In this document: positions 1-64,000 of the stretch, one piece after another
Layout of the letters: the number at the start of each line of letters is the position of its first letter
Position numbering within the stretch: position 1 is the stretch's first letter
Source of the DNA: Cyanobacterium stanieri PCC 7202
Lineage (GTDB): Bacteria > Cyanobacteriota > Cyanobacteriia > Cyanobacteriales > Cyanobacteriaceae
Assembly: GCA_000317655.1 (NCBI GenBank)
Contig: CP003940.1
Span: 496,001-560,000 of the forward strand
Direction of reading: 5' to 3'
DNA length: 64,000 bases
Position numbers and translations under genes: made by a program
The notes under the pieces: model-generated
The model's database searches: none
What the model was told of the DNA's origin: nothing
The model's input: the letters and a program-made list of their open reading frames with translations, nothing else

Positions 1-1
1 G

Positions 2-778
2 GTAGTCAAAGCAGGTATTTTTCCTCTCCTACGGTGTGCGATGATGATGAATGAATTTGATAGTCTGCTCCATGTTGTAGGCATTGGTACGGCATTTTTT
101 GGCATCATTTATGCCCTATTTTCCCAAGACACAAAAAGAATTTTGGCATCTAGCACCGTATCACAACTAGGATGGATATTAGTGGCACCAGAGGTAGGGG
201 GATATTATGCCCTTGCCCATGGTTTAGCCAAAGCCAATTTATTTATGGTGAGTGGAGTTTTGCCTAGTCGTAATATTCAAGAGTTGCAAAATCGGGCCAT
301 GAGTACCAGACTATGGTTAACCTTATTGATAGGCAGTTTATCCATTTGTGGATTTCCCTTCTTTTATGGTTTTGCCGCCAAAACCCTCGCCCTCAAAAAT
401 CTTTCTTCTACGGAGGAGTTATTGATGAATATTAGTGCGGTGGGTACTGCTATGATTTATGCTAAGTTTATCTTTTTACCTAGCCATGGGGTAGATAGGG
501 TTAAATCTCATATTTGGTGGGGCTTAATACCTTTGATGGTCGCTATTTTTGTGGCTAATTTTCTCTACTTTCCTGCCTATACTCCTCTCAATGTTGCTAA
601 GGCTTTGGGGTTAAATGCGATCGGTTTTTTACTACACTTTTTAATCTTTAAAAAAGCGGTTTTTACTTTATCCCGATATTTTGAAGATTTAGAACAAATT
701 ATGGGAGTAATGATTTTAATGCTAGTTTTATTATTTTGGATGGTAGTCTCATGGTCGCCAGTATCTTTTTTCATTTAA
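2..778 (+). CDS. NuoL/NdhD/MrpD-type proton-translocating membrane subunit, C-terminal part
   Basis: The reading frame is open to the left window edge, so the gene starts upstream and 258 residues are visible. The first residues (VVKAGIFPLLR) and the following SQDTKRILASSTVSQLGW stretch are the lysine-bearing core of the proton-conducting subunit superfamily shared by complex I (NdhD/NdhF) and Mrp antiporters. An AHGLAKANLFMVSG helix with further polar membrane residues follows, and then several hydrophobic segments to the C-terminus. Cyanobacteria have several such paralogues, including NdhD5/D6-like ones in Mrp clusters. Which one this is cannot be decided without the upstream genes. The next gene is 123 bp away and unrelated, so this is probably the last gene of its operon. 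Confidence 0.75.
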   Translation, partial: VVKAGIFPLLRCAMMMNEFDSLLHVVGIGTAFFGIIYALFSQDTKRILASSTVSQLGWILVAPEVGGYYALAHGLAKANLFMVSGVLPSRNIQELQNRAMSTRLWLTLLIGSLSICGFPFFYGFAAKTLALKNLSSTEELLMNISAVGTAMIYAKFIFLPSHGVDRVKSHIWWGLIPLMVAIFVANFLYFPAYTPLNVAKALGLNAIGFLLHFLIFKKAVFTLSRYFEDLEQIMGVMILMLVLLFWMVVSWSPVSFFI

Positions 779-901
779 CAATTGGGTTTTTTCTAAAATA
801 ATGATTATAAAATATAGTCAATGAGAGTTGTATTATGTCCATAATTTATATAACAAAAAAACTACTTAATAAAATTATTAATAACTACTAATACCAATAA
901 A

Positions 902-1675
902 ATGGATAACACTAATCAGAAATTTTGTTTTGCTACCCTAGCCTTGGGAAAAAAATATAGAGAGATGACCAAAACATTAGCAGAAGATTTAAAAAAATAC
1001 TCTTCAGGTACTATGCTAGTGGTCGGTACAGACAATCCTAAAGATTTACTCTCTTTTGATAATGTCATCCCATTTAAATTATCTCAACAAGGAATTTTAC
1101 ACTGTTACCATGATAAGCGTTTTGTCATTCTGAAAGCATTATCTGAATTTGATACAGTGATTCAAATTGATGCGGATACTTATATGACTGACTTTATTTC
1201 TCCAAAATTAGATTTTTCCCGAGGAATTATTGAGGGCTTCAATGAAAATTTAGTCAACCATGTTACTAAATATACTCCAGAAAGATTAGACAGATTAAAA
1301 AAAATTGCGACTAAAATTGATGTTGACATATCACAAGCTAATTTTGTAGGCGAATCATTATTTATTGTTTCTAAAGATAATGGAAAAGAAATAGAATTTA
1401 TAGAACAGTGGGGAAAAATAGGACTATATCTCGAGTTAAAAGGAATACATGCAGGAAGTGGAAATATCATTGGTTTAGCTGCTCTCAAAGTAGGATTCAA
1501 AACTTCACGTACCCCATCTTGGGAACAAATCAAGAATGTGACAAATCATTTTGATGCTTCTCAAAAGATAAAAAGAAGTTCTTTTGATAATTTGAAAAGG
1601 CGTGTACAGTATCACTATAGATTGAATAAAAATCGTTTACAGGCTTTAAGTGATTTTGATTTTTTTTATAGATAA
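902..1675 (+). CDS. Putative GT-A fold glycosyltransferase, small
   Basis: This 257-residue soluble protein has the layout of a nucleotide-sugar-dependent GT-A glycosyltransferase. An N-terminal beta-alpha region (FCFATLALGKKY) leads to a DAD motif at residues 90-92 within VIQIDADTYM, which would bind the metal and sugar nucleotide. A later Gly-rich HAGSGNIIG segment could be the acceptor side. There is no signal peptide or membrane segment. The sugar and acceptor cannot be read from the sequence. The gene sits alone between a membrane subunit gene and an ABC ATPase gene on the same strand, with AT-rich flanks. The family assignment rests mainly on the DXD motif and is moderate. Confidence 0.55.
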   Translation: MDNTNQKFCFATLALGKKYREMTKTLAEDLKKYSSGTMLVVGTDNPKDLLSFDNVIPFKLSQQGILHCYHDKRFVILKALSEFDTVIQIDADTYMTDFISPKLDFSRGIIEGFNENLVNHVTKYTPERLDRLKKIATKIDVDISQANFVGESLFIVSKDNGKEIEFIEQWGKIGLYLELKGIHAGSGNIIGLAALKVGFKTSRTPSWEQIKNVTNHFDASQKIKRSSFDNLKRRVQYHYRLNKNRLQALSDFDFFYR

Positions 1676-1725
1676 TATTTTGCTATGGAAGCTAATTTAT
1701 TTTTAATTTTTGCATTATTATTTGT

Positions 1726-3357
1726 ATGAATCAATCTCTTTTATCTATTGAAAATTTAAAAATTGCTTATAAAAGTCCTGCTGAAAACAGTAATCCCCAT
1801 AAAATAAATTGGGCGGTAAATAATGTTTCTTTTTCGGTGGATAAGGGAGAAATTTTCGCATTGGTGGGGGAGTCGGGTTGTGGTAAATCAACCATTGGTA
1901 GGGGGATAATTGGTTTGTTGCCTCCTCAGGCTAGGGTTGAGGGGGATATTGTGTTTGGGAGTGAGTCGACTCTTGCTTATAATGCACAACAAATGCGCCA
2001 TTTTCGGGGTGAGGTGGTAGGGTTAATATTTCAGGATCCCATGACAAGGTTAAATCCTTTGATGACCATTGGCAATCATTGTCGGGAAACTTTGAGGGTG
2101 CATCGTCCTGATTTGTCTTCTCGGGACATACAAGAGAGGGTATTAAATACTTTGGAGTTGGTGAAAATACCAAAAAAACGTTTTGGTCAATATCCCCATG
2201 AATTTAGCGGTGGTATGCGTCAACGGGTGGCGATCGCCCTTACCCTTGTATTACAACCGAAATTGATTATTGCGGATGAACCGACTACCAGCCTTGATGT
2301 GACCATTGCCAATCAAATTTTAAGGGAATTAACTACCCTCTGCAGAGAACAAGAAATGGGTTTAATTCTGATTTCCCATGATTTAAATATGGTGGGAAAA
2401 TATGGCGATCGCATCGGAGTAATGTATCAGGGAAAAATGGTAGAAAGCGGTAAAGTAAAAGAAGTTATGGAAAATCCTCACCATGATTATAGTAAAATTT
2501 TGTTAAATTCTGCACTGCACAATAAGGAAAAAAATGACGATGATTTGGAATCATTAAATAGAAAAGCAAAACCCATTTTAAAATTAAAAAATGTCGAAAA
2601 ATATTATAGTTTAGAAGCAAACTTTTTAGAAAGATTATTAGGAAAAAAAACAGAAACTATTAAAGCAGTTGATAATATAAATCTCCAACTATACGAAGGG
2701 GAAATTTTGGGTTTGGTCGGGGAATCAGGTTGCGGAAAAAGTACCCTCTCACGGACAATCTTACAATTAATTAAACCCACTTCAGGACAGGTAATTTTTC
2801 AAGAAAAAGACATCAGTGTATTATCTCCCCAATCCATGATCAGTTTGCGCCGAGAAGTGCAAATGATTTTTCAAGATCCCCACGCCTGTCTTAACCCTCT
2901 CATGACCATTGAAAGGGCGATCGCCGAACCATTGATAATCCACAAATTGGGGGATAAAAACGAAATTAGGTCAAAAGTCACCAAAATGTTAAATAAAGTG
3001 GGTCTATGCCCTCCAGAAGATTATCTGAGACGGTATCCCAAAGAACTATCAGGGGGTCAACAACAACGAGTGGCGATCGCCCGAGCCTTAATTACCAATC
3101 CTAAATTAGTGATTTGTGATGAGCCTGTAAGTATGCTAGATGCCACCGTACAAGCCCAAGTATTACAACTAATGTTAGATCTAAAACAAGAATTTCAACT
3201 AACCTACCTATTCATCACCCATGATTTGAGTGTAGCTCGGTATATGTGCGATCGTATTGCGGTTATGAATCAGGGAAAAATTGTCGAGGAAGGCATCACC
3301 ACAGAAATTTTTACCAATCCTCAACATCCCTACACAGCAAAACTCATCAACAGTTAA
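1726..3357 (+). CDS. Dipeptide/oligopeptide-type ABC transporter, fused double ATP-binding protein
   Basis: The 543-residue chain contains two complete ABC ATPase domains of the DppD/DppF (OppD/OppF) type in tandem, as in YejF-like proteins. Domain 1 has Walker A GESGCGKST at about residues 48-56, signature FSGGMRQRV near 158 and Walker B IIADEPTTSLD. Domain 2 has GESGCGKST near 332, LSGGQQQRV near 440 and VICDEPVSMLD. The C-terminus of each half carries the NPHHDY/NPQHPYT segment typical of peptide importers. It would power a peptide or nickel-type importer from the cytoplasmic face. No permease or binding protein lies next to it, so its partners must be elsewhere. It ends 7 bp before the convergent neighbour. 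Confidence 0.88.
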   Translation: MNQSLLSIENLKIAYKSPAENSNPHKINWAVNNVSFSVDKGEIFALVGESGCGKSTIGRGIIGLLPPQARVEGDIVFGSESTLAYNAQQMRHFRGEVVGLIFQDPMTRLNPLMTIGNHCRETLRVHRPDLSSRDIQERVLNTLELVKIPKKRFGQYPHEFSGGMRQRVAIALTLVLQPKLIIADEPTTSLDVTIANQILRELTTLCREQEMGLILISHDLNMVGKYGDRIGVMYQGKMVESGKVKEVMENPHHDYSKILLNSALHNKEKNDDDLESLNRKAKPILKLKNVEKYYSLEANFLERLLGKKTETIKAVDNINLQLYEGEILGLVGESGCGKSTLSRTILQLIKPTSGQVIFQEKDISVLSPQSMISLRREVQMIFQDPHACLNPLMTIERAIAEPLIIHKLGDKNEIRSKVTKMLNKVGLCPPEDYLRRYPKELSGGQQQRVAIARALITNPKLVICDEPVSMLDATVQAQVLQLMLDLKQEFQLTYLFITHDLSVARYMCDRIAVMNQGKIVEEGITTEIFTNPQHPYTAKLINS

Positions 3358-3364
3358 CAAACTT

Positions 3365-4909
3365 TTAGCGCACCTTCGATAAGATTTGTAAGTGTTGCCA
3401 TATCGAAGCCAGACTGTTAGCCGTAATCATACCACTAGCCGCCACTGCAGGAACACCAATCCCGGGGAAAGTAGAATCCCCACAACAGTATAAATTATCA
3501 ATGGGAGTCGTGGAAGGGGGAAATAACCCCTCATCCGCATTCCAAGCCGCCCCATAGGTGCCTCGATACCGCCTTAAAAACCGTTCATGGGTAAGGGGAG
3601 TACCCACCAAAGTCACCTCACATCTTTCCCTAATATCAGGAATAAATCTCTCCAATGCTGCCCACATAACGTGCGATCGCACCTCCTTCAAATGATGATA
3701 CTCATCACTCTTACGACTCAACCCAGCCCACAAAGAATAAGGCTCCGTAGCAGGGGTATAAACATGAATACAATGTTTACCCTGGGGTGCTAAACTAGGA
3801 TCAAGCAAAGAAGGAATCGACACCGCCACCACATTTTGCTCCGCCCTCACCCCTTTCTGCCAATCATTTACAATCATGTGATGACAAGGCAAATCATCAG
3901 GTAAACCCGCCCCATCAATGCCCAGATGTAAGTGCATAAAACTATCATTCATCGGGGTTTTTTCCACCCCCGTCACAAAATCTTGGGGCAATATACCCTC
4001 CCCAATCAAAGGTAAAGTATCCCAAATCGAAGCATTCGCAATCACCGCCCGACTTGCCCGAATACTTTTCCCATTCCTTAACACTACCCCCACAGCCCGA
4101 TTACTCTCCACCACAATCTCCTGCACATGGCTAGATAACCATAATTGCCCCCCATGCTTTTCCATACCCCTTACCAAAGCCTTAACCATCGCCTCACTAC
4201 CCCCCACAGGATAATCTAAGACCACATCAGGGCGATACCACTCCGCAAACATAAAAGCCATCTCCGCCGCCGAAGTGCCATGGGCAGGTAAACCTGACAA
4301 CATAAAACAAAGTAAATCTAACCAATTACGGATAAACTCATCCGTCACCACCTGATCCATAATTTTGCCAAAACTTCCCGTTAATTTTCCTGCCGAAAAC
4401 ACATAGGGAAGCATAGAAACCGCATAGGGGGCAAGGGTAAAAATTGCTCCCAAATCATAACGAAAAGCCCCCGGAGGAATAGCCGTAGAAGCCACTCCCA
4501 AAGGTTTCATCACCTCCTGTAACCTACGCCATTGCCTCCCTGCCTCCTCTCCCCGTAGCTTGAGTAACAAATCATAAAAATCATCAGCACCCACCGCCAC
4601 ATCAAAATAACCCTCTGGCAACCAACAACCCCAGTTGTTATAATTTTTCCATTCCACATCCTCCCCAATAATATCTAACACCTGACGCAGAGGATTAGTA
4701 GAGGGGGAATAAGATAAACCTGAATATAAAGAAGGGCCCGAATCAAACTTAAAACCCTGATATGTAAAACCATGGGCAGCACCTCCCGGTAAGTTATGAC
4801 TTTCGCAAATAGTGACTCCATAACCATATTTTGCCAACATTGCCCCACAACATAAACCCCCTAAACCACTACCGATAATGACAATATCTGTTTGCTCTTG
4901 GTTCGCCAT
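3365..4909 (-). CDS. Phytoene desaturase/carotenoid isomerase-like FAD oxidoreductase
   Basis: This 514-residue protein belongs to the CrtI/CrtISO-like amine-oxidase-fold flavoproteins. A Rossmann FAD-binding motif (IVIIGSGLGGLCCGAML) occupies residues 9-25. It is followed by the ESHNLPGGAAHGF segment typical of the family and a C-terminal FAD motif around LYCCGDSTFPGIGVPAVAASG. Family members desaturate, isomerise or saturate polyene and retinoid substrates at membranes. The N-terminal region differs from canonical cyanobacterial CrtISO, so this is more likely a paralogue of unknown substrate than crtH itself. It is transcribed away from the ferredoxin gene across a 347 bp gap, and a ferredoxin or quinone partner is plausible but only inferred. 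Confidence 0.7.
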   Translation of the reverse strand: MANQEQTDIVIIGSGLGGLCCGAMLAKYGYGVTICESHNLPGGAAHGFTYQGFKFDSGPSLYSGLSYSPSTNPLRQVLDIIGEDVEWKNYNNWGCWLPEGYFDVAVGADDFYDLLLKLRGEEAGRQWRRLQEVMKPLGVASTAIPPGAFRYDLGAIFTLAPYAVSMLPYVFSAGKLTGSFGKIMDQVVTDEFIRNWLDLLCFMLSGLPAHGTSAAEMAFMFAEWYRPDVVLDYPVGGSEAMVKALVRGMEKHGGQLWLSSHVQEIVVESNRAVGVVLRNGKSIRASRAVIANASIWDTLPLIGEGILPQDFVTGVEKTPMNDSFMHLHLGIDGAGLPDDLPCHHMIVNDWQKGVRAEQNVVAVSIPSLLDPSLAPQGKHCIHVYTPATEPYSLWAGLSRKSDEYHHLKEVRSHVMWAALERFIPDIRERCEVTLVGTPLTHERFLRRYRGTYGAAWNADEGLFPPSTTPIDNLYCCGDSTFPGIGVPAVAASGMITANSLASIWQHLQILSKVR

Positions 4910-5256
4910 AGTTACCTTGAATGTAAAGATTATTTAATATTTTTAGGATAAAGGATAATCAATAATCCTTAAAGATTTACTATATGAAGAAGGTCAAATT
5001 TATCTAACAAGAAAAACTTAAACTCTTTGATAATGTTTGTACGGAATTAAGTTTATCCTTAATTTTTCCTGAATTGGGATGCAGGATATTCTTCCATAAA
5101 TTCTTTTGAACCAAAATGAATGATTTTGTCCAACAAACATGATCAAACTGAATTCGTTGAAAAATTATTAAGAATATTTTTTGTGATTTATTCGGTGTAC
5201 TAAAGAGTTTCTTTCTTGGTTAGTTTTCAAATTTATTTAGTTCAATTTTTATTAAA
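4910..5256. other. Divergent intergenic region without a recognised gene
   Basis: These 347 bp separate the divergent oxidoreductase and ferredoxin genes and must hold both promoters. The DNA is AT-rich. I see no convincing small ORF, no strong hairpin and no sigma-70 pair good enough to call. Confidence 0.5.
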
Positions 5257-5562
5257 ATGTCCAATACTTATAAAGTTCATTTAGTCAACTCAGATTTAGG
5301 AATTGATGCTGTCATTGACGTGATGGCAGATGAGTATATTTTAGATGCGGCAGAAAGACAGGGTTTTAATTTACCCTATTCTTGTCGGGCGGGGGTTTGT
5401 GTCAGTTGCACAGGGAAGTTAAGCAAGGGTAGTGTAGATCATGATTATGATTTCTTAAAACAAAATGAAATTGATGCGGGTTTTTTCCTAACTTGCAAAG
5501 CCTATGCCACTTCTGATTGTACTGTCGAAACTCATCAGGAAGACGCTTTATTAGATTTATAA
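5257..5562 (+). CDS. Plant-type [2Fe-2S] ferredoxin (minor paralogue)
   Basis: The 101-residue protein has the plant-type cluster ligands Cys43, Cys48, Cys51 and Cys80 in YSCRAGVCVSC...LTC. The first three follow the canonical CX4CX2C pattern. The gap to the last cysteine is 28 residues instead of the 29 usual for photosynthetic PetF, and the protein is slightly longer. It therefore looks like one of the minor cyanobacterial ferredoxins rather than the main photosystem I acceptor. It acts as a soluble one-electron carrier; its donor and acceptor are unknown. It stands alone and is followed by a good intrinsic terminator, so it is probably monocistronic. Confidence 0.85.
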   Translation: MSNTYKVHLVNSDLGIDAVIDVMADEYILDAAERQGFNLPYSCRAGVCVSCTGKLSKGSVDHDYDFLKQNEIDAGFFLTCKAYATSDCTVETHQEDALLDL

Positions 5563-5573
5563 TTCTATTTTCC

Positions 5574-5606
5574 AAATCCCTCTCTTGACTAGGGGAGGGA
5601 TTTTTA
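5574..5606 (+). terminator. Intrinsic terminator of the ferredoxin gene
   Basis: The stem AAATCCCTC / GAGGGATTT is followed directly by a T run, 12 bp after the ferredoxin stop codon. Confidence 0.75.
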
Positions 5607-5622
5607 TTGAATACATACAATT

Positions 5623-6366
5623 TTAATTTTCTACTAACTCAAAATTAGCGGTTACATTTTGAACATCATCTAAAGATTCTAAAGCATCCATTAATCTTAA
5701 TAAATATTTTGTTTGTTCAGAATCTGTTATTTCTACAAAATTATTGGGTATCCATCGTAATTCAGCTTCTTTAACGGTGAAATATTCTCCTAAATGTTGA
5801 TTAAGATTTTCCAAATTAGTAACATCGGTGAATATCTCTGCCCCTTGATAGTCTTCCTCATCAATCATTTCATAACTTTGGGCATCAGCTTCGAGGGATA
5901 TTTCTAATAATTTATCTTCGTCTATTTCTCCTTCTAATAAAACTACCCCTTTATGATCAAACATCCAACTCACACAACCCGTTTCTCCTAAGTTACCGCC
6001 ATTTTTACTAAAGGCTTCTCGTATATCTGCCGCAGTGCGATTACGATTATCTGTCAGGGCTTCAATTAAGACTGCAACCCCTCCCATACCATAACCTTCA
6101 TAACGGATTTCCTCTAAATTTGCCTCACCATCGTTATAAGTACCTGCACCCTTGGCGATCGCCCTTTCAATGTTATCATTAGGTATTCCTGCTGCCTTAG
6201 CTTTTTCTACCGCCGTGCGCAACTGAAAATTACCATCAATATCGGCAATACCATTACGGGCAGCGACAATAATCGCCCGAGAAAGTTGGGTAAAAGTCTT
6301 ACCCTTTTTTGCATCCACCCTTGCTTTTTGTCTCTTGATATTTGCCCATTTGCTATGCCCTGCCAT
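5623..6366 (-). CDS. YebC/PmpR/TACO1 family protein
   Basis: This is a full-length (247 aa) member of the YebC family. It opens with the diagnostic MAGHSKWANIKRQKARVDAKKG and continues through the conserved GNLGETGCVSWMFDHKG segment in the middle domain. Family members have been described as DNA-binding regulators. More recent work on the family points to a role in translation, helping ribosomes through difficult nascent sequences. The protein is cytoplasmic. The gene is a single unit on the minus strand, converging on the ferredoxin terminator. The ATG start is fixed by the family N-terminus. Nothing in the sequence looks unusual. Confidence 0.93.
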   Translation of the reverse strand: MAGHSKWANIKRQKARVDAKKGKTFTQLSRAIIVAARNGIADIDGNFQLRTAVEKAKAAGIPNDNIERAIAKGAGTYNDGEANLEEIRYEGYGMGGVAVLIEALTDNRNRTAADIREAFSKNGGNLGETGCVSWMFDHKGVVLLEGEIDEDKLLEISLEADAQSYEMIDEEDYQGAEIFTDVTNLENLNQHLGEYFTVKEAELRWIPNNFVEITDSEQTKYLLRLMDALESLDDVQNVTANFELVEN

Positions 6367-6592
6367 AAATAACTTTTTTTAAAAACTCCATTTAAAATTA
6401 ACCATTATTTTAAATCATTTTGCTGATCGGTATAATTCTCGTTGTTTATGATTGCTCGTTTAGACGGGAAATAGGGAATAGTGATAATATTTTTTATATC
6501 TCAATTTTTACCATAGCCTGATTATATTTCATAGGATAATTAAGCAATATCTAATTCTTAGGGCTAAGTTAAACTTAATATTAGGAGTAACA

Positions 6593-8551
6593 TTGGAAAA
6601 ATTTAAATTTATAGACTTATTCGCTGGAATCGGAGGATTTCATTTAGCCTTTCACTCCTTGGGGGGGGAATGTGTTTTCGCCTCTGAAATTGATATCCAT
6701 GCCCGAAAAACCTATAAGCATAACTTTTACCCGATTAACCCAGAATTATTTGATAAAGGAATGTTTAACGATGACATTCGTAAAATATCCCCCGATGAAA
6801 TTCCCGATTTTGACATCTTATGTGCAGGATTTCCTTGTCAACCTTTTAGTCAGGCAGGATATAAAAGAGGATTCAATGATAATCATAAATCAGAACGAGG
6901 AAATCTATTTTTTAACATCGTTGATATTTTAGAAATTAAACAGCCAAAAGCATTTTTTTTAGAAAATGTTAGGGGATTAATTAGTCATGATAAAGGAAAC
7001 ACTTTCAAAATCATTAGAGATATTTTAGAACAAGAATTAAATTATAGTTTCTATTATCAAATAGTCAAAGCCTCGGATTATGGACTACCTCAATTAAGAC
7101 CAAGAACTTTCATAATTGGTTTTAGAGATGAAGGATTTTTCAAAAGTTTTAATTTTCCATCAGTAAAACCTCTAAAATTTAATATGTCTGATGTTTGGGG
7201 AGGTAAATGTTCTCGAGAAATAGGTTTTACTTTGAGGGTTGGGGGACGAGGTTCTAATATTAATGATAGAAGAAATTGGGATTCTTATTTAGTAGATGGT
7301 GAAGTAAGGCAATTAATGCCTGAACAAGGAAAAAAAATGCAAGGATTTCCCGAGCATTTTGAATTTCCCGTCTCAAAAAAAGAGGCAATGAAACAGCTAG
7401 GAAATAGCGTTGCTGTTGATGCAGTGAGAGAATGTGGCAAAAGTTTACTAGAACATTTAGAAACTATAGATTTACAAAATATGGGTATTAAAAAAACAAA
7501 GAACAAGGGTGAATGGACAGAGAGATATTCATTTTTTAAAATTATTAATGACCAAAGAATTAACTTAGCTGATAAAACTTTGCAAAAAAACAACAGTTAT
7601 TTTAACGTTACCAAAATATCAACTCTTAATTTAGATGAAAATATAATTTTAGTAGATAAAGATTCAATAATTGTTGAAAATAAAATTACCAAATCAAAAA
7701 AAGAAATCAATATTTCTGAGCTTATTAATCAAAATGTTTTAGATAATTTAGTAAACCAAATTAAAGATAATAAAGGCACATTTGAAATAAATGAAATGAT
7801 TGCTATTCAAAATAAATTAGGTATTTCTATTATAAAAGGAGGTCAAAGTAATCAAAAAAGTGATGTTATTTTAGACATCAATAAAGATCACTTTTTTAAA
7901 GTCAATGAAGGATTCGGAATAAAATCTTACTTAGGTAATAAACCTACATTACTAAACGCATCGGGCAACACAAATTTTATATTTAGGGTTAATAATCTAT
8001 CCAGTTATAGTTTGGATGAGATTAATAATATAAAAAAGCTAAAAGATCGGATTAATAAAATAATCAATTTAGGAGGTATTTTTTCTTTTTATAAAATAGA
8101 AAAAGAAACTATGGCATATAATTTAAGAATTATTGATTCTATGATGCCAAACCTTTTAGCTGAGATGTTATTAGAGTTTTTTGTGCATAGAAATAATTTA
8201 ATTTCGGAAAATCTACTCACTATTTATCAAAAGCAACTTGCTCAAACCATGATAGATGATTTACCATCTTTAACTATCAAGTTAAAAAGATTTCTAGTAG
8301 GTGTTTTACTAGGCTTCTTTGCGGAAACAAAATGGGATGGTAAATATTCATCCAATGGCACCATCGTAGTAAAAGAAAATGGAGAACAATTAGCATTTCA
8401 CATCATAGATATTGTTTCTTTGGAAGATTATTTATTTGAAAATATAGTTTTTGATACCCCTTCAACGACTCGACATCGTTATGGTAAGTTAATTTTAGAA
8501 AACGATGGTTGTTTGTATTTCAAACTTAATCTTCAGCTAAGATTTCGCTAA
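6593..8551 (+). CDS. Single-chain restriction-modification protein: C5-cytosine methyltransferase fused to HpaII-family endonuclease
   Basis: Residues 1-285 form a complete m5C DNA methyltransferase. They hold motif I DLFAGIGG (8-15), motif IV GFPCQPF with catalytic Cys82, motif VI ENVRGL, motif VIII QLRPRTF and motif X QLGNSVAVDAV (from 268). The target-recognition region has GFTLRVGGRGS and NDRRNWDSYLVDGE, as in CCGG-type enzymes. Residues from about 304 (NKGEWTERY) to 652 match the style of HpaII-family restriction endonucleases, so both activities sit on one chain. CCGG as target is inferred from both halves. The start is TTG, supported by AGGAG at 6583-6587. A run of eight G (6661-6668) lies in codons 23-26. 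There is no separate R, S or C gene nearby, and the neighbours are housekeeping genes. Confidence 0.85.
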   Translation: MEKFKFIDLFAGIGGFHLAFHSLGGECVFASEIDIHARKTYKHNFYPINPELFDKGMFNDDIRKISPDEIPDFDILCAGFPCQPFSQAGYKRGFNDNHKSERGNLFFNIVDILEIKQPKAFFLENVRGLISHDKGNTFKIIRDILEQELNYSFYYQIVKASDYGLPQLRPRTFIIGFRDEGFFKSFNFPSVKPLKFNMSDVWGGKCSREIGFTLRVGGRGSNINDRRNWDSYLVDGEVRQLMPEQGKKMQGFPEHFEFPVSKKEAMKQLGNSVAVDAVRECGKSLLEHLETIDLQNMGIKKTKNKGEWTERYSFFKIINDQRINLADKTLQKNNSYFNVTKISTLNLDENIILVDKDSIIVENKITKSKKEINISELINQNVLDNLVNQIKDNKGTFEINEMIAIQNKLGISIIKGGQSNQKSDVILDINKDHFFKVNEGFGIKSYLGNKPTLLNASGNTNFIFRVNNLSSYSLDEINNIKKLKDRINKIINLGGIFSFYKIEKETMAYNLRIIDSMMPNLLAEMLLEFFVHRNNLISENLLTIYQKQLAQTMIDDLPSLTIKLKRFLVGVLLGFFAETKWDGKYSSNGTIVVKENGEQLAFHIIDIVSLEDYLFENIVFDTPSTTRHRYGKLILENDGCLYFKLNLQLRFR

Positions 8552-8632
8552 TTTTGATTAAGACAACTTCAATTATGGGAGAATGATTTATAATTTTCTT
8601 AAGTTCGATGGTTAGATATTAATTCCCCCCCC

Positions 8633-9415
8633 ATGAAAAAATCTCTTATTCTCCTCACCCTAATTACTACCTTTGTGCCAACCGCTGTCAAGGCAGAAAA
8701 CCTTGCTCATCTCAGCCAGTTATTACGCACAAAAGAGTGTCAAGAATGTGATTTGAGCGAAGCCGGTTTAGTGATGGCAAATCTTTCAGGGGCTAATCTT
8801 GTCGGTGCTAATCTTGTCGGGGCTAATCTTAGTCGTGCTAATTTAAATGGAGCAAATCTAAGCGGTGCTAATTTGACAGGGGCATCCCTCCACGGTGCTA
8901 ATTTAACAGGGGTAAATTTGACGGGGGCAATCCTCAATCAAACTGATTTGAGAAATGCGAGGGTTGTGGGGGCAAACTTTGAGCAAACAAATCTAAATAA
9001 TGCCTATATCGATGGCATTATAGGGATGCCGACAAATGTTTTTTCCGCTGAACAGTTTTTTGCTTGGGCTTTGGCAGAAGACCGTCGGGGAAACTACCCC
9101 CAAGCGCTAAATTATTATAATACGGCCATTGAACTTGATCCTGACATGGCTGCGGCATATTTGGCAAGGGGGGTAATTAGGGCGCGTTATGACCGAATGA
9201 ATATTGCCATCGAGGATTTTAGAAGGGCTGAAACTATTTATACTAAAGAGAATAATGAGGAGGGGTTGAGTCTTGCTAATCAATTTATCGAATTGAGTGA
9301 GGCAAAATTGGAAAGTCCTCGCAATCCCATTGCACCGCCAAATCAAGGTAGCCCAGCGTTTGTTCAGGCAGTCGGTGGTATCCTACCATTTTTATTTAGA
9401 TTTTTGGCGTTTTAA
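8633..9415 (+). CDS. Secreted pentapeptide-repeat protein with C-terminal TPR
   Basis: A signal peptide (residues 1-21, hydrophobic core ending in VKA) is followed by a short Cys-containing segment (KECQECDLSEAGL). A run of about 15 pentapeptide repeats of the A(N/D)LXX type covers residues 40-125. These repeats form a right-handed quadrilateral helix. Residues 140-195 contain a TPR-like pair (YPQALNYYNTAIELDPDMAAAYLARG). The product should be periplasmic or lumenal and mediate protein contacts; no catalytic site is visible. The layout is common in cyanobacteria. The start is preceded by eight C residues and lacks a Shine-Dalgarno sequence. DUF3146 follows 26 bp later, probably in the same transcript. 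Confidence 0.85.
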   Translation: MKKSLILLTLITTFVPTAVKAENLAHLSQLLRTKECQECDLSEAGLVMANLSGANLVGANLVGANLSRANLNGANLSGANLTGASLHGANLTGVNLTGAILNQTDLRNARVVGANFEQTNLNNAYIDGIIGMPTNVFSAEQFFAWALAEDRRGNYPQALNYYNTAIELDPDMAAAYLARGVIRARYDRMNIAIEDFRRAETIYTKENNEEGLSLANQFIELSEAKLESPRNPIAPPNQGSPAFVQAVGGILPFLFRFLAF

Positions 9416-9441
9416 TTAATTGTTGTCAATCTATCGAATTC

Positions 9442-9696
9442 ATGGCATTACCAGAAACCATCGCTCAGGTCAGAATTACTAATCAATCTTGGCAAACAGG
9501 TAAAATACAAGGGGAAATAGAGGCGGGTAGTTATCAATGGCAGTTTGAGTGGCAATTTTTGCAGGGTAAGTTATCCCTGAAGCCCACTTTGGGAAGGAGT
9601 CTTATTCAAGAACCCCTTGCCCGTTTTTTGGAACATTCTGACTATCAATTAGAGGTTGGGGGGGATTATCAGTTTGCAGTGAGGGCAAAACTATAA
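9442..9696 (+). CDS. DUF3146 family protein
   Basis: This 84-residue soluble protein has the TAQVRITNQSW-like opening (here IAQVRITNQSWQTGKI), the YQWQFEWQF centre and the LEVGGDYQFAVRA end. I associate this pattern with DUF3146, a cyanobacteria-specific family of unknown function. It has no signal peptide, transmembrane segment or catalytic motif, and is predicted mostly beta-strand. It lies 26 bp downstream of the pentapeptide gene and converges on pcyA. Confidence 0.75.
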   Translation: MALPETIAQVRITNQSWQTGKIQGEIEAGSYQWQFEWQFLQGKLSLKPTLGRSLIQEPLARFLEHSDYQLEVGGDYQFAVRAKL

Positions 9697-9715
9697 TTTT
9701 TTCTATTATTAATAA

Positions 9716-10453
9716 TCATTCAGGAATGTCAAAAAGAACTTTTGTCATATAGGTATCTGCCCAATCAATTCCGAATGCTTTTTCAAGAATTTTTCTTGTT
9801 TTATCGTTCTTTTGTTGCTGGTTACAGTAATGTTTTTGCCCTTCTAAATAAAGTTGTTTTTCCTGTTCATTTACTTGATTTGAACTGGTGGCAATTTGAC
9901 AATGAATGGTTAAAAAGTTAACTACTCTATGTAAAAATTTTTGTTCTTCTTGTTCATCACTGGGGCGAATAAAAAGACAGTAGGGGGAAAAGATGTCTCC
10001 CCATGGGGGTAATTCTCGAACATCTTGAAAATTGTCATCTTCTAAGCTAGATAGTTTTTCTTGATATTGGGAAGATAGTTTTTTGTCGCCACTGGTGGGG
10101 GATAAGTCTACAATGGCGGCACTAATCCCTTTTTTTCCTGCTACGATGTCACAGCCAAACATGGGTAGGGGATATTCTGATTTGGGAAACATTACACAGT
10201 GCAAAATATCAAGGTTTTCCCCTACTTTGGCTAGTTCGAGGTGCATTTTACGAAATTCTCGGCTTTGGGCGCAACAGTTTTGAATGGTTAATCTTTCTCC
10301 TTCTAATTTGCCTTCTACATAGCCTAATTCTTCTGGTAGTTCAAAGGGTGATAGGTCTAGGTGCGATCGCCACGTATCCACAATACTATCACCTAATTGA
10401 TTAATCAGAGGGTGTAATCTTTCCTTTAAATCAGATTTAAAAACTTGAGTCAT
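9716..10453 (-). CDS. pcyA: Phycocyanobilin:ferredoxin oxidoreductase
   Basis: PcyA reduces biliverdin IXa by four electrons from ferredoxin to 3Z-phycocyanobilin, the chromophore of phycobiliproteins and cyanobacterial phytochromes. The 245-residue length is normal. The catalytic neighbourhood is intact: HLELAKV, LDILHCVMFP (His85) and MFGCDIVAG (Asp102). These correspond to the Glu76, His88 and Asp105 triad of the Synechocystis enzyme. The gene is a single unit on the minus strand, divergent from tatA across about 100 bp. Its presence confirms a phycobilisome-bearing cyanobacterium. Confidence 0.95.
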   Translation of the reverse strand: MTQVFKSDLKERLHPLINQLGDSIVDTWRSHLDLSPFELPEELGYVEGKLEGERLTIQNCCAQSREFRKMHLELAKVGENLDILHCVMFPKSEYPLPMFGCDIVAGKKGISAAIVDLSPTSGDKKLSSQYQEKLSSLEDDNFQDVRELPPWGDIFSPYCLFIRPSDEQEEQKFLHRVVNFLTIHCQIATSSNQVNEQEKQLYLEGQKHYCNQQQKNDKTRKILEKAFGIDWADTYMTKVLFDIPE

Positions 10454-10553
10454 ATATACTTTTATAATAGTTTTTCGTTATCATGCAGTTATCAGTGTAC
10501 AAAAAAACTGATCCTCAAATCTTTTCGTTATGTAACAATAGGAGCGTAAATTT

Positions 10554-10724
10554 ATGTTTGGCTTAGGCATTCCCGAAATAGCAATTATTCTGATCGTCGC
10601 TATCTTGATTTTTGGGCCCAAAAAGTTACCAGAGTTGGGAAATGCCCTCGGGAAAAGTTTACGAGGATTTAAAGAAGAAATTAGCAATAAACCTGAAGAC
10701 GATGACAACGAAAAAGACTATTAA
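10554..10724 (+). CDS. tatA: Twin-arginine translocase TatA/TatE-type subunit, 56 aa
   Basis: This small gene encodes MFGLGIPEIAIILIVAILIF followed by the family hinge GPKKLPELG. An amphipathic helix (NALGKSLRGFKEEI) and an acidic tail (KPEDDDNEKDY) complete it. That is the exact TatA/E design of one transmembrane helix, hinge and surface helix. TatA oligomers form the pore for folded proteins in plasma and thylakoid membranes. The start is well supported by AGGAG at 10540-10544, 9 nt before ATG. Fourteen bp downstream begins a second small membrane protein gene, probably co-transcribed. At 56 residues it is on the short side for the family. Confidence 0.9.
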   Translation: MFGLGIPEIAIILIVAILIFGPKKLPELGNALGKSLRGFKEEISNKPEDDDNEKDY

Positions 10725-10738
10725 AAACAAACACCCTA

Positions 10739-10978
10739 ATGGATAAAGATACTCGTTTTGCATTATTAGTAATAGGCTTACCATTCTTAGGTTTAATCTA
10801 TTGTCTCGTCATTTTAGGAGTTATGATGACTTCCTCCGTTGCCCAAGATAACCCCGTCACTACAGGTATTATTTTTGGCATCATTCCTTTAGGAATCGCT
10901 ATGTATCTTTGGATTAGCGCTTCGGCAAAAGCATATCACAAAAAAAATAAAGACTTGAGATTTTCACAATCACATTAG
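10739..10978 (+). CDS. Small two-helix membrane protein, unknown function
   Basis: The 79-residue product has two hydrophobic helices (about residues 8-32 and 42-60) and a basic C-terminal tail (SAKAYHKKNKDLRF). I do not recognise a family beyond small conserved cyanobacterial membrane proteins. It starts 14 bp after tatA on the same strand, which suggests co-transcription. A functional tie to Tat export is not shown by the sequence. Confidence 0.6.
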   Translation: MDKDTRFALLVIGLPFLGLIYCLVILGVMMTSSVAQDNPVTTGIIFGIIPLGIAMYLWISASAKAYHKKNKDLRFSQSH

Positions 10979-11198
10979 ATTCATTTCTTTATTTTGAGAA
11001 TATTTTGGGCTAGTTAATATGCAAAAATAGACTAATTAAAATGCAAAAACAGTAATAAATATTTTAATTTAGTATTCAATTTTACATTTTACCGTAATTA
11101 ATCCCCCTACTATAAGCATTAATCAAATAATTAATAATTAAGAATTGCATTTCGTTATTTTTTTTACAAAATTAACTATCAATTAGAGGGGTTACCAA

Positions 11199-12032
11199 AT
11201 GGATTATTTATTGCCACAGGATTTAATTAATACAGTTATCGATGCGGCACGAAGCAAGTCGAAATTGTCCATTAAAAATTTAATGATTAGAGGATTTTAT
11301 TCTGGGGCAATTCTTGGAGTTGCGACAACCTTAGCTATTACCATTGCCGTGCAGTCTCAGATTCCTTTTTTAGGGGCATTACTATTCCCATGGGGATTTG
11401 CTTCTATTGTTTTGTTTGGCATGGAATTAGTGACAGGTAACTTTGCCATTATGTGTATAGGTTTGTTAGCAGGAAAGGTTCGTTTTCACAAAGCCCTTAA
11501 CAATTGGTTGTGGGTGTATTTGGCTAATTTTTTGGGTTGTTTAACTGTTGCCCTCTTAATGAGTTATTCTCTAACCGATGGTGGTATGATTGCTCCCTCT
11601 GCGGTGGGAGAAAAAATTATGGAAATAGCGGTTTCTAAATCTGTGACCATTAGAGAAATGGGCTTATCTGGTTTTACTTTATTTATTGTTCGGGGAATTG
11701 TTTGTAATTTCCTTGTCTGTATTGCCGTAATGATGGGTTTTGTGAGTAAATCCGTAATCGGTAAAATTGTTGGTTGTTGGTTTCCCATCATGGCGTTTAT
11801 TGTCTTGGGGATGGAACATATTGTGGTTAATATGTTTTTCCTGACAACAGGTATGGCTTTAGGTGCTGATATTACGGGTATGGATATGGTCTTTTGGAGT
11901 TTTTTACCTGTCACTATTGGTAATTTGATTGGGGGAGGTATATTTGTTGGAGCGTTGTTTTATGTCACTCATTCTTCTGTTAATTTTAAATCCCCTCATA
12001 TACTAGAAGAGGTTAAAAGAAATTTGGCTTAA
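11199..12032 (+). CDS. Formate/nitrite transporter (FNT/FocA-NirC) family channel
   Basis: The 277-residue protein has the six-helix FNT fold. Its landmarks are FYSGAILGVATTLAI in helix 1, LFGMELVTGNFAIM in the loop-helix 2 region, the NWLWVYLANFLGC segment and the GMEHIVVNMFF re-entrant region. FNT pentamers pass formate, nitrite or bicarbonate-like anions with protons. In cyanobacteria nitrite or formate are both possible, and the sequence alone does not decide. GAGGGG lies upstream of the ATG, and a 220 bp AT-rich leader precedes it. It converges with gshB, with only 3 bp between stop codons. No nitrate assimilation genes are adjacent. Confidence 0.88.
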   Translation: MDYLLPQDLINTVIDAARSKSKLSIKNLMIRGFYSGAILGVATTLAITIAVQSQIPFLGALLFPWGFASIVLFGMELVTGNFAIMCIGLLAGKVRFHKALNNWLWVYLANFLGCLTVALLMSYSLTDGGMIAPSAVGEKIMEIAVSKSVTIREMGLSGFTLFIVRGIVCNFLVCIAVMMGFVSKSVIGKIVGCWFPIMAFIVLGMEHIVVNMFFLTTGMALGADITGMDMVFWSFLPVTIGNLIGGGIFVGALFYVTHSSVNFKSPHILEEVKRNLA

Positions 12033-12035
12033 CTA

Positions 12036-12989
12036 TCAAAACAAAGATTTGATGGTTTCTTTGCCCAAACTAACGCCGTCTAAACGATCAATTTCTCGAA
12101 TGCCTGTGGGGCTGGTAACGTTGACTTCTGTTAAATAACCGCCAATTACATCAATGCCCACGAAGGTTAAACCATCATCAATTAATTTGGGGGCAACAGC
12201 ATCACATATTTTTAAGTCTTGGGGGGTAATTTCTGTTTTGGCTACTCTACCTCCTACTGCCATATTTCCCCGAAATTCTTTGCCTGTGGGAATACGATTG
12301 ACTGCCCCTAGGGGTTTACCATTTACTAAAATAATTCTTTTATCTCCTTCTTTGGCGGCGGGGAGATATTGTTGTACCATGACTGGTTCTTGTCCTTGTT
12401 TTGTGCTAATTTCGATAAGGGAGTTAAAGTTGCGATCGCCCTTTTCCAAGAATAAGATACCTTCTCCTGCTTTACCTCCAAGGGGTTTGATTACGGCTTG
12501 ATTTTTTGCTTCCAGAAAATCGGCAATGACGGATTTACTTTGAGTAACAATGGTATCGGGGATAACGGAGGAAAAATTAAGGGCATATATCTTTTCATTA
12601 GCACCTCGAATACCTTGGGGAGAGTTGATTACTTTTGTTTTGTCTGGATCAATTAGATCTAAGATATAGGTAGCGTAGAGATAACTAATTGTAACGGGAG
12701 GATCCTTACGCATAAATACCCCATCAAATGCTTCTAAGGGTAAAAATTGCGAATCATGGAGATGATACCAGTTATCTTCGGCAATCCAGTGATTATCGAC
12801 TAATTTTACGGGTTTTAGGGTAACAGATTGTAAATGTCCGTAGGCTTTACCATCAACAATACTCAACTGCGGAAGATAAGTAATCCAAATTTCATGACCG
12901 AGAATTTGCGCCGCTTCCATTATGGCTACACTACTATCATGGGTAGGATCTAATTTTGAAATAGGATCTATTATAAAGGCAAGTTTCAT
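12036..12989 (-). CDS. gshB: Glutathione synthetase
   Basis: GshB joins gamma-glutamylcysteine and glycine with ATP to make glutathione in the cytoplasm. The 317-residue chain begins with the family N-terminus MKLAFIIDPI, has the ATP-grasp core (VIKPLGGKAGEGI, MVQQYLPAAKEGDKRI) and ends with the metal and substrate segment ITEVNVTSPTGIREI-like (here YLTEVNVTSPTG). The length is normal for the bacterial type. It lies 69 bp upstream of... that is, in transcription order, the glutaredoxin gene precedes it on the same strand. The two form a glutathione module: synthesis plus a glutathione-dependent reductant. Confidence 0.95.
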   Translation of the reverse strand: MKLAFIIDPISKLDPTHDSSVAIMEAAQILGHEIWITYLPQLSIVDGKAYGHLQSVTLKPVKLVDNHWIAEDNWYHLHDSQFLPLEAFDGVFMRKDPPVTISYLYATYILDLIDPDKTKVINSPQGIRGANEKIYALNFSSVIPDTIVTQSKSVIADFLEAKNQAVIKPLGGKAGEGILFLEKGDRNFNSLIEISTKQGQEPVMVQQYLPAAKEGDKRIILVNGKPLGAVNRIPTGKEFRGNMAVGGRVAKTEITPQDLKICDAVAPKLIDDGLTFVGIDVIGGYLTEVNVTSPTGIREIDRLDGVSLGKETIKSLF

Positions 12990-13058
12990 GAGTTATTTTG
13001 ATGGTAAATGATGACGAAAAGTTAAGAAAAATTGTAATTCTTCTTCAAAAAAAATATT

Positions 13059-13319
13059 TTAACTATTCAATAAAGAATCTAATTCTCCTGCTCTTTCTAG
13101 GGCATAAATATCATCACAACCCCCTATATGTTGGTCATTGATAAAAATTTGAGGAACACTTGTTCTTCCGTTGGCTCTTTCTGACATTTTTTCTTTTTCG
13201 GTGCGATCGCCATCTATACAATACTCAATAAAATCAACATTTTTTTCTTTTAATAATCCTTTAGCACGGATACAAAAAGGACAGGTGCTCCAAGTATAAA
13301 TTTCTACTTTTGCAGTCAT
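13059..13319 (-). CDS. grxC: Glutaredoxin 3 (GrxC type)
   Basis: This 86-residue glutaredoxin has the dithiol active site CPFC at Cys13-Cys16. It also has the cis-proline loop RTSVPQIFI and the glutathione-binding HIGGCDD segment. It reduces protein disulfides and glutathione mixed disulfides at the expense of glutathione. It is transcribed just ahead of gshB on the same strand with a 69 bp gap, so a two-gene operon is likely. Its length and motifs are normal for the family. Confidence 0.92.
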   Translation of the reverse strand: MTAKVEIYTWSTCPFCIRAKGLLKEKNVDFIEYCIDGDRTEKEKMSERANGRTSVPQIFINDQHIGGCDDIYALERAGELDSLLNS

Positions 13320-13678
13320 AGAGGTTAATATTTCTTTACAAGAATGCCATTAAGGTTTAATTGTACATCAGATTGGCAAGGACAATGTGAACAATTAACC
13401 ATAAAATCTAATTCATTTTGCCCTTATCCCTATACATTACTACGGTCATCAGGCAACTTGTCTTAACATAAGTTAACGTAGAGAAAATAGACCCTCTCAA
13501 AAAAGACGCAATCAAAAAAACAAAGAATAATTGAACCTTTTGTAAGGTGTAACAAATCTAAATAAGTGAGGGGCTTCGTATCTATGATAATTATCGAATT
13601 TTTCTCATGGTATTTTGATAACTCCTTTAGATTGAAAACCGATAATCAAGATGTAATCATTTTAGAAATAGAGAGAAA
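13320..13678. other. Divergent intergenic region, no confident gene
   Basis: These 359 bp lie between the glutaredoxin gene and the cellulose-synthase-like gene. A 40-codon ORF from 13346 has no ribosome binding site and is not called. A short palindrome (GATAATTATC, 13586-13595) lies about 80 bp before the synthase start. No convincing promoter pair was found. Confidence 0.4.
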
Positions 13679-16003
13679 ATGTTAAAAAATTATCGAATTT
13701 ATCCTGCTACCGCCATAATTTTAAGTTTTTTGATCATAACTATTAGTATCTTTAGTGCATGGCTAACAGGAGAAGAGACAGTTTCTCGCTTTTTTAGTTA
13801 TATTACCCATAACAATCCTCCTATTTGGCTAACAGTTCCCAATTTTGAGAGTAATTATTTATTATATTTACCCGCACTAATATCAATTATCTTTGCTTTT
13901 TTAGTTAACAAAATATTCCAAAGACAAAATAGAATCAATCGTTTAATAACTATCACTGTTTTAACTTTTTTGATGGTACGTTATATTTTGTGGCGTAGTT
14001 TTTCAAGTTTAAACTTTGAGAACAAAATTACTGGTATTTTTAGCTTACTTTTATTAGGTATTGAGCTATTCTTTATTTTCAGTCCTTTCTTACAAAATCT
14101 ATTGATGTTGGGGCTAAAATTTAGAAATAGAGAAGCCGATAAATTAAGTCAAATAGTTAGAGAGGGAGATTATCAGCCGATGGTAGATATTTTTATTCCC
14201 ACCTATAACGAACCCTACAATATTATCAAAAAAACTATTGTTGCCTGTCAGGGAATAGATTATCAACAAAAAAAAGTTTATCTTTTGGATGACGGAGATA
14301 GAAAAGAAATTGCTCAATTAGCTGATAATTTGGGTTGTCATTATATTACTCGCTCTAATAATGATCACGCCAAAGCTGGTAATTTAAACAATGCTTTAAA
14401 ATATACTGAGGGCGAAATAATTGCTGTATTTGATGCAGATTTTATTCCTAAACAGAATTTTTTGACTCGCACCGTGGGCTTTTTTCAAAAACAAAAATTA
14501 GCCCTATTACAAACCTATCAAAGTTTTTATTCTCCTGATCCTGTGGTGCGTAATTTAAGTTTAGAGAATGATTTTCCTCCTGATGTGGAAATTTTTTCTC
14601 GTCATTATCAAGTAATCAGGGATAGTTGGCATAGTGCGTTATGTTATGGTAGTTCTTTTTTAGTTAGACGAGAACATTTATTGGAAATAGGGGGTTTTTG
14701 TCAAAATTCTTTGAGTGAGGATTATCATACGGGGGTGAAATTATCTGCTTGGGGTTATGAGGTGGCATATCTCAATGAAAGTTTGAGCGTGGGATTGTCC
14801 GCAGAAAATATTTTTGGGCATATTAGGCAAAGACAAAGATGGGCTAGGGGTACTATTCAATCTTTATTTATTCCTGAGAATCCTCTAACCATTAGGGGGT
14901 TAAATTTTTGGCAAAGATTAGCTCATTTTGAGGGAATTGTTCAATGGTTTACTAGCCCTTTACGAATTGTTATTTTCTTTTTGCCGTTAGTTTACACGGC
15001 AGGTATTTTACCTATCAAAGCCTCTGGGGAGGAAATTGTTTATTTTGTGGTGCCATATTATTGTGTACAGGTTGGCACTTTTGCTTGGTTAAATTTTCGC
15101 AGTCGTTCGGCGATGATTTCTGAGGTTTATAATATTGTTACTACTTTTCCTGTGGCGTGGGAGGTCGTGCAAACTTTGATTACTCCTTTTGCTTCTATTT
15201 TTAAGGTTACACCAAAAGGTACTAAGTGCGATCGCTACTATTTTAATTGGAGTCTCGCATCTCCTTTGTGTTTTGTGTTGGCTGTCAATGTGGTTAATTT
15301 AATTAGTATTGTTGGTTTAATTAGGGAAAATTCTTTGGGGGAATTAAATTCATTGGGAGGAGTTGGCTTAATTCTTTTTTGGAATATTTATAATTTAATC
15401 ATTATTTCCCTTTCTCTTTGGGCGATGTTAGATGTGCCAAAACCTAATAATTATGAATGGTTTAATGTTTTTGAGGGTGTTAAGCTAGTGATTGATGAGC
15501 ATATTTATCAGGGAATTATGACCCAAATTTCTGATGTTGGTGCTTGTATGGAGTTAAATTATTCCTCTTCCCTAGAAAGCTATCATCAACAACGGCAAGG
15601 ATTTGTTAATAATAATCAAGTTTCTGATCATAGTATAGAAATGATTGCCCATGATTTATATATTATGGGAGAAGTTATTGATATTATTAATGATGGGGAT
15701 AAATATAAAATAAAAATATTTTTTCATACAGAAAAAGATTCAATTTATCGTCAATTGATTACTAAAGTTTATCGCTTAAATAGTTACTACCCCTGCTCTG
15801 TATTAAATACGGCTTCTGAATTAAAAACTCTCTATCTTTTACTCAAATCTTTAATTGTTACCCCTTGGCGTTGGATCAATTATAGCTTTTACCAGCAAAC
15901 ACAATTATCCTCTACGATGTTTTATCCATTATCAATGAGTCGTAATGGCAGTCACCATTCTGTGCTGATTTCAAGCTCAGAGGATGAGGGTTATAATCGT
16001 TAA
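13679..16003 (+). CDS. Cellulose synthase-like GT2 processive glycosyltransferase (BcsA type)
   Basis: The 774-residue membrane enzyme has four N-terminal hydrophobic helices. A GT2 catalytic domain follows, with the D, D, D, QxxRW set: LLDDGD near 203, DADF near 252, SEDYHTG near 345 and RQRQRW near 382. Several C-terminal helices come next. It should polymerise a beta-glucan or related polysaccharide from UDP-sugar and extrude it. After the helices (from about residue 600) lies a region placed like the c-di-GMP-binding PilZ domain of BcsA. The RxxxR signature is absent, so c-di-GMP control is doubtful. No bcsB or export partner is adjacent. A probable sRNA gene or long 3' UTR with a terminator follows. 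Confidence 0.85.
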   Translation: MLKNYRIYPATAIILSFLIITISIFSAWLTGEETVSRFFSYITHNNPPIWLTVPNFESNYLLYLPALISIIFAFLVNKIFQRQNRINRLITITVLTFLMVRYILWRSFSSLNFENKITGIFSLLLLGIELFFIFSPFLQNLLMLGLKFRNREADKLSQIVREGDYQPMVDIFIPTYNEPYNIIKKTIVACQGIDYQQKKVYLLDDGDRKEIAQLADNLGCHYITRSNNDHAKAGNLNNALKYTEGEIIAVFDADFIPKQNFLTRTVGFFQKQKLALLQTYQSFYSPDPVVRNLSLENDFPPDVEIFSRHYQVIRDSWHSALCYGSSFLVRREHLLEIGGFCQNSLSEDYHTGVKLSAWGYEVAYLNESLSVGLSAENIFGHIRQRQRWARGTIQSLFIPENPLTIRGLNFWQRLAHFEGIVQWFTSPLRIVIFFLPLVYTAGILPIKASGEEIVYFVVPYYCVQVGTFAWLNFRSRSAMISEVYNIVTTFPVAWEVVQTLITPFASIFKVTPKGTKCDRYYFNWSLASPLCFVLAVNVVNLISIVGLIRENSLGELNSLGGVGLILFWNIYNLIIISLSLWAMLDVPKPNNYEWFNVFEGVKLVIDEHIYQGIMTQISDVGACMELNYSSSLESYHQQRQGFVNNNQVSDHSIEMIAHDLYIMGEVIDIINDGDKYKIKIFFHTEKDSIYRQLITKVYRLNSYYPCSVLNTASELKTLYLLLKSLIVTPWRWINYSFYQQTQLSSTMFYPLSMSRNGSHHSVLISSSEDEGYNR

Positions 16004-16072
16004 TCCATAAAGGTTTTAAGTAGGTGGGGAAATAGCATACTACCTCCTTGGGGAAATTTTGTCTTAAAATAG

Positions 16073-16101
16073 TTGCAAATAACTATCAACTAGGTTATAC
16101 T
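16073..16101 (+). promoter_or_regulatory. Predicted sigma-70 promoter for a small RNA
   Basis: TTGCAA (16073-16078) and TATACT (16096-16101) are separated by exactly 17 bp. Transcription would start near 16108. No coding gene follows on this strand before the terminator at 16273-16306. Confidence 0.45.
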
Positions 16102-16107
16102 TTTTAT

Positions 16108-16306
16108 AGTAGTTATTTAAATAAGTTTGCAGTAACGAAAGCAGTCTAAAAGGTTGTTGGCAATTACCACAAACTTGCTTGGCTTCGTCAGTGATCAATG
16201 ATCATTGACCAAGTCTCGATGGCGAAGGTGAAAATTGTTCTTAATGTGTTAAATTGTTTCCTCAATTTCTTTAGGGGCTTCCCTCATAACGGAGTCCCTT
16301 TTTTTT
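16108..16306 (+). ncRNA. Candidate small non-coding RNA (about 200 nt)
   Basis: The segment is bounded by a promoter with 17 bp spacing and a strong intrinsic terminator. I found no credible ORF inside. It contains a perfect 14 bp palindrome (TCAATGATCATTGA, 16195-16208), flanked by CTTGG/CCAAG and by CTTCG / CGAAG-type segments that could extend a stem. I could not match it to 6S RNA, tmRNA, SRP RNA or a riboswitch class. The alternative is that this is only the long 3' UTR of the upstream synthase gene. Confidence 0.4.
16273..16306 (+). terminator. Strong intrinsic terminator
   Basis: AGGGGCTTCC pairs with GGAGTCCCT (one bulge, one G-T pair) around an 8 nt loop, and eight T residues follow. 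It works only on the plus strand, because the other side lacks a T run. Confidence 0.75.
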
Positions 16307-16434
16307 CAAAAATTTAAATAATTGCCGTAGTTTTTTCTTTTTTCCTTTCTCTTGATTTTTGGGGAAAGGATTTTTTATGGAAAATCTTGGGTCTAATATC
16401 AAGTTCGAGTAATCAGTTATGAAAAAGATTCCTG

Positions 16435-16472
16435 TTTTGCCCCCTAAATCCCCCAATTCTGGGGGACTTTCA
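16435..16472 (+). repeat. Dispersed C5/G5 palindromic repeat, copy 1
   Basis: This copy reads TTTTGCCCCCTAAATCCCCC, then AATTCTGGGGGACTTTCA. It has two C5 runs and one G5 run, so the G run can pair with either C run. Further copies lie at 27116, 28251, 36038 and 42145, all intergenic. Confidence 0.8.
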
Positions 16473-16546
16473 TTGTCACAATTTATCTGAACTTAATATA
16501 AAACTTCGTCATTCATGACGGCTTTATATTATCAATTATCAATTAT

Positions 16547-17317
16547 TCATGGTTCTAATCCCCAGTATTTGATCCTTTCTTGTAACCATCCTTCTTGGGA
16601 TAGATTGATCATTATTTTATTGATTTTGTCTCTCAATTCCTGATGTTGTAATCCTTTGGGAAGGGCGATCGCCAAGGGATAGGCACCATAGATCTGGGGT
16701 AATAGATGATATTCAGGGTTTTCTTGAATCCAACCTGTAAGGAGGGTAATATCACCCGCAAATGCTCTTATTTCTCCCTGAGCAACTAATGATAATCCTT
16801 CCTGATAAGAAGAGACTCCTTTTAATGGTGCGGAGGGTAAATTTTGTTTGAGCAAAACGATCGCACTAGAACCTTCCAAAACCGCAATGGTATCATCGGC
16901 AGAGAGTGAATGACCATTTTCCTTTCTTGTAATTAAAGCTGTACCAGACAAAAAATAATGGTGGCTAAAATCTACTATCCGTAAACGAGAACGAGTAACC
17001 GTTATAGAGGCGATCGCCATATCTACCCGACCATCGATAACCGCCGAAAGACGCTCCACATTAGACAAAGGCACCAATTCCACCGCCGACTCATCCCCCA
17101 ACAACTCCTGAGCCAGACGACCAATAATATCAATTTCTAAACCTCTCAAATTTCCCTCAGTATCTCGAAAAGAAAGAGGACGATGATCATATTCCGTCAC
17201 CCCCACCAATAAATGCCCCCTATGTTCAATATCTCGCCAAGGAGTCGCCCCTGCCCCCATCACAAAAGTCAGAGTCATCAACAGAGAGAAAAAACTGGTG
17301 CGCCAAAAATTAACCAT
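16547..17317 (-). CDS. Periplasmic solute-binding protein, SBP_bac_3 (amino-acid type)
   Basis: The 256-residue protein begins with a signal peptide (about residues 1-24, ending near GAGATP). It then shows the family 3 extracellular binding fold: LLVGVTEYDHRPLSFRD, the GLEIDIIGRLAQELLG helix, DMAIASITVTRSRL in the hinge region and a C-terminal LQERIKYWG helix. It should bind a polar amino acid or related ligand in the periplasm. No ABC permease or ATPase is adjacent. Instead its ATG overlaps the last 8 bases of the upstream kinase-like gene, which implies coupled translation. A sensory rather than transport role is therefore possible. Confidence 0.8.
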   Translation of the reverse strand: MVNFWRTSFFSLLMTLTFVMGAGATPWRDIEHRGHLLVGVTEYDHRPLSFRDTEGNLRGLEIDIIGRLAQELLGDESAVELVPLSNVERLSAVIDGRVDMAIASITVTRSRLRIVDFSHHYFLSGTALITRKENGHSLSADDTIAVLEGSSAIVLLKQNLPSAPLKGVSSYQEGLSLVAQGEIRAFAGDITLLTGWIQENPEYHLLPQIYGAYPLAIALPKGLQHQELRDKINKIMINLSQEGWLQERIKYWGLEP

Positions 17318-19145
17318 CTAAAACACAAGCCACCCTAAAACCAATAAAATTATAAGTAGAATCCGCCGCATAACTGCTCCGCTTTGCACTACGACAATAA
17401 TTTCCCGTCAAGGACCAAGAACCCCCCCGCACCACTCTAGGGCTATTCATGAGCTTAGAATAGAAAGCAGAGCCATCTTTTGCCTTATTAATATAACTAG
17501 GGGTATAGTGATCTTCACACCATTCCCACACATTACCATGACAATCATATAAGCCGAAACCATTGGGCGAGAAACTATCCACGGGGGTAGTTTTACGGTC
17601 ATATTTATCCTCTCCTTTCTTAGTATTTACCCGACTGTCATAGTTGGCAACTTGGGGATTAATCATATCACCAAAAGAAAAAAGGGAATGGCTACCCCCT
17701 CGACAGGCATATTCCCATTCTGCCTCGGTGGGTAAACGATAATTACGTTGGGTATGTCCTTTTAAACGTAAACAAAACTCCCTGGCATCATGCCAAGAAA
17801 CCCTTTCTACGGGTAAATTATCCCCTTTAAAAGAAGAGGGATTAGGTTTTAGATGACGGTTTACCTTGGGAAAATTACTGACAATAGTCCATTGAGCCTG
17901 AGTAATGGGATATTTACTCATATAAAAAGGGAAAATATTAACCCGATATTGGGGGGTTTCATCCTTTTCTTTTTCTGGATCATTATTGGATGAACCCATT
18001 AAAAAAGTACCTGCGGGGATAAAGATCATTTCTAAGTTTATTCCTTCTCCCAAATATTCCACAAAAAATTTATTTTGTTTGGAGATGATTTGCTTATCTA
18101 TACCTCCAACTAAGCCAAACAATTTTTTCTTTGCTTGAATAACAACCGAGTCAAATTCAAAACTTTCTATCTTCGGGGTGTTGGCGGTGAGAGGATTAAG
18201 AGGGGATGGGGAATTGTCTCCTTGGAGGGGAATAACTTGCTCGTCATCGATAATAAAATCTTGTTCTGGGGAAAGAGATATATTTGCGGTGGAGGGAGAA
18301 TTAAGATTTTGTTCGGAGGGGGGATTATTTTCTTTTAGTTGTTCTAGGGGAAGTAAGTTTAACCAGTCTCGAATATATTTTGGTCGTTGTTGGGGATCAA
18401 GGCTCATACCTGCTAAAATGGCTTGGTTGGTGCGATCGCCCAAATTTGGAGATAATTGTTGGGGTGGTATCAAATCTTTGTATTGGCGGAACTGGGAGGG
18501 GGTGGGGAGTTGCCCTGTTAGTAATACATAGAGAATGGCAGCGAGGGAATATATGTCTGTATAAGCGCCGATTTTTGCTTTCTCTTCCCCTAATTCGGGA
18601 GGGGAAAAAGAGTCTGTCATGGCGTTTTTTTGTTTATCGTTTTCAAAGGCAAATAATTTAATGGCTAAACCATAGTCTACGATAATGGGATCTCGGGAAA
18701 GACGATCTAAAATGATATTTTGGGGTTTGAGACGTTGATGTAAAACTCTTTTTTGATGTAATAGATTGACTGCAGAAGCAATTTGGGCAATTAATTTTAA
18801 GGCATCTTTTTCTGATAATTTACCATGACGATCAATAAAGGAGGCTAAATCATCCCCTTCGATATATTCCATGACCATGTACACTAAATCATTTTCTTGG
18901 AAAACTTCTGGATAAACTTTGACCAAGGAAGGGTGATTGCAACGGGCGATATTAATTCCTTGTTGGACGATTTTTTTTTCTATTTCTGGATTTTGCCAAA
19001 CTTTAGGGGTTGTTTTGACAGAAACGACTTTCCCCCTAGTGGTATCCATTGCTTTATAGGCAATGCCTCGTCCTCCTCTCAAAGACATTGATTCGATTAT
19101 GTATTGTCCATTGTTAAGCTGTTTTCCTTTCTTCCAAGTTTCCAT
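17310..19145 (-). CDS. Ser/Thr kinase-like (probable pseudokinase) plus FGE-sulfatase-type domain protein
   Basis: Residues about 10-265 form a Hanks-type kinase fold: Gly loop LRGGRGIAYKA, Lys44, a DYG in place of DFG (157-159) and the PPE/YTDIYSLAAILYVLLTG region. The catalytic loop reads HQRLKPQN (136-143) instead of HRDLKPxN, so the catalytic Asp is Arg138 and the domain is probably inactive. A linker rich in Ser, Pro and Asn leads to a formylglycine-generating-enzyme-like domain (about 360-610; IPAGTFLMGS, YRLPTEAEWEYACRGG, GNVWEWCEDH, RVVRGGSW, GFRVA). One of the two FGE active-site cysteines is replaced (GGSWSLTGNYC). Kinase-FGE fusions are frequent in cyanobacteria. The gene overlaps the binding-protein gene by 8 bp. 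Confidence 0.85.
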   Translation of the reverse strand: METWKKGKQLNNGQYIIESMSLRGGRGIAYKAMDTTRGKVVSVKTTPKVWQNPEIEKKIVQQGINIARCNHPSLVKVYPEVFQENDLVYMVMEYIEGDDLASFIDRHGKLSEKDALKLIAQIASAVNLLHQKRVLHQRLKPQNIILDRLSRDPIIVDYGLAIKLFAFENDKQKNAMTDSFSPPELGEEKAKIGAYTDIYSLAAILYVLLTGQLPTPSQFRQYKDLIPPQQLSPNLGDRTNQAILAGMSLDPQQRPKYIRDWLNLLPLEQLKENNPPSEQNLNSPSTANISLSPEQDFIIDDEQVIPLQGDNSPSPLNPLTANTPKIESFEFDSVVIQAKKKLFGLVGGIDKQIISKQNKFFVEYLGEGINLEMIFIPAGTFLMGSSNNDPEKEKDETPQYRVNIFPFYMSKYPITQAQWTIVSNFPKVNRHLKPNPSSFKGDNLPVERVSWHDAREFCLRLKGHTQRNYRLPTEAEWEYACRGGSHSLFSFGDMINPQVANYDSRVNTKKGEDKYDRKTTPVDSFSPNGFGLYDCHGNVWEWCEDHYTPSYINKAKDGSAFYSKLMNSPRVVRGGSWSLTGNYCRSAKRSSYAADSTYNFIGFRVACVLDG

Positions 19146-19451
19146 GGATATTTTTTTTTCACACTATTAGTTCGATCATAGCTGAATTCGCCCCAAAAGT
19201 GATCCTCAACTCCATGGCAATGGTTGGAATATTATATAGAACTTGAGTTCGGGATAACATTTTTTATTAAGAGGGGAATAGGCAATGGTTTCCATGCTTT
19301 AATTAATCACGCTCTATTCAGAGAAATTTAACCTGCAACCTACAACCAGAAGCCTGAAACCTAACCATACTGATAGCTCTTATCCCGAAGTGAGGTTAAT
19401 AGACTTGTGTCTGCGCTTACAATATTAGTTAGTTATTTTTTTTATGCCATC

Positions 19452-20834
19452 ATGACTATTACTAGCTATTCTGTACAATCTTTTGTAGATGAACAAAGAA
19501 AATTTTTTGCTTCTGGGGTGACAAAGTCCTATGATTTCCGCTTACAGCAGTTGAAAAAGCTAAAAGAGGCGATCGCCCTTAGACAGGATAAAATATTAGA
19601 AGCCTTACACCAAGACTTAGGTAAACCAAACCTAGAGGGTTGTTTTGAACTAGCAGTAATTTCCGAAATTAGTTACGCCATCAAAAATCTCAAAAAATGG
19701 ATGAAACCCAAACGGGTAAGTGCAGGGATTGAGAACTTTCCTGCCTGTGCCAAAATACATTCCGAACCTTTGGGAGTTGTATTAATCATCGGGCCATGGA
19801 ATTACCCCTTTACCCTGATGATTTCTCCCCTCATAGGGGCGATCGCCTCGGGAAACTGTGCTATGCTCAAACCATCAGAAATCGCCCCCCATACCTCAGC
19901 CCTCCTTACCGAACTAATTAGAGATATTTTTCCCCCCGAATATATCTGCATCCAAGAAGGAGGAGTAGAACTAGCCCAAGAATTACTCGCCACCAAATTT
20001 GACCATATATTCTTCACAGGAGGAACAAAAATAGGTCAAATCGTCATGGAAGCCGCCGCCAAACAACTAACCCCCGTCACCCTCGAATTAGGCGGGAAAA
20101 GCCCCTGCATCGTCGACAAAGAAACCAACCTCAAAATTACTGCCAAAAGAATTACATGGGGTAAATTTATCAACGCAGGACAAACCTGTATCGCCCCTGA
20201 CTATATCCTTGTACACCAAGCCATTAAACAAGAATTGATCCAAGAAATCAAACAATGTATCCATGATTTTTTTGGGGACAGTCCAGCCCAAAGCCCTGAT
20301 TTTGCCCGTATCATCAACCACAAACAATTTGATCGACTAGAACAACTCTTAGACAGTGGTAATATCATCGTAGGAGGAAAAACAGATCGAGAAAACAAAT
20401 ATATCGCGCCCACCGTCTTAGATAACGTCACTCTCAACTCCCCCGTCATGGCAGAGGAAATTTTTGGGCCGATTATGCCCATCCTTGAATATACTACCCT
20501 TGATGAAGCCATAAAAATCGTCAACAGTAAACCCAAACCCCTTGCCCTTTATTTCTTCTCCACCAACTCAGACAACAAAAAAAGAATTTTACATGAAACC
20601 TCATCAGGGGGTTTATGCTTCAACGAAACCATAATGCAAGTAGGCGTAAAAGATTTACCCTTTGGGGGGGTAGGAGATAGCGGTATTGGGGCATATCATG
20701 GCAAAACTAGCTTTGATACCTTTTCCCACCAAAAAGCCGTCTTATCCCGTTTCTTTTGGGGTGACTTAGATTGGCGTTATGCCCCCTATAGTGAAAAGAT
20801 GGTTAACTTTTTCAAAAAAATGTATACCAAATAA
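19452..20834 (+). CDS. NAD(P)-dependent aldehyde dehydrogenase, class 3-like
   Basis: The 460-residue enzyme oxidises aldehydes to acids. Visible are the NAD-binding and catalytic motifs IIGPWNYPF, FTGGTKIGQIVMEAA, ELGGKSPCIVD (the general-base Glu), the nucleophile segment NAGQTCIAPDY (Cys) and the C-terminal LPFGGVGDSGIGAYHG. This is the membrane-tolerant class 3/fatty-aldehyde type. The cyanobacterial homologue slr0091 acts on apocarotenals and alkanals, so a similar role is likely. I place the start at ATG 19452, where the family N-terminus begins. A GTG at 19407 with GAGG 11 bp upstream would add 15 hydrophobic residues. Confidence 0.9.
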   Translation: MTITSYSVQSFVDEQRKFFASGVTKSYDFRLQQLKKLKEAIALRQDKILEALHQDLGKPNLEGCFELAVISEISYAIKNLKKWMKPKRVSAGIENFPACAKIHSEPLGVVLIIGPWNYPFTLMISPLIGAIASGNCAMLKPSEIAPHTSALLTELIRDIFPPEYICIQEGGVELAQELLATKFDHIFFTGGTKIGQIVMEAAAKQLTPVTLELGGKSPCIVDKETNLKITAKRITWGKFINAGQTCIAPDYILVHQAIKQELIQEIKQCIHDFFGDSPAQSPDFARIINHKQFDRLEQLLDSGNIIVGGKTDRENKYIAPTVLDNVTLNSPVMAEEIFGPIMPILEYTTLDEAIKIVNSKPKPLALYFFSTNSDNKKRILHETSSGGLCFNETIMQVGVKDLPFGGVGDSGIGAYHGKTSFDTFSHQKAVLSRFFWGDLDWRYAPYSEKMVNFFKKMYTK

Positions 20835-20928
20835 AATATGACAAAATAAAGAAAGTTCTAAATATCAAGTCTGATGACATCAAACGCTTTAGGCTCAATG
20901 ATTGTTCAATCACACAAGAAAATTGATT

Positions 20929-21192
20929 ATGGTATATCTAGTTTTATTATTTATCGTTTTAATTTGGTTGGTTGCCTTCCAAGTTAAAATGCCTAAATTT
21001 GGAAAAAAAGGACACAAAAATAGACAAAACCCCCGTAGTGAGAATCTTACCTACCTCAATAATTTTCGGGGCAGTAGTTCTGATAATGGCGGAGGTAGTT
21101 GTGGGGGAAATAACTACGGAGGTAGTAATTGCGGAGGAGGAGATTATGGGGGAGGTAGCAGTGGCGGTGGTGGTTGTGGTGGAAGTTTTTAA
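20929..21192 (+). CDS. Small membrane-anchored Gly/Cys-rich protein
   Basis: The 87-residue product has one N-terminal hydrophobic helix (MVYLVLLFIVLIWLVAFQV). A short basic segment follows, and then a low-complexity tail of GGG units with regularly placed Cys, Asn and Tyr. It is probably membrane-tethered with a flexible tail. I recognise no family. An upstream in-frame TTG at 20902 would add nine residues, but ATG 20929 puts the helix at the N-terminus and is preferred. It lies between the aldehyde dehydrogenase and CFA synthase genes on the same strand. Confidence 0.55.
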   Translation: MVYLVLLFIVLIWLVAFQVKMPKFGKKGHKNRQNPRSENLTYLNNFRGSSSDNGGGSCGGNNYGGSNCGGGDYGGGSSGGGGCGGSF

Positions 21193-21239
21193 ACCTAGAA
21201 CCATAGCACTATAAAAGTAGAAAAGGGATAAAGTTTGAT

Positions 21240-22430
21240 ATGAATTTAAACCTAAAGAATAAATCTGAATCTCTTGTCCAAAAAATGTTATCAAGGGCAG
21301 GTATAACCATTAATGGCTCTAATCCTTGGGATGTTCAAGTATATTCCCCCGATATTTATAATCGCATTTTAGCTCAGGGTAATATGGGCTTGGGGGAAAG
21401 CTACATGGAGGGTTTGTGGGATTGTGAAAGGTTAGATTTGTTTTTTGAAAAAATATTAAGGGCGGATTTAGATCAAGGTATCAAGTCTTTAACCCTTGCC
21501 TTATATCACCTCAAAGCGCGATTTTTGAATTTACAAACTAAAAAAAGAGCTTGGCAGGTAGGGAAAAAACACTATGATTTAAACAACGATTTTTATGGTG
21601 CTATGTTGGGAAAATCTATGGCGTATAGTTGTGCCTATTGGCATAATGCCAAGGATTTGGATCAAGCCCAAGAGGAAAAATATGATCTAATTTGTCGTAA
21701 GCTACAATTGCAACCCGGTATGAGTTTGTTGGATATTGGTTGTGGTTGGGGCGGTTTGATGAACTATGCAAGAGAACATTACAATATTAAGGGTATTGGT
21801 CTTACCATCTCTAAAGAACAGTACAAATGGGCAACGGAACATTATTCCCACCCTGATTTAGAATTTCGGTTACAGGACTATCGAGATTTATTGAACGACA
21901 ATGATGATATTGTGTCACAGGGCGATCGCAAAGTGGCGCTGCGCGATCGCACTTTACCACTATATGATCGTATCGTAAGTGTAGGAATGTTTGAACACGT
22001 AGGGGCAAAAAATTATCGAACCTATATGAAAGTAGTAGAAAAATGCCTTAAAGATGATGGACTATTTTTGCTCCATACCATCGGCAAAAACTCTCGCTAC
22101 GCCACCACAGACCCTTGGATAAACCATTATATCTTTCCCAACGGCGATTTACCATCCCTCAATCAGATTGCTGATGCCACCTCAGAATTACTATTAATAG
22201 AAGATTTCCACAGCCTAGGGGCATATTACGATCGCACTTTAATGGCATGGCACAAAAATTTTGAGCAATCATGGCACAAATTTCAAGATCAACTAGGAGA
22301 AGTGTTTTATCGTATGTGGCGTTACTATCTCCTATCCTGTGCAGGTTCATTTCGTGCTAGAAACGTCCAATTATGGCAATTGGTTTTTTCCAAAAATGGT
22401 GTCTCGGGAATTTATCCACGATATAGTTAA
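21240..22430 (+). CDS. cfa: Cyclopropane-fatty-acyl-phospholipid synthase
   Basis: The enzyme transfers a methylene group from S-adenosylmethionine to unsaturated acyl chains of membrane phospholipids. The 396-residue chain has the CFA N-terminal domain (YSPDIYNRILAQGNMGLGESYMEG, given here only as a landmark around residue 40) and SAM motif LLDIGCGWGGL. It also has the typical SVGMFEHVG, FLLHTIG, YIFPNGDLPS and YDRTLMAWH segments. Compared with E. coli Cfa there is an insertion of about 21 residues after DYRDL (213-217), before DRIVSVG (243-249). That insertion carries two HIP1 octamers. Cfa is not universal in cyanobacteria, so its presence is notable. Confidence 0.9.
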   Translation: MNLNLKNKSESLVQKMLSRAGITINGSNPWDVQVYSPDIYNRILAQGNMGLGESYMEGLWDCERLDLFFEKILRADLDQGIKSLTLALYHLKARFLNLQTKKRAWQVGKKHYDLNNDFYGAMLGKSMAYSCAYWHNAKDLDQAQEEKYDLICRKLQLQPGMSLLDIGCGWGGLMNYAREHYNIKGIGLTISKEQYKWATEHYSHPDLEFRLQDYRDLLNDNDDIVSQGDRKVALRDRTLPLYDRIVSVGMFEHVGAKNYRTYMKVVEKCLKDDGLFLLHTIGKNSRYATTDPWINHYIFPNGDLPSLNQIADATSELLLIEDFHSLGAYYDRTLMAWHKNFEQSWHKFQDQLGEVFYRMWRYYLLSCAGSFRARNVQLWQLVFSKNGVSGIYPRYS

Positions 22431-22505
22431 GAAGGCATTGTTTAATCATGGTATGAAACACAATTGAATGACACGAGAAATTGAGACTGCAAAATATGAT
22501 AACTA

Positions 22506-22533
22506 TTCCCTGTTCCCCGTTCCCTGTTCCCTG
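22506..22533. repeat. Short tandem heptamer repeat (4 units)
   Basis: Four tandem heptamers of the TTCCCTG/TTCCCCG type lie in the 174 bp gap between cfa and selO. Related heptamer arrays occur at 28333-28353, 34967-34994, 35871-35898, 42075-42102, 59322-59342 and 61507-61527. Confidence 0.8.
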
Positions 22534-22604
22534 TCTCAATGAGAAATCATATCTAAAATCAGCAGCGCCGTTATAACAAAAATTGCCCATCACAAAAATT
22601 ATCT

Positions 22605-24008
22605 ATGACCAATCCTTTCCTCAATCTTGAATATGAACCAGCCATGGAAAACCTCGGCGAAGACTATTACGACATCGTCATTCCCGCCGAATTTCCCCAA
22701 CACATTCTCAGATTTGCCAATCAAGCCCTACTGGCAAAAATTGGTATCAATGCTGATTCGGTACAAGAATCCCACTGGATTGAAGCATTCGGCAAATTTC
22801 AAGGATTATGTCCACCCCTTGCCCTGCGATACCATGGCTATCAGTTTGGACAATATAACCCCTTTTTAGGAGATGGTAGAGGCTTTTTGTACGGACAAGT
22901 GAGGGGAAATGACGGCAAACTATATGATTTTGGCACCAAAGGCTCTGGGCGTACTCCCTATTCTCGCACCGCTGACGGAAGACTAACCCTCAAAGGAGGA
23001 GTCAGGGAAGTAATTGCAGGGGAAACCTTACATCGTCTGGGGGTAAATACCTCCCGCTGTTTTTGTCTTATCGAAACAGGGGAATCTTTGTGGCGAGGAG
23101 ATGAACCATCCCCCACTCGTTCATCGGTGATGGTACGCTTTAGTCATTCTCACATTCGTTTTGGTAGTTTCGAGCGATTACACTATATCGATAGATCTGA
23201 TCTGATTAGAAATTTATTAGATCATGTGATCTACTACTATTATCCCCATCTGTGTGAGCAAGAAAACCCCTATCAACAATTTTATCGTGAATTAGTGGAA
23301 AGGGTTGCGAAATTATCTGCTCAGTGGATGGGTGCGGGGTTTTGCCATGGAGTGTTGAACACAGATAATATGTCCATTACGGGGGAAAGTTTTGACTATG
23401 GCCCCTATGCTTTTATTAATACCTACGACCCCAAATTTATCGCTGCTTATTTTGATTATGGAGGTAGATATAGTTATGGCAATCAACCAGTTATTTGTCG
23501 TCTAAACTTAGAAAAGTTACAGGCACCTTTATCTTTGGTGATGCCTTTTCCTGAGTTGGAAGAAGGTTTAAAATCTTTTGATCATTATTATGAGCAATAC
23601 TATCAACAATTTATGCTCAGAAGATTAGGATTTATCAATTTATCTGATGATTTGGGTAAAAATTTGGTACAAGAAACAGTAGATTTATTAAAAGAATCTC
23701 AATATGGTTATCATGATTTTTTTGCCAAGTTAACCAGTGATTTTAATAATGGTTGGTATGATAATTATGATTTAATTTTAGAAAATATCGAGATTAAATC
23801 GAGTAACTTGGAGAGTTGGAAAATTCTCTATAATAAAGCTCTTAATAGTTATCAAAAAGATCAAATGAAATCCATACAAGCTATTTTAGAACAATTTAAC
23901 CCTCAAAATATACCCACCCGTCCTGTCATCGAAGAAATTTGGAAACCAATTAATGATGAAGATAATTGGCAGTTGTTGTATGATTTTGTCGATAAAATCA
24001 AGTTTTAA
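22605..24008 (+). CDS. selO: Protein adenylyltransferase SelO (YdiU/UPF0061) family
   Basis: SelO is a kinase-fold enzyme that binds ATP in an inverted orientation and transfers AMP to protein hydroxyls; it is linked to redox stress in the family. Diagnostic stretches are present: [20 protein letters not shown], the [18 protein letters not shown] loop with the ATP-binding Lys and Arg, [34 protein letters not shown] (metal-binding Asn/Asp and catalytic region) and [22 protein letters not shown]. The 467-residue length is normal. The gene stands alone after a heptamer-repeat spacer. Bacterial SelO proteins lack the C-terminal selenocysteine, as here. Confidence 0.92.
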
Positions 24009-24050
24009 TTATACTATATCTCAAATCAAAAAGACTAAGGAGGTAATATA

Positions 24051-24083
24051 ATGAAAATCTTAATCGAACTAATACTTATATAA
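24051..24083 (+). CDS. Ten-codon leader ORF with perfect Shine-Dalgarno
   Basis: AAGGAGGT (24037-24044) precedes ATG by 6 nt and starts a 10-codon frame, MKILIELILI, ending in TAA. The next gene's ATG lies 3 nt further on, in the same frame and without its own ribosome binding site. The only strong translation signal here therefore serves the short peptide, and the downstream gene probably depends on re-initiation. A nonsense mutation in a once longer N-terminus is the alternative. Confidence 0.4.
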   Translation: MKILIELILI

Positions 24084-24086
24084 ACT

Positions 24087-24464
24087 ATGTTTCCTTTTTA
24101 CTTTTCTTTTGATATGGCGGTAATTGCTGGTAGTTGTTTATGGTCACTAGCTTTATATTTGGCTTTTGCTTCTTTGCGAGAAAAAATTATTGATGGTTTG
24201 GAAAGATGGTTTAATTTTGCTGAACAATTTTTATATACTTCTCAAAAAGAATTTGAACGTACCCGCAAAGGAAGGGAATCACAAAATGCTTTTTTGGCTT
24301 CTTTAATGAGTATTATTCCTTTTTTTATTTTGGGTATTTTAACTAATTATTTAGTTGAATTAGAGTTTGGAAAAAGTTGGGATATTAGTATGGGGATTTT
24401 AGGAGCGATCGCCTGTGGAGTTTATGCTTTAGGTCGTCAAGATTCCCAAGGCAATGAAGAATAA
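24087..24464 (+). CDS. Conserved two-helix membrane protein, unknown function
   Basis: The 125-residue protein has an N-terminal hydrophobic helix (about residues 8-28) and a charged, probably cytoplasmic, helical stretch (LREKIIDGLERWFNF to ERTRKGRESQ). A second hydrophobic region (about 70-112) and a short acidic tail follow. No family was recognised. Its start has no Shine-Dalgarno of its own and follows the leader ORF by 3 nt. The ABC-2 permease gene starts 35 bp downstream on the same strand, so the two may share an operon. Confidence 0.6.
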   Translation: MFPFYFSFDMAVIAGSCLWSLALYLAFASLREKIIDGLERWFNFAEQFLYTSQKEFERTRKGRESQNAFLASLMSIIPFFILGILTNYLVELEFGKSWDISMGILGAIACGVYALGRQDSQGNEE

Positions 24465-24499
24465 ACGGTTATAGTTACTTTTATTTTGAATAAAAAACA

Positions 24500-25273
24500 A
24501 TGAAATATTTAGACGAAACTTTAGCAGTTAGTCAAAGAATTTTGACAGAATTAATTAAAAGAAGAAGAAGTTTAATTTTTTGGTCTATTTTTCCTATTTC
24601 AATTTTATTTATCAATGGTTATATTTTAGGAGAAAGAGCAAATTTAGAATTATCAGAAGCTCTCAAAATGGCAGCACCTCCTAGCTTGGTGGGGGCGGCT
24701 TTGTTTTTTAGTTGTTTGGGGGGTAGTGTTGCCACGGTGGTATCAGAAAGAGAACAAAAAACCCTGAAACGATTGTTTATTTCCCCATTGAGTGGTTTTT
24801 CTTATTTTGTTGGCATTTTCATCGCCCATGCTCTAATCGGCATCGGACAAACTATTCTGGTGTATGGGGTAATTTTTTTGAGAGGAGAAACCATCGAGGG
24901 TTCTTTTTTCCTTGGTATTGCCATTTTATGTCTTAGTATTGCTGGTTATGTAGGGGTTGGTTTTATTTTAGGTACTCAGTTGGCAAAACGTACGGAAGAT
25001 GTAAATGCGATCGTGGCAACTTTCGGAGTACCATTACTGATTATTGGGGGGGCTTTTTTACCCACATCTTTATTTCCCGATACTTTGTTAGACATTGCCC
25101 AATTTAATCCCATTTTTCACATGAATGAAGCGTTAATAGATGTATGGGCAGGGGGTAATGGTTTTGAAGATGTGCAAAATCATTTTTGGTTCTTGCTTAT
25201 CTTTTCTGGGGTAATGCTGGTTAGTGGTTGGTTTTCTTATTATCGTATGGTGCAATCGGAAAAAACCTTATAA
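24500..25273 (+). CDS. ABC-2 type transporter permease
   Basis: The 257-residue integral membrane protein has six predicted helices. The ABC-2 permease pattern includes an early KRRRSLIFWSIFP segment, a central SVATVVSEREQKTLKRLFISPLSG cytosolic loop (landmark near residue 80) and the GGAFLPTSLFPDTLLDIAQFNP loop late in the chain. Such permeases export lipids, polysaccharides or drugs, or take part in heme or protein biogenesis, together with a separate ATPase. No ATPase gene is adjacent, so the partner is elsewhere. The substrate cannot be inferred. Confidence 0.82.
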   Translation: MKYLDETLAVSQRILTELIKRRRSLIFWSIFPISILFINGYILGERANLELSEALKMAAPPSLVGAALFFSCLGGSVATVVSEREQKTLKRLFISPLSGFSYFVGIFIAHALIGIGQTILVYGVIFLRGETIEGSFFLGIAILCLSIAGYVGVGFILGTQLAKRTEDVNAIVATFGVPLLIIGGAFLPTSLFPDTLLDIAQFNPIFHMNEALIDVWAGGNGFEDVQNHFWFLLIFSGVMLVSGWFSYYRMVQSEKTL

Positions 25274-25309
25274 ATTTAAGATGGACGTAGCCCTCTACGT
25301 CCTAATCAA

Positions 25310-26299
25310 CTACTTAATATTTTCTACCCATTTCCTAGGCTCACTTTTACGGCGAATATTACGCCAAATTTGGGTGGCGGCTAGGGTGCCATCAGCCACT
25401 GCCACAGATACTTGATTCAAGCCTTTTTTCAAGTCTCCTAGGGCAAAGATGCGCTCGTGGCTAGTTTGTGTCATGTCGTTAGTAACGAGATTTTCGCCAT
25501 CCCACTCCAAGCCTTCGATGCCTTTGAGATATTTGTTATGGTAAATCGAACCCATATTAATTAATCCTGTGGTGGCTTCGATAAATGTACCGTCTTCTAG
25601 CTCTACTCCTTGCATCTTATGCTTTTCGCCAACAAAACGGGCGATCGCACCTTCATACAAAGGATAACCGTGGTCAGCTAATTTTTGTTTCATCTCGTCG
25701 CTTACGGTACACAAACCATGGGTTAACACCGTAATATAGGGAGTAAACCAATTAAGTACAAAAGCGGCATTAATTTGAGACTCTTTACCAGCAATTAAAA
25801 CTGCTTTTTGATCCCACATATCAAAACCGTCACAAATCATGCAGACATGAAGAGTATAACCTGCATAATCATAAACATTTTGCATATCTTCCAACTCAGG
25901 TAAAACATCAATTACCCCAGAGGCAGCAATCAAATACTTACTGCGAAATACAGGATAAATACTATCCTTCCTACCTAACTTAACTTTCACTGCAAAGGTA
26001 TCCCCTTCATCGGTGACATCCTCCACAAAAGCCCTAAGATGATCCGCACCCCAGTTAATGGCTTGTTTGGTGCCATGTTGAATCAAATCACTACCCGGTG
26101 CATCAGGATCAATACCTAGATAGTTGCGTAAATCTTGCATCCAAATGGAACGCCCTTTACCCTTTTCAATAACCAAACACTTTAACCCATACCTAGCTAA
26201 ATAAATAGCCGCAGATAAGCCGCCCATACCACCACCAACCACAATGGCATCATAGACAGTATCAAGGCGAGATTCGTAATTTTTACTAGATAATTTCAT
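25310..26299 (-). CDS. Thioredoxin reductase-like FAD disulfide oxidoreductase
   Basis: The 329-residue flavoprotein has an N-terminal FAD Rossmann motif (AIVVGGGMGGLSAAIYL) and a redox-active CMIC followed by DGFD, where bacterial thioredoxin reductase has CATCDG. It ends with IFALGDLKKGLNQVSVAVADGT. The NAD(P)-binding half lacks a clean GxGxxA motif (VLIAGKESQINAAFVLN). That fits the cyanobacterial thioredoxin-reductase-like proteins (for example the DDOR type) that do not use NADPH as ordinary reductases do. This assignment is an inference from the motifs. It is divergent from a thioredoxin-fold protein gene, suggesting a shared redox role. Confidence 0.8.
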   Translation of the reverse strand: MKLSSKNYESRLDTVYDAIVVGGGMGGLSAAIYLARYGLKCLVIEKGKGRSIWMQDLRNYLGIDPDAPGSDLIQHGTKQAINWGADHLRAFVEDVTDEGDTFAVKVKLGRKDSIYPVFRSKYLIAASGVIDVLPELEDMQNVYDYAGYTLHVCMICDGFDMWDQKAVLIAGKESQINAAFVLNWFTPYITVLTHGLCTVSDEMKQKLADHGYPLYEGAIARFVGEKHKMQGVELEDGTFIEATTGLINMGSIYHNKYLKGIEGLEWDGENLVTNDMTQTSHERIFALGDLKKGLNQVSVAVADGTLAATQIWRNIRRKSEPRKWVENIK

Positions 26300-26494
26300 A
26301 TTTACAACTCCGATAAAACCATATTATTAATAAAAAAAATCCTTTGCCCAAGGAAAATTTTAGTATCGAGAAAGATGACATATTATTTACATTTTAACAT
26401 TCCTATCCAGTTATCCGTTTCGGTTTCCCCCCATAAAAAAGATAAAAAATCATGGGATAATAACCCATGTAAACAGAGAAAGAAATAATAACCT

Positions 26495-27079
26495 ATGGCA
26501 CGTACACCCTCAACAATGTTGGAATTAGGCACCAAAGCCCCTGATTTCACTCTCCCTGACACCGTTTCAGGCAAAAATATCTCTTTACAGGATTTTGCTG
26601 ACGCTAAAGGCTTATTGGTCATCTTTTTATCCTGCCATTGCCCCTTTGTAAAACACGTTAGGGCAGAGTATGCAAAACTTAGCAAGGATTATATTCCCCA
26701 AGGTTTAGCCATCGTTGCCATTAGTCCTAACGATGTGGAAAACTACCCCGATGATGCCCCTGATAAATTAAAAGAAATGGCAGAGCAAGAAGGTTTCAAT
26801 TTCCCCGTATGTTATGACGAAACCCAAGAAGTAGCCAAGGCTTATCGTGCCGCTTGTACCCCTGACTATTATTTATTTGATGGTGATCTAAAGTTGGTTT
26901 ACCGTGGGCAGTTGGATGATAGTCGTCCTAGTCTTGATGATGTTCCCGTGAATGGGGTTGATATGCGTAACGCCATCGAAGCCTTGTTATCGGGCAAAGA
27001 AGTTGACCAAAATCAAAAACCTAGTCTTGGTTGTAATATCAAATGGAAGAAGGGTAACGAACCTGATTATTTTGGCTAA
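26495..27079 (+). CDS. Thioredoxin-fold AhpC/TSA-like (peroxiredoxin-type) protein
   Basis: The 194-residue soluble protein has the AhpC/TSA-redoxin layout: GTKAPDFTLPDTVSGK, then LLVIFLSCHCPFVKHVRAEY with the active-site cysteines. ISPNDVENYPDDAP and YLFDGDLKLVYRGQLDDSRP follow. Related thioredoxin-family proteins usually read CNHCPFVKH; here the pair is SCHC, so the first cysteine has moved by one position. It probably acts as a thiol oxidoreductase or peroxide-reducing protein in the cytoplasm. It is transcribed divergently from a thioredoxin-reductase-like flavoprotein about 195 bp away. Confidence 0.8.
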   Translation: MARTPSTMLELGTKAPDFTLPDTVSGKNISLQDFADAKGLLVIFLSCHCPFVKHVRAEYAKLSKDYIPQGLAIVAISPNDVENYPDDAPDKLKEMAEQEGFNFPVCYDETQEVAKAYRAACTPDYYLFDGDLKLVYRGQLDDSRPSLDDVPVNGVDMRNAIEALLSGKEVDQNQKPSLGCNIKWKKGNEPDYFG

Positions 27080-27115
27080 ATTTTAAGGGATTGAATAAGA
27101 GGTTATTGAAAAACG

Positions 27116-27155
27116 TTTTCGCCCCCTAAATCCCCCAAGTTTGGGGGACTTTCAC
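27116..27155 (+). repeat. Dispersed C5/G5 palindromic repeat, copy 2
   Basis: This copy has the same orientation as copy 1 (GCCCCCTAAATCCCCC ... GGGGGACTTTCA). It lies upstream of the MPBQ methyltransferase gene and faces copy 3 in inverted orientation on the other side of that gene. Confidence 0.8.
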
Positions 27156-27238
27156 CTTAAACTAAGGCACTAGAATTGACAAAAAATGATATTATAAGAG
27201 CATTGTAAACAAATATTAAGGTAGAAAGGTTTATATTA

Positions 27239-28225
27239 ATGTCTCTATATTACATATTGGGTGCGATCGCCCTATTATTGGTATTAGGAATCGTTATTTA
27301 TTTGGCAACTCCCCGCAGTTTTGAAACCCCCGACACCGTAGCCAACTCCTATGATGAATGGACAGATGACGGTATCTTAGAATTTTATTGGGGAGAACAT
27401 ATCCACCTAGGACATTACGGCTCACCACCAAGAAAAAAAGACTTTTTAGAAGCCAAAGCCGACTTTGTCCATGAAATGGTGAAATGGGGTGGTTTAGACA
27501 AATTACCCAAAGGCACCAAAGTTTTAGACGTAGGTTGTGGTATTGGTGGCAGTACCCGCATTTTAGCCAAAAGCTATGGTTTTGACGCTACAGGTATCAC
27601 CATCAGCCCCAAACAGGTACAAAGAGCCACAGAATTGACCCCTGAAGGTGTTACTGCAAAATTTCAGGTAGATAATGCCCTTGACTTGTCTTTCCCTGAC
27701 AACAGTTTTGATGTGGTTTGGTCTATTGAAGCGGGCCCTCACATGCCCGACAAGGCAAAATACGCTCAGGAAATGATGCGAGTGTTAAAACCTGGTGGAA
27801 CCCTCGTAGTAGCAGACTGGAACCAAAGAGACGATCGCCAAGTACCCCTCAATGGATGGGAAAAAGTGGTTATGCGTCAATTATTAGATCAATGGTCTCA
27901 TCCTTCCTTCTCCAGTATCGAAGGCTTTTCTGAACAAATTGCCGAAACTGGCATGGTAGATGGCGAAGTAGTTACCGCTGATTGGACAAAAGAAACTTTA
28001 CCCTCTTGGTTAGAGTCCATCTGGCAAGGGGTGGTAAGACCTGAAGGTATTATCCGTTTTGGTGTTTCTGGTCTAATCAAGTCTTTGCGCGAAGTACCTA
28101 CCATGTTATTAATGCGTGTGGGTTTTGGTGCTGGTTTATGTCGCTTTGGTATGTTCAAAGCCATCAAATCTCAAAATGTAACCACCACCAAAGCAGTTAC
28201 AACTTCCGAAACCGTCAACGCTTAA
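27239..28225 (+). CDS. 2-methyl-6-phytyl/solanyl-1,4-benzoquinol methyltransferase (sll0418 type)
   Basis: The enzyme methylates 2-methyl-6-phytylbenzoquinol and its solanyl analogue, a step of tocopherol and plastoquinone synthesis at the membrane. The 328-residue protein has an N-terminal membrane anchor (residues 3-24), then TVANSYDEWTDDGILEFYWG, which is nearly identical to the Synechocystis enzyme in my memory of it. SAM motif VLDVGCGIGGS, then SIEAGPHMPDKAKYA and ADWNQRDDRQVPLN follow. The C-terminal MRVGFGAGLCRFGMFKA is also family-typical. The gene is monocistronic, bounded on both sides by inverted copies of a dispersed palindrome. Confidence 0.93.
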   Translation: MSLYYILGAIALLLVLGIVIYLATPRSFETPDTVANSYDEWTDDGILEFYWGEHIHLGHYGSPPRKKDFLEAKADFVHEMVKWGGLDKLPKGTKVLDVGCGIGGSTRILAKSYGFDATGITISPKQVQRATELTPEGVTAKFQVDNALDLSFPDNSFDVVWSIEAGPHMPDKAKYAQEMMRVLKPGGTLVVADWNQRDDRQVPLNGWEKVVMRQLLDQWSHPSFSSIEGFSEQIAETGMVDGEVVTADWTKETLPSWLESIWQGVVRPEGIIRFGVSGLIKSLREVPTMLLMRVGFGAGLCRFGMFKAIKSQNVTTTKAVTTSETVNA

Positions 28226-28250
28226 GATGGGTTTTGCATTCTGAATCTAT

Positions 28251-28286
28251 AAGTCCCCCAGAATTGGGGGATTTAGGGGGCAAAAC
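28251..28286 (-). repeat. Dispersed C5/G5 palindromic repeat, copy 3 (inverted)
   Basis: This copy reads AAGTCCCCCAGAATTGGGGG then ATTTAGGGGGCAAAAC, the reverse orientation of copies 1 and 2. It starts 26 bp after the methyltransferase stop codon and could act as a 3' hairpin. Confidence 0.8.
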
Positions 28287-28332
28287 AATGATTTTTTTTC
28301 ACCACTGAATCACTAGGAATTAATATCATTTC

Positions 28333-28353
28333 CATTGCCCATTGCCTATTCCC
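28333..28353. repeat. Short tandem heptamer repeat (3 units)
   Basis: CATTGCC, CATTGCC and TATTCCC follow one another, just upstream of the FAD monooxygenase gene. Confidence 0.7.
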
Positions 28354-28385
28354 AAAAATTTAATTTATAATTCCACTTCTAAAAG

Positions 28386-29570
28386 ATGTCAGAAAAAATC
28401 GCTATTATTGGGGCAGGAATCGGAGGTTTAACCCTCGCCCTAGCTTTAGAGAAAAAAGGGATCGACTTTCATTTGTATGAACAGGCAAACTCTTTTGAGG
28501 CGTTGGGTTATGGGTTACAGTTAAGCCCTAATGTGGTGAGAGTTTTACAAAATTTAGGCATGAGTAAGAACTTAGAAGCCATATCTCACCGTTGTTTCGG
28601 CTTTGAGTTAAGATCTTTTGAGGGCGATCGCACTTTAGCTCAATGGAAGTTAGATAGTGACACTCCCTATTATCAATGTCGTCGAGCGGATTTGCACCAA
28701 TTACTATACAATTCTCTCCAAAATAAACATAGTATTAGTTTCGCTCAAAAACTGACATCATATCGGGTAGAAGGGGAAGAAATTACCCTCAATTTTGCAC
28801 ACCAAGATTTGGTCAAAAGCCATGCCCTAGTGGGAGCAGATGGAGTGCGATCGCCAGTACGCCAAACCCTGTTCCCCCAAGAAAAACCCCAGTATGCAGG
28901 ATATGCCGCCTACCGAGCCATATTACCCTTCAAAGCAGAATATAACCCCCTCATGGACAAAGCCACCGTATGGATGGGGGAAAATCATCACGTAGTTGCC
29001 TACCCCAACGGCAATCAAAACCCATGGTTAAACCTCGTTTTGGTAGTAAAAGACTCTCAATGGCATCAACAGGGTTGGACAATTCCCGCCGATAAACAAG
29101 AAATCGCCCAAAGTTTCAAAAATAAATCAAAACTACTAAACACCATTTTAACCGACTTGGTATCTAACCCCGAACCTTGCTACAAATGGGGTTTATTTGA
29201 CCATCAACCCCTTCCTTTTTGGACTCAGGGCAAAATTACCCTTTTAGGAGACTCTGCCCATCCTCTTCTTCCTTTTCAGGCTCAGGGGGCAGCCATGGCG
29301 ATGGAGGATGCCTATATACTAGCCCACTGCATCGCCCAAGAAACCAGCATTCAAACAGCCTTCGTCAAATATCAACACTTGAGGCTAAAACGCACCGCCA
29401 AAGTACAACAAACCTCTCGCAACAACGCCAATATATTCCACGCCACAGGCATCAAAGCCATGGTGAGGGATATGGGTTTGGGCTTAATTTCCCTCGTGAA
29501 TGGGCAATTACTCAATCAAAAAACCGCTTGGATTTACAACTATGATCCAATCAAATTAGTGAATATTTAA
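28386..29570 (+). CDS. FAD-dependent aromatic-type monooxygenase
   Basis: The 394-residue flavoprotein belongs to the class A hydroxylases (salicylate hydroxylase/UbiH/zeaxanthin epoxidase-like). It has the FAD motif IAIIGAGIGGLTLALALEKKG, the DG motif VGADGVRSPVRQ and the GD motif LLGDSAHPLLPFQAQGAAMA. It would use NAD(P)H and O2 to hydroxylate or epoxidise an aromatic or polyene substrate. There is no membrane segment. The substrate is not deducible. Its place next to the MPBQ methyltransferase makes a quinone or tocopherol-related substrate possible, but the repeats between them argue against one transcript. Confidence 0.82.
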   Translation: MSEKIAIIGAGIGGLTLALALEKKGIDFHLYEQANSFEALGYGLQLSPNVVRVLQNLGMSKNLEAISHRCFGFELRSFEGDRTLAQWKLDSDTPYYQCRRADLHQLLYNSLQNKHSISFAQKLTSYRVEGEEITLNFAHQDLVKSHALVGADGVRSPVRQTLFPQEKPQYAGYAAYRAILPFKAEYNPLMDKATVWMGENHHVVAYPNGNQNPWLNLVLVVKDSQWHQQGWTIPADKQEIAQSFKNKSKLLNTILTDLVSNPEPCYKWGLFDHQPLPFWTQGKITLLGDSAHPLLPFQAQGAAMAMEDAYILAHCIAQETSIQTAFVKYQHLRLKRTAKVQQTSRNNANIFHATGIKAMVRDMGLGLISLVNGQLLNQKTAWIYNYDPIKLVNI

Positions 29571-30206
29571 TTAACTCCGTTGGGCGTACATCCTTCGTAA
29601 CACGTCTCCCGGGTCGATTCTTTGACCATTATATTTCAATTCCCAATGGAGATGAGGGCCTGTGGTGTTTCCCGTCATACCCACCCTACCAATACGCGCC
29701 CCGAGGGGGATGCTTTGCCCTTGAGGAATAAAAATTCCCCCCTGTCTATCAACTAAAGCCCTGCCCCGATTAGTATTTTCGATCGCCCCTATCATGTGAC
29801 AATAAGTATGATTCCATGCTCCAGAGCGAATAGTGATCATAGTACCGCAACCTGTATGATCAGATAAAGCAACTACTTCCCCTGACCACCAACTGCGAAT
29901 ATAACTACCCATAGGAGCGGCAATATCTAAGCCACCATGAAACTGTCTTCTGCCTGTAATGGGATGAACACGATAGCCAAATGGTGACGTATATCTTTGG
30001 AAGTTTTCCACAGGGAAAGATGCACGACTCCAAAGACTTGCTGCCACAACAGTTTGCGATCGCACTGGGGCTGTTGGTACCAACATATAATGAAGAGTGA
30101 CAATCAAAGAAAAGGTCACTAAACATAAAAAAATACTAGCAAGACGCAATTTTTTCCCTAGCACATTGAACCCCTTACCCTTTTCAGGTAATGTTCGCTT
30201 TAACAT
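29571..30206 (-). CDS. M23 family metallopeptidase (LytM domain)
   Basis: The 211-residue protein has an N-terminal membrane anchor or signal segment (about residues 19-41). A LytM/peptidase M23 domain follows with the zinc ligands in HGGLDIAAP (HxxxD) and GPHLHWELKYNG (HxH). Members cut peptidoglycan cross-bridges or, if degenerate, activate amidases; the metal site is complete here. It should act in the periplasm on the cell wall. It converges with the monooxygenase gene, with no gap between stop codons. Confidence 0.9.
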   Translation of the reverse strand: MLKRTLPEKGKGFNVLGKKLRLASIFLCLVTFSLIVTLHYMLVPTAPVRSQTVVAASLWSRASFPVENFQRYTSPFGYRVHPITGRRQFHGGLDIAAPMGSYIRSWWSGEVVALSDHTGCGTMITIRSGAWNHTYCHMIGAIENTNRGRALVDRQGGIFIPQGQSIPLGARIGRVGMTGNTTGPHLHWELKYNGQRIDPGDVLRRMYAQRS

Positions 30207-30286
30207 TACTCCTCACCAAATGGATTTATAGAACACAATAAACAATTTTAACCCACGAAAATGAAAATGGGGTAAAGCCGCAAAAT

Positions 30287-31150
30287 TTAACGGAATAATA
30301 AGGCAGGAACACTCGTATTTCTTAATAATTGAATGGTAGTGCTACCAATTATTAGATTTCTGATGCGACTATGACCATAAGCCCCCATAATCAACAAATT
30401 TATCTGATTTATGTCAATATAACTAGAAATAACACCCTCAGCTTCTCCAGATAAGAATAGTGATTGAACATTAAAACCAGCATTTTTTAATAAACGAGAA
30501 CCCTTCTCCAACTTACTGACACCTTCCTGATTTTTTGCTGTTTTACTGACCATCAGCAGATGAACTTCTAAATCTTTCATGAAAGGAAAATCTATCAAAA
30601 ACTGCAAAATTTTATCCCCTGTGGCACTACCATCATAGGCAATCAAAACTCGATCAATATTGATATAATCACGGGGAAAAACAAAACAAGGTTTAGTGAT
30701 AGAACGGACAATTCTTTCTAAATTTGCCCCCAGATAGGGGGAATGATACTCGGCATTTTCTCCCCGTTTGCCCAAAACAATTAAATCTGCCTTTTCCTCC
30801 ATATCTTTGATACACTCTGCCAAAAAGCCTGTTTTGTGAAGGCAATTAACACTTTCCACCCCTTCTTGTTCTAGCATTTCCTTGGTTTGATCCAAAATTA
30901 CCTTGGCTCGTAAGTGATTTAACTTTGCCCTTTCATGTTCCAATTCCACCAACTTTTGCAATAACTCATCAGAAGCCCCTAAACCAATACTATTATTCCA
31001 AATATCTTGAGACGACTTACTCTGAGTTCGATTATCTGTCACCGACAAAACATTGACCATGGCGCCCAATCTTTTGGCTATCCAAGCGGTATATTTATGG
31101 GCATTTTCACCATAACTAGAACCATCGGCACAAAGTAAAATATTTTTCAT
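30287..31150 (-). CDS. Tandem universal stress protein (two UspA domains)
   Basis: The 287-residue cytoplasmic protein contains two UspA folds. The first starts at NILLCADGSSYGENAHKYT and has DLIVLGKRGENAEY; the second starts at RVLIAYDGSATGDKILQFL and has LLIMGAYGHSRIRNLIIGSTT. The second domain has the ATP-binding G-2X-G-9X-G(S/T) pattern, while the first is less complete. Such proteins respond to starvation or oxidative stress. It stands alone upstream of the peptidase gene on the same strand. Confidence 0.88.
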   Translation of the reverse strand: MKNILLCADGSSYGENAHKYTAWIAKRLGAMVNVLSVTDNRTQSKSSQDIWNNSIGLGASDELLQKLVELEHERAKLNHLRAKVILDQTKEMLEQEGVESVNCLHKTGFLAECIKDMEEKADLIVLGKRGENAEYHSPYLGANLERIVRSITKPCFVFPRDYINIDRVLIAYDGSATGDKILQFLIDFPFMKDLEVHLLMVSKTAKNQEGVSKLEKGSRLLKNAGFNVQSLFLSGEAEGVISSYIDINQINLLIMGAYGHSRIRNLIIGSTTIQLLRNTSVPALLFR

Positions 31151-31323
31151 GACTCAATCTTTTGGAGTGGATAATAGTAAACTTTACTAATCGGATTTGG
31201 TGTAATAACCTATCTTGAATCTCAAAAGAGGACTCCCGTTGAATTTAACAGCAAAAAAACACACACTTCAAATCAACGGGAGATGAATTTTGAGCAACCA
31301 AGAAACCGAGCGACAGCGAGTAT

Positions 31324-31473
31324 TTATTTTTCTTCAACTTCGGGTAATTGCTTACAGTAATCTTGAATCACCTCTGACATACTTACTTGCTTAGACTTGG
31401 CAAATTTCGCCAGTCTTGCTTTTTCATCATCAGTTAACCTAACCAACAATAATTTTTCTCTAGTCATTAACAT
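31324..31473 (-). CDS. Ribbon-helix-helix-like 49-aa protein within the IS element
   Basis: The frame encodes MLMTREKLLLVRLTDDEKAR then a helix LAKFAKSKQVSMSEVIQDYC and an acidic tail. A basic beta strand (LLLVRLTDDE) followed by two helices with a (V)SMSEVIQ turn is the CopG/Arc ribbon-helix-helix pattern, a small DNA-binding dimer. It is divergent from tnpB and lies inside the left-end hairpin, so it probably belongs to the element and may repress it. There is no clear ribosome binding site. A second ATG two codons downstream (31467) is equally possible. Confidence 0.55.
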   Translation of the reverse strand: MLMTREKLLLVRLTDDEKARLAKFAKSKQVSMSEVIQDYCKQLPEVEEK

Positions 31474-31526
31474 TATATACAATTTGTTATAGTATTAGAG
31501 TAACAAACAATGTTGGCTAATAACCA

Positions 31527-32749
31527 GTGATTACCTTAACTTACCAGTTCAGGCTAAAACTAAATAGACAACAAACTCAAGAAGTGGAACACATTTTGAG
31601 TGTCTGTAAGTCGGTTTATAATTACGCTTTAGCTGAACGTAAGCACTGGTATAACAGCCGTAAATCACTGGTTGATCGTTGTTCATTATTTGCTGAGTAT
31701 ATAATCCCCGCTAACGCACCATATCCTAGTTATAACAACCAAGCAAAAAACTTAACCATTGCCAAGAAAACTAACCCAGACTTAAAATCTGTTAATGCTC
31801 AAGTATTACAACAGACTCTGAAAACTTTAGACAAAGCTTTTTCTGATATGAAAGCTAAAGGTTTTGGTTTTCCCCGTTTTAAAAAGCACACTTTAAGTTT
31901 TGTTTTCCCTGCCATGCTAAAAAATTGTTTAGGGGAAGGCAAGGTTAAGTTACCACAATTAGGCTGGTTAAGAATTAAACAGTCAAGAGATTATCCTACC
32001 GGATTTGAGCCAAAACAAGCTCGTATTGTGAAAAAGCAACAGGTTATTATCTGATGATTGCTTTTCAATCTCAAGAATCTTGTCCTGATGCGCCTGTGGG
32101 AAAAGTTAGTTTAGGGATAGATGCAGGGATAGAATCATTTATTGCTACAGATAGAGGAGAGTTAATCAAAGCCCCTAAGTTTTTGTTAAAAGCACAGAGT
32201 CAGCTTAAATTGCTACAAAGACGCTTAAAACATAAGATTAAAGGCTCTAATAATTGGTTAAAACTCCAAAACAAGATAGCAAAAATCCATGAAAAAGTAG
32301 CTAACACTCGCCGTGATTGGCATTTTAAGTTAGCAAATTACCTCTGCGATTTGACTGACAACATTTTTGTGGAGGATATAAATTTTGTTTCTTGGAGTCG
32401 AGGGATTGTGAGAAAGCAATCTTTGGACTCGGGTATAGGGCAGTTTATTAATGAAATATTGCCATATGTGTGCTGGAAACGAAGTAAGTTTTATCTGAAA
32501 GTTGACAAAAATGGTACATCCCAAGAATGTAGTAACTGTGGTACTCACACGGGCAAAAAGCATTTGAATCAGAGAGTACATAGTTGCCAGTATTGCGGTT
32601 ATACCGCACCAAGAGATGTGGTTAGTGCAGAGGTAATTAGAAATAGAGGATTAATTGCGGTAGGGCATACCGTGAATCAAATTGCTTATAGAGACGTACT
32701 GACGGGGATTGGTCAAGGCAACTTGCTTAATCTAGTTAAGTGTCTGTGA
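31527..32749 (+). pseudogene. tnpB: TnpB RNA-guided nuclease-like protein, split by a frameshift
   Basis: The first frame (31527-32054, 175 aa, GTG start) holds the OrfB N-terminal domain (MITLTYQFRLKLNRQQ, VCKSVYNYALAERKHWY). The second (32054-32749, 231 aa) holds the RuvC part: LGIDAGIESF, FVEDINFVSW with the Glu, a zinc ribbon CSNCG...CQYCGY and APRDVVSAEVIRNRG with the last Asp. One missing G near 32043 (CAGGTTATTAT, expected CAGGGTTATTAT) explains the break. The frames meet as TGATG, so coupled translation of two parts is formally possible. All catalytic residues survive. Decay of an IS gene is the simplest reading. Confidence 0.82.
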
Positions 32750-32812
32750 AGTAAGAATCCCCCGACATAATCTTTGATTTGTCGGTGGGAGTGTCAACAT
32801 GTTCATCAAGCA

Positions 32813-32848
32813 AACAAAAAACCCCCCGAACCAAATTCGAGAGGGTTA
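32813..32848 (-). terminator. Intrinsic terminator of rplY
   Basis: On the minus strand AACCCTCTCGAA pairs with TTCGGGGGGTT (small mismatches), followed by a T run. It lies 23 bp after the rplY stop codon. Confidence 0.7.
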
Positions 32849-32870
32849 TGGAGGTTAAAATCAATGAAAA

Positions 32871-33434
32871 TTAACCTTTCTTACGAGGTGCAACAATACC
32901 AATGATGTTTTTATTAGGATCATCTAATACATTGATTCCTTCAGGTAATACTAAATCACCTACTTGGAAAGTTTTACCAATATCAACTTTACTAATGTCC
33001 ATTTCCAAGAATTGAGGAATGCTATCAGGGAAACAACGAACTTTAACCTCAGTTACCATTTGCTCCATGATACCACCCTTCTTGATACCAATAGCAGCAC
33101 CAACAATCTTCACAGGAACTACAACCTCCACCTGATTTTCTCCAGAAGGACAGAAGAAACTAATATGGTGTAAGGTTCTTTTCCAAGGATGGGATTGAAC
33201 TTCCCTGATCAATACTTTACCATTCCAAGAAAGTTCGGGGATGGTCATATCAACTAAAGTGTTGTTGATAGAAGCATTTTTGAGAAGAGTAAGGGCTTCT
33301 TTGTGACCTAAAACTAAGGAAATAGCTTCAGAACCATCATGACCATATAAATTAGCGGGAAGCATACCCTCACGACGTAAGGCTCTAGGTTTAGAACCTT
33401 CGGGTCTGGTTTTACATTCTAATGTGACTTGCAT
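32871..33434 (-). CDS. rplY: 50S ribosomal protein L25/general stress protein Ctc
   Basis: The 187-residue protein has the L25 5S rRNA-binding domain (LECKTRPEGSKPRALRREG, LPANLYGHDG) and the added C-terminal TL5/CTC beta domain (VPVKIVGAAIGIKKGGIMEQ, FLEMDISKVDIGKTFQVGDL). This is the long Ctc form, common in cyanobacteria. It binds 5S rRNA in the large subunit. It sits about 100 bp downstream of purA on the same strand; in cyanobacteria these two genes are often neighbours. A good terminator follows. Confidence 0.94.
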   Translation of the reverse strand: MQVTLECKTRPEGSKPRALRREGMLPANLYGHDGSEAISLVLGHKEALTLLKNASINNTLVDMTIPELSWNGKVLIREVQSHPWKRTLHHISFFCPSGENQVEVVVPVKIVGAAIGIKKGGIMEQMVTEVKVRCFPDSIPQFLEMDISKVDIGKTFQVGDLVLPEGINVLDDPNKNIIGIVAPRKKG

Positions 33435-33535
33435 TTTTTTTACCGATTTAATTATAAGTTTTATATTTTGATAATTGATCCTGTAATAGGATTAATTTTG
33501 GAACAATTTTAATAATAACCAAAATATACTTTTAT

Positions 33536-34918
<1,383 letters not shown>

Positions 34919-34966
34919 TTAATTTTTTTATGTCAAGTTTTATTCTGGGCAATAGGGAAGGAATTG

Positions 34967-34994
34967 ACAATGGATAATGGACAATGGACAATTA
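34967..34994. repeat. Short tandem heptamer repeat (4 units)
   Basis: ACAATGG, ATAATGG, ACAATGG and ACAATTA follow one another in the gap between purA and thiD, ending 28 bp before the thiD start. Confidence 0.75.
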
Positions 34995-35022
34995 ATAATC
35001 GACACAAGTGGGTAAAAAGATT

Positions 35023-35832
35023 ATGAAAACGGCGGTAGCTTTAACCATTGCGGGTTCTGATAGTGGTGGGGGTGCAGGGATTCAGGCGGATTTAAAAACC
35101 TTTGCTTTTAATTATGTCCATGGTACCAGTGTAGTTACCTGTCTTACAGCACAAAATACCAAGGAAGTAACGGAGGTAATGGCGGTATCTCCTGCCATGG
35201 TAAAGGCTCAATTTGAGGCGGTAGTCAATGATATAAAGGTGGATGCCCTGAAAACAGGGATGTTATTCAATCAAGAAATTATCTCCACGGTGGCAGACTG
35301 TATTAAGTCATGGGGTGGTACTAATATTGTCATTGATCCTGTGATGGTTTCGCGCACAGGGGCGCAGTTAATTGATGATTCGGCGGTGGAGGCGATGAAA
35401 CGGGAGCTTTTTCCCCAAGCCTTGGTTTTGACTCCTAATATTTATGAGGCACAGTTGTTGAGTGGTGTTTCTATTACTTCTGTAGACGAGATGAAACAGG
35501 CAGCGGCGAAAATTTATGATTTGGGAGTAAAAACTGTGCTTATTAAAGGGGGTGCTGCGGAGGGTGAAAATAAGGGTATTGATGTTTTTTTTGATGGTCA
35601 AGATTATACGGTGTTTCGTCTCAAAGCCATTGATACGGTTAATAATCATGGTACGGGATGCAGTTTGGGGGCTGGTATTACTGCCCATCTTGCCCTCGGA
35701 AAACCCCTCCTAGGGGCGATCGCCTCTGCCAAGGAATATGTCACCAACGCCCTAGAATATTCCCTAGAAATCGGCTCAGGATGCGGCCCTATCGGTCATT
35801 TTTTCCCCATGATAGAGTCTCAATATCAGTAA
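35023..35832 (+). CDS. thiD: Hydroxymethylpyrimidine/phosphomethylpyrimidine kinase
   Basis: ThiD phosphorylates HMP and HMP-phosphate in thiamine biosynthesis. The 269-residue ribokinase-fold protein shows the family start VALTIAGSDSGGGAGIQADLK, DPVMVSRTGAQL in the middle and the anion-hole/catalytic DTVNNHGTGCSLGAGI at the C-terminal end. I use ATG 35023, because the family begins at this point. A GTG at 35008 would add five residues. No TPP riboswitch is recognisable upstream; the leader is mostly heptamer repeat. Confidence 0.94.
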   Translation: MKTAVALTIAGSDSGGGAGIQADLKTFAFNYVHGTSVVTCLTAQNTKEVTEVMAVSPAMVKAQFEAVVNDIKVDALKTGMLFNQEIISTVADCIKSWGGTNIVIDPVMVSRTGAQLIDDSAVEAMKRELFPQALVLTPNIYEAQLLSGVSITSVDEMKQAAAKIYDLGVKTVLIKGGAAEGENKGIDVFFDGQDYTVFRLKAIDTVNNHGTGCSLGAGITAHLALGKPLLGAIASAKEYVTNALEYSLEIGSGCGPIGHFFPMIESQYQ

Positions 35833-35870
35833 TTAATCTCTGTTCGAGATAACATTTTCTGGGGTTGGTA

Positions 35871-35898
35871 GGGAATGGGGAACAGGGAATAGGGAACG
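35871..35898. repeat. Short tandem heptamer repeat (4 units)
   Basis: GGGAATG, GGGAACA, GGGAATA and GGGAACG follow one another downstream of thiD. A near-identical array lies at 59322-59342. Confidence 0.75.
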
Positions 35899-36037
35899 GT
35901 TCTAATATTTAGAAGTCTTAGTGTTTAGTGTACTTCACCTATACCTCATACCATAATTAAGCAATGCCGTAATTTGAATTTGTTGTTACTTTTAGCTTAC
36001 TATTTGTCTTTTCTCTTATCCTGAACTCAAGTTAGTT

Positions 36038-36072
36038 AAAGTCCCCCATAATTGGGGGATATTTTGGGGCTT
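36038..36072 (-). repeat. Dispersed C5/G5 palindromic repeat, copy 4 (diverged)
   Basis: AAAGTCCCCCATAATTGGGG keeps the main hairpin, but the second G run has changed to GGGGC. It lies between convergent thiD and the Nfu gene. Confidence 0.65.
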
Positions 36073-36116
36073 GAACCCCCGATTACATCAACAATTTGGT
36101 ACCGAAACGAGGTTAA

Positions 36117-36353
36117 TTAAATAACCTGTTCAACCTCAGCAATTTCAGGGATATTCTCTCTCAAACGACGCTCGATACCCATGCGCAAAGTCATGGTAGA
36201 ACTAGGGCAAGAACCACAAGCTCCCTGTAATCTAAGTTTGACAGTGGGACCATCAATTTCTACTAATTCTACATTACCACCATCCGCCATCAAATAAGGG
36301 CGTAACTCGTCCAATACTTGCTCTACATTGTCATTAGTTAAAGCCAGAGTCAT
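36117..36353 (-). CDS. NifU C-terminal-domain (Nfu/CnfU) Fe-S scaffold protein
   Basis: The 78-residue protein is a stand-alone Nfu domain. It has the [19 protein letters not shown] start and the cluster-binding CGSC motif in [18 protein letters not shown]. It holds a 2Fe-2S or 4Fe-4S cluster between two subunits and passes it to targets such as photosystem I. This short form is the main cyanobacterial and plastid (CnfU) scaffold. It is a single unit on the minus strand, next to tRNA-Ser. Confidence 0.93.
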
Positions 36354-36442
36354 AAGTGTCTATCTCCTTGAATAAGTTTTATCAGATACACATTCATGAT
36401 AACCAATTTCCCGTCAGGCTACTCTTACCACCATCAATCAAC

Positions 36443-36528
36443 GGAGAGGGGGGGATTCGAACCCCCGAAGGGTGTTACCCCTTAGCAATTTTCGAGACTG
36501 CCGCATTCAACCACTCTGCCACCTCTCC
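36443..36528 (-). tRNA. tRNA-Ser(CGA)
   Basis: On the minus strand the 86 nt fold into a class II tRNA. The acceptor is GGAGAGG/CCTCTCC, the D arm contains AGAGTGGTTGAATG and the anticodon loop CTCGAAA gives anticodon CGA. A long variable arm (GCTAAGGGGTAACACCCTT) and the T arm GGGGGTTCGAATCCCCC complete it. CCA is not encoded. Confidence 0.95.
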
Positions 36529-36693
36529 ATGTCTGAGTAAGTAATTATAGCATCAACTTAAATCCTTTGGAACTTAATTACTAATTATTTAGTCCTAATA
36601 ACAAGATTACAATAAAAATATCAAGCTCTAATCTTAGCTCCTTTCTTAAAATAAACATTATTATTACGCTCACTAATTTTATTTATAAAAATT

Positions 36694-37968
36694 ATGTTAA
36701 ACAACAATAAAGCTAAAATATTATTAGCAACCTTACTTTTATTAACTGCTAGTTTTGTGGCAATTAATCCCCATTTAGATAAACTTTTTACCACTGATAA
36801 TGCTGTTTATGCAGAAAAAGATAACTCCACTATGACAGAGTCTGACAATAAACAACTAGATGAAAATGTTATTCAGGCTAACAAAGACTTTGCTTTTAAG
36901 CTATTTTCGACCATTCAACAAGCAGAAGAAAATGAGAATATTTTTGTTTCACCTCCTAGTATTTCCATTGCTTTAAATCTGTTAAATAATGGGGCAAATG
37001 GAGAAACTCAAGAGGAAATAAAAAATGCTTTAGCATTACAAAATCTTACCCTCCCAGAAATAAATCAGCAATACAAAATCCTCCAAAATTTATTACAAAA
37101 CAAAGAAGAAAATACCCTTTCCATTAATAATTCTTTGTGGATTCGTCAAGGATTTCCTGTCAAACCAGATTTTTTGAGTACCAATCGGGAATATTACCAA
37201 GCAGAAGTATCCGCCCTAGATTTTAATAATCCTAATGCGGTAGATACTATTAATACTTGGGTGAGTGATGCTACCGAAGATAAAATTACTAGCATCATTG
37301 ATTCTATTGCCCCTGAAGATGTATTATTCCTCATTAATGCTATTTATTTTAAGGGTGAGTGGCAATTAGCATTTGATCCCGAATCAACCCAAGAAATGGA
37401 TTTCACCCAGTCTGATGGGGAAGTTATCCAACATCCTTTGATGATGAAGGATGGCAATTTTGCCTATACAGAAAATGATGATTTACAAATGATTCGTTTA
37501 CCCTATGGGGAATCGGAAGAGTTGGCAATGTATATTGTTTTACCTAGTGAAAATTCTGATTTAGAGACTCTGATGGGGGAATTAAATGCAGAAACATGGC
37601 AAGAATGGACGGGTAATTTGCGTCGTCAAGAGGGTATGATTCGTTTGCCTAAATTTAGTCTTGAGTATGAAATTTCTTTGAATAATGTTCTGCAAACGTT
37701 GGGAATTTCTAGGGCTTTTACTAATCAGGCTGATTTTACAAATTTAACGGATGAGTCTATCTTTGTAAATAACGTTAAACATAAGACTTTTATTGATGTG
37801 GATGAGGAGGGAACAGAGGCTGCCGCTGTTACTTCTATTAATATCAGGGTGACTTCTATTCCTGTGGATGCTCCTTTTGAAATGGTGGTAAATCGTCCTT
37901 TCTTTTATGCAATTCAGGATGAGGCTACTGATACCATTTTATTTATGGGTAATGTCAATAGTCTGTAG
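36694..37968 (+). CDS. Serpin-family protease inhibitor with N-terminal membrane/secretion segment
   Basis: The 424-residue protein has an N-terminal hydrophobic segment (about 8-27). A full serpin domain follows: NIFVSPPSISIALNLLNNGA, LFLINAIYFKGEWQLAFDP and the C-terminal NRPFFYAIQDEATDTILFMGNV. The reactive-centre loop hinge is of the inhibitory type, GTEAAAVTS from Gly373. Aligning the SIP motif after the bond with antitrypsin places P1-P1' at Thr387-Ser388. It should trap a serine protease, on the outer face or periplasm if the N-terminus is an anchor. Serpins are sporadic in bacteria. tRNA-Ser is about 165 bp upstream. Confidence 0.92.
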   Translation: MLNNNKAKILLATLLLLTASFVAINPHLDKLFTTDNAVYAEKDNSTMTESDNKQLDENVIQANKDFAFKLFSTIQQAEENENIFVSPPSISIALNLLNNGANGETQEEIKNALALQNLTLPEINQQYKILQNLLQNKEENTLSINNSLWIRQGFPVKPDFLSTNREYYQAEVSALDFNNPNAVDTINTWVSDATEDKITSIIDSIAPEDVLFLINAIYFKGEWQLAFDPESTQEMDFTQSDGEVIQHPLMMKDGNFAYTENDDLQMIRLPYGESEELAMYIVLPSENSDLETLMGELNAETWQEWTGNLRRQEGMIRLPKFSLEYEISLNNVLQTLGISRAFTNQADFTNLTDESIFVNNVKHKTFIDVDEEGTEAAAVTSINIRVTSIPVDAPFEMVVNRPFFYAIQDEATDTILFMGNVNSL

Positions 37969-39084
37969 TTATAAAACGCCCAAGTAATTTTTGACTATCT
38001 TTAAGATGCGATCGCACGCTTTCCCATCCCCAAAAGGATTAATAGCCCCTGCCATCTCATCATAACTACTTTTGTCAGTTAACAATTCTTGGGCAGATTT
38101 AAAAATTATTTCGGCATTGGTGCCGATTAGTTTTGCTGTTCCTGCGGTGACTGCTTCTGGTCTTTCCGTTGTTTCTCGTAAAACTAAGATAGGTTTTCCT
38201 AAACTGGGGGCTTCTTCTTGCAAACCTCCAGAATCAGTTAAAAGGAAAAAACTACGCTTAATTGCTCCTACTAATTCTTGATAATCTAAAGGCTCGGTTA
38301 AAAATACCCTTTCATGGTTATCAAAAGCCTTTTTGATGGGATTTCTCACCGTGGGATTACGATGGAGGGGAAGCAGGATCGCCACATCAGGAAATTGATC
38401 TAAAATTAACTGCATCCCCTTAATAATATCCTGTAAAGGTTCGCCCCAATTTTCTCGGCGATGGACAGTCATTAACAATACCCTATATTGCCCCCAGTTT
38501 AGCCCCTCCACATCACAAGGGGGATTTTTGTCCGCCACCGATAACAAAGCATCAATTACCGTGTTACCTGTGTGGTGAATTTCCCCCGTTACCCCCGAAT
38601 TTTTTAGGTTTTCCACCGCTAGGGTAGTGGGTGCAAAATGTAGTTGAGTAATTTGGGAAATGAGACGGCGATTGGCTTCTTCAGGAAAAGGATTGTAAAT
38701 ATTATTGGTGCGTAATCCTGCCTCCACATGGCCCACAGGAATTTGTTGATAAAATGAAGCAAGGGCAGCAGCGAAGGCGGTGGTAGTATCCCCTTGGGCG
38801 ATGACTAATTGAGGTTCTATTTTTTGAAAGATTTTTTCTAACCCTTGTAAACTACGACAGGTAATATCGCTGAGGGTTTGATTGGGTTGCATGATGTCCA
38901 AGTCTTCATCGGCGGTTAAACCAAAAATGTCCATTACCTGAGCAACCATTTCCCGATGTTGCCCTGTCAAAATCACTTTGGTATCAAATTCTAGGCTATT
39001 TTGAAAGGTTTGAATAACGGGCGCGAGTTTGATGGCTTCTGGGCGTGTGCCAAGGGTGATACAAATAGTTTTTTGGGCGGACAT
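37969..39084 (-). CDS. wecB: UDP-N-acetylglucosamine 2-epimerase (non-hydrolysing)
   Basis: The 371-residue enzyme interconverts UDP-GlcNAc and UDP-ManNAc for surface polysaccharides. It has the family landmarks LGTRPEAIKLAPVI at the N-terminus, GQHREM, VQGDTTTAFA-like (here IAQGDTTTAFAAALAS), HVEAGLRT, PFPEEANRRLISQ and LTDSGGLQEEAPSLGKP. The length is normal. It lies 60 bp downstream of secA on the same strand, separated by a perfect 20 bp palindrome. It abuts the serpin gene, which is convergent. Confidence 0.93.
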   Translation of the reverse strand: MSAQKTICITLGTRPEAIKLAPVIQTFQNSLEFDTKVILTGQHREMVAQVMDIFGLTADEDLDIMQPNQTLSDITCRSLQGLEKIFQKIEPQLVIAQGDTTTAFAAALASFYQQIPVGHVEAGLRTNNIYNPFPEEANRRLISQITQLHFAPTTLAVENLKNSGVTGEIHHTGNTVIDALLSVADKNPPCDVEGLNWGQYRVLLMTVHRRENWGEPLQDIIKGMQLILDQFPDVAILLPLHRNPTVRNPIKKAFDNHERVFLTEPLDYQELVGAIKRSFFLLTDSGGLQEEAPSLGKPILVLRETTERPEAVTAGTAKLIGTNAEIIFKSAQELLTDKSSYDEMAGAINPFGDGKACDRILKIVKNYLGVL

Positions 39085-39114
39085 TTCAATATCTTCTTTT
39101 TAAAGTGAGTTAGG

Positions 39115-39134
39115 CAAGGGGTTTAAACCCCTTG
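39115..39134. repeat. Perfect 20 bp palindrome between secA and wecB
   Basis: CAAGGGGTTTAAACCCCTTG is its own reverse complement. It sits in the 60 bp gap between two genes of the same strand and has no T run, so it looks more like an operator or repeat than a terminator. Confidence 0.6.
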
Positions 39135-39144
39135 TTACAAGAAA

Positions 39145-41964
39145 TTACACTGCTTGGGGTTGGGCTTGGGGTTGGAATTGGAAGAGAGAATAAACGACGT
39201 TACGGCGAATATCGATCATCATTTCCAAGAACATTTCATAACCCTCTTGTTTGTATTCAATGAGGGGATCTTTTTGTCCATAACCCCGTAAGCCAACGGC
39301 TTCGCGCAATCCATCCATATTTTGCAGGTGTTCACGCCAGAGGGTGTCGATTTGTTGGAGGATAAAGAATCTTTCGGCTTGACGCATTAACCCCGGTTGG
39401 AGTTTTTCGATCTGATTTTCTTTGATGTCGTAGGCTTTATGAACTTCTTCCCTTAAAAAGGTTTTCATCTCGGTGGATGTCATATCTTCTAAGTCTTTGA
39501 CGGTGACATCTTGGAGGAGGTAGATAAACTCTTTGGCTTTGTCCACGAGCGCCTCCAGGTTCCATTCATCGGGGGGTAAGTCGGGATTGACGTAGGCATC
39601 AACAATTTCATCCATGGTTTTCTCGGCATACTGGATGACTTGATCTTTCAAATCCTCCCCTTCCAACACTCGACGACGTTCGGCATAAATCGCCCGTCTT
39701 TGGTTGTTCATCACTTCGTCATACTCAAAAACGCTCTTACGGGCATCGTAATAGAAGGTTTCCACCTTTTTCTGGGCGCCTTCAAGGGAACGGGTGAGCA
39801 TTCCAGATTCGATGGGCATATCTTCCTCTACCCTAAAGGCATTCATAAGTCCAGCCACGCGATCGCCCCCAAAAATCCGCAATAAATTATCTTCTAAGCT
39901 CAAAAAGAAGCGAGTAGAACCGGGATCCCCTTGTCTTCCTGCCCTTCCTCTCAATTGGTTATCGATACGGCGGGATTCGTGTCTTTCTGTACCAATTACG
40001 TGTAAACCTCCTGCTTCGATTACCTCATCATGTTCTTTGCCTGTGAGATTTTCGTATTCACTACGGATGCTGTTATATACTTCCCGTAGTTTGATCAAAA
40101 CGGGATCTTGGATGGGGGCTTTTTCCGCTGCGATCGCAATTTTTTCCTCGGCATCCAATTCTGACAATCCTTGGAAACCGTAACTATCCACCGCCAACTT
40201 AACCACTTCTTTTAACTGTGTTTCGGTTTCAGAAGATAACTCACAGGGGAAAATATCAGAAGTTGCCTTCCAAGTCTTGGGTTTTTTACCAGTGCCATTA
40301 CCATTAAAACCTTGTCCCTTGGCTTTTTTACCCGTATCAATCCCCGCCACACTAAATTTTAATTGATCATCTTCAGGACGAACAATTTGGGGCATGAAAT
40401 ACTCCCGAATTTTCAGCCTTGCCATGTAGTCAGAGTTACCACCGAGGATAATATCTGTACCACGCCCCGCCATGTTGGTGGCAATGGTTACAGCCCCTTT
40501 TCTCCCTGCCTGAGCCACAATTTCTGACTCCCTTTCCACATTTTCAGGACGGGCATTGAGTAGGTTATGGGGAATCTTTTTCTCCGCCAACAGGGCTGAT
40601 AATAATTCCGATTTCTCTACGCTGGTAGTACCAACTAATACAGGGCGCCCCGTTTCGTGCATTTCGGCACATTCTTCCGCCACCGCTTTCCATTTAGCGA
40701 TTTCGTTTTTATAAACCACATCCGCCAAATCGTTACGGGAATTGGGGCGGTTTGTAGGTACAATGGTTACTTGTAGATTGTAAACCTTCTCAAATTCTGT
40801 CTCCTCGGTTTTGGCAGTACCCGTCATCCCCGATAATTTTTCGTACAACAGGAAGAAATTTTGATAGGTAATACTGGCGAGGGTTTGGGTTTCCCGTTGA
40901 ATTTCTACCCTTTCCTTGGCTTCTACGGCTTGATGTAAGCCATCACTCCATCTCCTTCCTGCCAACACCCTACCTGTAAATTCATCCACGATTACCACCT
41001 CATCGTTACGCACCATGTAGTTAACGTCACGGGTGAATAATTCTTTGGCTTTGATGGCGTTAAAAACGTAGTGAGCCCAAGGGTTTTCCTGATCATACAA
41101 GTCTGTTACTCCCAAGAGTTCCTCTGCCTTGGCAAAACCTTCATCGGTTAGCAGTACATTACGGGCTTTTTCGTCCACTTCATAATGTCCCCCGTCACCT
41201 TCTTCTTCTTGTTTGGTGAGCATTTGGGCTACTTCTGCCGCTCTTTGATATTTTTCTATGGGGCGATCGACTTGTCCTGAAATAATTAGCGGTGTACGGG
41301 CTTCATCCACTAAAATCGAATCTACTTCGTCAATGATACAGTAATGGGGCGATCGTTGTACCACCTCCTCAATGGAAGTCGCCATATTATCCCGTAAATA
41401 ATCAAAACCCAACTCACTGTTAGTGGCGTAGGTAATATCCGCCAGATAATTTTTGCGGCGCTCTACCGAAGTCATACCACTTTGAATCAAACCTACTTCT
41501 AAACCTAAAAAGCGGTGAATTTGCCCCATCCATTCCGCATCACGACGGGCCAAATAATCGTTCACCGTCACCACATGAACCCCTTTTCCCGTCAACCCAT
41601 TAAGATAAGCAGGTAAAGTCGCCACCAGGGTTTTACCCTCCCCTGTTTTCATCTCGGCAATTTGCCCAGTGTGTAAAACAATGCCCCCCAAAAGTTGCAC
41701 ATCATAGTGACGCATACCCAAAACCCTTACCCCTGCCTCCCTTACTAGAGCAAAGGCTTCCACCAAAATCTCATCTAATATATCATCTCTTTCTTCCTTG
41801 GTTTTTGTCTTGGCAAACATCTCCTTAAAAGATGCCGTTTTTGCCCTCATTTCATCATCAGATAATTTTTTAAAATCTTCCTCCAATAAATTAATCTCGG
41901 CAATCAGAGGCTGTAACTTTTTTAGTTTTCTTGCGTTAGGATCACCAAATAACTTTTTAAACAT
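39145..41964 (-). CDS. secA: Preprotein translocase ATPase SecA
   Basis: SecA drives Sec-dependent protein export across plasma and thylakoid membranes. The 939-residue chain is complete. It has an N-terminal [15 protein letters not shown], Walker [18 protein letters not shown], the [23 protein letters not shown]-type region, preprotein cross-linking domain, [14 protein letters not shown] (motor domain 2), the [19 protein letters not shown] signature and a helical scaffold. The C-terminal zinc-binding tail found in E. coli is absent (ends PQAQPQAV), as is usual in cyanobacteria and plastids. Confidence 0.97.
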
Positions 41965-42074
41965 AGTCTAATTTATATAATTGCTTTTATCTATTTAATA
42001 TATTTTTTAATCATATCATTTTGAGGAAAAGAACCCATATACCCTAATTAGGGTTTCTAGTAAAAAGTAAAGGT

Positions 42075-42102
42075 GGGGAATAGGCAATGGGCAATGGGCA
42101 AT
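42075..42102. repeat. Short tandem heptamer repeat (4 units)
   Basis: GGGGAAT, AGGCAAT, GGGCAAT and GGGCAAT follow one another between secA and sixA. Confidence 0.75.
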
Positions 42103-42144
42103 AGTAGATTATCCTGAATACAGAATTTTTAGATTTATATTGTC

Positions 42145-42183
42145 CAAGTCCCCCAGAATTGGGGGATTTAGGGGGCAAAAAAG
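42145..42183 (-). repeat. Dispersed C5/G5 palindromic repeat, copy 5
   Basis: CAAGTCCCCCAGAATTGGGG then GATTTAGGGGGCAAAA is almost identical to copy 3 and lies about 70 bp before the sixA start. Confidence 0.8.
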
Positions 42184-42249
42184 CAACCCCGTAGGGATGT
42201 ATCATGATACGTGCTTACTACCCAACAACCATTATCCAAAACTAAGGTT

Positions 42250-42756
42250 ATGAAAATATACTTTGTCCGCCATGGCATCGCCCAAGAAAGAATCGCAGGG
42301 GCAGATAACCCCCAAAGGGCATTAACTCCCAAAGGCATCGCCAAAACTCACCAAGTGGCCCAAAAATTTAAACAAATAGAAAACTCCTGTAACCTGATCA
42401 TTACCAGCCCCTATATACGAGCTAAACAAACCGCCCAAATTCTTTATGACCATCAACTCGCCCCCAAAATAGAAGAAAGTAACCATCTCATGCCCGATGG
42501 CAACATTCAGCCATGGCTCCATAGCTTACAAAACTCAAGCTATACTGAAGATGATAAATTAATCCTCGTTGGTCATCAACCAGACTTAGGAAACTGGGCC
42601 GAAACATTGATATGGGGAAAAAGTGAGGAAAAAATAATTCTCAAAAAAGCAGGAATAATCGGTATTGACATCATAGACATCTATAACCCCATTGGTAATA
42701 GTGAAATATTTTTACTCATCTCTCCAAAGTGGTTGTTAACAGCAATTGACAGTTGA
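42250..42756 (+). CDS. sixA: Phosphohistidine phosphatase SixA
   Basis: The 168-residue histidine phosphatase has the catalytic RHG at residues 7-9 (YFVRHGIAQERIAG). ITSPYIRAKQTAQIL and the second catalytic His in LILVGHQPDLGNW follow. SixA removes phosphate from phosphohistidines, for example in phosphotransfer domains. I use ATG 42250 because the family starts with MKIYFVRHG. A GTG at 42211 would add 13 residues. The upstream region holds both a heptamer array and a palindromic repeat copy. Confidence 0.9.
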   Translation: MKIYFVRHGIAQERIAGADNPQRALTPKGIAKTHQVAQKFKQIENSCNLIITSPYIRAKQTAQILYDHQLAPKIEESNHLMPDGNIQPWLHSLQNSSYTEDDKLILVGHQPDLGNWAETLIWGKSEEKIILKKAGIIGIDIIDIYNPIGNSEIFLLISPKWLLTAIDS

Positions 42757-42890
42757 CAGGGGAAGGTTAACAATGGAATTTAATGAAAGTCCCAGATACT
42801 TTAAACAGTCGTTTAGTATCTCCCATGACTTATGAGAAACTTAAAATCAGTTATTTTCATTCAATATATTTATTTGTATAAGGTATAAAA

Positions 42891-44033
42891 ATGGCACAAC
42901 CAGCTTGTGAGTATAAACCAGGTTTAGAAGGAATACCCGTCGCCCAATCTAGCATTAGTTACGTAGATGGGAAGGAAGGTATCTTAAAATATAGAGGCAT
43001 TAATATTGAAGAATTAGCCACCAAAAGTACCTTTTTAGAAACGGCATTTTTATTAATTTGGGGCAGACTACCCAGTAAAGAGGAATTAGATAGCTTTCAA
43101 ACTGATATAAATAACCACCGTAGAATTAAATATCATATTCGGGATATGATGAAATGTTTTCCCGAAAGTGGTCATCCCATGGATGCTTTACAAACTTCTG
43201 CGGCGGCGCTTGGGCTTTTTTATTCTCGCCGTGCTTTGGATAAGGAGGAATATATCAGGGATGCGGTGGTGAGAATCATTGCGAAAATTCCCACGATGGT
43301 GGCAGCTTTTTCCCAGATGCGTCAGGGTAATGATTCTATCAAGCCTAGTGATGATCTCAATTACTCTGCTAATTTCCTTTATATGCTCACAGAAAAAGAG
43401 CCAGAACCCTTGGAAGCTCGTATTTTTGATGTCTGCTTAATGCTCCATGCAGAACATACGATGAATGCTTCTACTTTCTCTGCTATGGTAACAGCTTCTA
43501 CTCTAACTGATCCTTACGCAGTGGTAGCCTCTGCGGTGGGGACTTTGGCAGGGCCTCTCCATGGGGGTGCCAATGAGGAAGTTTTGACCATGTTAGAAGA
43601 AATTGGCTCTGTGGAAAATGTACGTCCTTACATTGAGGATTGTATTAAAAATAAAAAGAAAATTATGGGCTTTGGTCATCGGGTGTATAAGGTAAAAGAT
43701 CCCCGTGCTAAGATTTTACAACAGTTAGCGGAGCGACTTTTTGAGCTTACAGGACATGATGAATATTATGATATTGCTCTCGAGGTGGAGAAGGTCGTTA
43801 CTGAACAGTTAGGACATAAAGGTATTTATGCCAATGTAGACTTTTATTCTGGGTTGGTATATCGCAAATTAGGCATTAAACCTGATTTGTTTACGCCGAT
43901 GTTTGCCATTTCTCGGGTAGCGGGATGGTTAGCCCATTGGCGCGAACAGTTGGCGGTAAATCGTATTTTTAGACCTACACAAGTTTATGTGGGAGAAGCC
44001 GATGCGGTTTATGTTCCTATCGAAGAACGTTAA
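42891..44033 (+). CDS. gltA: Citrate synthase
   Basis: The 380-residue enzyme condenses acetyl-CoA and oxaloacetate to citrate. It shows the family opening YKPGLEGIPVAQSSISYVDG and the catalytic GPLHGGANEEVLTML (His). The second histidine is in MGFGHRVYKVKDPRAK and the C-terminal Asp region is NVDFYSGLVYRKLGI. The length matches the short Gram-positive/cyanobacterial type II-like form. It is monocistronic, with a good terminator after it. Confidence 0.95.
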   Translation: MAQPACEYKPGLEGIPVAQSSISYVDGKEGILKYRGINIEELATKSTFLETAFLLIWGRLPSKEELDSFQTDINNHRRIKYHIRDMMKCFPESGHPMDALQTSAAALGLFYSRRALDKEEYIRDAVVRIIAKIPTMVAAFSQMRQGNDSIKPSDDLNYSANFLYMLTEKEPEPLEARIFDVCLMLHAEHTMNASTFSAMVTASTLTDPYAVVASAVGTLAGPLHGGANEEVLTMLEEIGSVENVRPYIEDCIKNKKKIMGFGHRVYKVKDPRAKILQQLAERLFELTGHDEYYDIALEVEKVVTEQLGHKGIYANVDFYSGLVYRKLGIKPDLFTPMFAISRVAGWLAHWREQLAVNRIFRPTQVYVGEADAVYVPIEER

Positions 44034-44049
44034 TTAGGCACAAAAAAAG

Positions 44050-44077
44050 ACCCTTGGATATTCCAAGGGTTTTTTTG
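44050..44077 (+). terminator. Bidirectional intrinsic terminator after citrate synthase
   Basis: ACCCTTGGA pairs perfectly with TCCAAGGGT around a TAT loop. A T7 run follows on the plus strand, and an A7 run precedes the stem, which gives a T run on the minus strand as well. It can end both gltA and the minus-strand small unit. Confidence 0.85.
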
Positions 44078-44170
44078 TTTCAGGATTCCCTAAAAGGTAG
44101 AGTGTAACTGCTGGAAGAAACTTTTTCAATAACTCTTAAAATGTACCAATGACCAACTTAGAAATTTATC

Positions 44171-44242
44171 TTAAAGAACAGTTCCAGAACTCAGCTCACC
44201 ATGTCCAGCTAGAGAACCCAAAGTTTTACTACTATCAACCAT
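44171..44242 (-). CDS. 23-residue small protein with strong independent expression signals
   Basis: On the minus strand a perfect AGGAGG (44251-44256) stands 8 nt before an ATG that opens 23 codons: MVDSSKTLGSLAGHGELSSG followed by TVL and TAA. Upstream are a 14 bp inverted repeat and a promoter with an exact TTGACA. Downstream, about 95 bp on, is a bidirectional terminator. The peptide is polar and rich in Gly and Ser, with no membrane helix or cysteine. I recognise no family. The unit could also be an sRNA with an incidental ORF, but the ribosome binding site argues for translation. Confidence 0.45.
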   Translation of the reverse strand: MVDSSKTLGSLAGHGELSSGTVL

Positions 44243-44270
44243 GGGCATCACCTCCTTTCTTCCTGAACGG

Positions 44271-44288
44271 TTAAACTATAAAGTTTAA
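44271..44288. promoter_or_regulatory. Inverted repeat at the start of the small-protein transcript
   Basis: TTAAACT (44271-44277) and AGTTTAA (44282-44288) flank ATAA. It lies at the predicted 5' end of the minus-strand transcript, so it may be an operator or a protective 5' hairpin. Confidence 0.4.
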
Positions 44289-44296
44289 TTGCTAAC

Positions 44297-44326
44297 AATG
44301 TAACATAATCATCTTAAAAGTGTCAA
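44297..44326 (-). promoter_or_regulatory. Predicted sigma-70 promoter of the 23-codon unit
   Basis: On the minus strand TTGACA (44321-44326) and TACATT (44297-44302) are separated by 18 bp. The predicted start is near 44290, giving a leader of about 48 nt. The -35 is perfect; the -10 has two mismatches. Confidence 0.5.
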
Positions 44327-44334
44327 CTTTGAAT

Positions 44335-44366
44335 AAACAAAAAAAAGCAAGGACAAAGCCCTTGCT
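44335..44366 (-). terminator. Intrinsic terminator of the small thylakoid-type protein gene
   Basis: On the minus strand AGCAAGG pairs with CCTTGCT, followed by a long T run (44333-44345). It separates this gene from the 23-codon unit downstream. Confidence 0.75.
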
Positions 44367-44390
44367 AGATTGATTTTGTAGAGAGAATAT

Positions 44391-44615
44391 TTATCGAGAT
44401 TGATGAACTCTAAAAGCATCAGTATCGTATGCAGGTACCCTCACTAAATAGTCTGTTTCCTGTCCAGTGAATGATTTTGCTAATCTATCAAAACTATCAG
44501 AGTTCCAGTTGCGCTCGTGGATAGGCTTGGTTTGTTCACCCATGAAGTATGCCTGAGTACCAATTAAGGAGGCGGCTAACCAACCGATAACGAATAATGA
44601 TATTAAAATTGCCAT
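44391..44615 (-). CDS. Small single-helix membrane protein, possibly Psb35-related
   Basis: The 74-residue protein has one N-terminal helix (MAILISLFVIGWLAASLIG). A charged soluble tail follows with the conserved-looking TQAYFMGEQTKPIHERNW and a DYLVRVPAYDTDAFRVH end. I recall this pattern from small cyanobacterial proteins attached to photosystem II assembly modules (Psb35-type), but I cannot verify it. The ATG at 44615 is chosen because AGGAG lies 9 nt upstream; a TTG three codons earlier is only 2 nt from it. The gene has its own terminator and is monocistronic. Confidence 0.6.
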   Translation of the reverse strand: MAILISLFVIGWLAASLIGTQAYFMGEQTKPIHERNWNSDSFDRLAKSFTGQETDYLVRVPAYDTDAFRVHQSR

Positions 44616-44727
44616 ATTTTTCAAGCTCCTTTGCTTGACTACATCTCTATATTAACTTATGTAACAATTTATTACAAGGGCTTGACAAAAGAAAAAGGTA
44701 GTGTAATCCGAATGTTTTGATTCGGTC

Positions 44728-45627
44728 TTAATATCGCCCCTCAATCATGATCCACTCATAACCATTGACAATACCTTGAAAATAATCCGCCATAGTTTCT
44801 ACAGGATAAGGAGTAACACCATTGACACCAAACCAACGAGAATATAAGGCTTGGGATTCTGGCACATCAATCACAACCCCTTGCATATATTTAACTAAAC
44901 TATAATTAACGATATGGCGCCATTGGGACTGATTTTGGGGAAGGGTACAGGCGTAGGACTCAATCATATAGGGAAACTCTGGTACAATTTCATATTGATC
45001 TGCATTATCAATAGTTGCTTTTAAGGCTTGTAATAAAATGCCATCCCCTGCAAAGCCAACTACTTCATCTTCTTGAACCATTCTCCAGCCTTCTTCTTCG
45101 CTATCAACAAAAACAAATTCTGCATCGGGAGCAAAATTGCGGATGGCTATTTCGTTGGTGGTATCAGGGATAACGGCAATTTTTGCCCCTGCAAGAGATT
45201 CTGCCCTTGCCCAATCACTACCCTGATTGACAATCATTTGAGTGCCACTGGCGAAATAACTCACCGAAAAATCAACATAATTTTTTCTTTCCCAGGTGAC
45301 AGTGGTTGAACCACATTCAATATCAATGATGCCCTCGGTAATTTGTTCAAATCTATTACTTGGGGTTATTTCCACCAATTCTAATTCTATGGGTTGATTG
45401 AGTCTCGTTTCGGTTTCTTCTCTAATCAATTCCAATAAATCGATCGCATATCCCACTGGTTTTCCATCGTCATCAAGAAAAGCAAAAGGTACGGTATCAG
45501 GACGATACCCTGCCCTAATAACCCCTGTTGCTTGGATTTGTTCTAATAAATTTCCCGCCAAAGCTGAGGGGATGAGGGCAGAAAAAAAAGAAACAGATAA
45601 ACCCAAGGAAAAAAATATTTTTAGCAT
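44728..45627 (-). CDS. Glutamate/aspartate-type periplasmic binding protein (SBP_bac_3)
   Basis: The 299-residue precursor has a clear signal peptide ending in ALA (about residue 24). The family 3 binding fold follows: VIRAGYRPDTVPFAFLDDDG, PVGYAIDLLELI, EITPSNRFEQITEGIIDIEC, GSTTVTWERKNYVDFS and the IAVIPDTTNEIA hinge. The CG/GSTTVT ligand-loop resembles GltI/AatJ-type acidic amino-acid receptors. No permease or ATPase gene is adjacent, so it either serves a remote transporter or has a sensing role. The ATG at 45627 is preferred to a TTG two codons upstream. Confidence 0.85.
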   Translation of the reverse strand: MLKIFFSLGLSVSFFSALIPSALAGNLLEQIQATGVIRAGYRPDTVPFAFLDDDGKPVGYAIDLLELIREETETRLNQPIELELVEITPSNRFEQITEGIIDIECGSTTVTWERKNYVDFSVSYFASGTQMIVNQGSDWARAESLAGAKIAVIPDTTNEIAIRNFAPDAEFVFVDSEEEGWRMVQEDEVVGFAGDGILLQALKATIDNADQYEIVPEFPYMIESYACTLPQNQSQWRHIVNYSLVKYMQGVVIDVPESQALYSRWFGVNGVTPYPVETMADYFQGIVNGYEWIMIEGRY

Positions 45628-45730
45628 TGTCAATATTTAAACAAAAAAACTATTGTTAATATTAGTACCCATTAACTAGATACTGATAAAAACAATAGCT
45701 AAACGAAGAACAATTGACAATTAAATAATA

Positions 45731-46495
45731 TTAACGGTTGAAGCGAGATTGCATAGAAAAACGGGGATTCACCGTTCTTTGAGTTTGGGGCTGACTATTA
45801 ATATTTCTTCTGATGGACTGATTATCATTATCATTAGAAGGGGGAACAATGTCTCTGATTTGTCCTTCCATGGGAATATCATTCTCCATAGGCATATCAT
45901 TGTTATTTATTTGAGGCTCGATGGTTTCTTGTTCTTGGGTTGATTGTTCAGGTTCGGTATAGCTAAAGTAAACATGTCCTAATACATTTCCCTGATAGCT
46001 TCTCTTAGAAAATCTCCAGCCCGGATTCAGATTTATCTTCATAGGCTGATCATTATAACTTTGTACTGTACCAACATTGATACGAGTATTATCACGGCGG
46101 TTGATACCTACTAAATGTAATTGCCCTTCTCTTCTAACCAAGCTAAGAAGATAATCTAAACCTAAATCTTGTCCTTCGTAACGGATAGAGTAACCATTGG
46201 CATCGGTACTACGGCGACAATGTCCGCTAAAATCAAAGTTAGCTAATAAAAGATCTACATTAGTAGGATTAGAACCTGTTTCACTCCAACAGGTATTCAT
46301 CCCGGGAATTTGTTCAACAACAATTAAATTTAATCTATTTTCTTCGCCAAAAGGTTGTGCTACAGCAATGAATTTTTCTTGATCGACTTCTACCTCATCA
46401 AATATTCCAGCGTTGGCAGAATTAATAGGAATCATACCAAAAACGGAGGTTAAAGCAATAGTAATTAGTTTTATGGGCAGGGAAGATTTAAGCAT
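45731..46495 (-). CDS. Secreted DUF3747-domain protein
   Basis: A signal peptide (about residues 1-28, ending in NANA-like SANA) precedes a domain with FDEVEVDQEKFIAVAQPFG, LIVVEQIPGMNTCWSE, VDLLLANFDFSGHCRRSTDA and NGYSIRYEGQDLGLDYLLSL. I associate this with DUF3747, a cyanobacterial secreted family of unknown function. Two conserved cysteines are present. The last 80 residues are low-complexity, rich in Asn, Gln and Pro (QEQETIEPQINNNDMPMEND). It lies between an orphan binding protein and a deaminase-like gene on the same strand. Confidence 0.75.
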   Translation of the reverse strand: MLKSSLPIKLITIALTSVFGMIPINSANAGIFDEVEVDQEKFIAVAQPFGEENRLNLIVVEQIPGMNTCWSETGSNPTNVDLLLANFDFSGHCRRSTDANGYSIRYEGQDLGLDYLLSLVRREGQLHLVGINRRDNTRINVGTVQSYNDQPMKINLNPGWRFSKRSYQGNVLGHVYFSYTEPEQSTQEQETIEPQINNNDMPMENDIPMEGQIRDIVPPSNDNDNQSIRRNINSQPQTQRTVNPRFSMQSRFNR

Positions 46496-46598
46496 AATTA
46501 ATTAAAAAAATGTTTTACTTAATATTTTTTTCTCTATTTAAAGTTATCCTATTTGACAGCATTTTGATCAACGAAGTTCCTGATTTTTGAAATTAATT

Positions 46599-47663
46599 TT
46601 ATGGACTGAGGGTTTTTTGTCTGTGGGAAATAGAATGTTTAGTATTTTCACGCTCTTCTAGCAAACCGACTAATAAGGCACTAGGGGGTTGACTGTAGGG
46701 CCAAGCGAAAGCATGGCGGAAAGAGGCATCCTGACAGGTTTGGAGTTGTCCAAAGTCGATAATATCTTGGGTCAAAAGATTTTCATATTCAAAAGGTAAA
46801 CGAACGTTGTGCAATCCAGCATTATCGGTGCAAATGGCCATATCAACTCCTGCCTCGAAACAACGATCAAACACAATTTTTAGTTGTTTGAGGTCATCTA
46901 AGGTTCCTGTTTTTAGGTAAGTGGTAGGACATATTTCCAAACACTGGTTTAGACTGGCAACTTCGGTTAAAAGTTCAGGGTGTTGGAGGGGAATTTGAAT
47001 TCCATGACCAATACGCATTAGATAGGGTAATAATTCGGGATAGGAACCGTAGGGGGTTTCAAATAAATGTCCTGTGGTTTTTATTCCTCTACTACGGGCA
47101 TACTGATATAGTTTGACAAACTCATCTATTTTATCTTCGTATAGTTTATCTCCCCCTGCCACATCGATCGCACATATTTGGTGCTTATTATCTGCCGCCA
47201 AATCAACGATCGCCCGATTAATGTCATAGGATAGGCGAGTGTGCATACACAAAATCTGGCTGGTGATGATGGGGTATTCATTTACTTTCGAGGCTTTATC
47301 TACTACCTCTACAATGGCCCTCATTTGTTCTATTCTTTGATTTTCAGACAATGTAGGGTTAGTGCGTAAATAGGGAGTATAACGAATTTCGAGATAGGCT
47401 AAATTTTCAAAAATATAAGCCCCACGGATCAGCCGATATATAAAATAAGGAAGGGTATCAATATTTTGCACACTCTCCACAAGGGTATGTAATTCCAAAT
47501 ATTCATCAAGGGTATTTCTTTCCCTTGTATAAAATTCCTCAAATTCTGAATAATCGGGATATTGTTGTGCCAAATCAGGGTTATGGCGTTGAAAGTAACG
47601 CCAAAGAATACGGGGTACTACAGATCCCCCCAAATGACGATGTAAATCGGCATATAGTGCCAT
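46599..47663 (-). CDS. Adenosine deaminase-like metal-dependent hydrolase
   Basis: The 354-residue TIM-barrel hydrolase has the metal-binding HxH in ADLHRHLGGS near the N-terminus. Further zinc and catalytic residues are in TTGHLFETPYGSY, RIGHGIQIPLQHPE and CTDNAGLH, where adenosine deaminase has STDDP. It lies in the ADA superfamily but departs from classical ADA at the last motif, so the purine substrate is uncertain. The start is ATG 47663, with AGGAG about 8 nt upstream; a TTG two codons earlier is too close. It is divergent from carB. Confidence 0.8.
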   Translation of the reverse strand: MALYADLHRHLGGSVVPRILWRYFQRHNPDLAQQYPDYSEFEEFYTRERNTLDEYLELHTLVESVQNIDTLPYFIYRLIRGAYIFENLAYLEIRYTPYLRTNPTLSENQRIEQMRAIVEVVDKASKVNEYPIITSQILCMHTRLSYDINRAIVDLAADNKHQICAIDVAGGDKLYEDKIDEFVKLYQYARSRGIKTTGHLFETPYGSYPELLPYLMRIGHGIQIPLQHPELLTEVASLNQCLEICPTTYLKTGTLDDLKQLKIVFDRCFEAGVDMAICTDNAGLHNVRLPFEYENLLTQDIIDFGQLQTCQDASFRHAFAWPYSQPPSALLVGLLEERENTKHSISHRQKTLSP

Positions 47664-47893
47664 GATCAACTCCTTTATAATTAGTTGGATGGGGATTTGC
47701 TCCTTTAATCTTTCAGTGTATTACATATTTTTGAGGCTGGTTGATTTTTCTGTTAACTTGATTTCTGATCAATTTTTAAAACTTTTCTGGTCATTGTCAT
47801 TGAATAAAGACAAACTAAAAGAAAAATAAAGAACGATAGGCATTAGAATATTTGAGATTAAGATAAATTAAAGAGTTAAGGCGGTAAAGATAT

Positions 47894-50800
47894 ATGCCAC
47901 GTCGTGAAGATATAAACAAAATTCTTATTTTAGGTTCTGGTCCTATTATCATTGGACAGGCTTGTGAGTTTGACTATTCGGGAACTCAAGCCTGTAAAGC
48001 TCTAAGGGAGGAAGGTTATGAGGTTGTATTGGTCAACTCTAATCCTGCAACCATTATGACTGATCCTGATACGGCCGAGCGCACCTATATCGAACCCATT
48101 ACTCCCGAAATTGTAGAAAAAGTAATTGCCAAAGAGCGCCCCGATGCTTTACTGCCCACGATGGGGGGGCAAACCGCCCTCAATACGGCGGTTTCTTTGG
48201 CGGAGTCAGGAGCTTTAAATAAATATGGTGTTGAGTTGATTGGGGCAAAATTACCTGCTATTAAAATGGCGGAGGATAGAGAGTTATTTAAGGATGCCAT
48301 GGCGAGAATTGGGGTGCCTGTATGCCCTTCTGGCATTGCTAGTAATTGGGATGAAGCCAAGGCAGTGGCGAAGGAAATTGGTTCCTATCCTTTAATTATT
48401 CGTCCTGCCTTTACCATGGGAGGTACAGGGGGCGGTATTGCCTACAATCAAGAAGAATTTGAAGAGATGGCAAAGTTTGGTATGGATGCTTCTCCGATGT
48501 CTCAGATTTTGATTGAAAAATCCTTAATTGGTTGGAAGGAGTACGAGTTAGAAGTGATGAGGGATATGGCGGATAATGTGGTGATTATCTGTTCCATCGA
48601 AAATATTGATCCCATGGGGGTACACACAGGGGATTCTATTACCGTTGCCCCTGCTCAAACTTTGACGGATAAGGAATATCAACGTCTGAGGGACTATGCC
48701 AAGGCAATTATCCGAGAAATTGGGGTGGAAACGGGGGGTTCTAATATTCAATTTTCCATTAACCCTATCAATGGGGAGGTGATTGTCATTGAGATGAATC
48801 CTCGGGTATCTCGTTCCTCGGCTTTGGCTTCTAAGGCCACGGGTTTCCCTATTGCAAAGTTTGCGGCGAAGTTGGCGGTGGGTTATTCTTTGGATGAGAT
48901 TTCTAATGATATTACCAAAAAAACCCCTGCTTCTTTTGAGCCAACTATTGATTATGTGGTGACGAAAATTCCTCGTTTTGCTTTTGAGAAGTTCCCCGGT
49001 TCTTCTTCTACCCTCACTACTCAGATGAAGTCGGTAGGGGAGGCCATGGCCATTGGGCGTACTTTTAATGAGTCTTTCCAAAAGGCTTTGAGATCCTTGG
49101 AAATTGGTCGTTTTGGTTTTGGGTGCGATCGCACGGAAACCTTACCTACCCTTTCTCAAATTAGTTCCCATTTACGCACACCTACCCCCGATCGCATCTT
49201 TAGCGTTTACCATGCTTTTAAGTTGGGGATGAGTGTGGAGGAAATCCATGGTTTAAGTGCGATCGATCCTTGGTTTTTGGACAAAATGGAAGAAATTGTC
49301 GAAATCGAGAAATTCATGAAACGCACTCCCTTAAAACAAATTAGTGAAGAGGAGATGCTAGAAATTAAAAAACAAGGATTTAGCGATCATCAAATTGCCT
49401 TTGCCACCAAAACCAAAGAAGACGAAGTAAGGGAATATCGTAAATCCCTTGGGGTATTGCCTGTATATAAATTGGTCGATACCTGTGCCGCCGAATTTGA
49501 AGCCTTTACTCCCTATTACTATTCCACCTACGAATCAGGGGAAAGCGAAAACAACGTTACCAATAAATCTAAGGTAATGATATTGGGGGGAGGGCCCAAT
49601 CGTATCGGACAGGGTATCGAGTTCGACTACTGTTGTTGTCATGCTTCCTTCTCCCTTCAGGATGCAGGATTTGAAACCATCATGGTCAACTCCAACCCCG
49701 AAACCGTTTCCACCGACTACGATACGAGCGATCGCCTTTACTTTGAACCCCTAACCAAAGAAGACGTATTAAATATCATCGAATCGGAAAATCCAGACGG
49801 GGTAATAATTCAATTTGGAGGACAAACCCCCCTCAAGTTAGCAGTCCCCCTCAAAAACTACCTAGCCCATCCTGATACCCCCGTCAAAACCAAAATTTGG
49901 GGAACCTCCCCCGACTCCATCGACACCGCCGAAGATAGGGAAAAATTTGAAGCCATCCTCGATGATTTGGGCATCAAACAACCCCCCAACGGTATCGCTA
50001 GGAGTTTCCAAGAGGCTTTGATTATCGCCGAAAAAATCGGCTATCCCGTGGTAGTTCGCCCCTCCTATGTCCTTGGCGGTCGTGGTATGCGAGTAGTTTA
50101 TAATACTACCGAATTGGAAGAATATATGACCTATGCAGTGCGCATTGAACCAGAACATCCTATTTTGATTGACAAATTCTTGCAAAATGCCATCGAGGTG
50201 GATGTAGATGCCATCTGTGACCACACAGGACAAGTAGTTATCGGCGGTATTATGGAACATATCGAAGAAGCAGGGGTACATTCTGGCGACTCTGCTTGTT
50301 CTATTCCCCATACTACCCTCAAAGAAGATGTGGTCAACATTCTTAGGGATTGGACAGTCAAACTGGCTCAATCTTTAGAAGTAGTGGGTTTAATGAATAT
50401 CCAATATGCCGTACAAGGAGATATTGTATATATCCTCGAAGCCAATCCTCGCGCATCCCGTACCGTGCCTTATGTTTCCAAAGCCACAGGACGACCATTG
50501 GCAAAAGTTGCCTCCCTTGTCATGGCAGGAAAAACTCTCCAAGAATTAGATGCCACCGAAGAAATTATCCCCCGTCATGTGGCAGTAAAAGAGGCAGTAT
50601 TACCCTTTAACAAATTTGTGGGTGCTGATACTCTCCTAGGCCCCGAAATGCGTAGTACAGGGGAAGTTATGGGTATCGATAGTGACTTTGGTAAGGCATT
50701 CGCCAAAGCTGAAATAGGGGCAGGAGTTGCCATCCATACCTCTGGCACGGTGTTTATATCTATGAATGACCGAGATAAAGAGGCGATCGTACCTGTAGCC

Positions 50801-51142
50801 AAAGATTTAGTCAATCTAGGCTTTAAACTTGTTGCTACCTCTGGCACCCGTCAAACTCTCCTCGATCATGGTATTGAGGACGTAGAATTAGTCTTAAAAC
50901 TCCATGAAGGTCGCCCCCATGTAATTGATTGGATCAAAAATAATCAAATCCAATTTATTATTAATACCCCCAGTGCCGAGGAAGAGTCTCAATATGACGG
51001 ACGCAAAATTCGTCGTTCTGCCCTAGATTACAAATTACCCATTATTACCACCATCGCAGGGGCTAGGGCAACGGTGGAGGCAATTCGTTCTTTACAATCA
51101 GAACCCTTACAGGTTAAAGCGTTACAAGATTATTTTGCTTAA
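47894..51142 (+). CDS. carB: Carbamoyl-phosphate synthase large subunit
   Basis: CarB makes carbamoyl phosphate from ammonia (from the CarA glutaminase), bicarbonate and two ATP, for arginine and pyrimidines. The 1082-residue chain has the full duplicated structure. The first ATP-grasp starts [20 protein letters not shown] with [13 protein letters not shown]. The second begins [20 protein letters not shown] with [13 protein letters not shown]. The C-terminal allosteric MGS-like domain starts near [16 protein letters not shown]. It is monocistronic, with a strong terminator. carA is not in the window. Confidence 0.97.
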
Positions 51143-51157
51143 CGGTATTTAATCTTT

Positions 51158-51190
51158 TCCCCCACCATAGATTGAGTGGGGGATTTTTTA
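51158..51190 (+). terminator. Intrinsic terminator of carB
   Basis: TCCCCCAC pairs perfectly with GTGGGGGA around a 10 nt loop, followed by six T residues. Confidence 0.85.
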
Positions 51191-52147
51191 TCTCAGACCA
51201 TAATTATTACTGAGCAAAAATGCCTCTAAGTCGGTGATAAAATCATCCCCAAAATATCTATTTCTGCTATTATCAATATCCATTCGCCTTTGTATCAATG
51301 ACTTGGCTTCTTGATATTCTCCCAACAAACTTTTAACTCCAGCATAAGCACCCATGTAGCCAAAGTATTCAAAATTTCCCTCGTTGCTACGTTCTAAAAC
51401 TAAATTCCATAAACTTTGTGCCTGTTGTCGTAGGTAGGGTAAATGTTGGTGGGTAATGTCTTGTAATTCATTGTTAGTAAATCTCATTACTCTTCTAGGA
51501 GCGGCAGAACCTACTCCAGAACTAAATTGATAGCCAAATCGACCATCAAGGGCAAGGGCTTCGAGGACTCCATTGTCTGTTATATCTTCAAATTCAAAAC
51601 AGGCATTGAAGCTATGGGGATTATTGTTTTGAATCTCGGCAATATTTAAGGTATCAGCACTCACCCTAATTTTACCAGAGGGGATATTTTGATCAAATAC
51701 CACCATATTATTTACGGTGCAATTGTTAAAGCCATTACCATAGGTAACATAGTTAATTAGCAGTGATGGTCTATGCTGGTCATAAAGTGGTAAAAGACTG
51801 ACAGTGACACTGGTAGAGATACCAATAAAATCATCGATGGCGACGGTATGATTTCTACCTTGGTTATCTATTACTTGGATGTGGGAATTATTTTTATTGT
51901 TACCCACATCAAATCTGAGTCGGTAGGTGTCGGAGTTGTGGCCTATTTCTTCTTCAAATTGACATCCATTGGCACCATTGGGAAAAACACTAAATAGGGA
52001 TTTATCGTGAGCTTGGTTGTTGGTTATGGTACATTCTCCTACATCTCGATATTCGTCTGATTGTGCTAGGGTGGATTTCCCGAACAGAAGAAGGGCGAGA
52101 AGGTTATAGAATACTATTCGAGAGCATAAAGTGATATGTCTGTTCAT
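51188..52147 (-). CDS. Secreted protein of unknown function
   Basis: The 319-residue precursor starts with a signal peptide (about residues 1-29, ending in TLAQ). The mature part has three or four cysteines, a beta-rich first half (DTYRLRFDVGNNKNNSHIQV, TVSLLPLYDQHRPSLLINYV) and a helical C-terminal part with tandem TPR-like features (YMGAYAGVKSLLGEYQEAKS). I recognise no family. The stop codon falls within the carB terminator region. The ATG at 52147 is preferred to a TTG two codons upstream. Confidence 0.6.
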   Translation of the reverse strand: MNRHITLCSRIVFYNLLALLLFGKSTLAQSDEYRDVGECTITNNQAHDKSLFSVFPNGANGCQFEEEIGHNSDTYRLRFDVGNNKNNSHIQVIDNQGRNHTVAIDDFIGISTSVTVSLLPLYDQHRPSLLINYVTYGNGFNNCTVNNMVVFDQNIPSGKIRVSADTLNIAEIQNNNPHSFNACFEFEDITDNGVLEALALDGRFGYQFSSGVGSAAPRRVMRFTNNELQDITHQHLPYLRQQAQSLWNLVLERSNEGNFEYFGYMGAYAGVKSLLGEYQEAKSLIQRRMDIDNSRNRYFGDDFITDLEAFLLSNNYGLR

Positions 52148-52265
52148 GGTCAATCAATTGTGTTGGTTGAATCAGGTTTCTTTTTTTACTCGTCTTAAGA
52201 ATTTCGGGTAAGATTAGAAGGGTAAATAAAAATATTATGGTAATTTCAAAGGTTAGAAAAAAATT

Positions 52266-52550
52266 ATGTCTAGTGTAAGTTATTTAATTGTTAATACTGT
52301 TATTAATTTTATTCAGTTATATTTGGTGTTGATTTTCGTGAGAATTTTATTAAGTTGGTTCCAAACTGCGGAATGGGCTGGGAAGGTAATTTCTTTTTTG
52401 GCACCGATTACGGATCCTTATCTTAATATTTTTCGCTCAATCATACCCCCTTTAGGAGGTATTGATTTTTCGGCGATTTTGGCTATTTTTGTTTTACAGT
52501 TGATCCCCGGTATTCTTACTTCTTTAGTTCGCACTGGGGTTGGTTTTTAG
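52266..52550 (+). CDS. YggT/YlmG/Ycf19 family membrane protein
   Basis: The 94-residue protein has two hydrophobic helices. Between them lies the family motif VRILLSWFQTAEW ... PITDPYLNIFRSIIPPLGGIDFS, with the conserved TDPYL and PPLGG(I/L)D elements. Plastid relatives (Ycf19/YlmG) are tied to nucleoid distribution and cytochrome b6f heme maturation; bacterial relatives affect division and osmotic shock. It is a single gene, convergent with the following secreted protein gene, with 1 bp between stops. Confidence 0.88.
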   Translation: MSSVSYLIVNTVINFIQLYLVLIFVRILLSWFQTAEWAGKVISFLAPITDPYLNIFRSIIPPLGGIDFSAILAIFVLQLIPGILTSLVRTGVGF

Positions 52551-52551
52551 G

Positions 52552-52992
52552 TTAGAAGGTGGGATATACTTTACTGGAAAATCCTGTGGCTTTAAACTGT
52601 TTTAGTTTAAGAGGGGTGGGCTGGTTTGAAGGAACACTGATTCTTAGTTCAAATTCGTTCACTCCGGGGGCTACTTCTGGTAAGGCACCTAAACGAGTTC
52701 TGTTTTGCAGAGCAGGTTCGTTATTGGCATCATAGACTCTGCCAAATACGTCGGCATCATAGAGGGTTTTTCCCGAGGTGTTGTTGGTTTTTCCTGTGAT
52801 TAGGTAACAGGTAGCTGGTAAGGCACTCCCCCCGCTGGTTACGCTTCCTTCTCCTACTCCTTCGGGGCAGTCTTTGTAGCCAATGTCGGTTATTTTGATG
52901 GGAATTAGGGCTTCTGCTGGGTTAGGGGCGATCGCACCTATACCCAAGGAAAAGATGGTAATGGCTAAAATAACAAGGATTTTTTTTAACAT
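52552..52992 (-). CDS. Small secreted protein of unknown function
   Basis: The 146-residue precursor has a signal peptide (about residues 1-29, ending AEA). The mature domain is beta-rich: IKITDIGYKDCPEGVGEGSV, the Cys pair DCPEG ... ATCYLITGKTNN, then VFGRVYDANNEPALQNRTRL and ELRISVPSNQPTPLKLKQFK. The pattern resembles small FxLYD-like secreted beta-sandwich domains, but I do not assign it. Two cysteines could form a disulfide in the periplasm or lumen. Confidence 0.6.
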   Translation of the reverse strand: MLKKILVILAITIFSLGIGAIAPNPAEALIPIKITDIGYKDCPEGVGEGSVTSGGSALPATCYLITGKTNNTSGKTLYDADVFGRVYDANNEPALQNRTRLGALPEVAPGVNEFELRISVPSNQPTPLKLKQFKATGFSSKVYPTF

Positions 52993-53042
52993 AAATGTCT
53001 TTTAATTAGGGTTTATTGTGATCTCATCATAACGTTAAATGA

Positions 53043-53582
53043 TTATTTCAAATCTAACAAACCCTGTTCTTTCAATTTGGGATTAAAACGCACTTCAAAT
53101 TTAACTCCTCGTTTTTCTAGGGCTGTTTTAATGATTTCTTCTTGGTGACGGGCAATTTTCTTTAGGAATTTAATTTGAGCTATTTCTTCTAAGGAATTAT
53201 AAGTCTCTTTCTCTTGCTCTGTCATGGTTGTTTTCGTGTCTATGGGCTGATTCCAAAGAGTTTCATTTTCTCCATTACCCAAGGGAATTGATTGATTTTC
53301 AGCGATCCAACTTTGTTTTATTTCCTCGAGAATACTACGACTGGGGCGATCTATAATATGGGTTTTAAACCAATAACAGTTTTCTGGTTGTCGAACAAGG
53401 TGCTGTTTTAAACTTAATAATAAATTGCGAGAATAACCTACATATTCTAGTATTTTATCTTGATTAAAAATAGCATAAACTCCAATTTTGCCATCTAAAC
53501 CATCATTTATAAATCCTTTATTATCAATATAACTGCTAAAAGATAATGTACTGAGGGATAACTTTTCTAAATTTTCGGTCAT
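53043..53582 (-). CDS. GIY-YIG nuclease-like domain protein
   Basis: The 179-residue protein contains a GIY-YIG-type fold start: GVYAIFNQDKILEYVGYSRNL (GVY ... YVG), with the Arg in SRNLLLSLKQH and a downstream Glu in RSILEEIKQSW. The first tyrosine and the second pair are in place, so catalysis is possible. The rest is a charged helical C-terminus (EQEKETYNSLEEIAQIKFLK) typical of cyanobacterial members. Its DNA target and role are unknown. It may be in one transcript with the Lys/Pro-rich protein gene upstream. Confidence 0.75.
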   Translation of the reverse strand: MTENLEKLSLSTLSFSSYIDNKGFINDGLDGKIGVYAIFNQDKILEYVGYSRNLLLSLKQHLVRQPENCYWFKTHIIDRPSRSILEEIKQSWIAENQSIPLGNGENETLWNQPIDTKTTMTEQEKETYNSLEEIAQIKFLKKIARHQEEIIKTALEKRGVKFEVRFNPKLKEQGLLDLK

Positions 53583-53663
53583 TTTAATACCTGAATAAAA
53601 ACAATAAATCAGCTTTTAGTTACCTTTTGGTTTCCAAAAACTGATTATTAAAAGAAATATTTT

Positions 53664-54044
53664 TTATTTGTTAATTTGAGCGGCAATATTTTTAAATGCC
53701 TTGAGACTACCACCAGGGCGACGACGGGCTTGGGGTACATTGTTGGTAACGTATTTACCAGCAAAGGTAGAATCATCATCCCCAGATTGAGATTCACTAT
53801 CTCCTGTATTGCTGTAGTTTTTAATAGCTTTTACCCATTCAGGTTGATCTGCAGGTACATTAGAGGTGGCTTTGGGGGCTGGGGCTGTTTTTTTGGCAGT
53901 GGGTTGTTTGCCTTCTGGTTGATTGTTTTCGGAGGTTGGCGCTTTTTCCTGTGCAGGAGTTGCAGGGGCTTGATCTTTAACTTCTACTTCTAAAAAGTAT
54001 TTTGGAGTACCTTTTTTTTTGGAAAAAATTTTCTTTAATACCAT
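53664..54044 (-). CDS. Ala/Pro/Lys-rich low-complexity protein, unknown function
   Basis: From ATG 54044 the protein has 126 residues: a basic start (MVLKKIFSKKKGTPKYFLEV), an extended Pro/Ala/Lys linker (APATPAQEKAPTSENNQPEG and on) and a Ser/Asp-rich part with YVTNNVPQARRRPGGSLKAF near the end. No domain is recognised. It is probably disordered and soluble. An upstream alternative start at 54146 adds 34 residues that do not resemble the rest, so the shorter form is preferred. Confidence 0.55.
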   Translation of the reverse strand: MVLKKIFSKKKGTPKYFLEVEVKDQAPATPAQEKAPTSENNQPEGKQPTAKKTAPAPKATSNVPADQPEWVKAIKNYSNTGDSESQSGDDDSTFAGKYVTNNVPQARRRPGGSLKAFKNIAAQINK

Positions 54045-54338
54045 GATTATGATTTTATATGTTATGGAAAATTGATGATTTATTATTTGTGGAACGAAAT
54101 ATTTATCCGTTTCTAAAAATATATCAGAATATGACACTATCGGCAATTTTGGGATGATATGAATGGTTGATTTTATTTTGTTTAGATCTTTATTTTGTAA
54201 TGAGTAATTATACGCATATATTAAGAATAAGTATCTGGATAATTACTTAAAACAATTGTCAAGTGATTGACAATTAATCACTGCTAATTAATAATTAACA
54301 AGGAAAAGAAAAGGGGGTTGATAAGGAGTTTTTTATTG

Positions 54339-55079
54339 ATGAGTTTTGGTGATGGGATCAAAATTGTTTTGGTAGAACCCGCAGGGGAGCGTAATATTGG
54401 CTCTATTGCTCGGGTCATGAAGAATATGGGGTTAACGGCTTTAGTGTTGGTAAATCCTCAGTGTGATCCTTTCTCTGAGGAAGCACGATTAATGGCAGTT
54501 CATGGTGCGGATGTTTTACAGGGTGCTATGGTGGTAGGGTCATTACCTGAAGGTTTGCGAGATTGCCAAAGGGCGATCGCAACTACTGCCCGACCTAGAG
54601 GTATTCCCACCAAATTAGAAACCCCGAGGGAAGCCCTACCGTGGCTATGGGAAAAAAATATTAATTCCGCTCTGATTTTTGGGCCAGAAGATCGAGGTTT
54701 GAGTAACCAAGAACTAAGCTACGCCCAAAGATTCATCTGTATTCCTAGTAACCCAGAATATCCTTCTCTCAACCTTGCCCAGGCGGTGGGGGTGTGTGCC
54801 TACGAACTATATCAGCATTTCCACAATCAGCAATCACCCCCAACAAATCAGGAAGAAGATACCGAATTGGCATCCCTAGAAGTCCTAGAAGGATATTATC
54901 AACACCTCGAATCAGTTTTGTTAAAAATAAACTATTTATATCCCCATACTGCACCTGCGAAGATGGAGAAATTTCGTCGTCTGATTAATCGAGCGCACCT
55001 ACAACCCCAAGAAGTAGCTATGTTACGGGGAATACTACGTCAGGCCGAATGGGCGATCGCCCAAAATAGAGAAAAGTAA
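54339..55079 (+). CDS. tRNA/rRNA methyltransferase of the SpoU/TrmH family (TrmJ-like)
   Basis: The 246-residue protein has the SPOUT knot motifs of SpoU enzymes: VLVEPAGERNIGSIARVMKN (motif 1), ALIFGPEDRGLSNQEL (motif 2) and IPSNPEYPSLNLAQAVGVCA (motif 3). A C-terminal helical extension is typical for TrmJ, which methylates 2'-OH of position 32 in tRNA. It uses S-adenosylmethionine. AAGGAG at 54323-54328 supports ATG 54339; an in-frame TTG lies 21 bp further upstream. It is monocistronic, convergent with DUF502. Confidence 0.87.
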   Translation: MSFGDGIKIVLVEPAGERNIGSIARVMKNMGLTALVLVNPQCDPFSEEARLMAVHGADVLQGAMVVGSLPEGLRDCQRAIATTARPRGIPTKLETPREALPWLWEKNINSALIFGPEDRGLSNQELSYAQRFICIPSNPEYPSLNLAQAVGVCAYELYQHFHNQQSPPTNQEEDTELASLEVLEGYYQHLESVLLKINYLYPHTAPAKMEKFRRLINRAHLQPQEVAMLRGILRQAEWAIAQNREK

Positions 55080-55103
55080 AAAAAAACCGACATCACTGTC
55101 GGT
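55075..55103 (-). terminator. Intrinsic terminator of the DUF502 gene
   Basis: On the minus strand ACCGACA pairs perfectly with TGTCGGT around GTGA, followed by a T8 run. It lies about 160 bp past the DUF502 stop. Confidence 0.7.
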
Positions 55104-55264
55104 AAAATCTTTGTTGTCATATAATCTTGAGGAAACCTTTGTAACGATTATCCAAGTCGTCTTTAGATTTCTTTACATACAATTGTAACAAAAAGTACAT
55201 AATATGCCAAGGAAGAATGTCATCATTTCCTCAATATTGTTCGTTATGAACAAAAAATGAATAA

Positions 55265-55996
55265 TTAACCTAAATTATTCTCTGGATCCAAAGTCGCTTT
55301 AGCAGGACTAGCAGAAACTAAATTTTCCTTAGCCTTAAAATTTTTGGAACCATTGCCCAGAGAGCCATTGACATCAGGACTAACAATTCCTCCAGAAATC
55401 AGTACCTTAAAAGCATCCTCAATAGAAAGGGGAATCGTCTTCACCTCATCTTCAGGCACGATCACATACCATCCCGAAGTAGGGTTAGGAGTAGTCGGCA
55501 CAAATACACTCAGCATCTTTTTGGGAAAATTATCCTGAATAACACCACTCACTTTTCCTGTGACAAATCCCATGGTCCACAAACCCTGTCGGGGATACTC
55601 CACCAAAACCACTCGCCGAAACTTGGTCTGAGAATCTTGAAAAAGGGTTTCTAAAATTTGCTTGAGAGTTTTATAGACAGAACCAGCTAAGGGTATGGCC
55701 TGTAGGATTCTTTCTCCCACATCCAACAACCAACGCCCTGCAATGTTACGAGCCATCAAACCAATTAACAAGATAAACACCAAGGGAGCCGCTAATCCTA
55801 CAAAAAAGTTAAGAAAATTGGTGAGAATAGGGTTTAATCCGTCAAAGGGATTGATTTGCTTCGGTATTTTGGTAAGAAATTTAATCGCCCAGTTAGCCAT
55901 AAGATAACTCAACCAGATGGTTGTGGCCAAGGGAATGACAACTAATAACCCGGCGATTAAATCATTTTTTAAATCTTGTTTTATGCGTTCTAACAC
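55265..55996 (-). CDS. DUF502 family membrane protein
   Basis: The 243-residue protein has an N-terminal helix (IAGLLVVIPLATTIWLSYLM) and a second (FLNFFVGLAAPLVFILLIGL). A soluble domain follows with IPLAGSVYKTLKQILETLF, VVLVEYPRQGLWTMGFVTG, VFVPTTPNPTSGWYVIVPED and IEDAFKVLISGGIVSP. These are the conserved blocks of DUF502, a widespread family of unknown function, also present in plastids (COV/LCV-like proteins). The start is GTG. The C-terminal 35 residues are low-complexity. Confidence 0.88.
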   Translation of the reverse strand: MLERIKQDLKNDLIAGLLVVIPLATTIWLSYLMANWAIKFLTKIPKQINPFDGLNPILTNFLNFFVGLAAPLVFILLIGLMARNIAGRWLLDVGERILQAIPLAGSVYKTLKQILETLFQDSQTKFRRVVLVEYPRQGLWTMGFVTGKVSGVIQDNFPKKMLSVFVPTTPNPTSGWYVIVPEDEVKTIPLSIEDAFKVLISGGIVSPDVNGSLGNGSKNFKAKENLVSASPAKATLDPENNLG

Positions 55997-56085
55997 AAAC
56001 TACCTACTTGTTTAGTGAAGGTTATTATCAATGATGGGATAAACCCATTATTGATCTCCCATTATCCACTCTTCCTTATCTAGTG

Positions 56086-56889
56086 TCAACTAGAGGGAGG
56101 TTTGGGAGTGCTATAACTAGCCCCTTTAAATCCTAGCCAACCCAAGACTATATAACCCACAGAGAGCATAAAGCTGTTGATACCAGTGCGTAGGGTTTGT
56201 TTGAGGGCTTCGGTTTGAGCTCTTTGTTTTTCCTGTCGTTGTACGTCTCGAAGTTGAGTTTGTAATCTGGTTCTGGTTTCTTCTAATCTTGCTTCTAGTT
56301 CTGTGGGATTTTGAGATAGTTCTAATAATTGTTGTAATTGATCTCTTTGGGCTGTGATGGCTTCTAATTGTTCTTGGTTCAATTGTTGACCTTGAAATAC
56401 ACCGCCACTATCTATGACTTGGTTTCTCTGTGCTACTTCTGACTGTAGTTGGTCTGGATTTCGAGAAACGCTGTCTAGTTGTTCGATAAAGCCTTGAATT
56501 TCTTCTTCTTGGGCTGATGCTCTTTGATCAATTTCGGCAATAAATTGGGCGCTAACGTTGGTGATGTTACCTAAATGGAGGGGAACTAAAACCAGAAAGA
56601 GTAAACCAAGTAAGCTAGAAATGACAAATACGGGTATTCTAACACCTTTAGAGGGTTTTCCTGCTCCTGGGGTGTTGTCTGTAATCCACCATCCTAAAAT
56701 TAGCAGTACCACCCCTAATAGGGGTACAATTCCTCTATCTACAACGTTGTTGGTAAAGTTGATCTGCCAATTTCGATCTGCCAATTGTAAGGGAATAGCT
56801 AGAAAGAGAAAATCTATCAGGGCGGAAACTAGCATAATTACCCCGACCAGTTTGATGCCTAGAGCGGTAAAAGTTGTACTTATTTTCAT
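56086..56889 (-). CDS. HpsJ family membrane coiled-coil protein
   Basis: The 267-residue protein has three N-terminal helices (LVGVIMLVSALIDFLFLAIP, IVPLLGVVLLILGWWI and VFVISSLLGLLFLVLVPLHL). A long coiled coil follows (about 120-230: QRASAQEEEIQGFIEQLDSV, EQLEAITAQRDQLQQLLEL, ELEARLEETRTRLQTQLRDV), and then a last helix. This is the design of HpsJ, part of the hormogonium polysaccharide and motility system in filamentous strains; unicellular strains also have homologues. No other hps gene is adjacent. Confidence 0.82.
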   Translation of the reverse strand: MKISTTFTALGIKLVGVIMLVSALIDFLFLAIPLQLADRNWQINFTNNVVDRGIVPLLGVVLLILGWWITDNTPGAGKPSKGVRIPVFVISSLLGLLFLVLVPLHLGNITNVSAQFIAEIDQRASAQEEEIQGFIEQLDSVSRNPDQLQSEVAQRNQVIDSGGVFQGQQLNQEQLEAITAQRDQLQQLLELSQNPTELEARLEETRTRLQTQLRDVQRQEKQRAQTEALKQTLRTGINSFMLSVGYIVLGWLGFKGASYSTPKPPSS

Positions 56890-56981
56890 AGATTTTTCAC
56901 GTAAGTATTTTTTAAATTAGCTAATCTTATCATGACAGAGTTTAAAGTGGTATTGAGGGGAAGGTAAGACAATTTTAATAT

Positions 56982-58094
56982 TTACTGATACCACATTGAT
57001 TCTATTTGCTGGACGATCGCCCTTGGCTCTTGGATAGTATTATCAATTAAAACTGTCACATGACCCATTTTCCGTCCGGGACGAGATTCAGCTTTTTGAT
57101 ACCAATGAACGTAAGCATTTTTTATTTGGGCGATACGGTCTAGTTTTGGTTGATAATTATCATCTTCTAGCCCTAGTAAATTAACCATTATCGCCCCTTG
57201 TTGACGAAAACTGAGATCCCCGAGGGGTTTTCCTGTCACCGCCCGAAGTTGGAGGGCAAACTGGGAAGTAACACAGCCATCTAGGGTGTAATGTCCTGAG
57301 TTGTGGGTGCGGGGGGCGGTTTCATTGACCAATATTTGTCCTTCTTTGGTCAAAAATAGTTCGATACCCATTACTCCTACATAGTTTAATGCTTTGAGTA
57401 GTTTATGGGCGATCGCCTTTACTTGTTCTGATTGAGCTATGGTAATATTAGTAGGGGCGATCGTCCAACGACAGACCTGATTTTTTTGATAGGTTTCCAC
57501 CACAGGATAACAAACCACAGCCCCATCAATGCCCCGAGCCGCAATTACCGCCAACTCCGCCTCAAAAGGAACAAATTCCTCCACCAAAAAAGGCACATCT
57601 CCCAAAACTTCCAAGGCAGAATCCAACTGCTCCGCCGAATTAATAATCATAGTTCCCTGTCCATCATACCCATGACGGCGCACCTTCAACACCACAGGAA
57701 AACCAAAAATTTCTAAATCCTTTTGATGCTCAAAATCTTTAAACCGAGGTACTGGTAAACCGAGATTTTGCAAAAAACACCGTTGATCATATTTATCCAA
57801 CAAAGGAGCTAAACTATCAAGGGAAGGACGAAAACAAACCCCCTTGTTTGCCAACACTTGCAACCCTTCGAGATCGACAAATTCATTTTCAAAGGTGATT
57901 ACATCACAATTTTCGGCTAGTTTTTGCGTTCCTTCCACCGAATCCACCTCCGCCAACACAAAACGATCAGCTAAACTAACCGCCGAATCTTTTTTACTAG
58001 GAGTTTGTACTGACAGCACCACCCCTTCACTGGGGGCTTCCTGCGCCATCATCCATGCCAACTGTCCCCCTCCGATAACACCTACTCTTGTCAT
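56982..58094 (-). CDS. purK: N5-carboxyaminoimidazole ribonucleotide synthase
   Basis: PurK carboxylates aminoimidazole ribonucleotide with ATP and bicarbonate in purine synthesis. The 370-residue ATP-grasp protein starts RVGVIGGGQLAWMMAQEAP, has DVITFENEFVD, the ATP-grasp core VVLKVRRHGYDGQGTMII, FVPFEAELAVIAARG and the C-terminal VNETAPRTHNSGHYTLDGC, which binds substrate. The length is normal. It lies 90 bp downstream of the psbEFLJ terminator on the same strand, so it has its own promoter. Confidence 0.95.
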   Translation of the reverse strand: MTRVGVIGGGQLAWMMAQEAPSEGVVLSVQTPSKKDSAVSLADRFVLAEVDSVEGTQKLAENCDVITFENEFVDLEGLQVLANKGVCFRPSLDSLAPLLDKYDQRCFLQNLGLPVPRFKDFEHQKDLEIFGFPVVLKVRRHGYDGQGTMIINSAEQLDSALEVLGDVPFLVEEFVPFEAELAVIAARGIDGAVVCYPVVETYQKNQVCRWTIAPTNITIAQSEQVKAIAHKLLKALNYVGVMGIELFLTKEGQILVNETAPRTHNSGHYTLDGCVTSQFALQLRAVTGKPLGDLSFRQQGAIMVNLLGLEDDNYQPKLDRIAQIKNAYVHWYQKAESRPGRKMGHVTVLIDNTIQEPRAIVQQIESMWYQ

Positions 58095-58174
58095 CTTTTC
58101 TTTTCATTCTTCATTTTTCCCTTGACTATCTTATCGGATAACCGTCAACAATGGGTGAAATGAACTATTCTCAA

Positions 58175-58212
58175 AACAAAAACCGCCCCGAAGCATTATT
58201 AGAGCGGTTTTG
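58175..58212 (-). terminator. Intrinsic terminator of psbEFLJ
   Basis: AAAACCGC (58179-58186) and GCGGTTTT (58204-58211) form the stem, and a T run follows on the minus strand. It lies about 70 bp after psbJ. Confidence 0.75.
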
Positions 58213-58280
58213 TATAGTGTATTGTTAAAGATTGATCTTAAAACCTTAACAATAATTAAATAGCTTTTAATTAAATGAAA

Positions 58281-58397
58281 TTATAAAGAAGAACCTACAC
58301 CAGCATAAGCACCATAGAAAAATAATGCTAATACAGCTAAAGCACCCATTCCAGCAATGGTGCCGACAATCCATAAAGGAATTCTTGCTTCTCCCAT
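58281..58397 (-). CDS. psbJ: Photosystem II protein J
   Basis: The 38-residue one-helix subunit reads [20 protein letters not shown] and ends [13 protein letters not shown], the standard PsbJ sequence. It sits near cytochrome b559 and helps electron flow out of photosystem II and assembly. AGGAGG precedes the ATG by 9 nt. It is the last gene of psbE-psbF-psbL-psbJ. Confidence 0.96.
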
Positions 58398-58431
58398 GAT
58401 CGAAACCTCCTAAAGATTAATTAATTAAATA

Positions 58432-58551
58432 TTAGTTGAAAAAGTAGCTAGAGAATAGAATGCCAAGGGTGGCAATCATTAATAAACCTAAGAATAAGGA
58501 AGTGCGGTTTAATTCTACGCTTTGCTTATTGGGATTTTGATTTCTATCCAT
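58432..58551 (-). CDS. psbL: Photosystem II protein L
   Basis: The 39-residue protein ([20 protein letters not shown], ending ILFSSYFFN) is the highly conserved PsbL, a single-helix subunit at the dimer interface near the QA site of photosystem II. TAGGAG precedes its ATG. It is the third gene of the operon, 9 bp after psbF. Confidence 0.96.
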
Positions 58552-58560
58552 GAATAACTC

Positions 58561-58695
58561 CTATCTTTGAATAAACTGCATGGCGGTAATGGCACCGACG
58601 AAAAAGACAGAAGGAACACCGAGGGTGTGTACAGCCAACCATCTGACGGTGAAAATAGGGTAAGATACGGGTTGATTAGGGCTATTGCTAGTCAT
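58561..58695 (-). CDS. psbF: Cytochrome b559 beta subunit
   Basis: The 44-residue protein ([20 protein letters not shown], then [14 protein letters not shown]) has the heme-ligating histidine in RWLAVHTLG and one membrane helix. It pairs with PsbE to bind the heme of cytochrome b559 in photosystem II. It is the second gene of the operon, 32 bp after psbE, with no strong Shine-Dalgarno. Confidence 0.96.
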
Positions 58696-58727
58696 AATTA
58701 TTTTTTTACCTTGTATGTCTCTAATAA

Positions 58728-58973
58728 CTATTTGTTAAATTGTTCAATTTGTTGGTTTGCACCGTAACGATCACTGATGATAGGTAATTCTTCACGGGTT
58801 TGAGTAAAATATTCATCAGGACGAGGGGTACCAAATACATCATAAGCTAACCCTGTACTGACAAATAACCAACCAGCGATGAATAACATGGGAATAGTGA
58901 TGCTATGGATAACCCAGTAGCGTACGCTGGTTACAATATCAGAAAATGGACGTTCTCCTGTATCTCCTGCCAT
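58728..58973 (-). CDS. psbE: Cytochrome b559 alpha subunit
   Basis: The 81-residue protein starts [20 protein letters not shown] with the heme-ligating His in [14 protein letters not shown]. It continues with the lumenal [12 protein letters not shown] and ends with the conserved basic/acidic tail. It is essential for photosystem II assembly and photoprotection. It is the first gene of psbEFLJ. AGGAGG lies 11 nt upstream, and a short hairpin (AGGAA/TTCCT) overlaps it. ycf48 and rubredoxin, which often precede psbE in cyanobacteria, are not here. Confidence 0.97.
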
Positions 58974-59150
58974 AGGAACTGTTTCCTCCTAAAATAAATT
59001 TTTAGTAAAATGTATTTATCTAATTTACTATATCAAAGTACCTTTGTTGAAAATTACTCCACCAGATCGAAACAGATTCTTTTTAGATCCGTTTTTTGGA
59101 GGATTTATTTAACAACTTTTTTGGCTCAATAATTAAGTACTGTTAAGAGC

Positions 59151-59156
59151 ATTATA
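59151..59156 (-). promoter_or_regulatory. Predicted -10 element of the psbEFLJ promoter
   Basis: A perfect TATAAT on the minus strand lies 178 bp upstream of psbE, with no good -35 at 16-18 bp. It would give a 5' leader of about 170 nt. Confidence 0.4.
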
Positions 59157-59321
59157 TCATAATCTGAGAAAAAGGCTTTCTTTACTATTCGCCTTTTAAT
59201 AAATATTTCTTTATCTATGATCTATGTTTTCTCTGGGGTTTCTCTCTTTTCTTTACATTTTTTAACATTTATCTTTATGAAAAAACTTTAACCTTTTTTC
59301 TCAGGATTATTTATCATTTAA

Positions 59322-59342
59322 GGGAACGGGGAATAGGGAACG
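59322..59342. repeat. Short tandem heptamer repeat (3 units)
   Basis: GGGAACG, GGGAATA and GGGAACG follow one another, matching the array at 35871-35898. Confidence 0.75.
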
Positions 59343-59404
59343 GTTATACTATGTTCGTAATCTGAGGGTACTAATTATATTTTTGCCTAACATCAGTTAA
59401 TACA

Positions 59405-59842
59405 TCAAGGCAGGTATTTTTGTACTATAGTCCATCCACTTAAGCCAACCATTACAAAAGCGAAAAATAAAGCGATATTGAGTCGAACGTGGAGAGTTTT
59501 TGCCCAAGGGGATTTCGGGTTTATTTGAGTGGCACTCCATGCAGAGGCGATCGCCAAAATAGCAATAATAATCCCTGCTGGTAGATGAATAGAATGCCCC
59601 AGATTACCATAATAGCCGAGAGTACCGATTAAGCCGATAGTCATTAGTATAATGATTAAAGAAACCATGATCACCCCCATAATCCAATGTAAAGGTTTTA
59701 ACCACCTAGGGCGAGGGCTTTTTTGGTGACGCAAAACCATAAAAGAGATTCCCGACACTGCCAATATACCATAGGCAAACATGGCTAAACCCATGGACCA
59801 TGCGGCGATTTTCCACAACCATAAAAAAGAAGGTAAATTCAT
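59405..59842 (-). CDS. DUF4079 family membrane protein
   Basis: The 145-residue protein has four hydrophobic helices. It shows the conserved pattern I associate with DUF4079: WKIAAWSMGLAMFAYGILAV, a basic loop QKSPRPRWLKPLHWIMGV with a histidine, LGHSIHLPAGIIIAI and AKTLHVRLNIALFFAFVMVG. Regular histidines in the helices (HW, HS, HV) recall b-type heme proteins of the cytochrome b561 type, but heme binding is only a guess. It lies upstream of psbE on the same strand with a 431 bp gap. Confidence 0.78.
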   Translation of the reverse strand: MNLPSFLWLWKIAAWSMGLAMFAYGILAVSGISFMVLRHQKSPRPRWLKPLHWIMGVIMVSLIIILMTIGLIGTLGYYGNLGHSIHLPAGIIIAILAIASAWSATQINPKSPWAKTLHVRLNIALFFAFVMVGLSGWTIVQKYLP

Positions 59843-59919
59843 TTATTAATTATTAATGATTAAAATGGCTTAAACATTGCTATAATAATCATAACTTATA
59901 ATAAAATTACCCATAAAAA

Positions 59920-61395
59920 ATGGATTTTTTAAGTTTAACCAATCAGTCTTTACTAACAATTAATTGGCTTAAACTTGCGAATAATTATCAAGATAAAAAT
60001 AGTTATCAAATAAAAGAAAAGTCTTACGTTTATCGAGTTGAAAAACAGGTTACAGGAACGCCAAGAATTCCTTATAATCTTATCCTCAGAGACTATCAAA
60101 AACAAGCAGTGATTAACTGGCTAAGAAATAAAGGTAGAGGCACCCTAAAAATGGCAACGGGTAGCGGAAAAACCATTACAGCCTTGGCTATCACCACAGA
60201 ACTTTATCAACAAATTGATTTACAAATTCTTTTGGTTATTTGTCCTTTTCGTCATTTAGTTTTGCAATGGGCAAAGGAAGCAGAAAAATTTAATTTAAAT
60301 CCGTTTCTCGCTTTTAATAATGTTAATAACTGGCAAAAAGAATTATCGACAAAATTGTATAATGTGACCAGTAAAAAAAATAAATTTTTAACTATCATTA
60401 CCACCAACTCTACTTTTATTAGTCAGGGTTTTCAAACTCAGTTGCCTTTTTTTCCCGAGAAAACCTTAATTATCGGTGATGAAGCACATAATTTAGGTAG
60501 TCCAAAATTGCAAACCCTCCTGCCGAAGAGCATTGGTTTACGACTTGCCCTCTCGGCAACTCCTGAAAGGTATTATGATGATGATGGTACTGATGCTTTG
60601 ATTAATTATTTTGGCAAAGTTTTACAGCCTGAATTTACTTTGGGTGATGCTATCCAAAAAAAAGCTCTCGTCAGTTATAACTATTATCCCATCCTTGTGG
60701 AGTTGACAGAATTAGAAACTTTACAATATACCAAGCTAACTAAAAGAATCGGCTGGGAATTGTCTCAGGATAAGACTCGGAATAATTATCATCTTACTGC
60801 TTTGTTGGTCAGGCGATCGCGCCTAATTGGTACTGCCAAAAATAAAATAACCGCCTTAAAACAGTTGATGGAAAAAAGACTAGACACCAACGGCACTATT
60901 TTTTATTGTGGAGACGGAAAAATAGACTACCAAGGAAAAACCGAGAGACAAGTAGATATTGTTACCCGCATCCTCGGTAAAGAATTAGGGTATCGAGTCA
61001 ACATTTATAGTGCCAATACTCCCCTAGCAGAAAGAGAAATCATCAAAAAACAACTAGAAAAAGGAGATTTACAAGGGTTAGTCGCCATTCGTTGCTTAGA
61101 TGAAGGAATTGATATACCCAGTATCAAAAATGCCGTTATTCTTGCCAGTGGTAGTAATCCTCGTCAGTTTATTCAGCGAAGAGGGAGGGTATTACGTCCT
61201 GCTCAAAATAAAACCGAAGCCAACATATTTGATATGATTGTTATTCCTCCTCATCTTGATCGAGAAACATGGGAAGTAGAAAAAAATTTGCTCAAAAAAG
61301 AAATCAAAAGATTTATTGAATTTGCCAATTTAGCTAATAATTGCCATTATGCCACAAAAAAATTATTAAATCTTAAAAATCAATTTGATGTGTGA
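59920..61395 (+). CDS. SF2 DEAH-box helicase/ATPase (restriction-type)
   Basis: The 491-residue protein is a complete superfamily 2 helicase. It has a Q-like ILRDYQKQAVINWL, Walker A MATGSGKT (from about residue 77), DEAH at 187-190 and LALSATPER (motif III). LVAIRCLDEGIDIPS (motif V) and QFIQRRGRVLR (motif VI) follow. The YQ-AV-W opening and the final arginine fingers resemble type I/III restriction translocases and the stand-alone protein linked with DNA phosphorothioation systems. No dnd or other restriction genes are nearby, so its partner and role are open. The N-terminal 60 residues are not recognised. Confidence 0.8.
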   Translation: MDFLSLTNQSLLTINWLKLANNYQDKNSYQIKEKSYVYRVEKQVTGTPRIPYNLILRDYQKQAVINWLRNKGRGTLKMATGSGKTITALAITTELYQQIDLQILLVICPFRHLVLQWAKEAEKFNLNPFLAFNNVNNWQKELSTKLYNVTSKKNKFLTIITTNSTFISQGFQTQLPFFPEKTLIIGDEAHNLGSPKLQTLLPKSIGLRLALSATPERYYDDDGTDALINYFGKVLQPEFTLGDAIQKKALVSYNYYPILVELTELETLQYTKLTKRIGWELSQDKTRNNYHLTALLVRRSRLIGTAKNKITALKQLMEKRLDTNGTIFYCGDGKIDYQGKTERQVDIVTRILGKELGYRVNIYSANTPLAEREIIKKQLEKGDLQGLVAIRCLDEGIDIPSIKNAVILASGSNPRQFIQRRGRVLRPAQNKTEANIFDMIVIPPHLDRETWEVEKNLLKKEIKRFIEFANLANNCHYATKKLLNLKNQFDV

Positions 61396-61558
61396 CCTAG
61401 ATTAGTGAAAAGGCTATATAGTGTAAATAGTAGATATATAGAGACTAAGTAAATCGGAGGATAGACAAAAGTAATTCAAATTAGATGAGTAATGGATGAA
61501 AAATAATTGTTAATTGTTAATTGTCCATGGTGATGTCCATTCTCAATGCGTATTTATT

Positions 61559-62212
61559 ATGGCTTTACAGATTTTAGTCACAGATGATGACTTACAAATT
61601 CAAAATTTAATCAAGGATTATCTTGAGTTAGAAGGATATTCTGTAATCTTGGCTAGTGATGGGGAAAAGGCTTTATCTTTAGCTCAAAAATACCATCCTC
61701 ATCTGCTAATATCCGATATAAAAATGCCCCACAAAGATGGTTATAAACTGGTGAAAGACTTGCGAAAACTTCCTGAGTTTCGTTTGTTACCTGTTATTTT
61801 TCTGACTCAACAGGATACCATAGAGGCAAAAATTCATGGTTATCAGGCAGGGTGTGACGTTTATTTAGCCAAGCCTTTTGAACCCATGGAACTAGCTGCC
61901 ATTGTACGACATCTTTTAGAAAGATCTCAAGTTATCCAAGCAGAAAGACTCTTCCCCGAAAGCCATAGAAGCCCTCCTCCTCAATCGTTGGATAATAATT
62001 CTTCTCATACTTGTGTTTCCCTGACAAATAGAGAAAAAGAGGTTTTGGATTTAATTATAAAGGGTTATTCTAATATTCAAATTGCCCAAGAGTTGTACCT
62101 TAGTCCGAAAACCATCGAAAAATATGTGGCTAATTTACTAAAAAAAACTGATTCCCAAAATCGCACCGAATTAGTTACTTTTGCTTTTAAAAATAACCTC
62201 ACTCATACTTAA
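61559..62212 (+). CDS. Response regulator, receiver domain plus LuxR-type HTH
   Basis: The 217-residue protein has a receiver domain (ILVTDDDLQIQNLIKDYLEL) with phosphoacceptor Asp53 in LLISDIKMPHKDGY and the conserved Lys in YLAKPFEPMELAAI. A linker and a C-terminal LuxR/NarL-type HTH (LTNREKEVLDLIIKGYSNIQ, LYLSPKTIEKYVANLLKK) follow. The pattern is close to the Ycf29/Rre1 type of cyanobacteria and plastids, but I cannot confirm orthology. The ATG at 61559 is used because the family begins there; a TTG 15 codons upstream lies inside a heptamer array. No histidine kinase is adjacent. Confidence 0.85.
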   Translation: MALQILVTDDDLQIQNLIKDYLELEGYSVILASDGEKALSLAQKYHPHLLISDIKMPHKDGYKLVKDLRKLPEFRLLPVIFLTQQDTIEAKIHGYQAGCDVYLAKPFEPMELAAIVRHLLERSQVIQAERLFPESHRSPPPQSLDNNSSHTCVSLTNREKEVLDLIIKGYSNIQIAQELYLSPKTIEKYVANLLKKTDSQNRTELVTFAFKNNLTHT

Positions 62213-63729
62213 AGGGTTTCAGTATCTAAAACTGTTTCAATGTTTTTGTATATATCCCTCGCTTCTTCGGGAGAGTTGCCTATGCTAGTCAAACCCAATT
62301 TACCAAACTCTGATAATGCTCCCATGAGATGAAAAATAGTGCCTGTTTTAGTACTACTATCAAAATGGAGACGGTGTTTGGTGACTATGTCCATTAAATC
62401 ATTGGGTAATAAACCATGATAGTTCGGTTTTTGTAAATTATCAGAAGCTATATAATATTTAGCTTTTTCTTCAGGACTATAAAATAATCCATCTTGGTAG
62501 TTATAAGTGCCATTTGTTAAAAATTTTAGGGTCATAAAGGGGTGGGTTGTCCCTCCTTTTCTTAGATTAATTTCTATGGCGTATAACGACCATTGATTAT
62601 TTTCTTTGACTGCTAAAAAATCGACTCCAAATCTTTCCATTACTCCTTTTGTTGCCAACTCTTTTCCTATTTTTAGCCCTAATTTTTGTAATTCTAATCG
62701 ATAATTGTCATGGGCAGGGAATGAGCATCCTAAATAAATTTGTTGTTCTTCACCCCCTAATATTTGGTCATGGGTGGATAAGATTTCTACTTTTCCATGG
62801 GGACTAATATAGCCTTGGACACTGGGAGAAAATTTCTCTTTTCCTTCGATAAATTCTTCTACTATTACTCCTAATTCCGAGATGCGATCGCAATATGTTT
62901 GCCATGTTTCTCCCTCTCCTTGTACTTTGGCTCTATGGATAATTTGAGCTATTAAATGTTGAGCTTTTGTGAGGGATAAATCTTCAGAAAAAAGGGATTT
63001 TATATTACTAATATCTAATACGGCATTACCTTCCCCAGAAAAACCCTCATTTAGTTTGATTACTACTTTATTAATATGGGGTTTTCGGATCAATAACTGT
63101 GCTGTTTCTTTTATTAATTCGTCCATGGTAAATACTAATTTGCTACCGTCAGGATGTTGTAATTGACATTTAGCAAAAATTTCTCGACTACCACTTTTTG
63201 ATCCCCAGTAGCTTAATTCTGGACTAGCGGCGAGTAAGGGTATATCTAACTTTATTGATAACTCTTCTTCTAAGGGGGTGGAATTGAAACAAACCATATA
63301 ACTTTTGTTTGGTCGCAATGAGTTTTTTATTTTTGTTACTAAACGTGGTCTTTCTAAAATTTTTTGGGTTAGTGGTTTGAGGGAACAATCGTAGGTATTT
63401 AATAACAATAATCTTTCTCTGGCATGGGAGAAGGGAATGCCGGGGAGTAGTTGTAAATAATAATCAACAATTATCGGGGAAAGGGGATGAGCGGTAACAT
63501 AGATAAGTCTTGTATGGGGATTACGTAGGCGAATTAAAGAAAATAATTGCCTTTCTTCGTAGTGCAAAAAACCTGCAACTTTTTTACCAACTCTTTGATC
63601 GATGCTGAAGGAGGGAATTACTAATATATCGGTGTCATCTTCGTCTAAAATATCTCTATCTTGCCAACTATGACGCAATTTATCTTGTAATTGCATAAAT
63701 CTTTCTTTTTCCGCCGCCGTAACTGCCAT
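62209..63729 (-). CDS. ATP-grasp carboxylate-amine ligase, PGM1/peptide-ligase-like
   Basis: The 506-residue protein has an N-terminal region with LVIPSFSIDQRVGKKVAGFL and LIYVTAHPLSPIIVDYYLQL. An ATP-grasp domain follows, with VVIKLNEGFSGEGNAVLDI, VIVEEFIEGKEKFSPSVQGY and YAIEINLRKGGTTHPFMTL (metal-binding Glu and Asn). I associate this layout with PGM1-related peptide ligases, but the substrate is unknown here. ATG 63729 has AGGA upstream and starts 4 bp after the stop of the creatininase-like gene, so the two are one operon. Its stop overlaps that of the response regulator (4 bp, convergent). Confidence 0.75.
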   Translation of the reverse strand: MAVTAAEKERFMQLQDKLRHSWQDRDILDEDDTDILVIPSFSIDQRVGKKVAGFLHYEERQLFSLIRLRNPHTRLIYVTAHPLSPIIVDYYLQLLPGIPFSHARERLLLLNTYDCSLKPLTQKILERPRLVTKIKNSLRPNKSYMVCFNSTPLEEELSIKLDIPLLAASPELSYWGSKSGSREIFAKCQLQHPDGSKLVFTMDELIKETAQLLIRKPHINKVVIKLNEGFSGEGNAVLDISNIKSLFSEDLSLTKAQHLIAQIIHRAKVQGEGETWQTYCDRISELGVIVEEFIEGKEKFSPSVQGYISPHGKVEILSTHDQILGGEEQQIYLGCSFPAHDNYRLELQKLGLKIGKELATKGVMERFGVDFLAVKENNQWSLYAIEINLRKGGTTHPFMTLKFLTNGTYNYQDGLFYSPEEKAKYYIASDNLQKPNYHGLLPNDLMDIVTKHRLHFDSSTKTGTIFHLMGALSEFGKLGLTSIGNSPEEARDIYKNIETVLDTETL

Positions 63730-63733
63730 TTTC

Positions 63734-64000
63734 CTACTCCACTGATGTTGAATATTTATATATATCCTCAATTAATCTGATCCAACCATTGGTAAGAGAT
63801 GCTAAAATGCGATCGCCCTTTTCCCTAGTTGCCACCGTAGCATCACCAATCACCCCACTTGTGCTTAACTCCTTCGTCACCCATGGGAAAGGTAAACGCC
63901 CCTCAAGGGATAACAAACTATCCCCCGCCAAATCCTTGGCATATTCTTTTACCGCCAACTCCATTTTTACCTGATGGGGTAAAAGAGATAACATTAAACT
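63734..64000 (-). CDS. Creatininase-family amidohydrolase-like protein, C-terminal part
   Basis: The frame is open to the right window edge, so only the C-terminal 88 residues are visible (SLMLSLLPHQVKMELAVKEY to the stop). The end GVIGDATVATREKGDRILAS plus the LTNGWIRLIEDI helix match the C-terminal pattern I know from creatininase (creatinine amidohydrolase) family proteins: a GDA/P(S/T)xAT stretch and a final helix. The family cleaves cyclic or linear amides, or in other contexts acts in peptide modification. It is the upstream partner of the ATP-grasp gene, 4 bp apart. Confidence 0.6.
   Translation of the reverse strand, partial: SLMLSLLPHQVKMELAVKEYAKDLAGDSLLSLEGRLPFPWVTKELSTSGVIGDATVATREKGDRILASLTNGWIRLIEDIYKYSTSVE

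Follow-up and report, generated by a model that had tools for sequence, protein, structure and literature searches.

The window analysed here, a stretch of 64,000 nucleotides from Cyanobacterium stanieri PCC 7202, carries a small unit on the minus strand that raises a simple question: is its very short open reading frame (ORF) kept for the peptide, or for something that the RNA does? The initial annotation had taken it for an undescribed gene for a tiny peptide, i.e. for a small independent transcription unit insulated from both neighbours.

The expression signals listed in that annotation (promoter, inverted repeat, AGGAGG, 23-codon ORF, bidirectional terminator) were all found in place in the sequence and by scans. 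The putative promoter, located by a consensus scan, consists of TTGACA (44326-44321) and, after a spacer of 18 nt, TACATT (44302-44297), the span being 44297..44326; it has 10 of the 12 consensus bases, a TG precedes the second hexamer, and the -35 hexamer is exact in three of the five species of the genus. The position of the promoter predicts a transcript start near 44290. Then comes the inverted repeat TTAAACT/AGTTTAA (44288-44271), a possible 5' hairpin that is clear, as judged by eye, in three of the five species; its loop reads TTAT on the transcribed strand, and the ATAA originally given belongs to the other strand. A conserved leader motif, CCGTTCAGG, lies at 44262..44270 and has the family form CCGTTTAGG (columns 5-13 of the family alignment, with the most common base at 0.59 to 0.94). 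The AGGAGG core (44256-44251) does stand 8 nt ahead of the ATG at 44242, but family conservation shows that the ribosome binding site is longer than had been stated and extends over AGAAAGGAGGTGAT (44247..44260). The sequence GGAGGTGATG is near invariant in the alignments of the family, and AAAGGAGGTGATG occurs a single time in the 3.16 Mb genome; it could base-pair with the 3' end of the 16S rRNA over some 12 nt or more, which would be nearly all of the anti-SD end.

The ORF (44242-44171) comprises 23 codons and a TAA stop codon (44173-44171) and would encode MVDSSKTLGSLAGHGELSSGTVL; translation, the relatives and stop avoidance all point to this frame. A terminator scan gave a stem at 44070-44050 with a T run (44042..44070 as a whole), usable on both strands and common to the unit and the convergent gltA gene, and another terminator at 44366-44346, between the unit and the next upstream gene (44391-44624, minus strand). 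With terminators toward both neighbours the small unit is indeed independent. The upstream gene itself matches NCBIfam NF047380, a photosystem II protein, Psb35-related, with an E value of 2.5e-40. We note that a consensus scan alone would not prove the unit real: in the 1.5 kb scanned, 8 promoter-like sites were found against 4.4 expected, and 3 terminator-like sites against 1.3. The stability of the whole window RNA is only mildly unusual in comparison to shuffled sequences (z -2.26).

The window peptide has a single match in its own genome. Of 60 relatives, 10 gave a match (E up to 10), and all four congeners are among these. Two of the 11 loci (L007 and L011) lack the ribosome site and were rejected as chance matches. 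The genuine loci, including those from distant families, have in common a CCGTTCAGG-like leader, GGAGGTGATGCC, the start codon and GATAGTAGTAAA-like codons. Conservation of the ORF and the ribosome site in relatives had been suggested as a check of the unit, and it was borne out: GGAGGTGATGCCCATG is unchanged in the four congeners sampled and is also present in distant cyanobacteria.

An exact pattern search returned at least 116 stretches, and the titles among the 80 matches listed are all cyanobacteria, either named or metagenome-assembled. With up to three mismatches the pattern was found in 212 of the 388 genomes of the class, and a reversed control pattern had no match among the genomes listed. 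A 102 nt sequence profile extended this to 296 of the 388 sampled genomes at E up to 0.01, a threshold at which about four false genomes are expected; on re-examination four profile matches had E above 1e-5 (G179, G240, G320 and G350), and one of these (G350) has no ORF and looks false. Among the matches listed there is one copy per genome, with the exception of G088 and G096, which have two. The occurrence as a single copy in most of the sampled genera (140 of 159), together with the near-invariant ribosome site, leads us to expect a basic role. Almost no profile matches were seen in one large family of small genomes (f34), which are probably picocyanobacteria. Two weakly matching loci of that family (L213 and L214) have, near position 1504, a 17-codon version with a conserved peptide of its own, MSHSC..GLLIAEN.G (E about 3e-4).

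The element is thus real and old, and its family is not new. A small RNA described in 2016, ncl0160, was first identified in Synechocystis and was reported from Synechocystis sp. PCC 6803 and Nostoc sp. PCC 7120 (PMC4734099). According to the available part of that article it has 83 homologs with a conserved ORF of 23-25 amino acids, always preceded by a possible ribosome site; the starts are ATG with a few GTG, and the stops are 47 TAA, 34 TAG and 2 TGA. In our family the stops are 72 TAA, 62 TAG and 1 TGA in 135 distinct ORFs, and a few GTG starts occur among the matches of the mismatch search; the ribosome site is also shared, although in our matches its presence is not independent of the search, being part of the pattern. 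Both families are widespread in cyanobacteria and are autonomous small RNAs. We saw no difference between the two as described, so the window element is very probably ncl0160, matched by description rather than against the published sequences. The claim of an undescribed gene without a known family consequently has to be given up, since the agreement holds at every point that could be checked against the available part of PMC4734099.

That part of the article, which was the sole match of a literature search with subscription journals mostly outside its reach, gives no function for ncl0160. A predicted structure of the Nostoc RNA is shown in its supplementary figure; the covariation between ORF and 3'UTR, the frame-shifted versions and the phhB/porin context (see below) find no mention in the same part. 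In Rfam 15 neither the window element nor 12 relatives had a match at the gathering score, and nine weaker matches (ncr1015, NsiR1, PsrR1 and others) were set aside as they fall below that score and all overlap the terminator. The sole Rfam match of the window at the gathering score is a tRNA gene (36442-36528, minus strand). None of four peptides, one of them a consensus-like string, matched Pfam or NCBIfam at E up to 1, 23 residues being hard for such models.

The analysis of structure and frame was based on 157 loci; L007 and L011 were dropped and L067 is too short for ORF counts, which left 154 loci, 135 of them distinct. The consensus fold of 75 aligned relatives pairs ORF codons 8-23 with the 3'UTR. 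In the window the arms of this predicted stem are at 44174..44219, within the ORF, and at 44083..44123, in the 3'UTR. Alignment A1 holds these 75 of 116 non-redundant sequences and alignment A2 holds 69; of the 41 sequences outside A1 some are without the usual terminator and some are close relatives. Counting all helices, that of the terminator among them, standard pairs make up 93.7% of the 3507 cells, as opposed to 85.2% when partners are shuffled and 30.7-51.3% when slid. Double changes numbered 343, versus 78.0 in the shuffles, and 0 of 500 shuffles were as high; the ORF-3'UTR helices account for 223 of the 343 and the terminator helix for 120. Column shuffling ignores relatedness, so both this test and that for stop avoidance are inflated. 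The 41 left-out relatives gave a similar picture (93.1% paired, 30.6-52.2% when slid, 126 double changes and 95 broken cells), with L101 among them at 50%.

When a structure was derived from 70 sequences outside the genus, the window could form 29 of its 33 pairs and the four congeners 25-29 of 34, whereas the shuffled means were 13.1-14.3 and 0 of 5000 shuffles were as high for any of these sequences; the test is not fully independent, as the alignment itself held the genus. It showed 49 double changes and 32 broken cells. Folded alone, the window RNA has its best structure at -63.4 kcal/mol, in which the outer pairing is partly different from the conserved stem; enforcing that stem gives -53.3, i.e. 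a cost of about 10 kcal/mol, and the inner part is common to both. A local 3'UTR hairpin that would compete with the stem, as in a classical two-state switch, was considered and rejected, its covariation being not above shuffles.

A duplex energy test gave z below -2 in 94 of the 116 sequences of the main set. We also looked at a divergent set of 30 genomes, picked mainly for weak matches, of which 28 were readable; here the test was mostly uninformative, with z below -2 in 4 of 28 loci. One of the divergent loci, L212, has a new ORF sequence and yet a strong duplex (z -7.0). In L205 and L210 the ribosome site and the ORF are kept and the stem is not detectable; these two loci favour the ORF and argue against a reading based on the stem only. 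As judged against the family in its published description, the predicted ORF-3'UTR stem is new.

The reading frame is also well kept. In 130 of the 135 distinct ORFs the length is 23 codons, and in two it is 24. Internal stops were seen 3 times as compared to 20.1 expected from column shuffles, with 0 of 2000 shuffles as low, and when 9,727 triples were drawn at random from the other codons, none reached the depletion of the stops. The codon AGG on its own does reach it, being absent from the ORF frame, with about 11 expected by column shuffling. The clear insertions (L004, L155 and L136-L139) are of three bases each. It is conspicuous that the conservation of the frame is not accompanied by the pattern of an ordinary protein-coding gene, which the nearly equal entropies of the three codon positions do not support (means of 0.60, 0.70 and 0.73 bits for positions 1, 2 and 3). 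In other words, the ORF is open and the stem covaries, and therefore stem and translation look more conserved than the peptide sequence. Homology, frame, stem, terminator and gene context are each supported by comparison among the relatives. The part of the initial annotation that concerned the ORF stands, and the peptide as the relevant product appears doubtful in view of the codon-position entropies and the covariation of the stem.

A true micropeptide gene, in which the roughly 23-residue peptide is functional and the stem only tunes the mRNA, is the best of the other explanations, though we consider it rather unlikely. The kept ORF length and the avoidance of stops are in its favour, and the authors of PMC4734099 judged the ncl0160 ORF "likely translated" (so the available part of the article). 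It could also account for the DSSK residues 3-6, which are nearly invariant and lie outside the stem; the codon choice is kept there too (AGT AGT AAA), which points to the RNA. Against the peptide, codons 2, 7 and 14 are variable at all three positions, and the conserved residues 9-23 sit in the stem and change with it. Amino-acid changes in the stem are often compensated in the 3'UTR; at columns 70/287, for instance, an A-U to U-A exchange replaces Gln by Leu at codon 11 and is a compensated change. Moreover, shortened and frame-shifted versions exist. Three of the four loci titled Thermosynechococcus (L012, L036 and L058) have 17 codons before the stop, whereas the fourth (L041) has the usual 23; in L192 the stop comes after 16. 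In L200 and L206 the CUGUG(C)GCC(G)GG stretch is in another frame, with a stop still nearby. The duplex z values of L192, L200 and L206 are -1.7, -0.1 and 0.5, and the pairing in all three was seen by eye only.

Gene context suggests a second alternative. Of 144 distinct loci, 122 could be used to count downstream neighbours and 84 to count upstream ones. Within 1.5 kb downstream, phhB, the gene of pterin-4a-carbinolamine dehydratase, was found in 57 of the 122 loci, and another 21 had a porin gene but no phhB. In 65 loci the phhB start is a median of 53 nt past the terminator, and 60 nt or less in 37 of them; near-duplicates were kept here and the most upstream start was used, which shortens the distances. 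Translation of the ORF might then control whether transcription passes the terminator and reaches phhB and/or the porin gene, and the window copy would be a displaced relict or have another role. We hold this to be unlikely as an account of the element. Three of the 122 loci have a convergent gltA and 41 have none of phhB, porin or gltA, and there is no supported antiterminator, a single candidate hairpin having been examined. The species of the window's genus have retained the stem without a phhB or porin gene downstream of the element; in the window itself a convergent gltA follows, with no gene in the same direction downstream. The genome does have phhB and six OprB genes, all far from the window, hence a role in cis on them cannot explain the conservation of the window copy. 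On the upstream side psbD was present in 19 of the 84 loci. Several assemblies have a contig end some 300 nt upstream of the element; our guess is that a repeated gene such as psbD may be located there.

It is still less probable that the element acts in trans as an antisense sRNA, with an ORF that is incidental and conserved unpaired stretches that pair with target mRNAs. The autonomous unit with its terminator and the conserved stretches outside the stem are consistent with this, and the family was discovered as an sRNA and received its name as such (available part of PMC4734099). However, a very long ribosome site and the avoidance of stops would not be expected for an incidental ORF. These readings stay open in the order given, i.e. 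micropeptide, cis leader, antisense. A chance ORF with chance signals, for which one can only say that promoter-like sites are common in this AT-rich DNA, is ruled out for practical purposes by the conservation across the class.

We prefer to view the element as a translation-gated regulatory RNA that acts in the window without a downstream gene, and we put the chances of this reading as roughly even, the mechanism being inferred from the conserved features. We placed it slightly lower than we would have otherwise because in the frame-shifted loci the pairing was judged by eye only. The window would hold the genome's only copy of an ancient regulatory RNA of cyanobacteria, made as an autonomous transcript of roughly 250 nt. 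The very strong ribosome site would load ribosomes on the short ORF, the second half of which doubles as the 5' arm of the long putative stem with the 3'UTR. A translating ribosome would open the stem, which could re-form behind it, so that translation might toggle the RNA between open and closed forms. The selected feature would then be the switch and not the exact peptide. In the absence of a downstream gene the window copy may work in trans or through its own level. That the RNA is transcribed and translated in Cyanobacterium stanieri, that it switches and that it acts in trans at all are steps which we infer from sequence. A bolder version of the same idea, which we find possible yet doubtful, is that the element represents a new design of riboregulator. 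In this version the RNA stands alone, its ORF is kept for being translated and at the same time forms one arm of the ORF-3'UTR stem, and the signal would be ribosome traffic (e.g. initiation capacity, sensed through a ribosome site that pairs with almost all of the 16S tail), with the peptide as a by-product that tolerates shortening and frame shifts.

Two kinds of described systems resemble the element. Among dual-function RNAs, SgrS/SgrT and RNAIII are known examples. Norf4 of Synechocystis has been proposed as another (PMC5126843, part available). As far as these descriptions go, the likeness is that one small transcript combines an ORF with structure beyond it; in the window element, unlike in those RNAs, the ORF itself appears to be one arm of the conserved stem. 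The other kind, leader peptides and uORF regulators such as rbfL of Staphylococcus aureus (PMC13009471, part available), is likewise built around a short ORF whose ribosome site is strong or extended. Such ORFs often lie close to a terminator and ahead of a gene, and translation may decide the role of the RNA. In contrast to these, the window element stands alone, its ORF is without a run of codons for one amino acid, and it has no supported antiterminator. A downstream gene in the same direction, as expected of an attenuator, is absent in the window and present in many relatives.

The combination of an ORF-stem architecture with weak constraint on the peptide changes how the element should be tested. 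With the covarying stem, what would be a "conserved peptide" becomes an RNA mechanism that can be tested, and the peptide, the act of translation and the stem are separable by mutation. It is also a warning that conserved residues in tiny ORFs can be the shadow of an RNA structure. Finally, we note that elsewhere in the window, at 4771-4786 on the minus strand, GGAGGTGCTGCCCATG corresponds to the ribosome site and start of the element with one mismatch.
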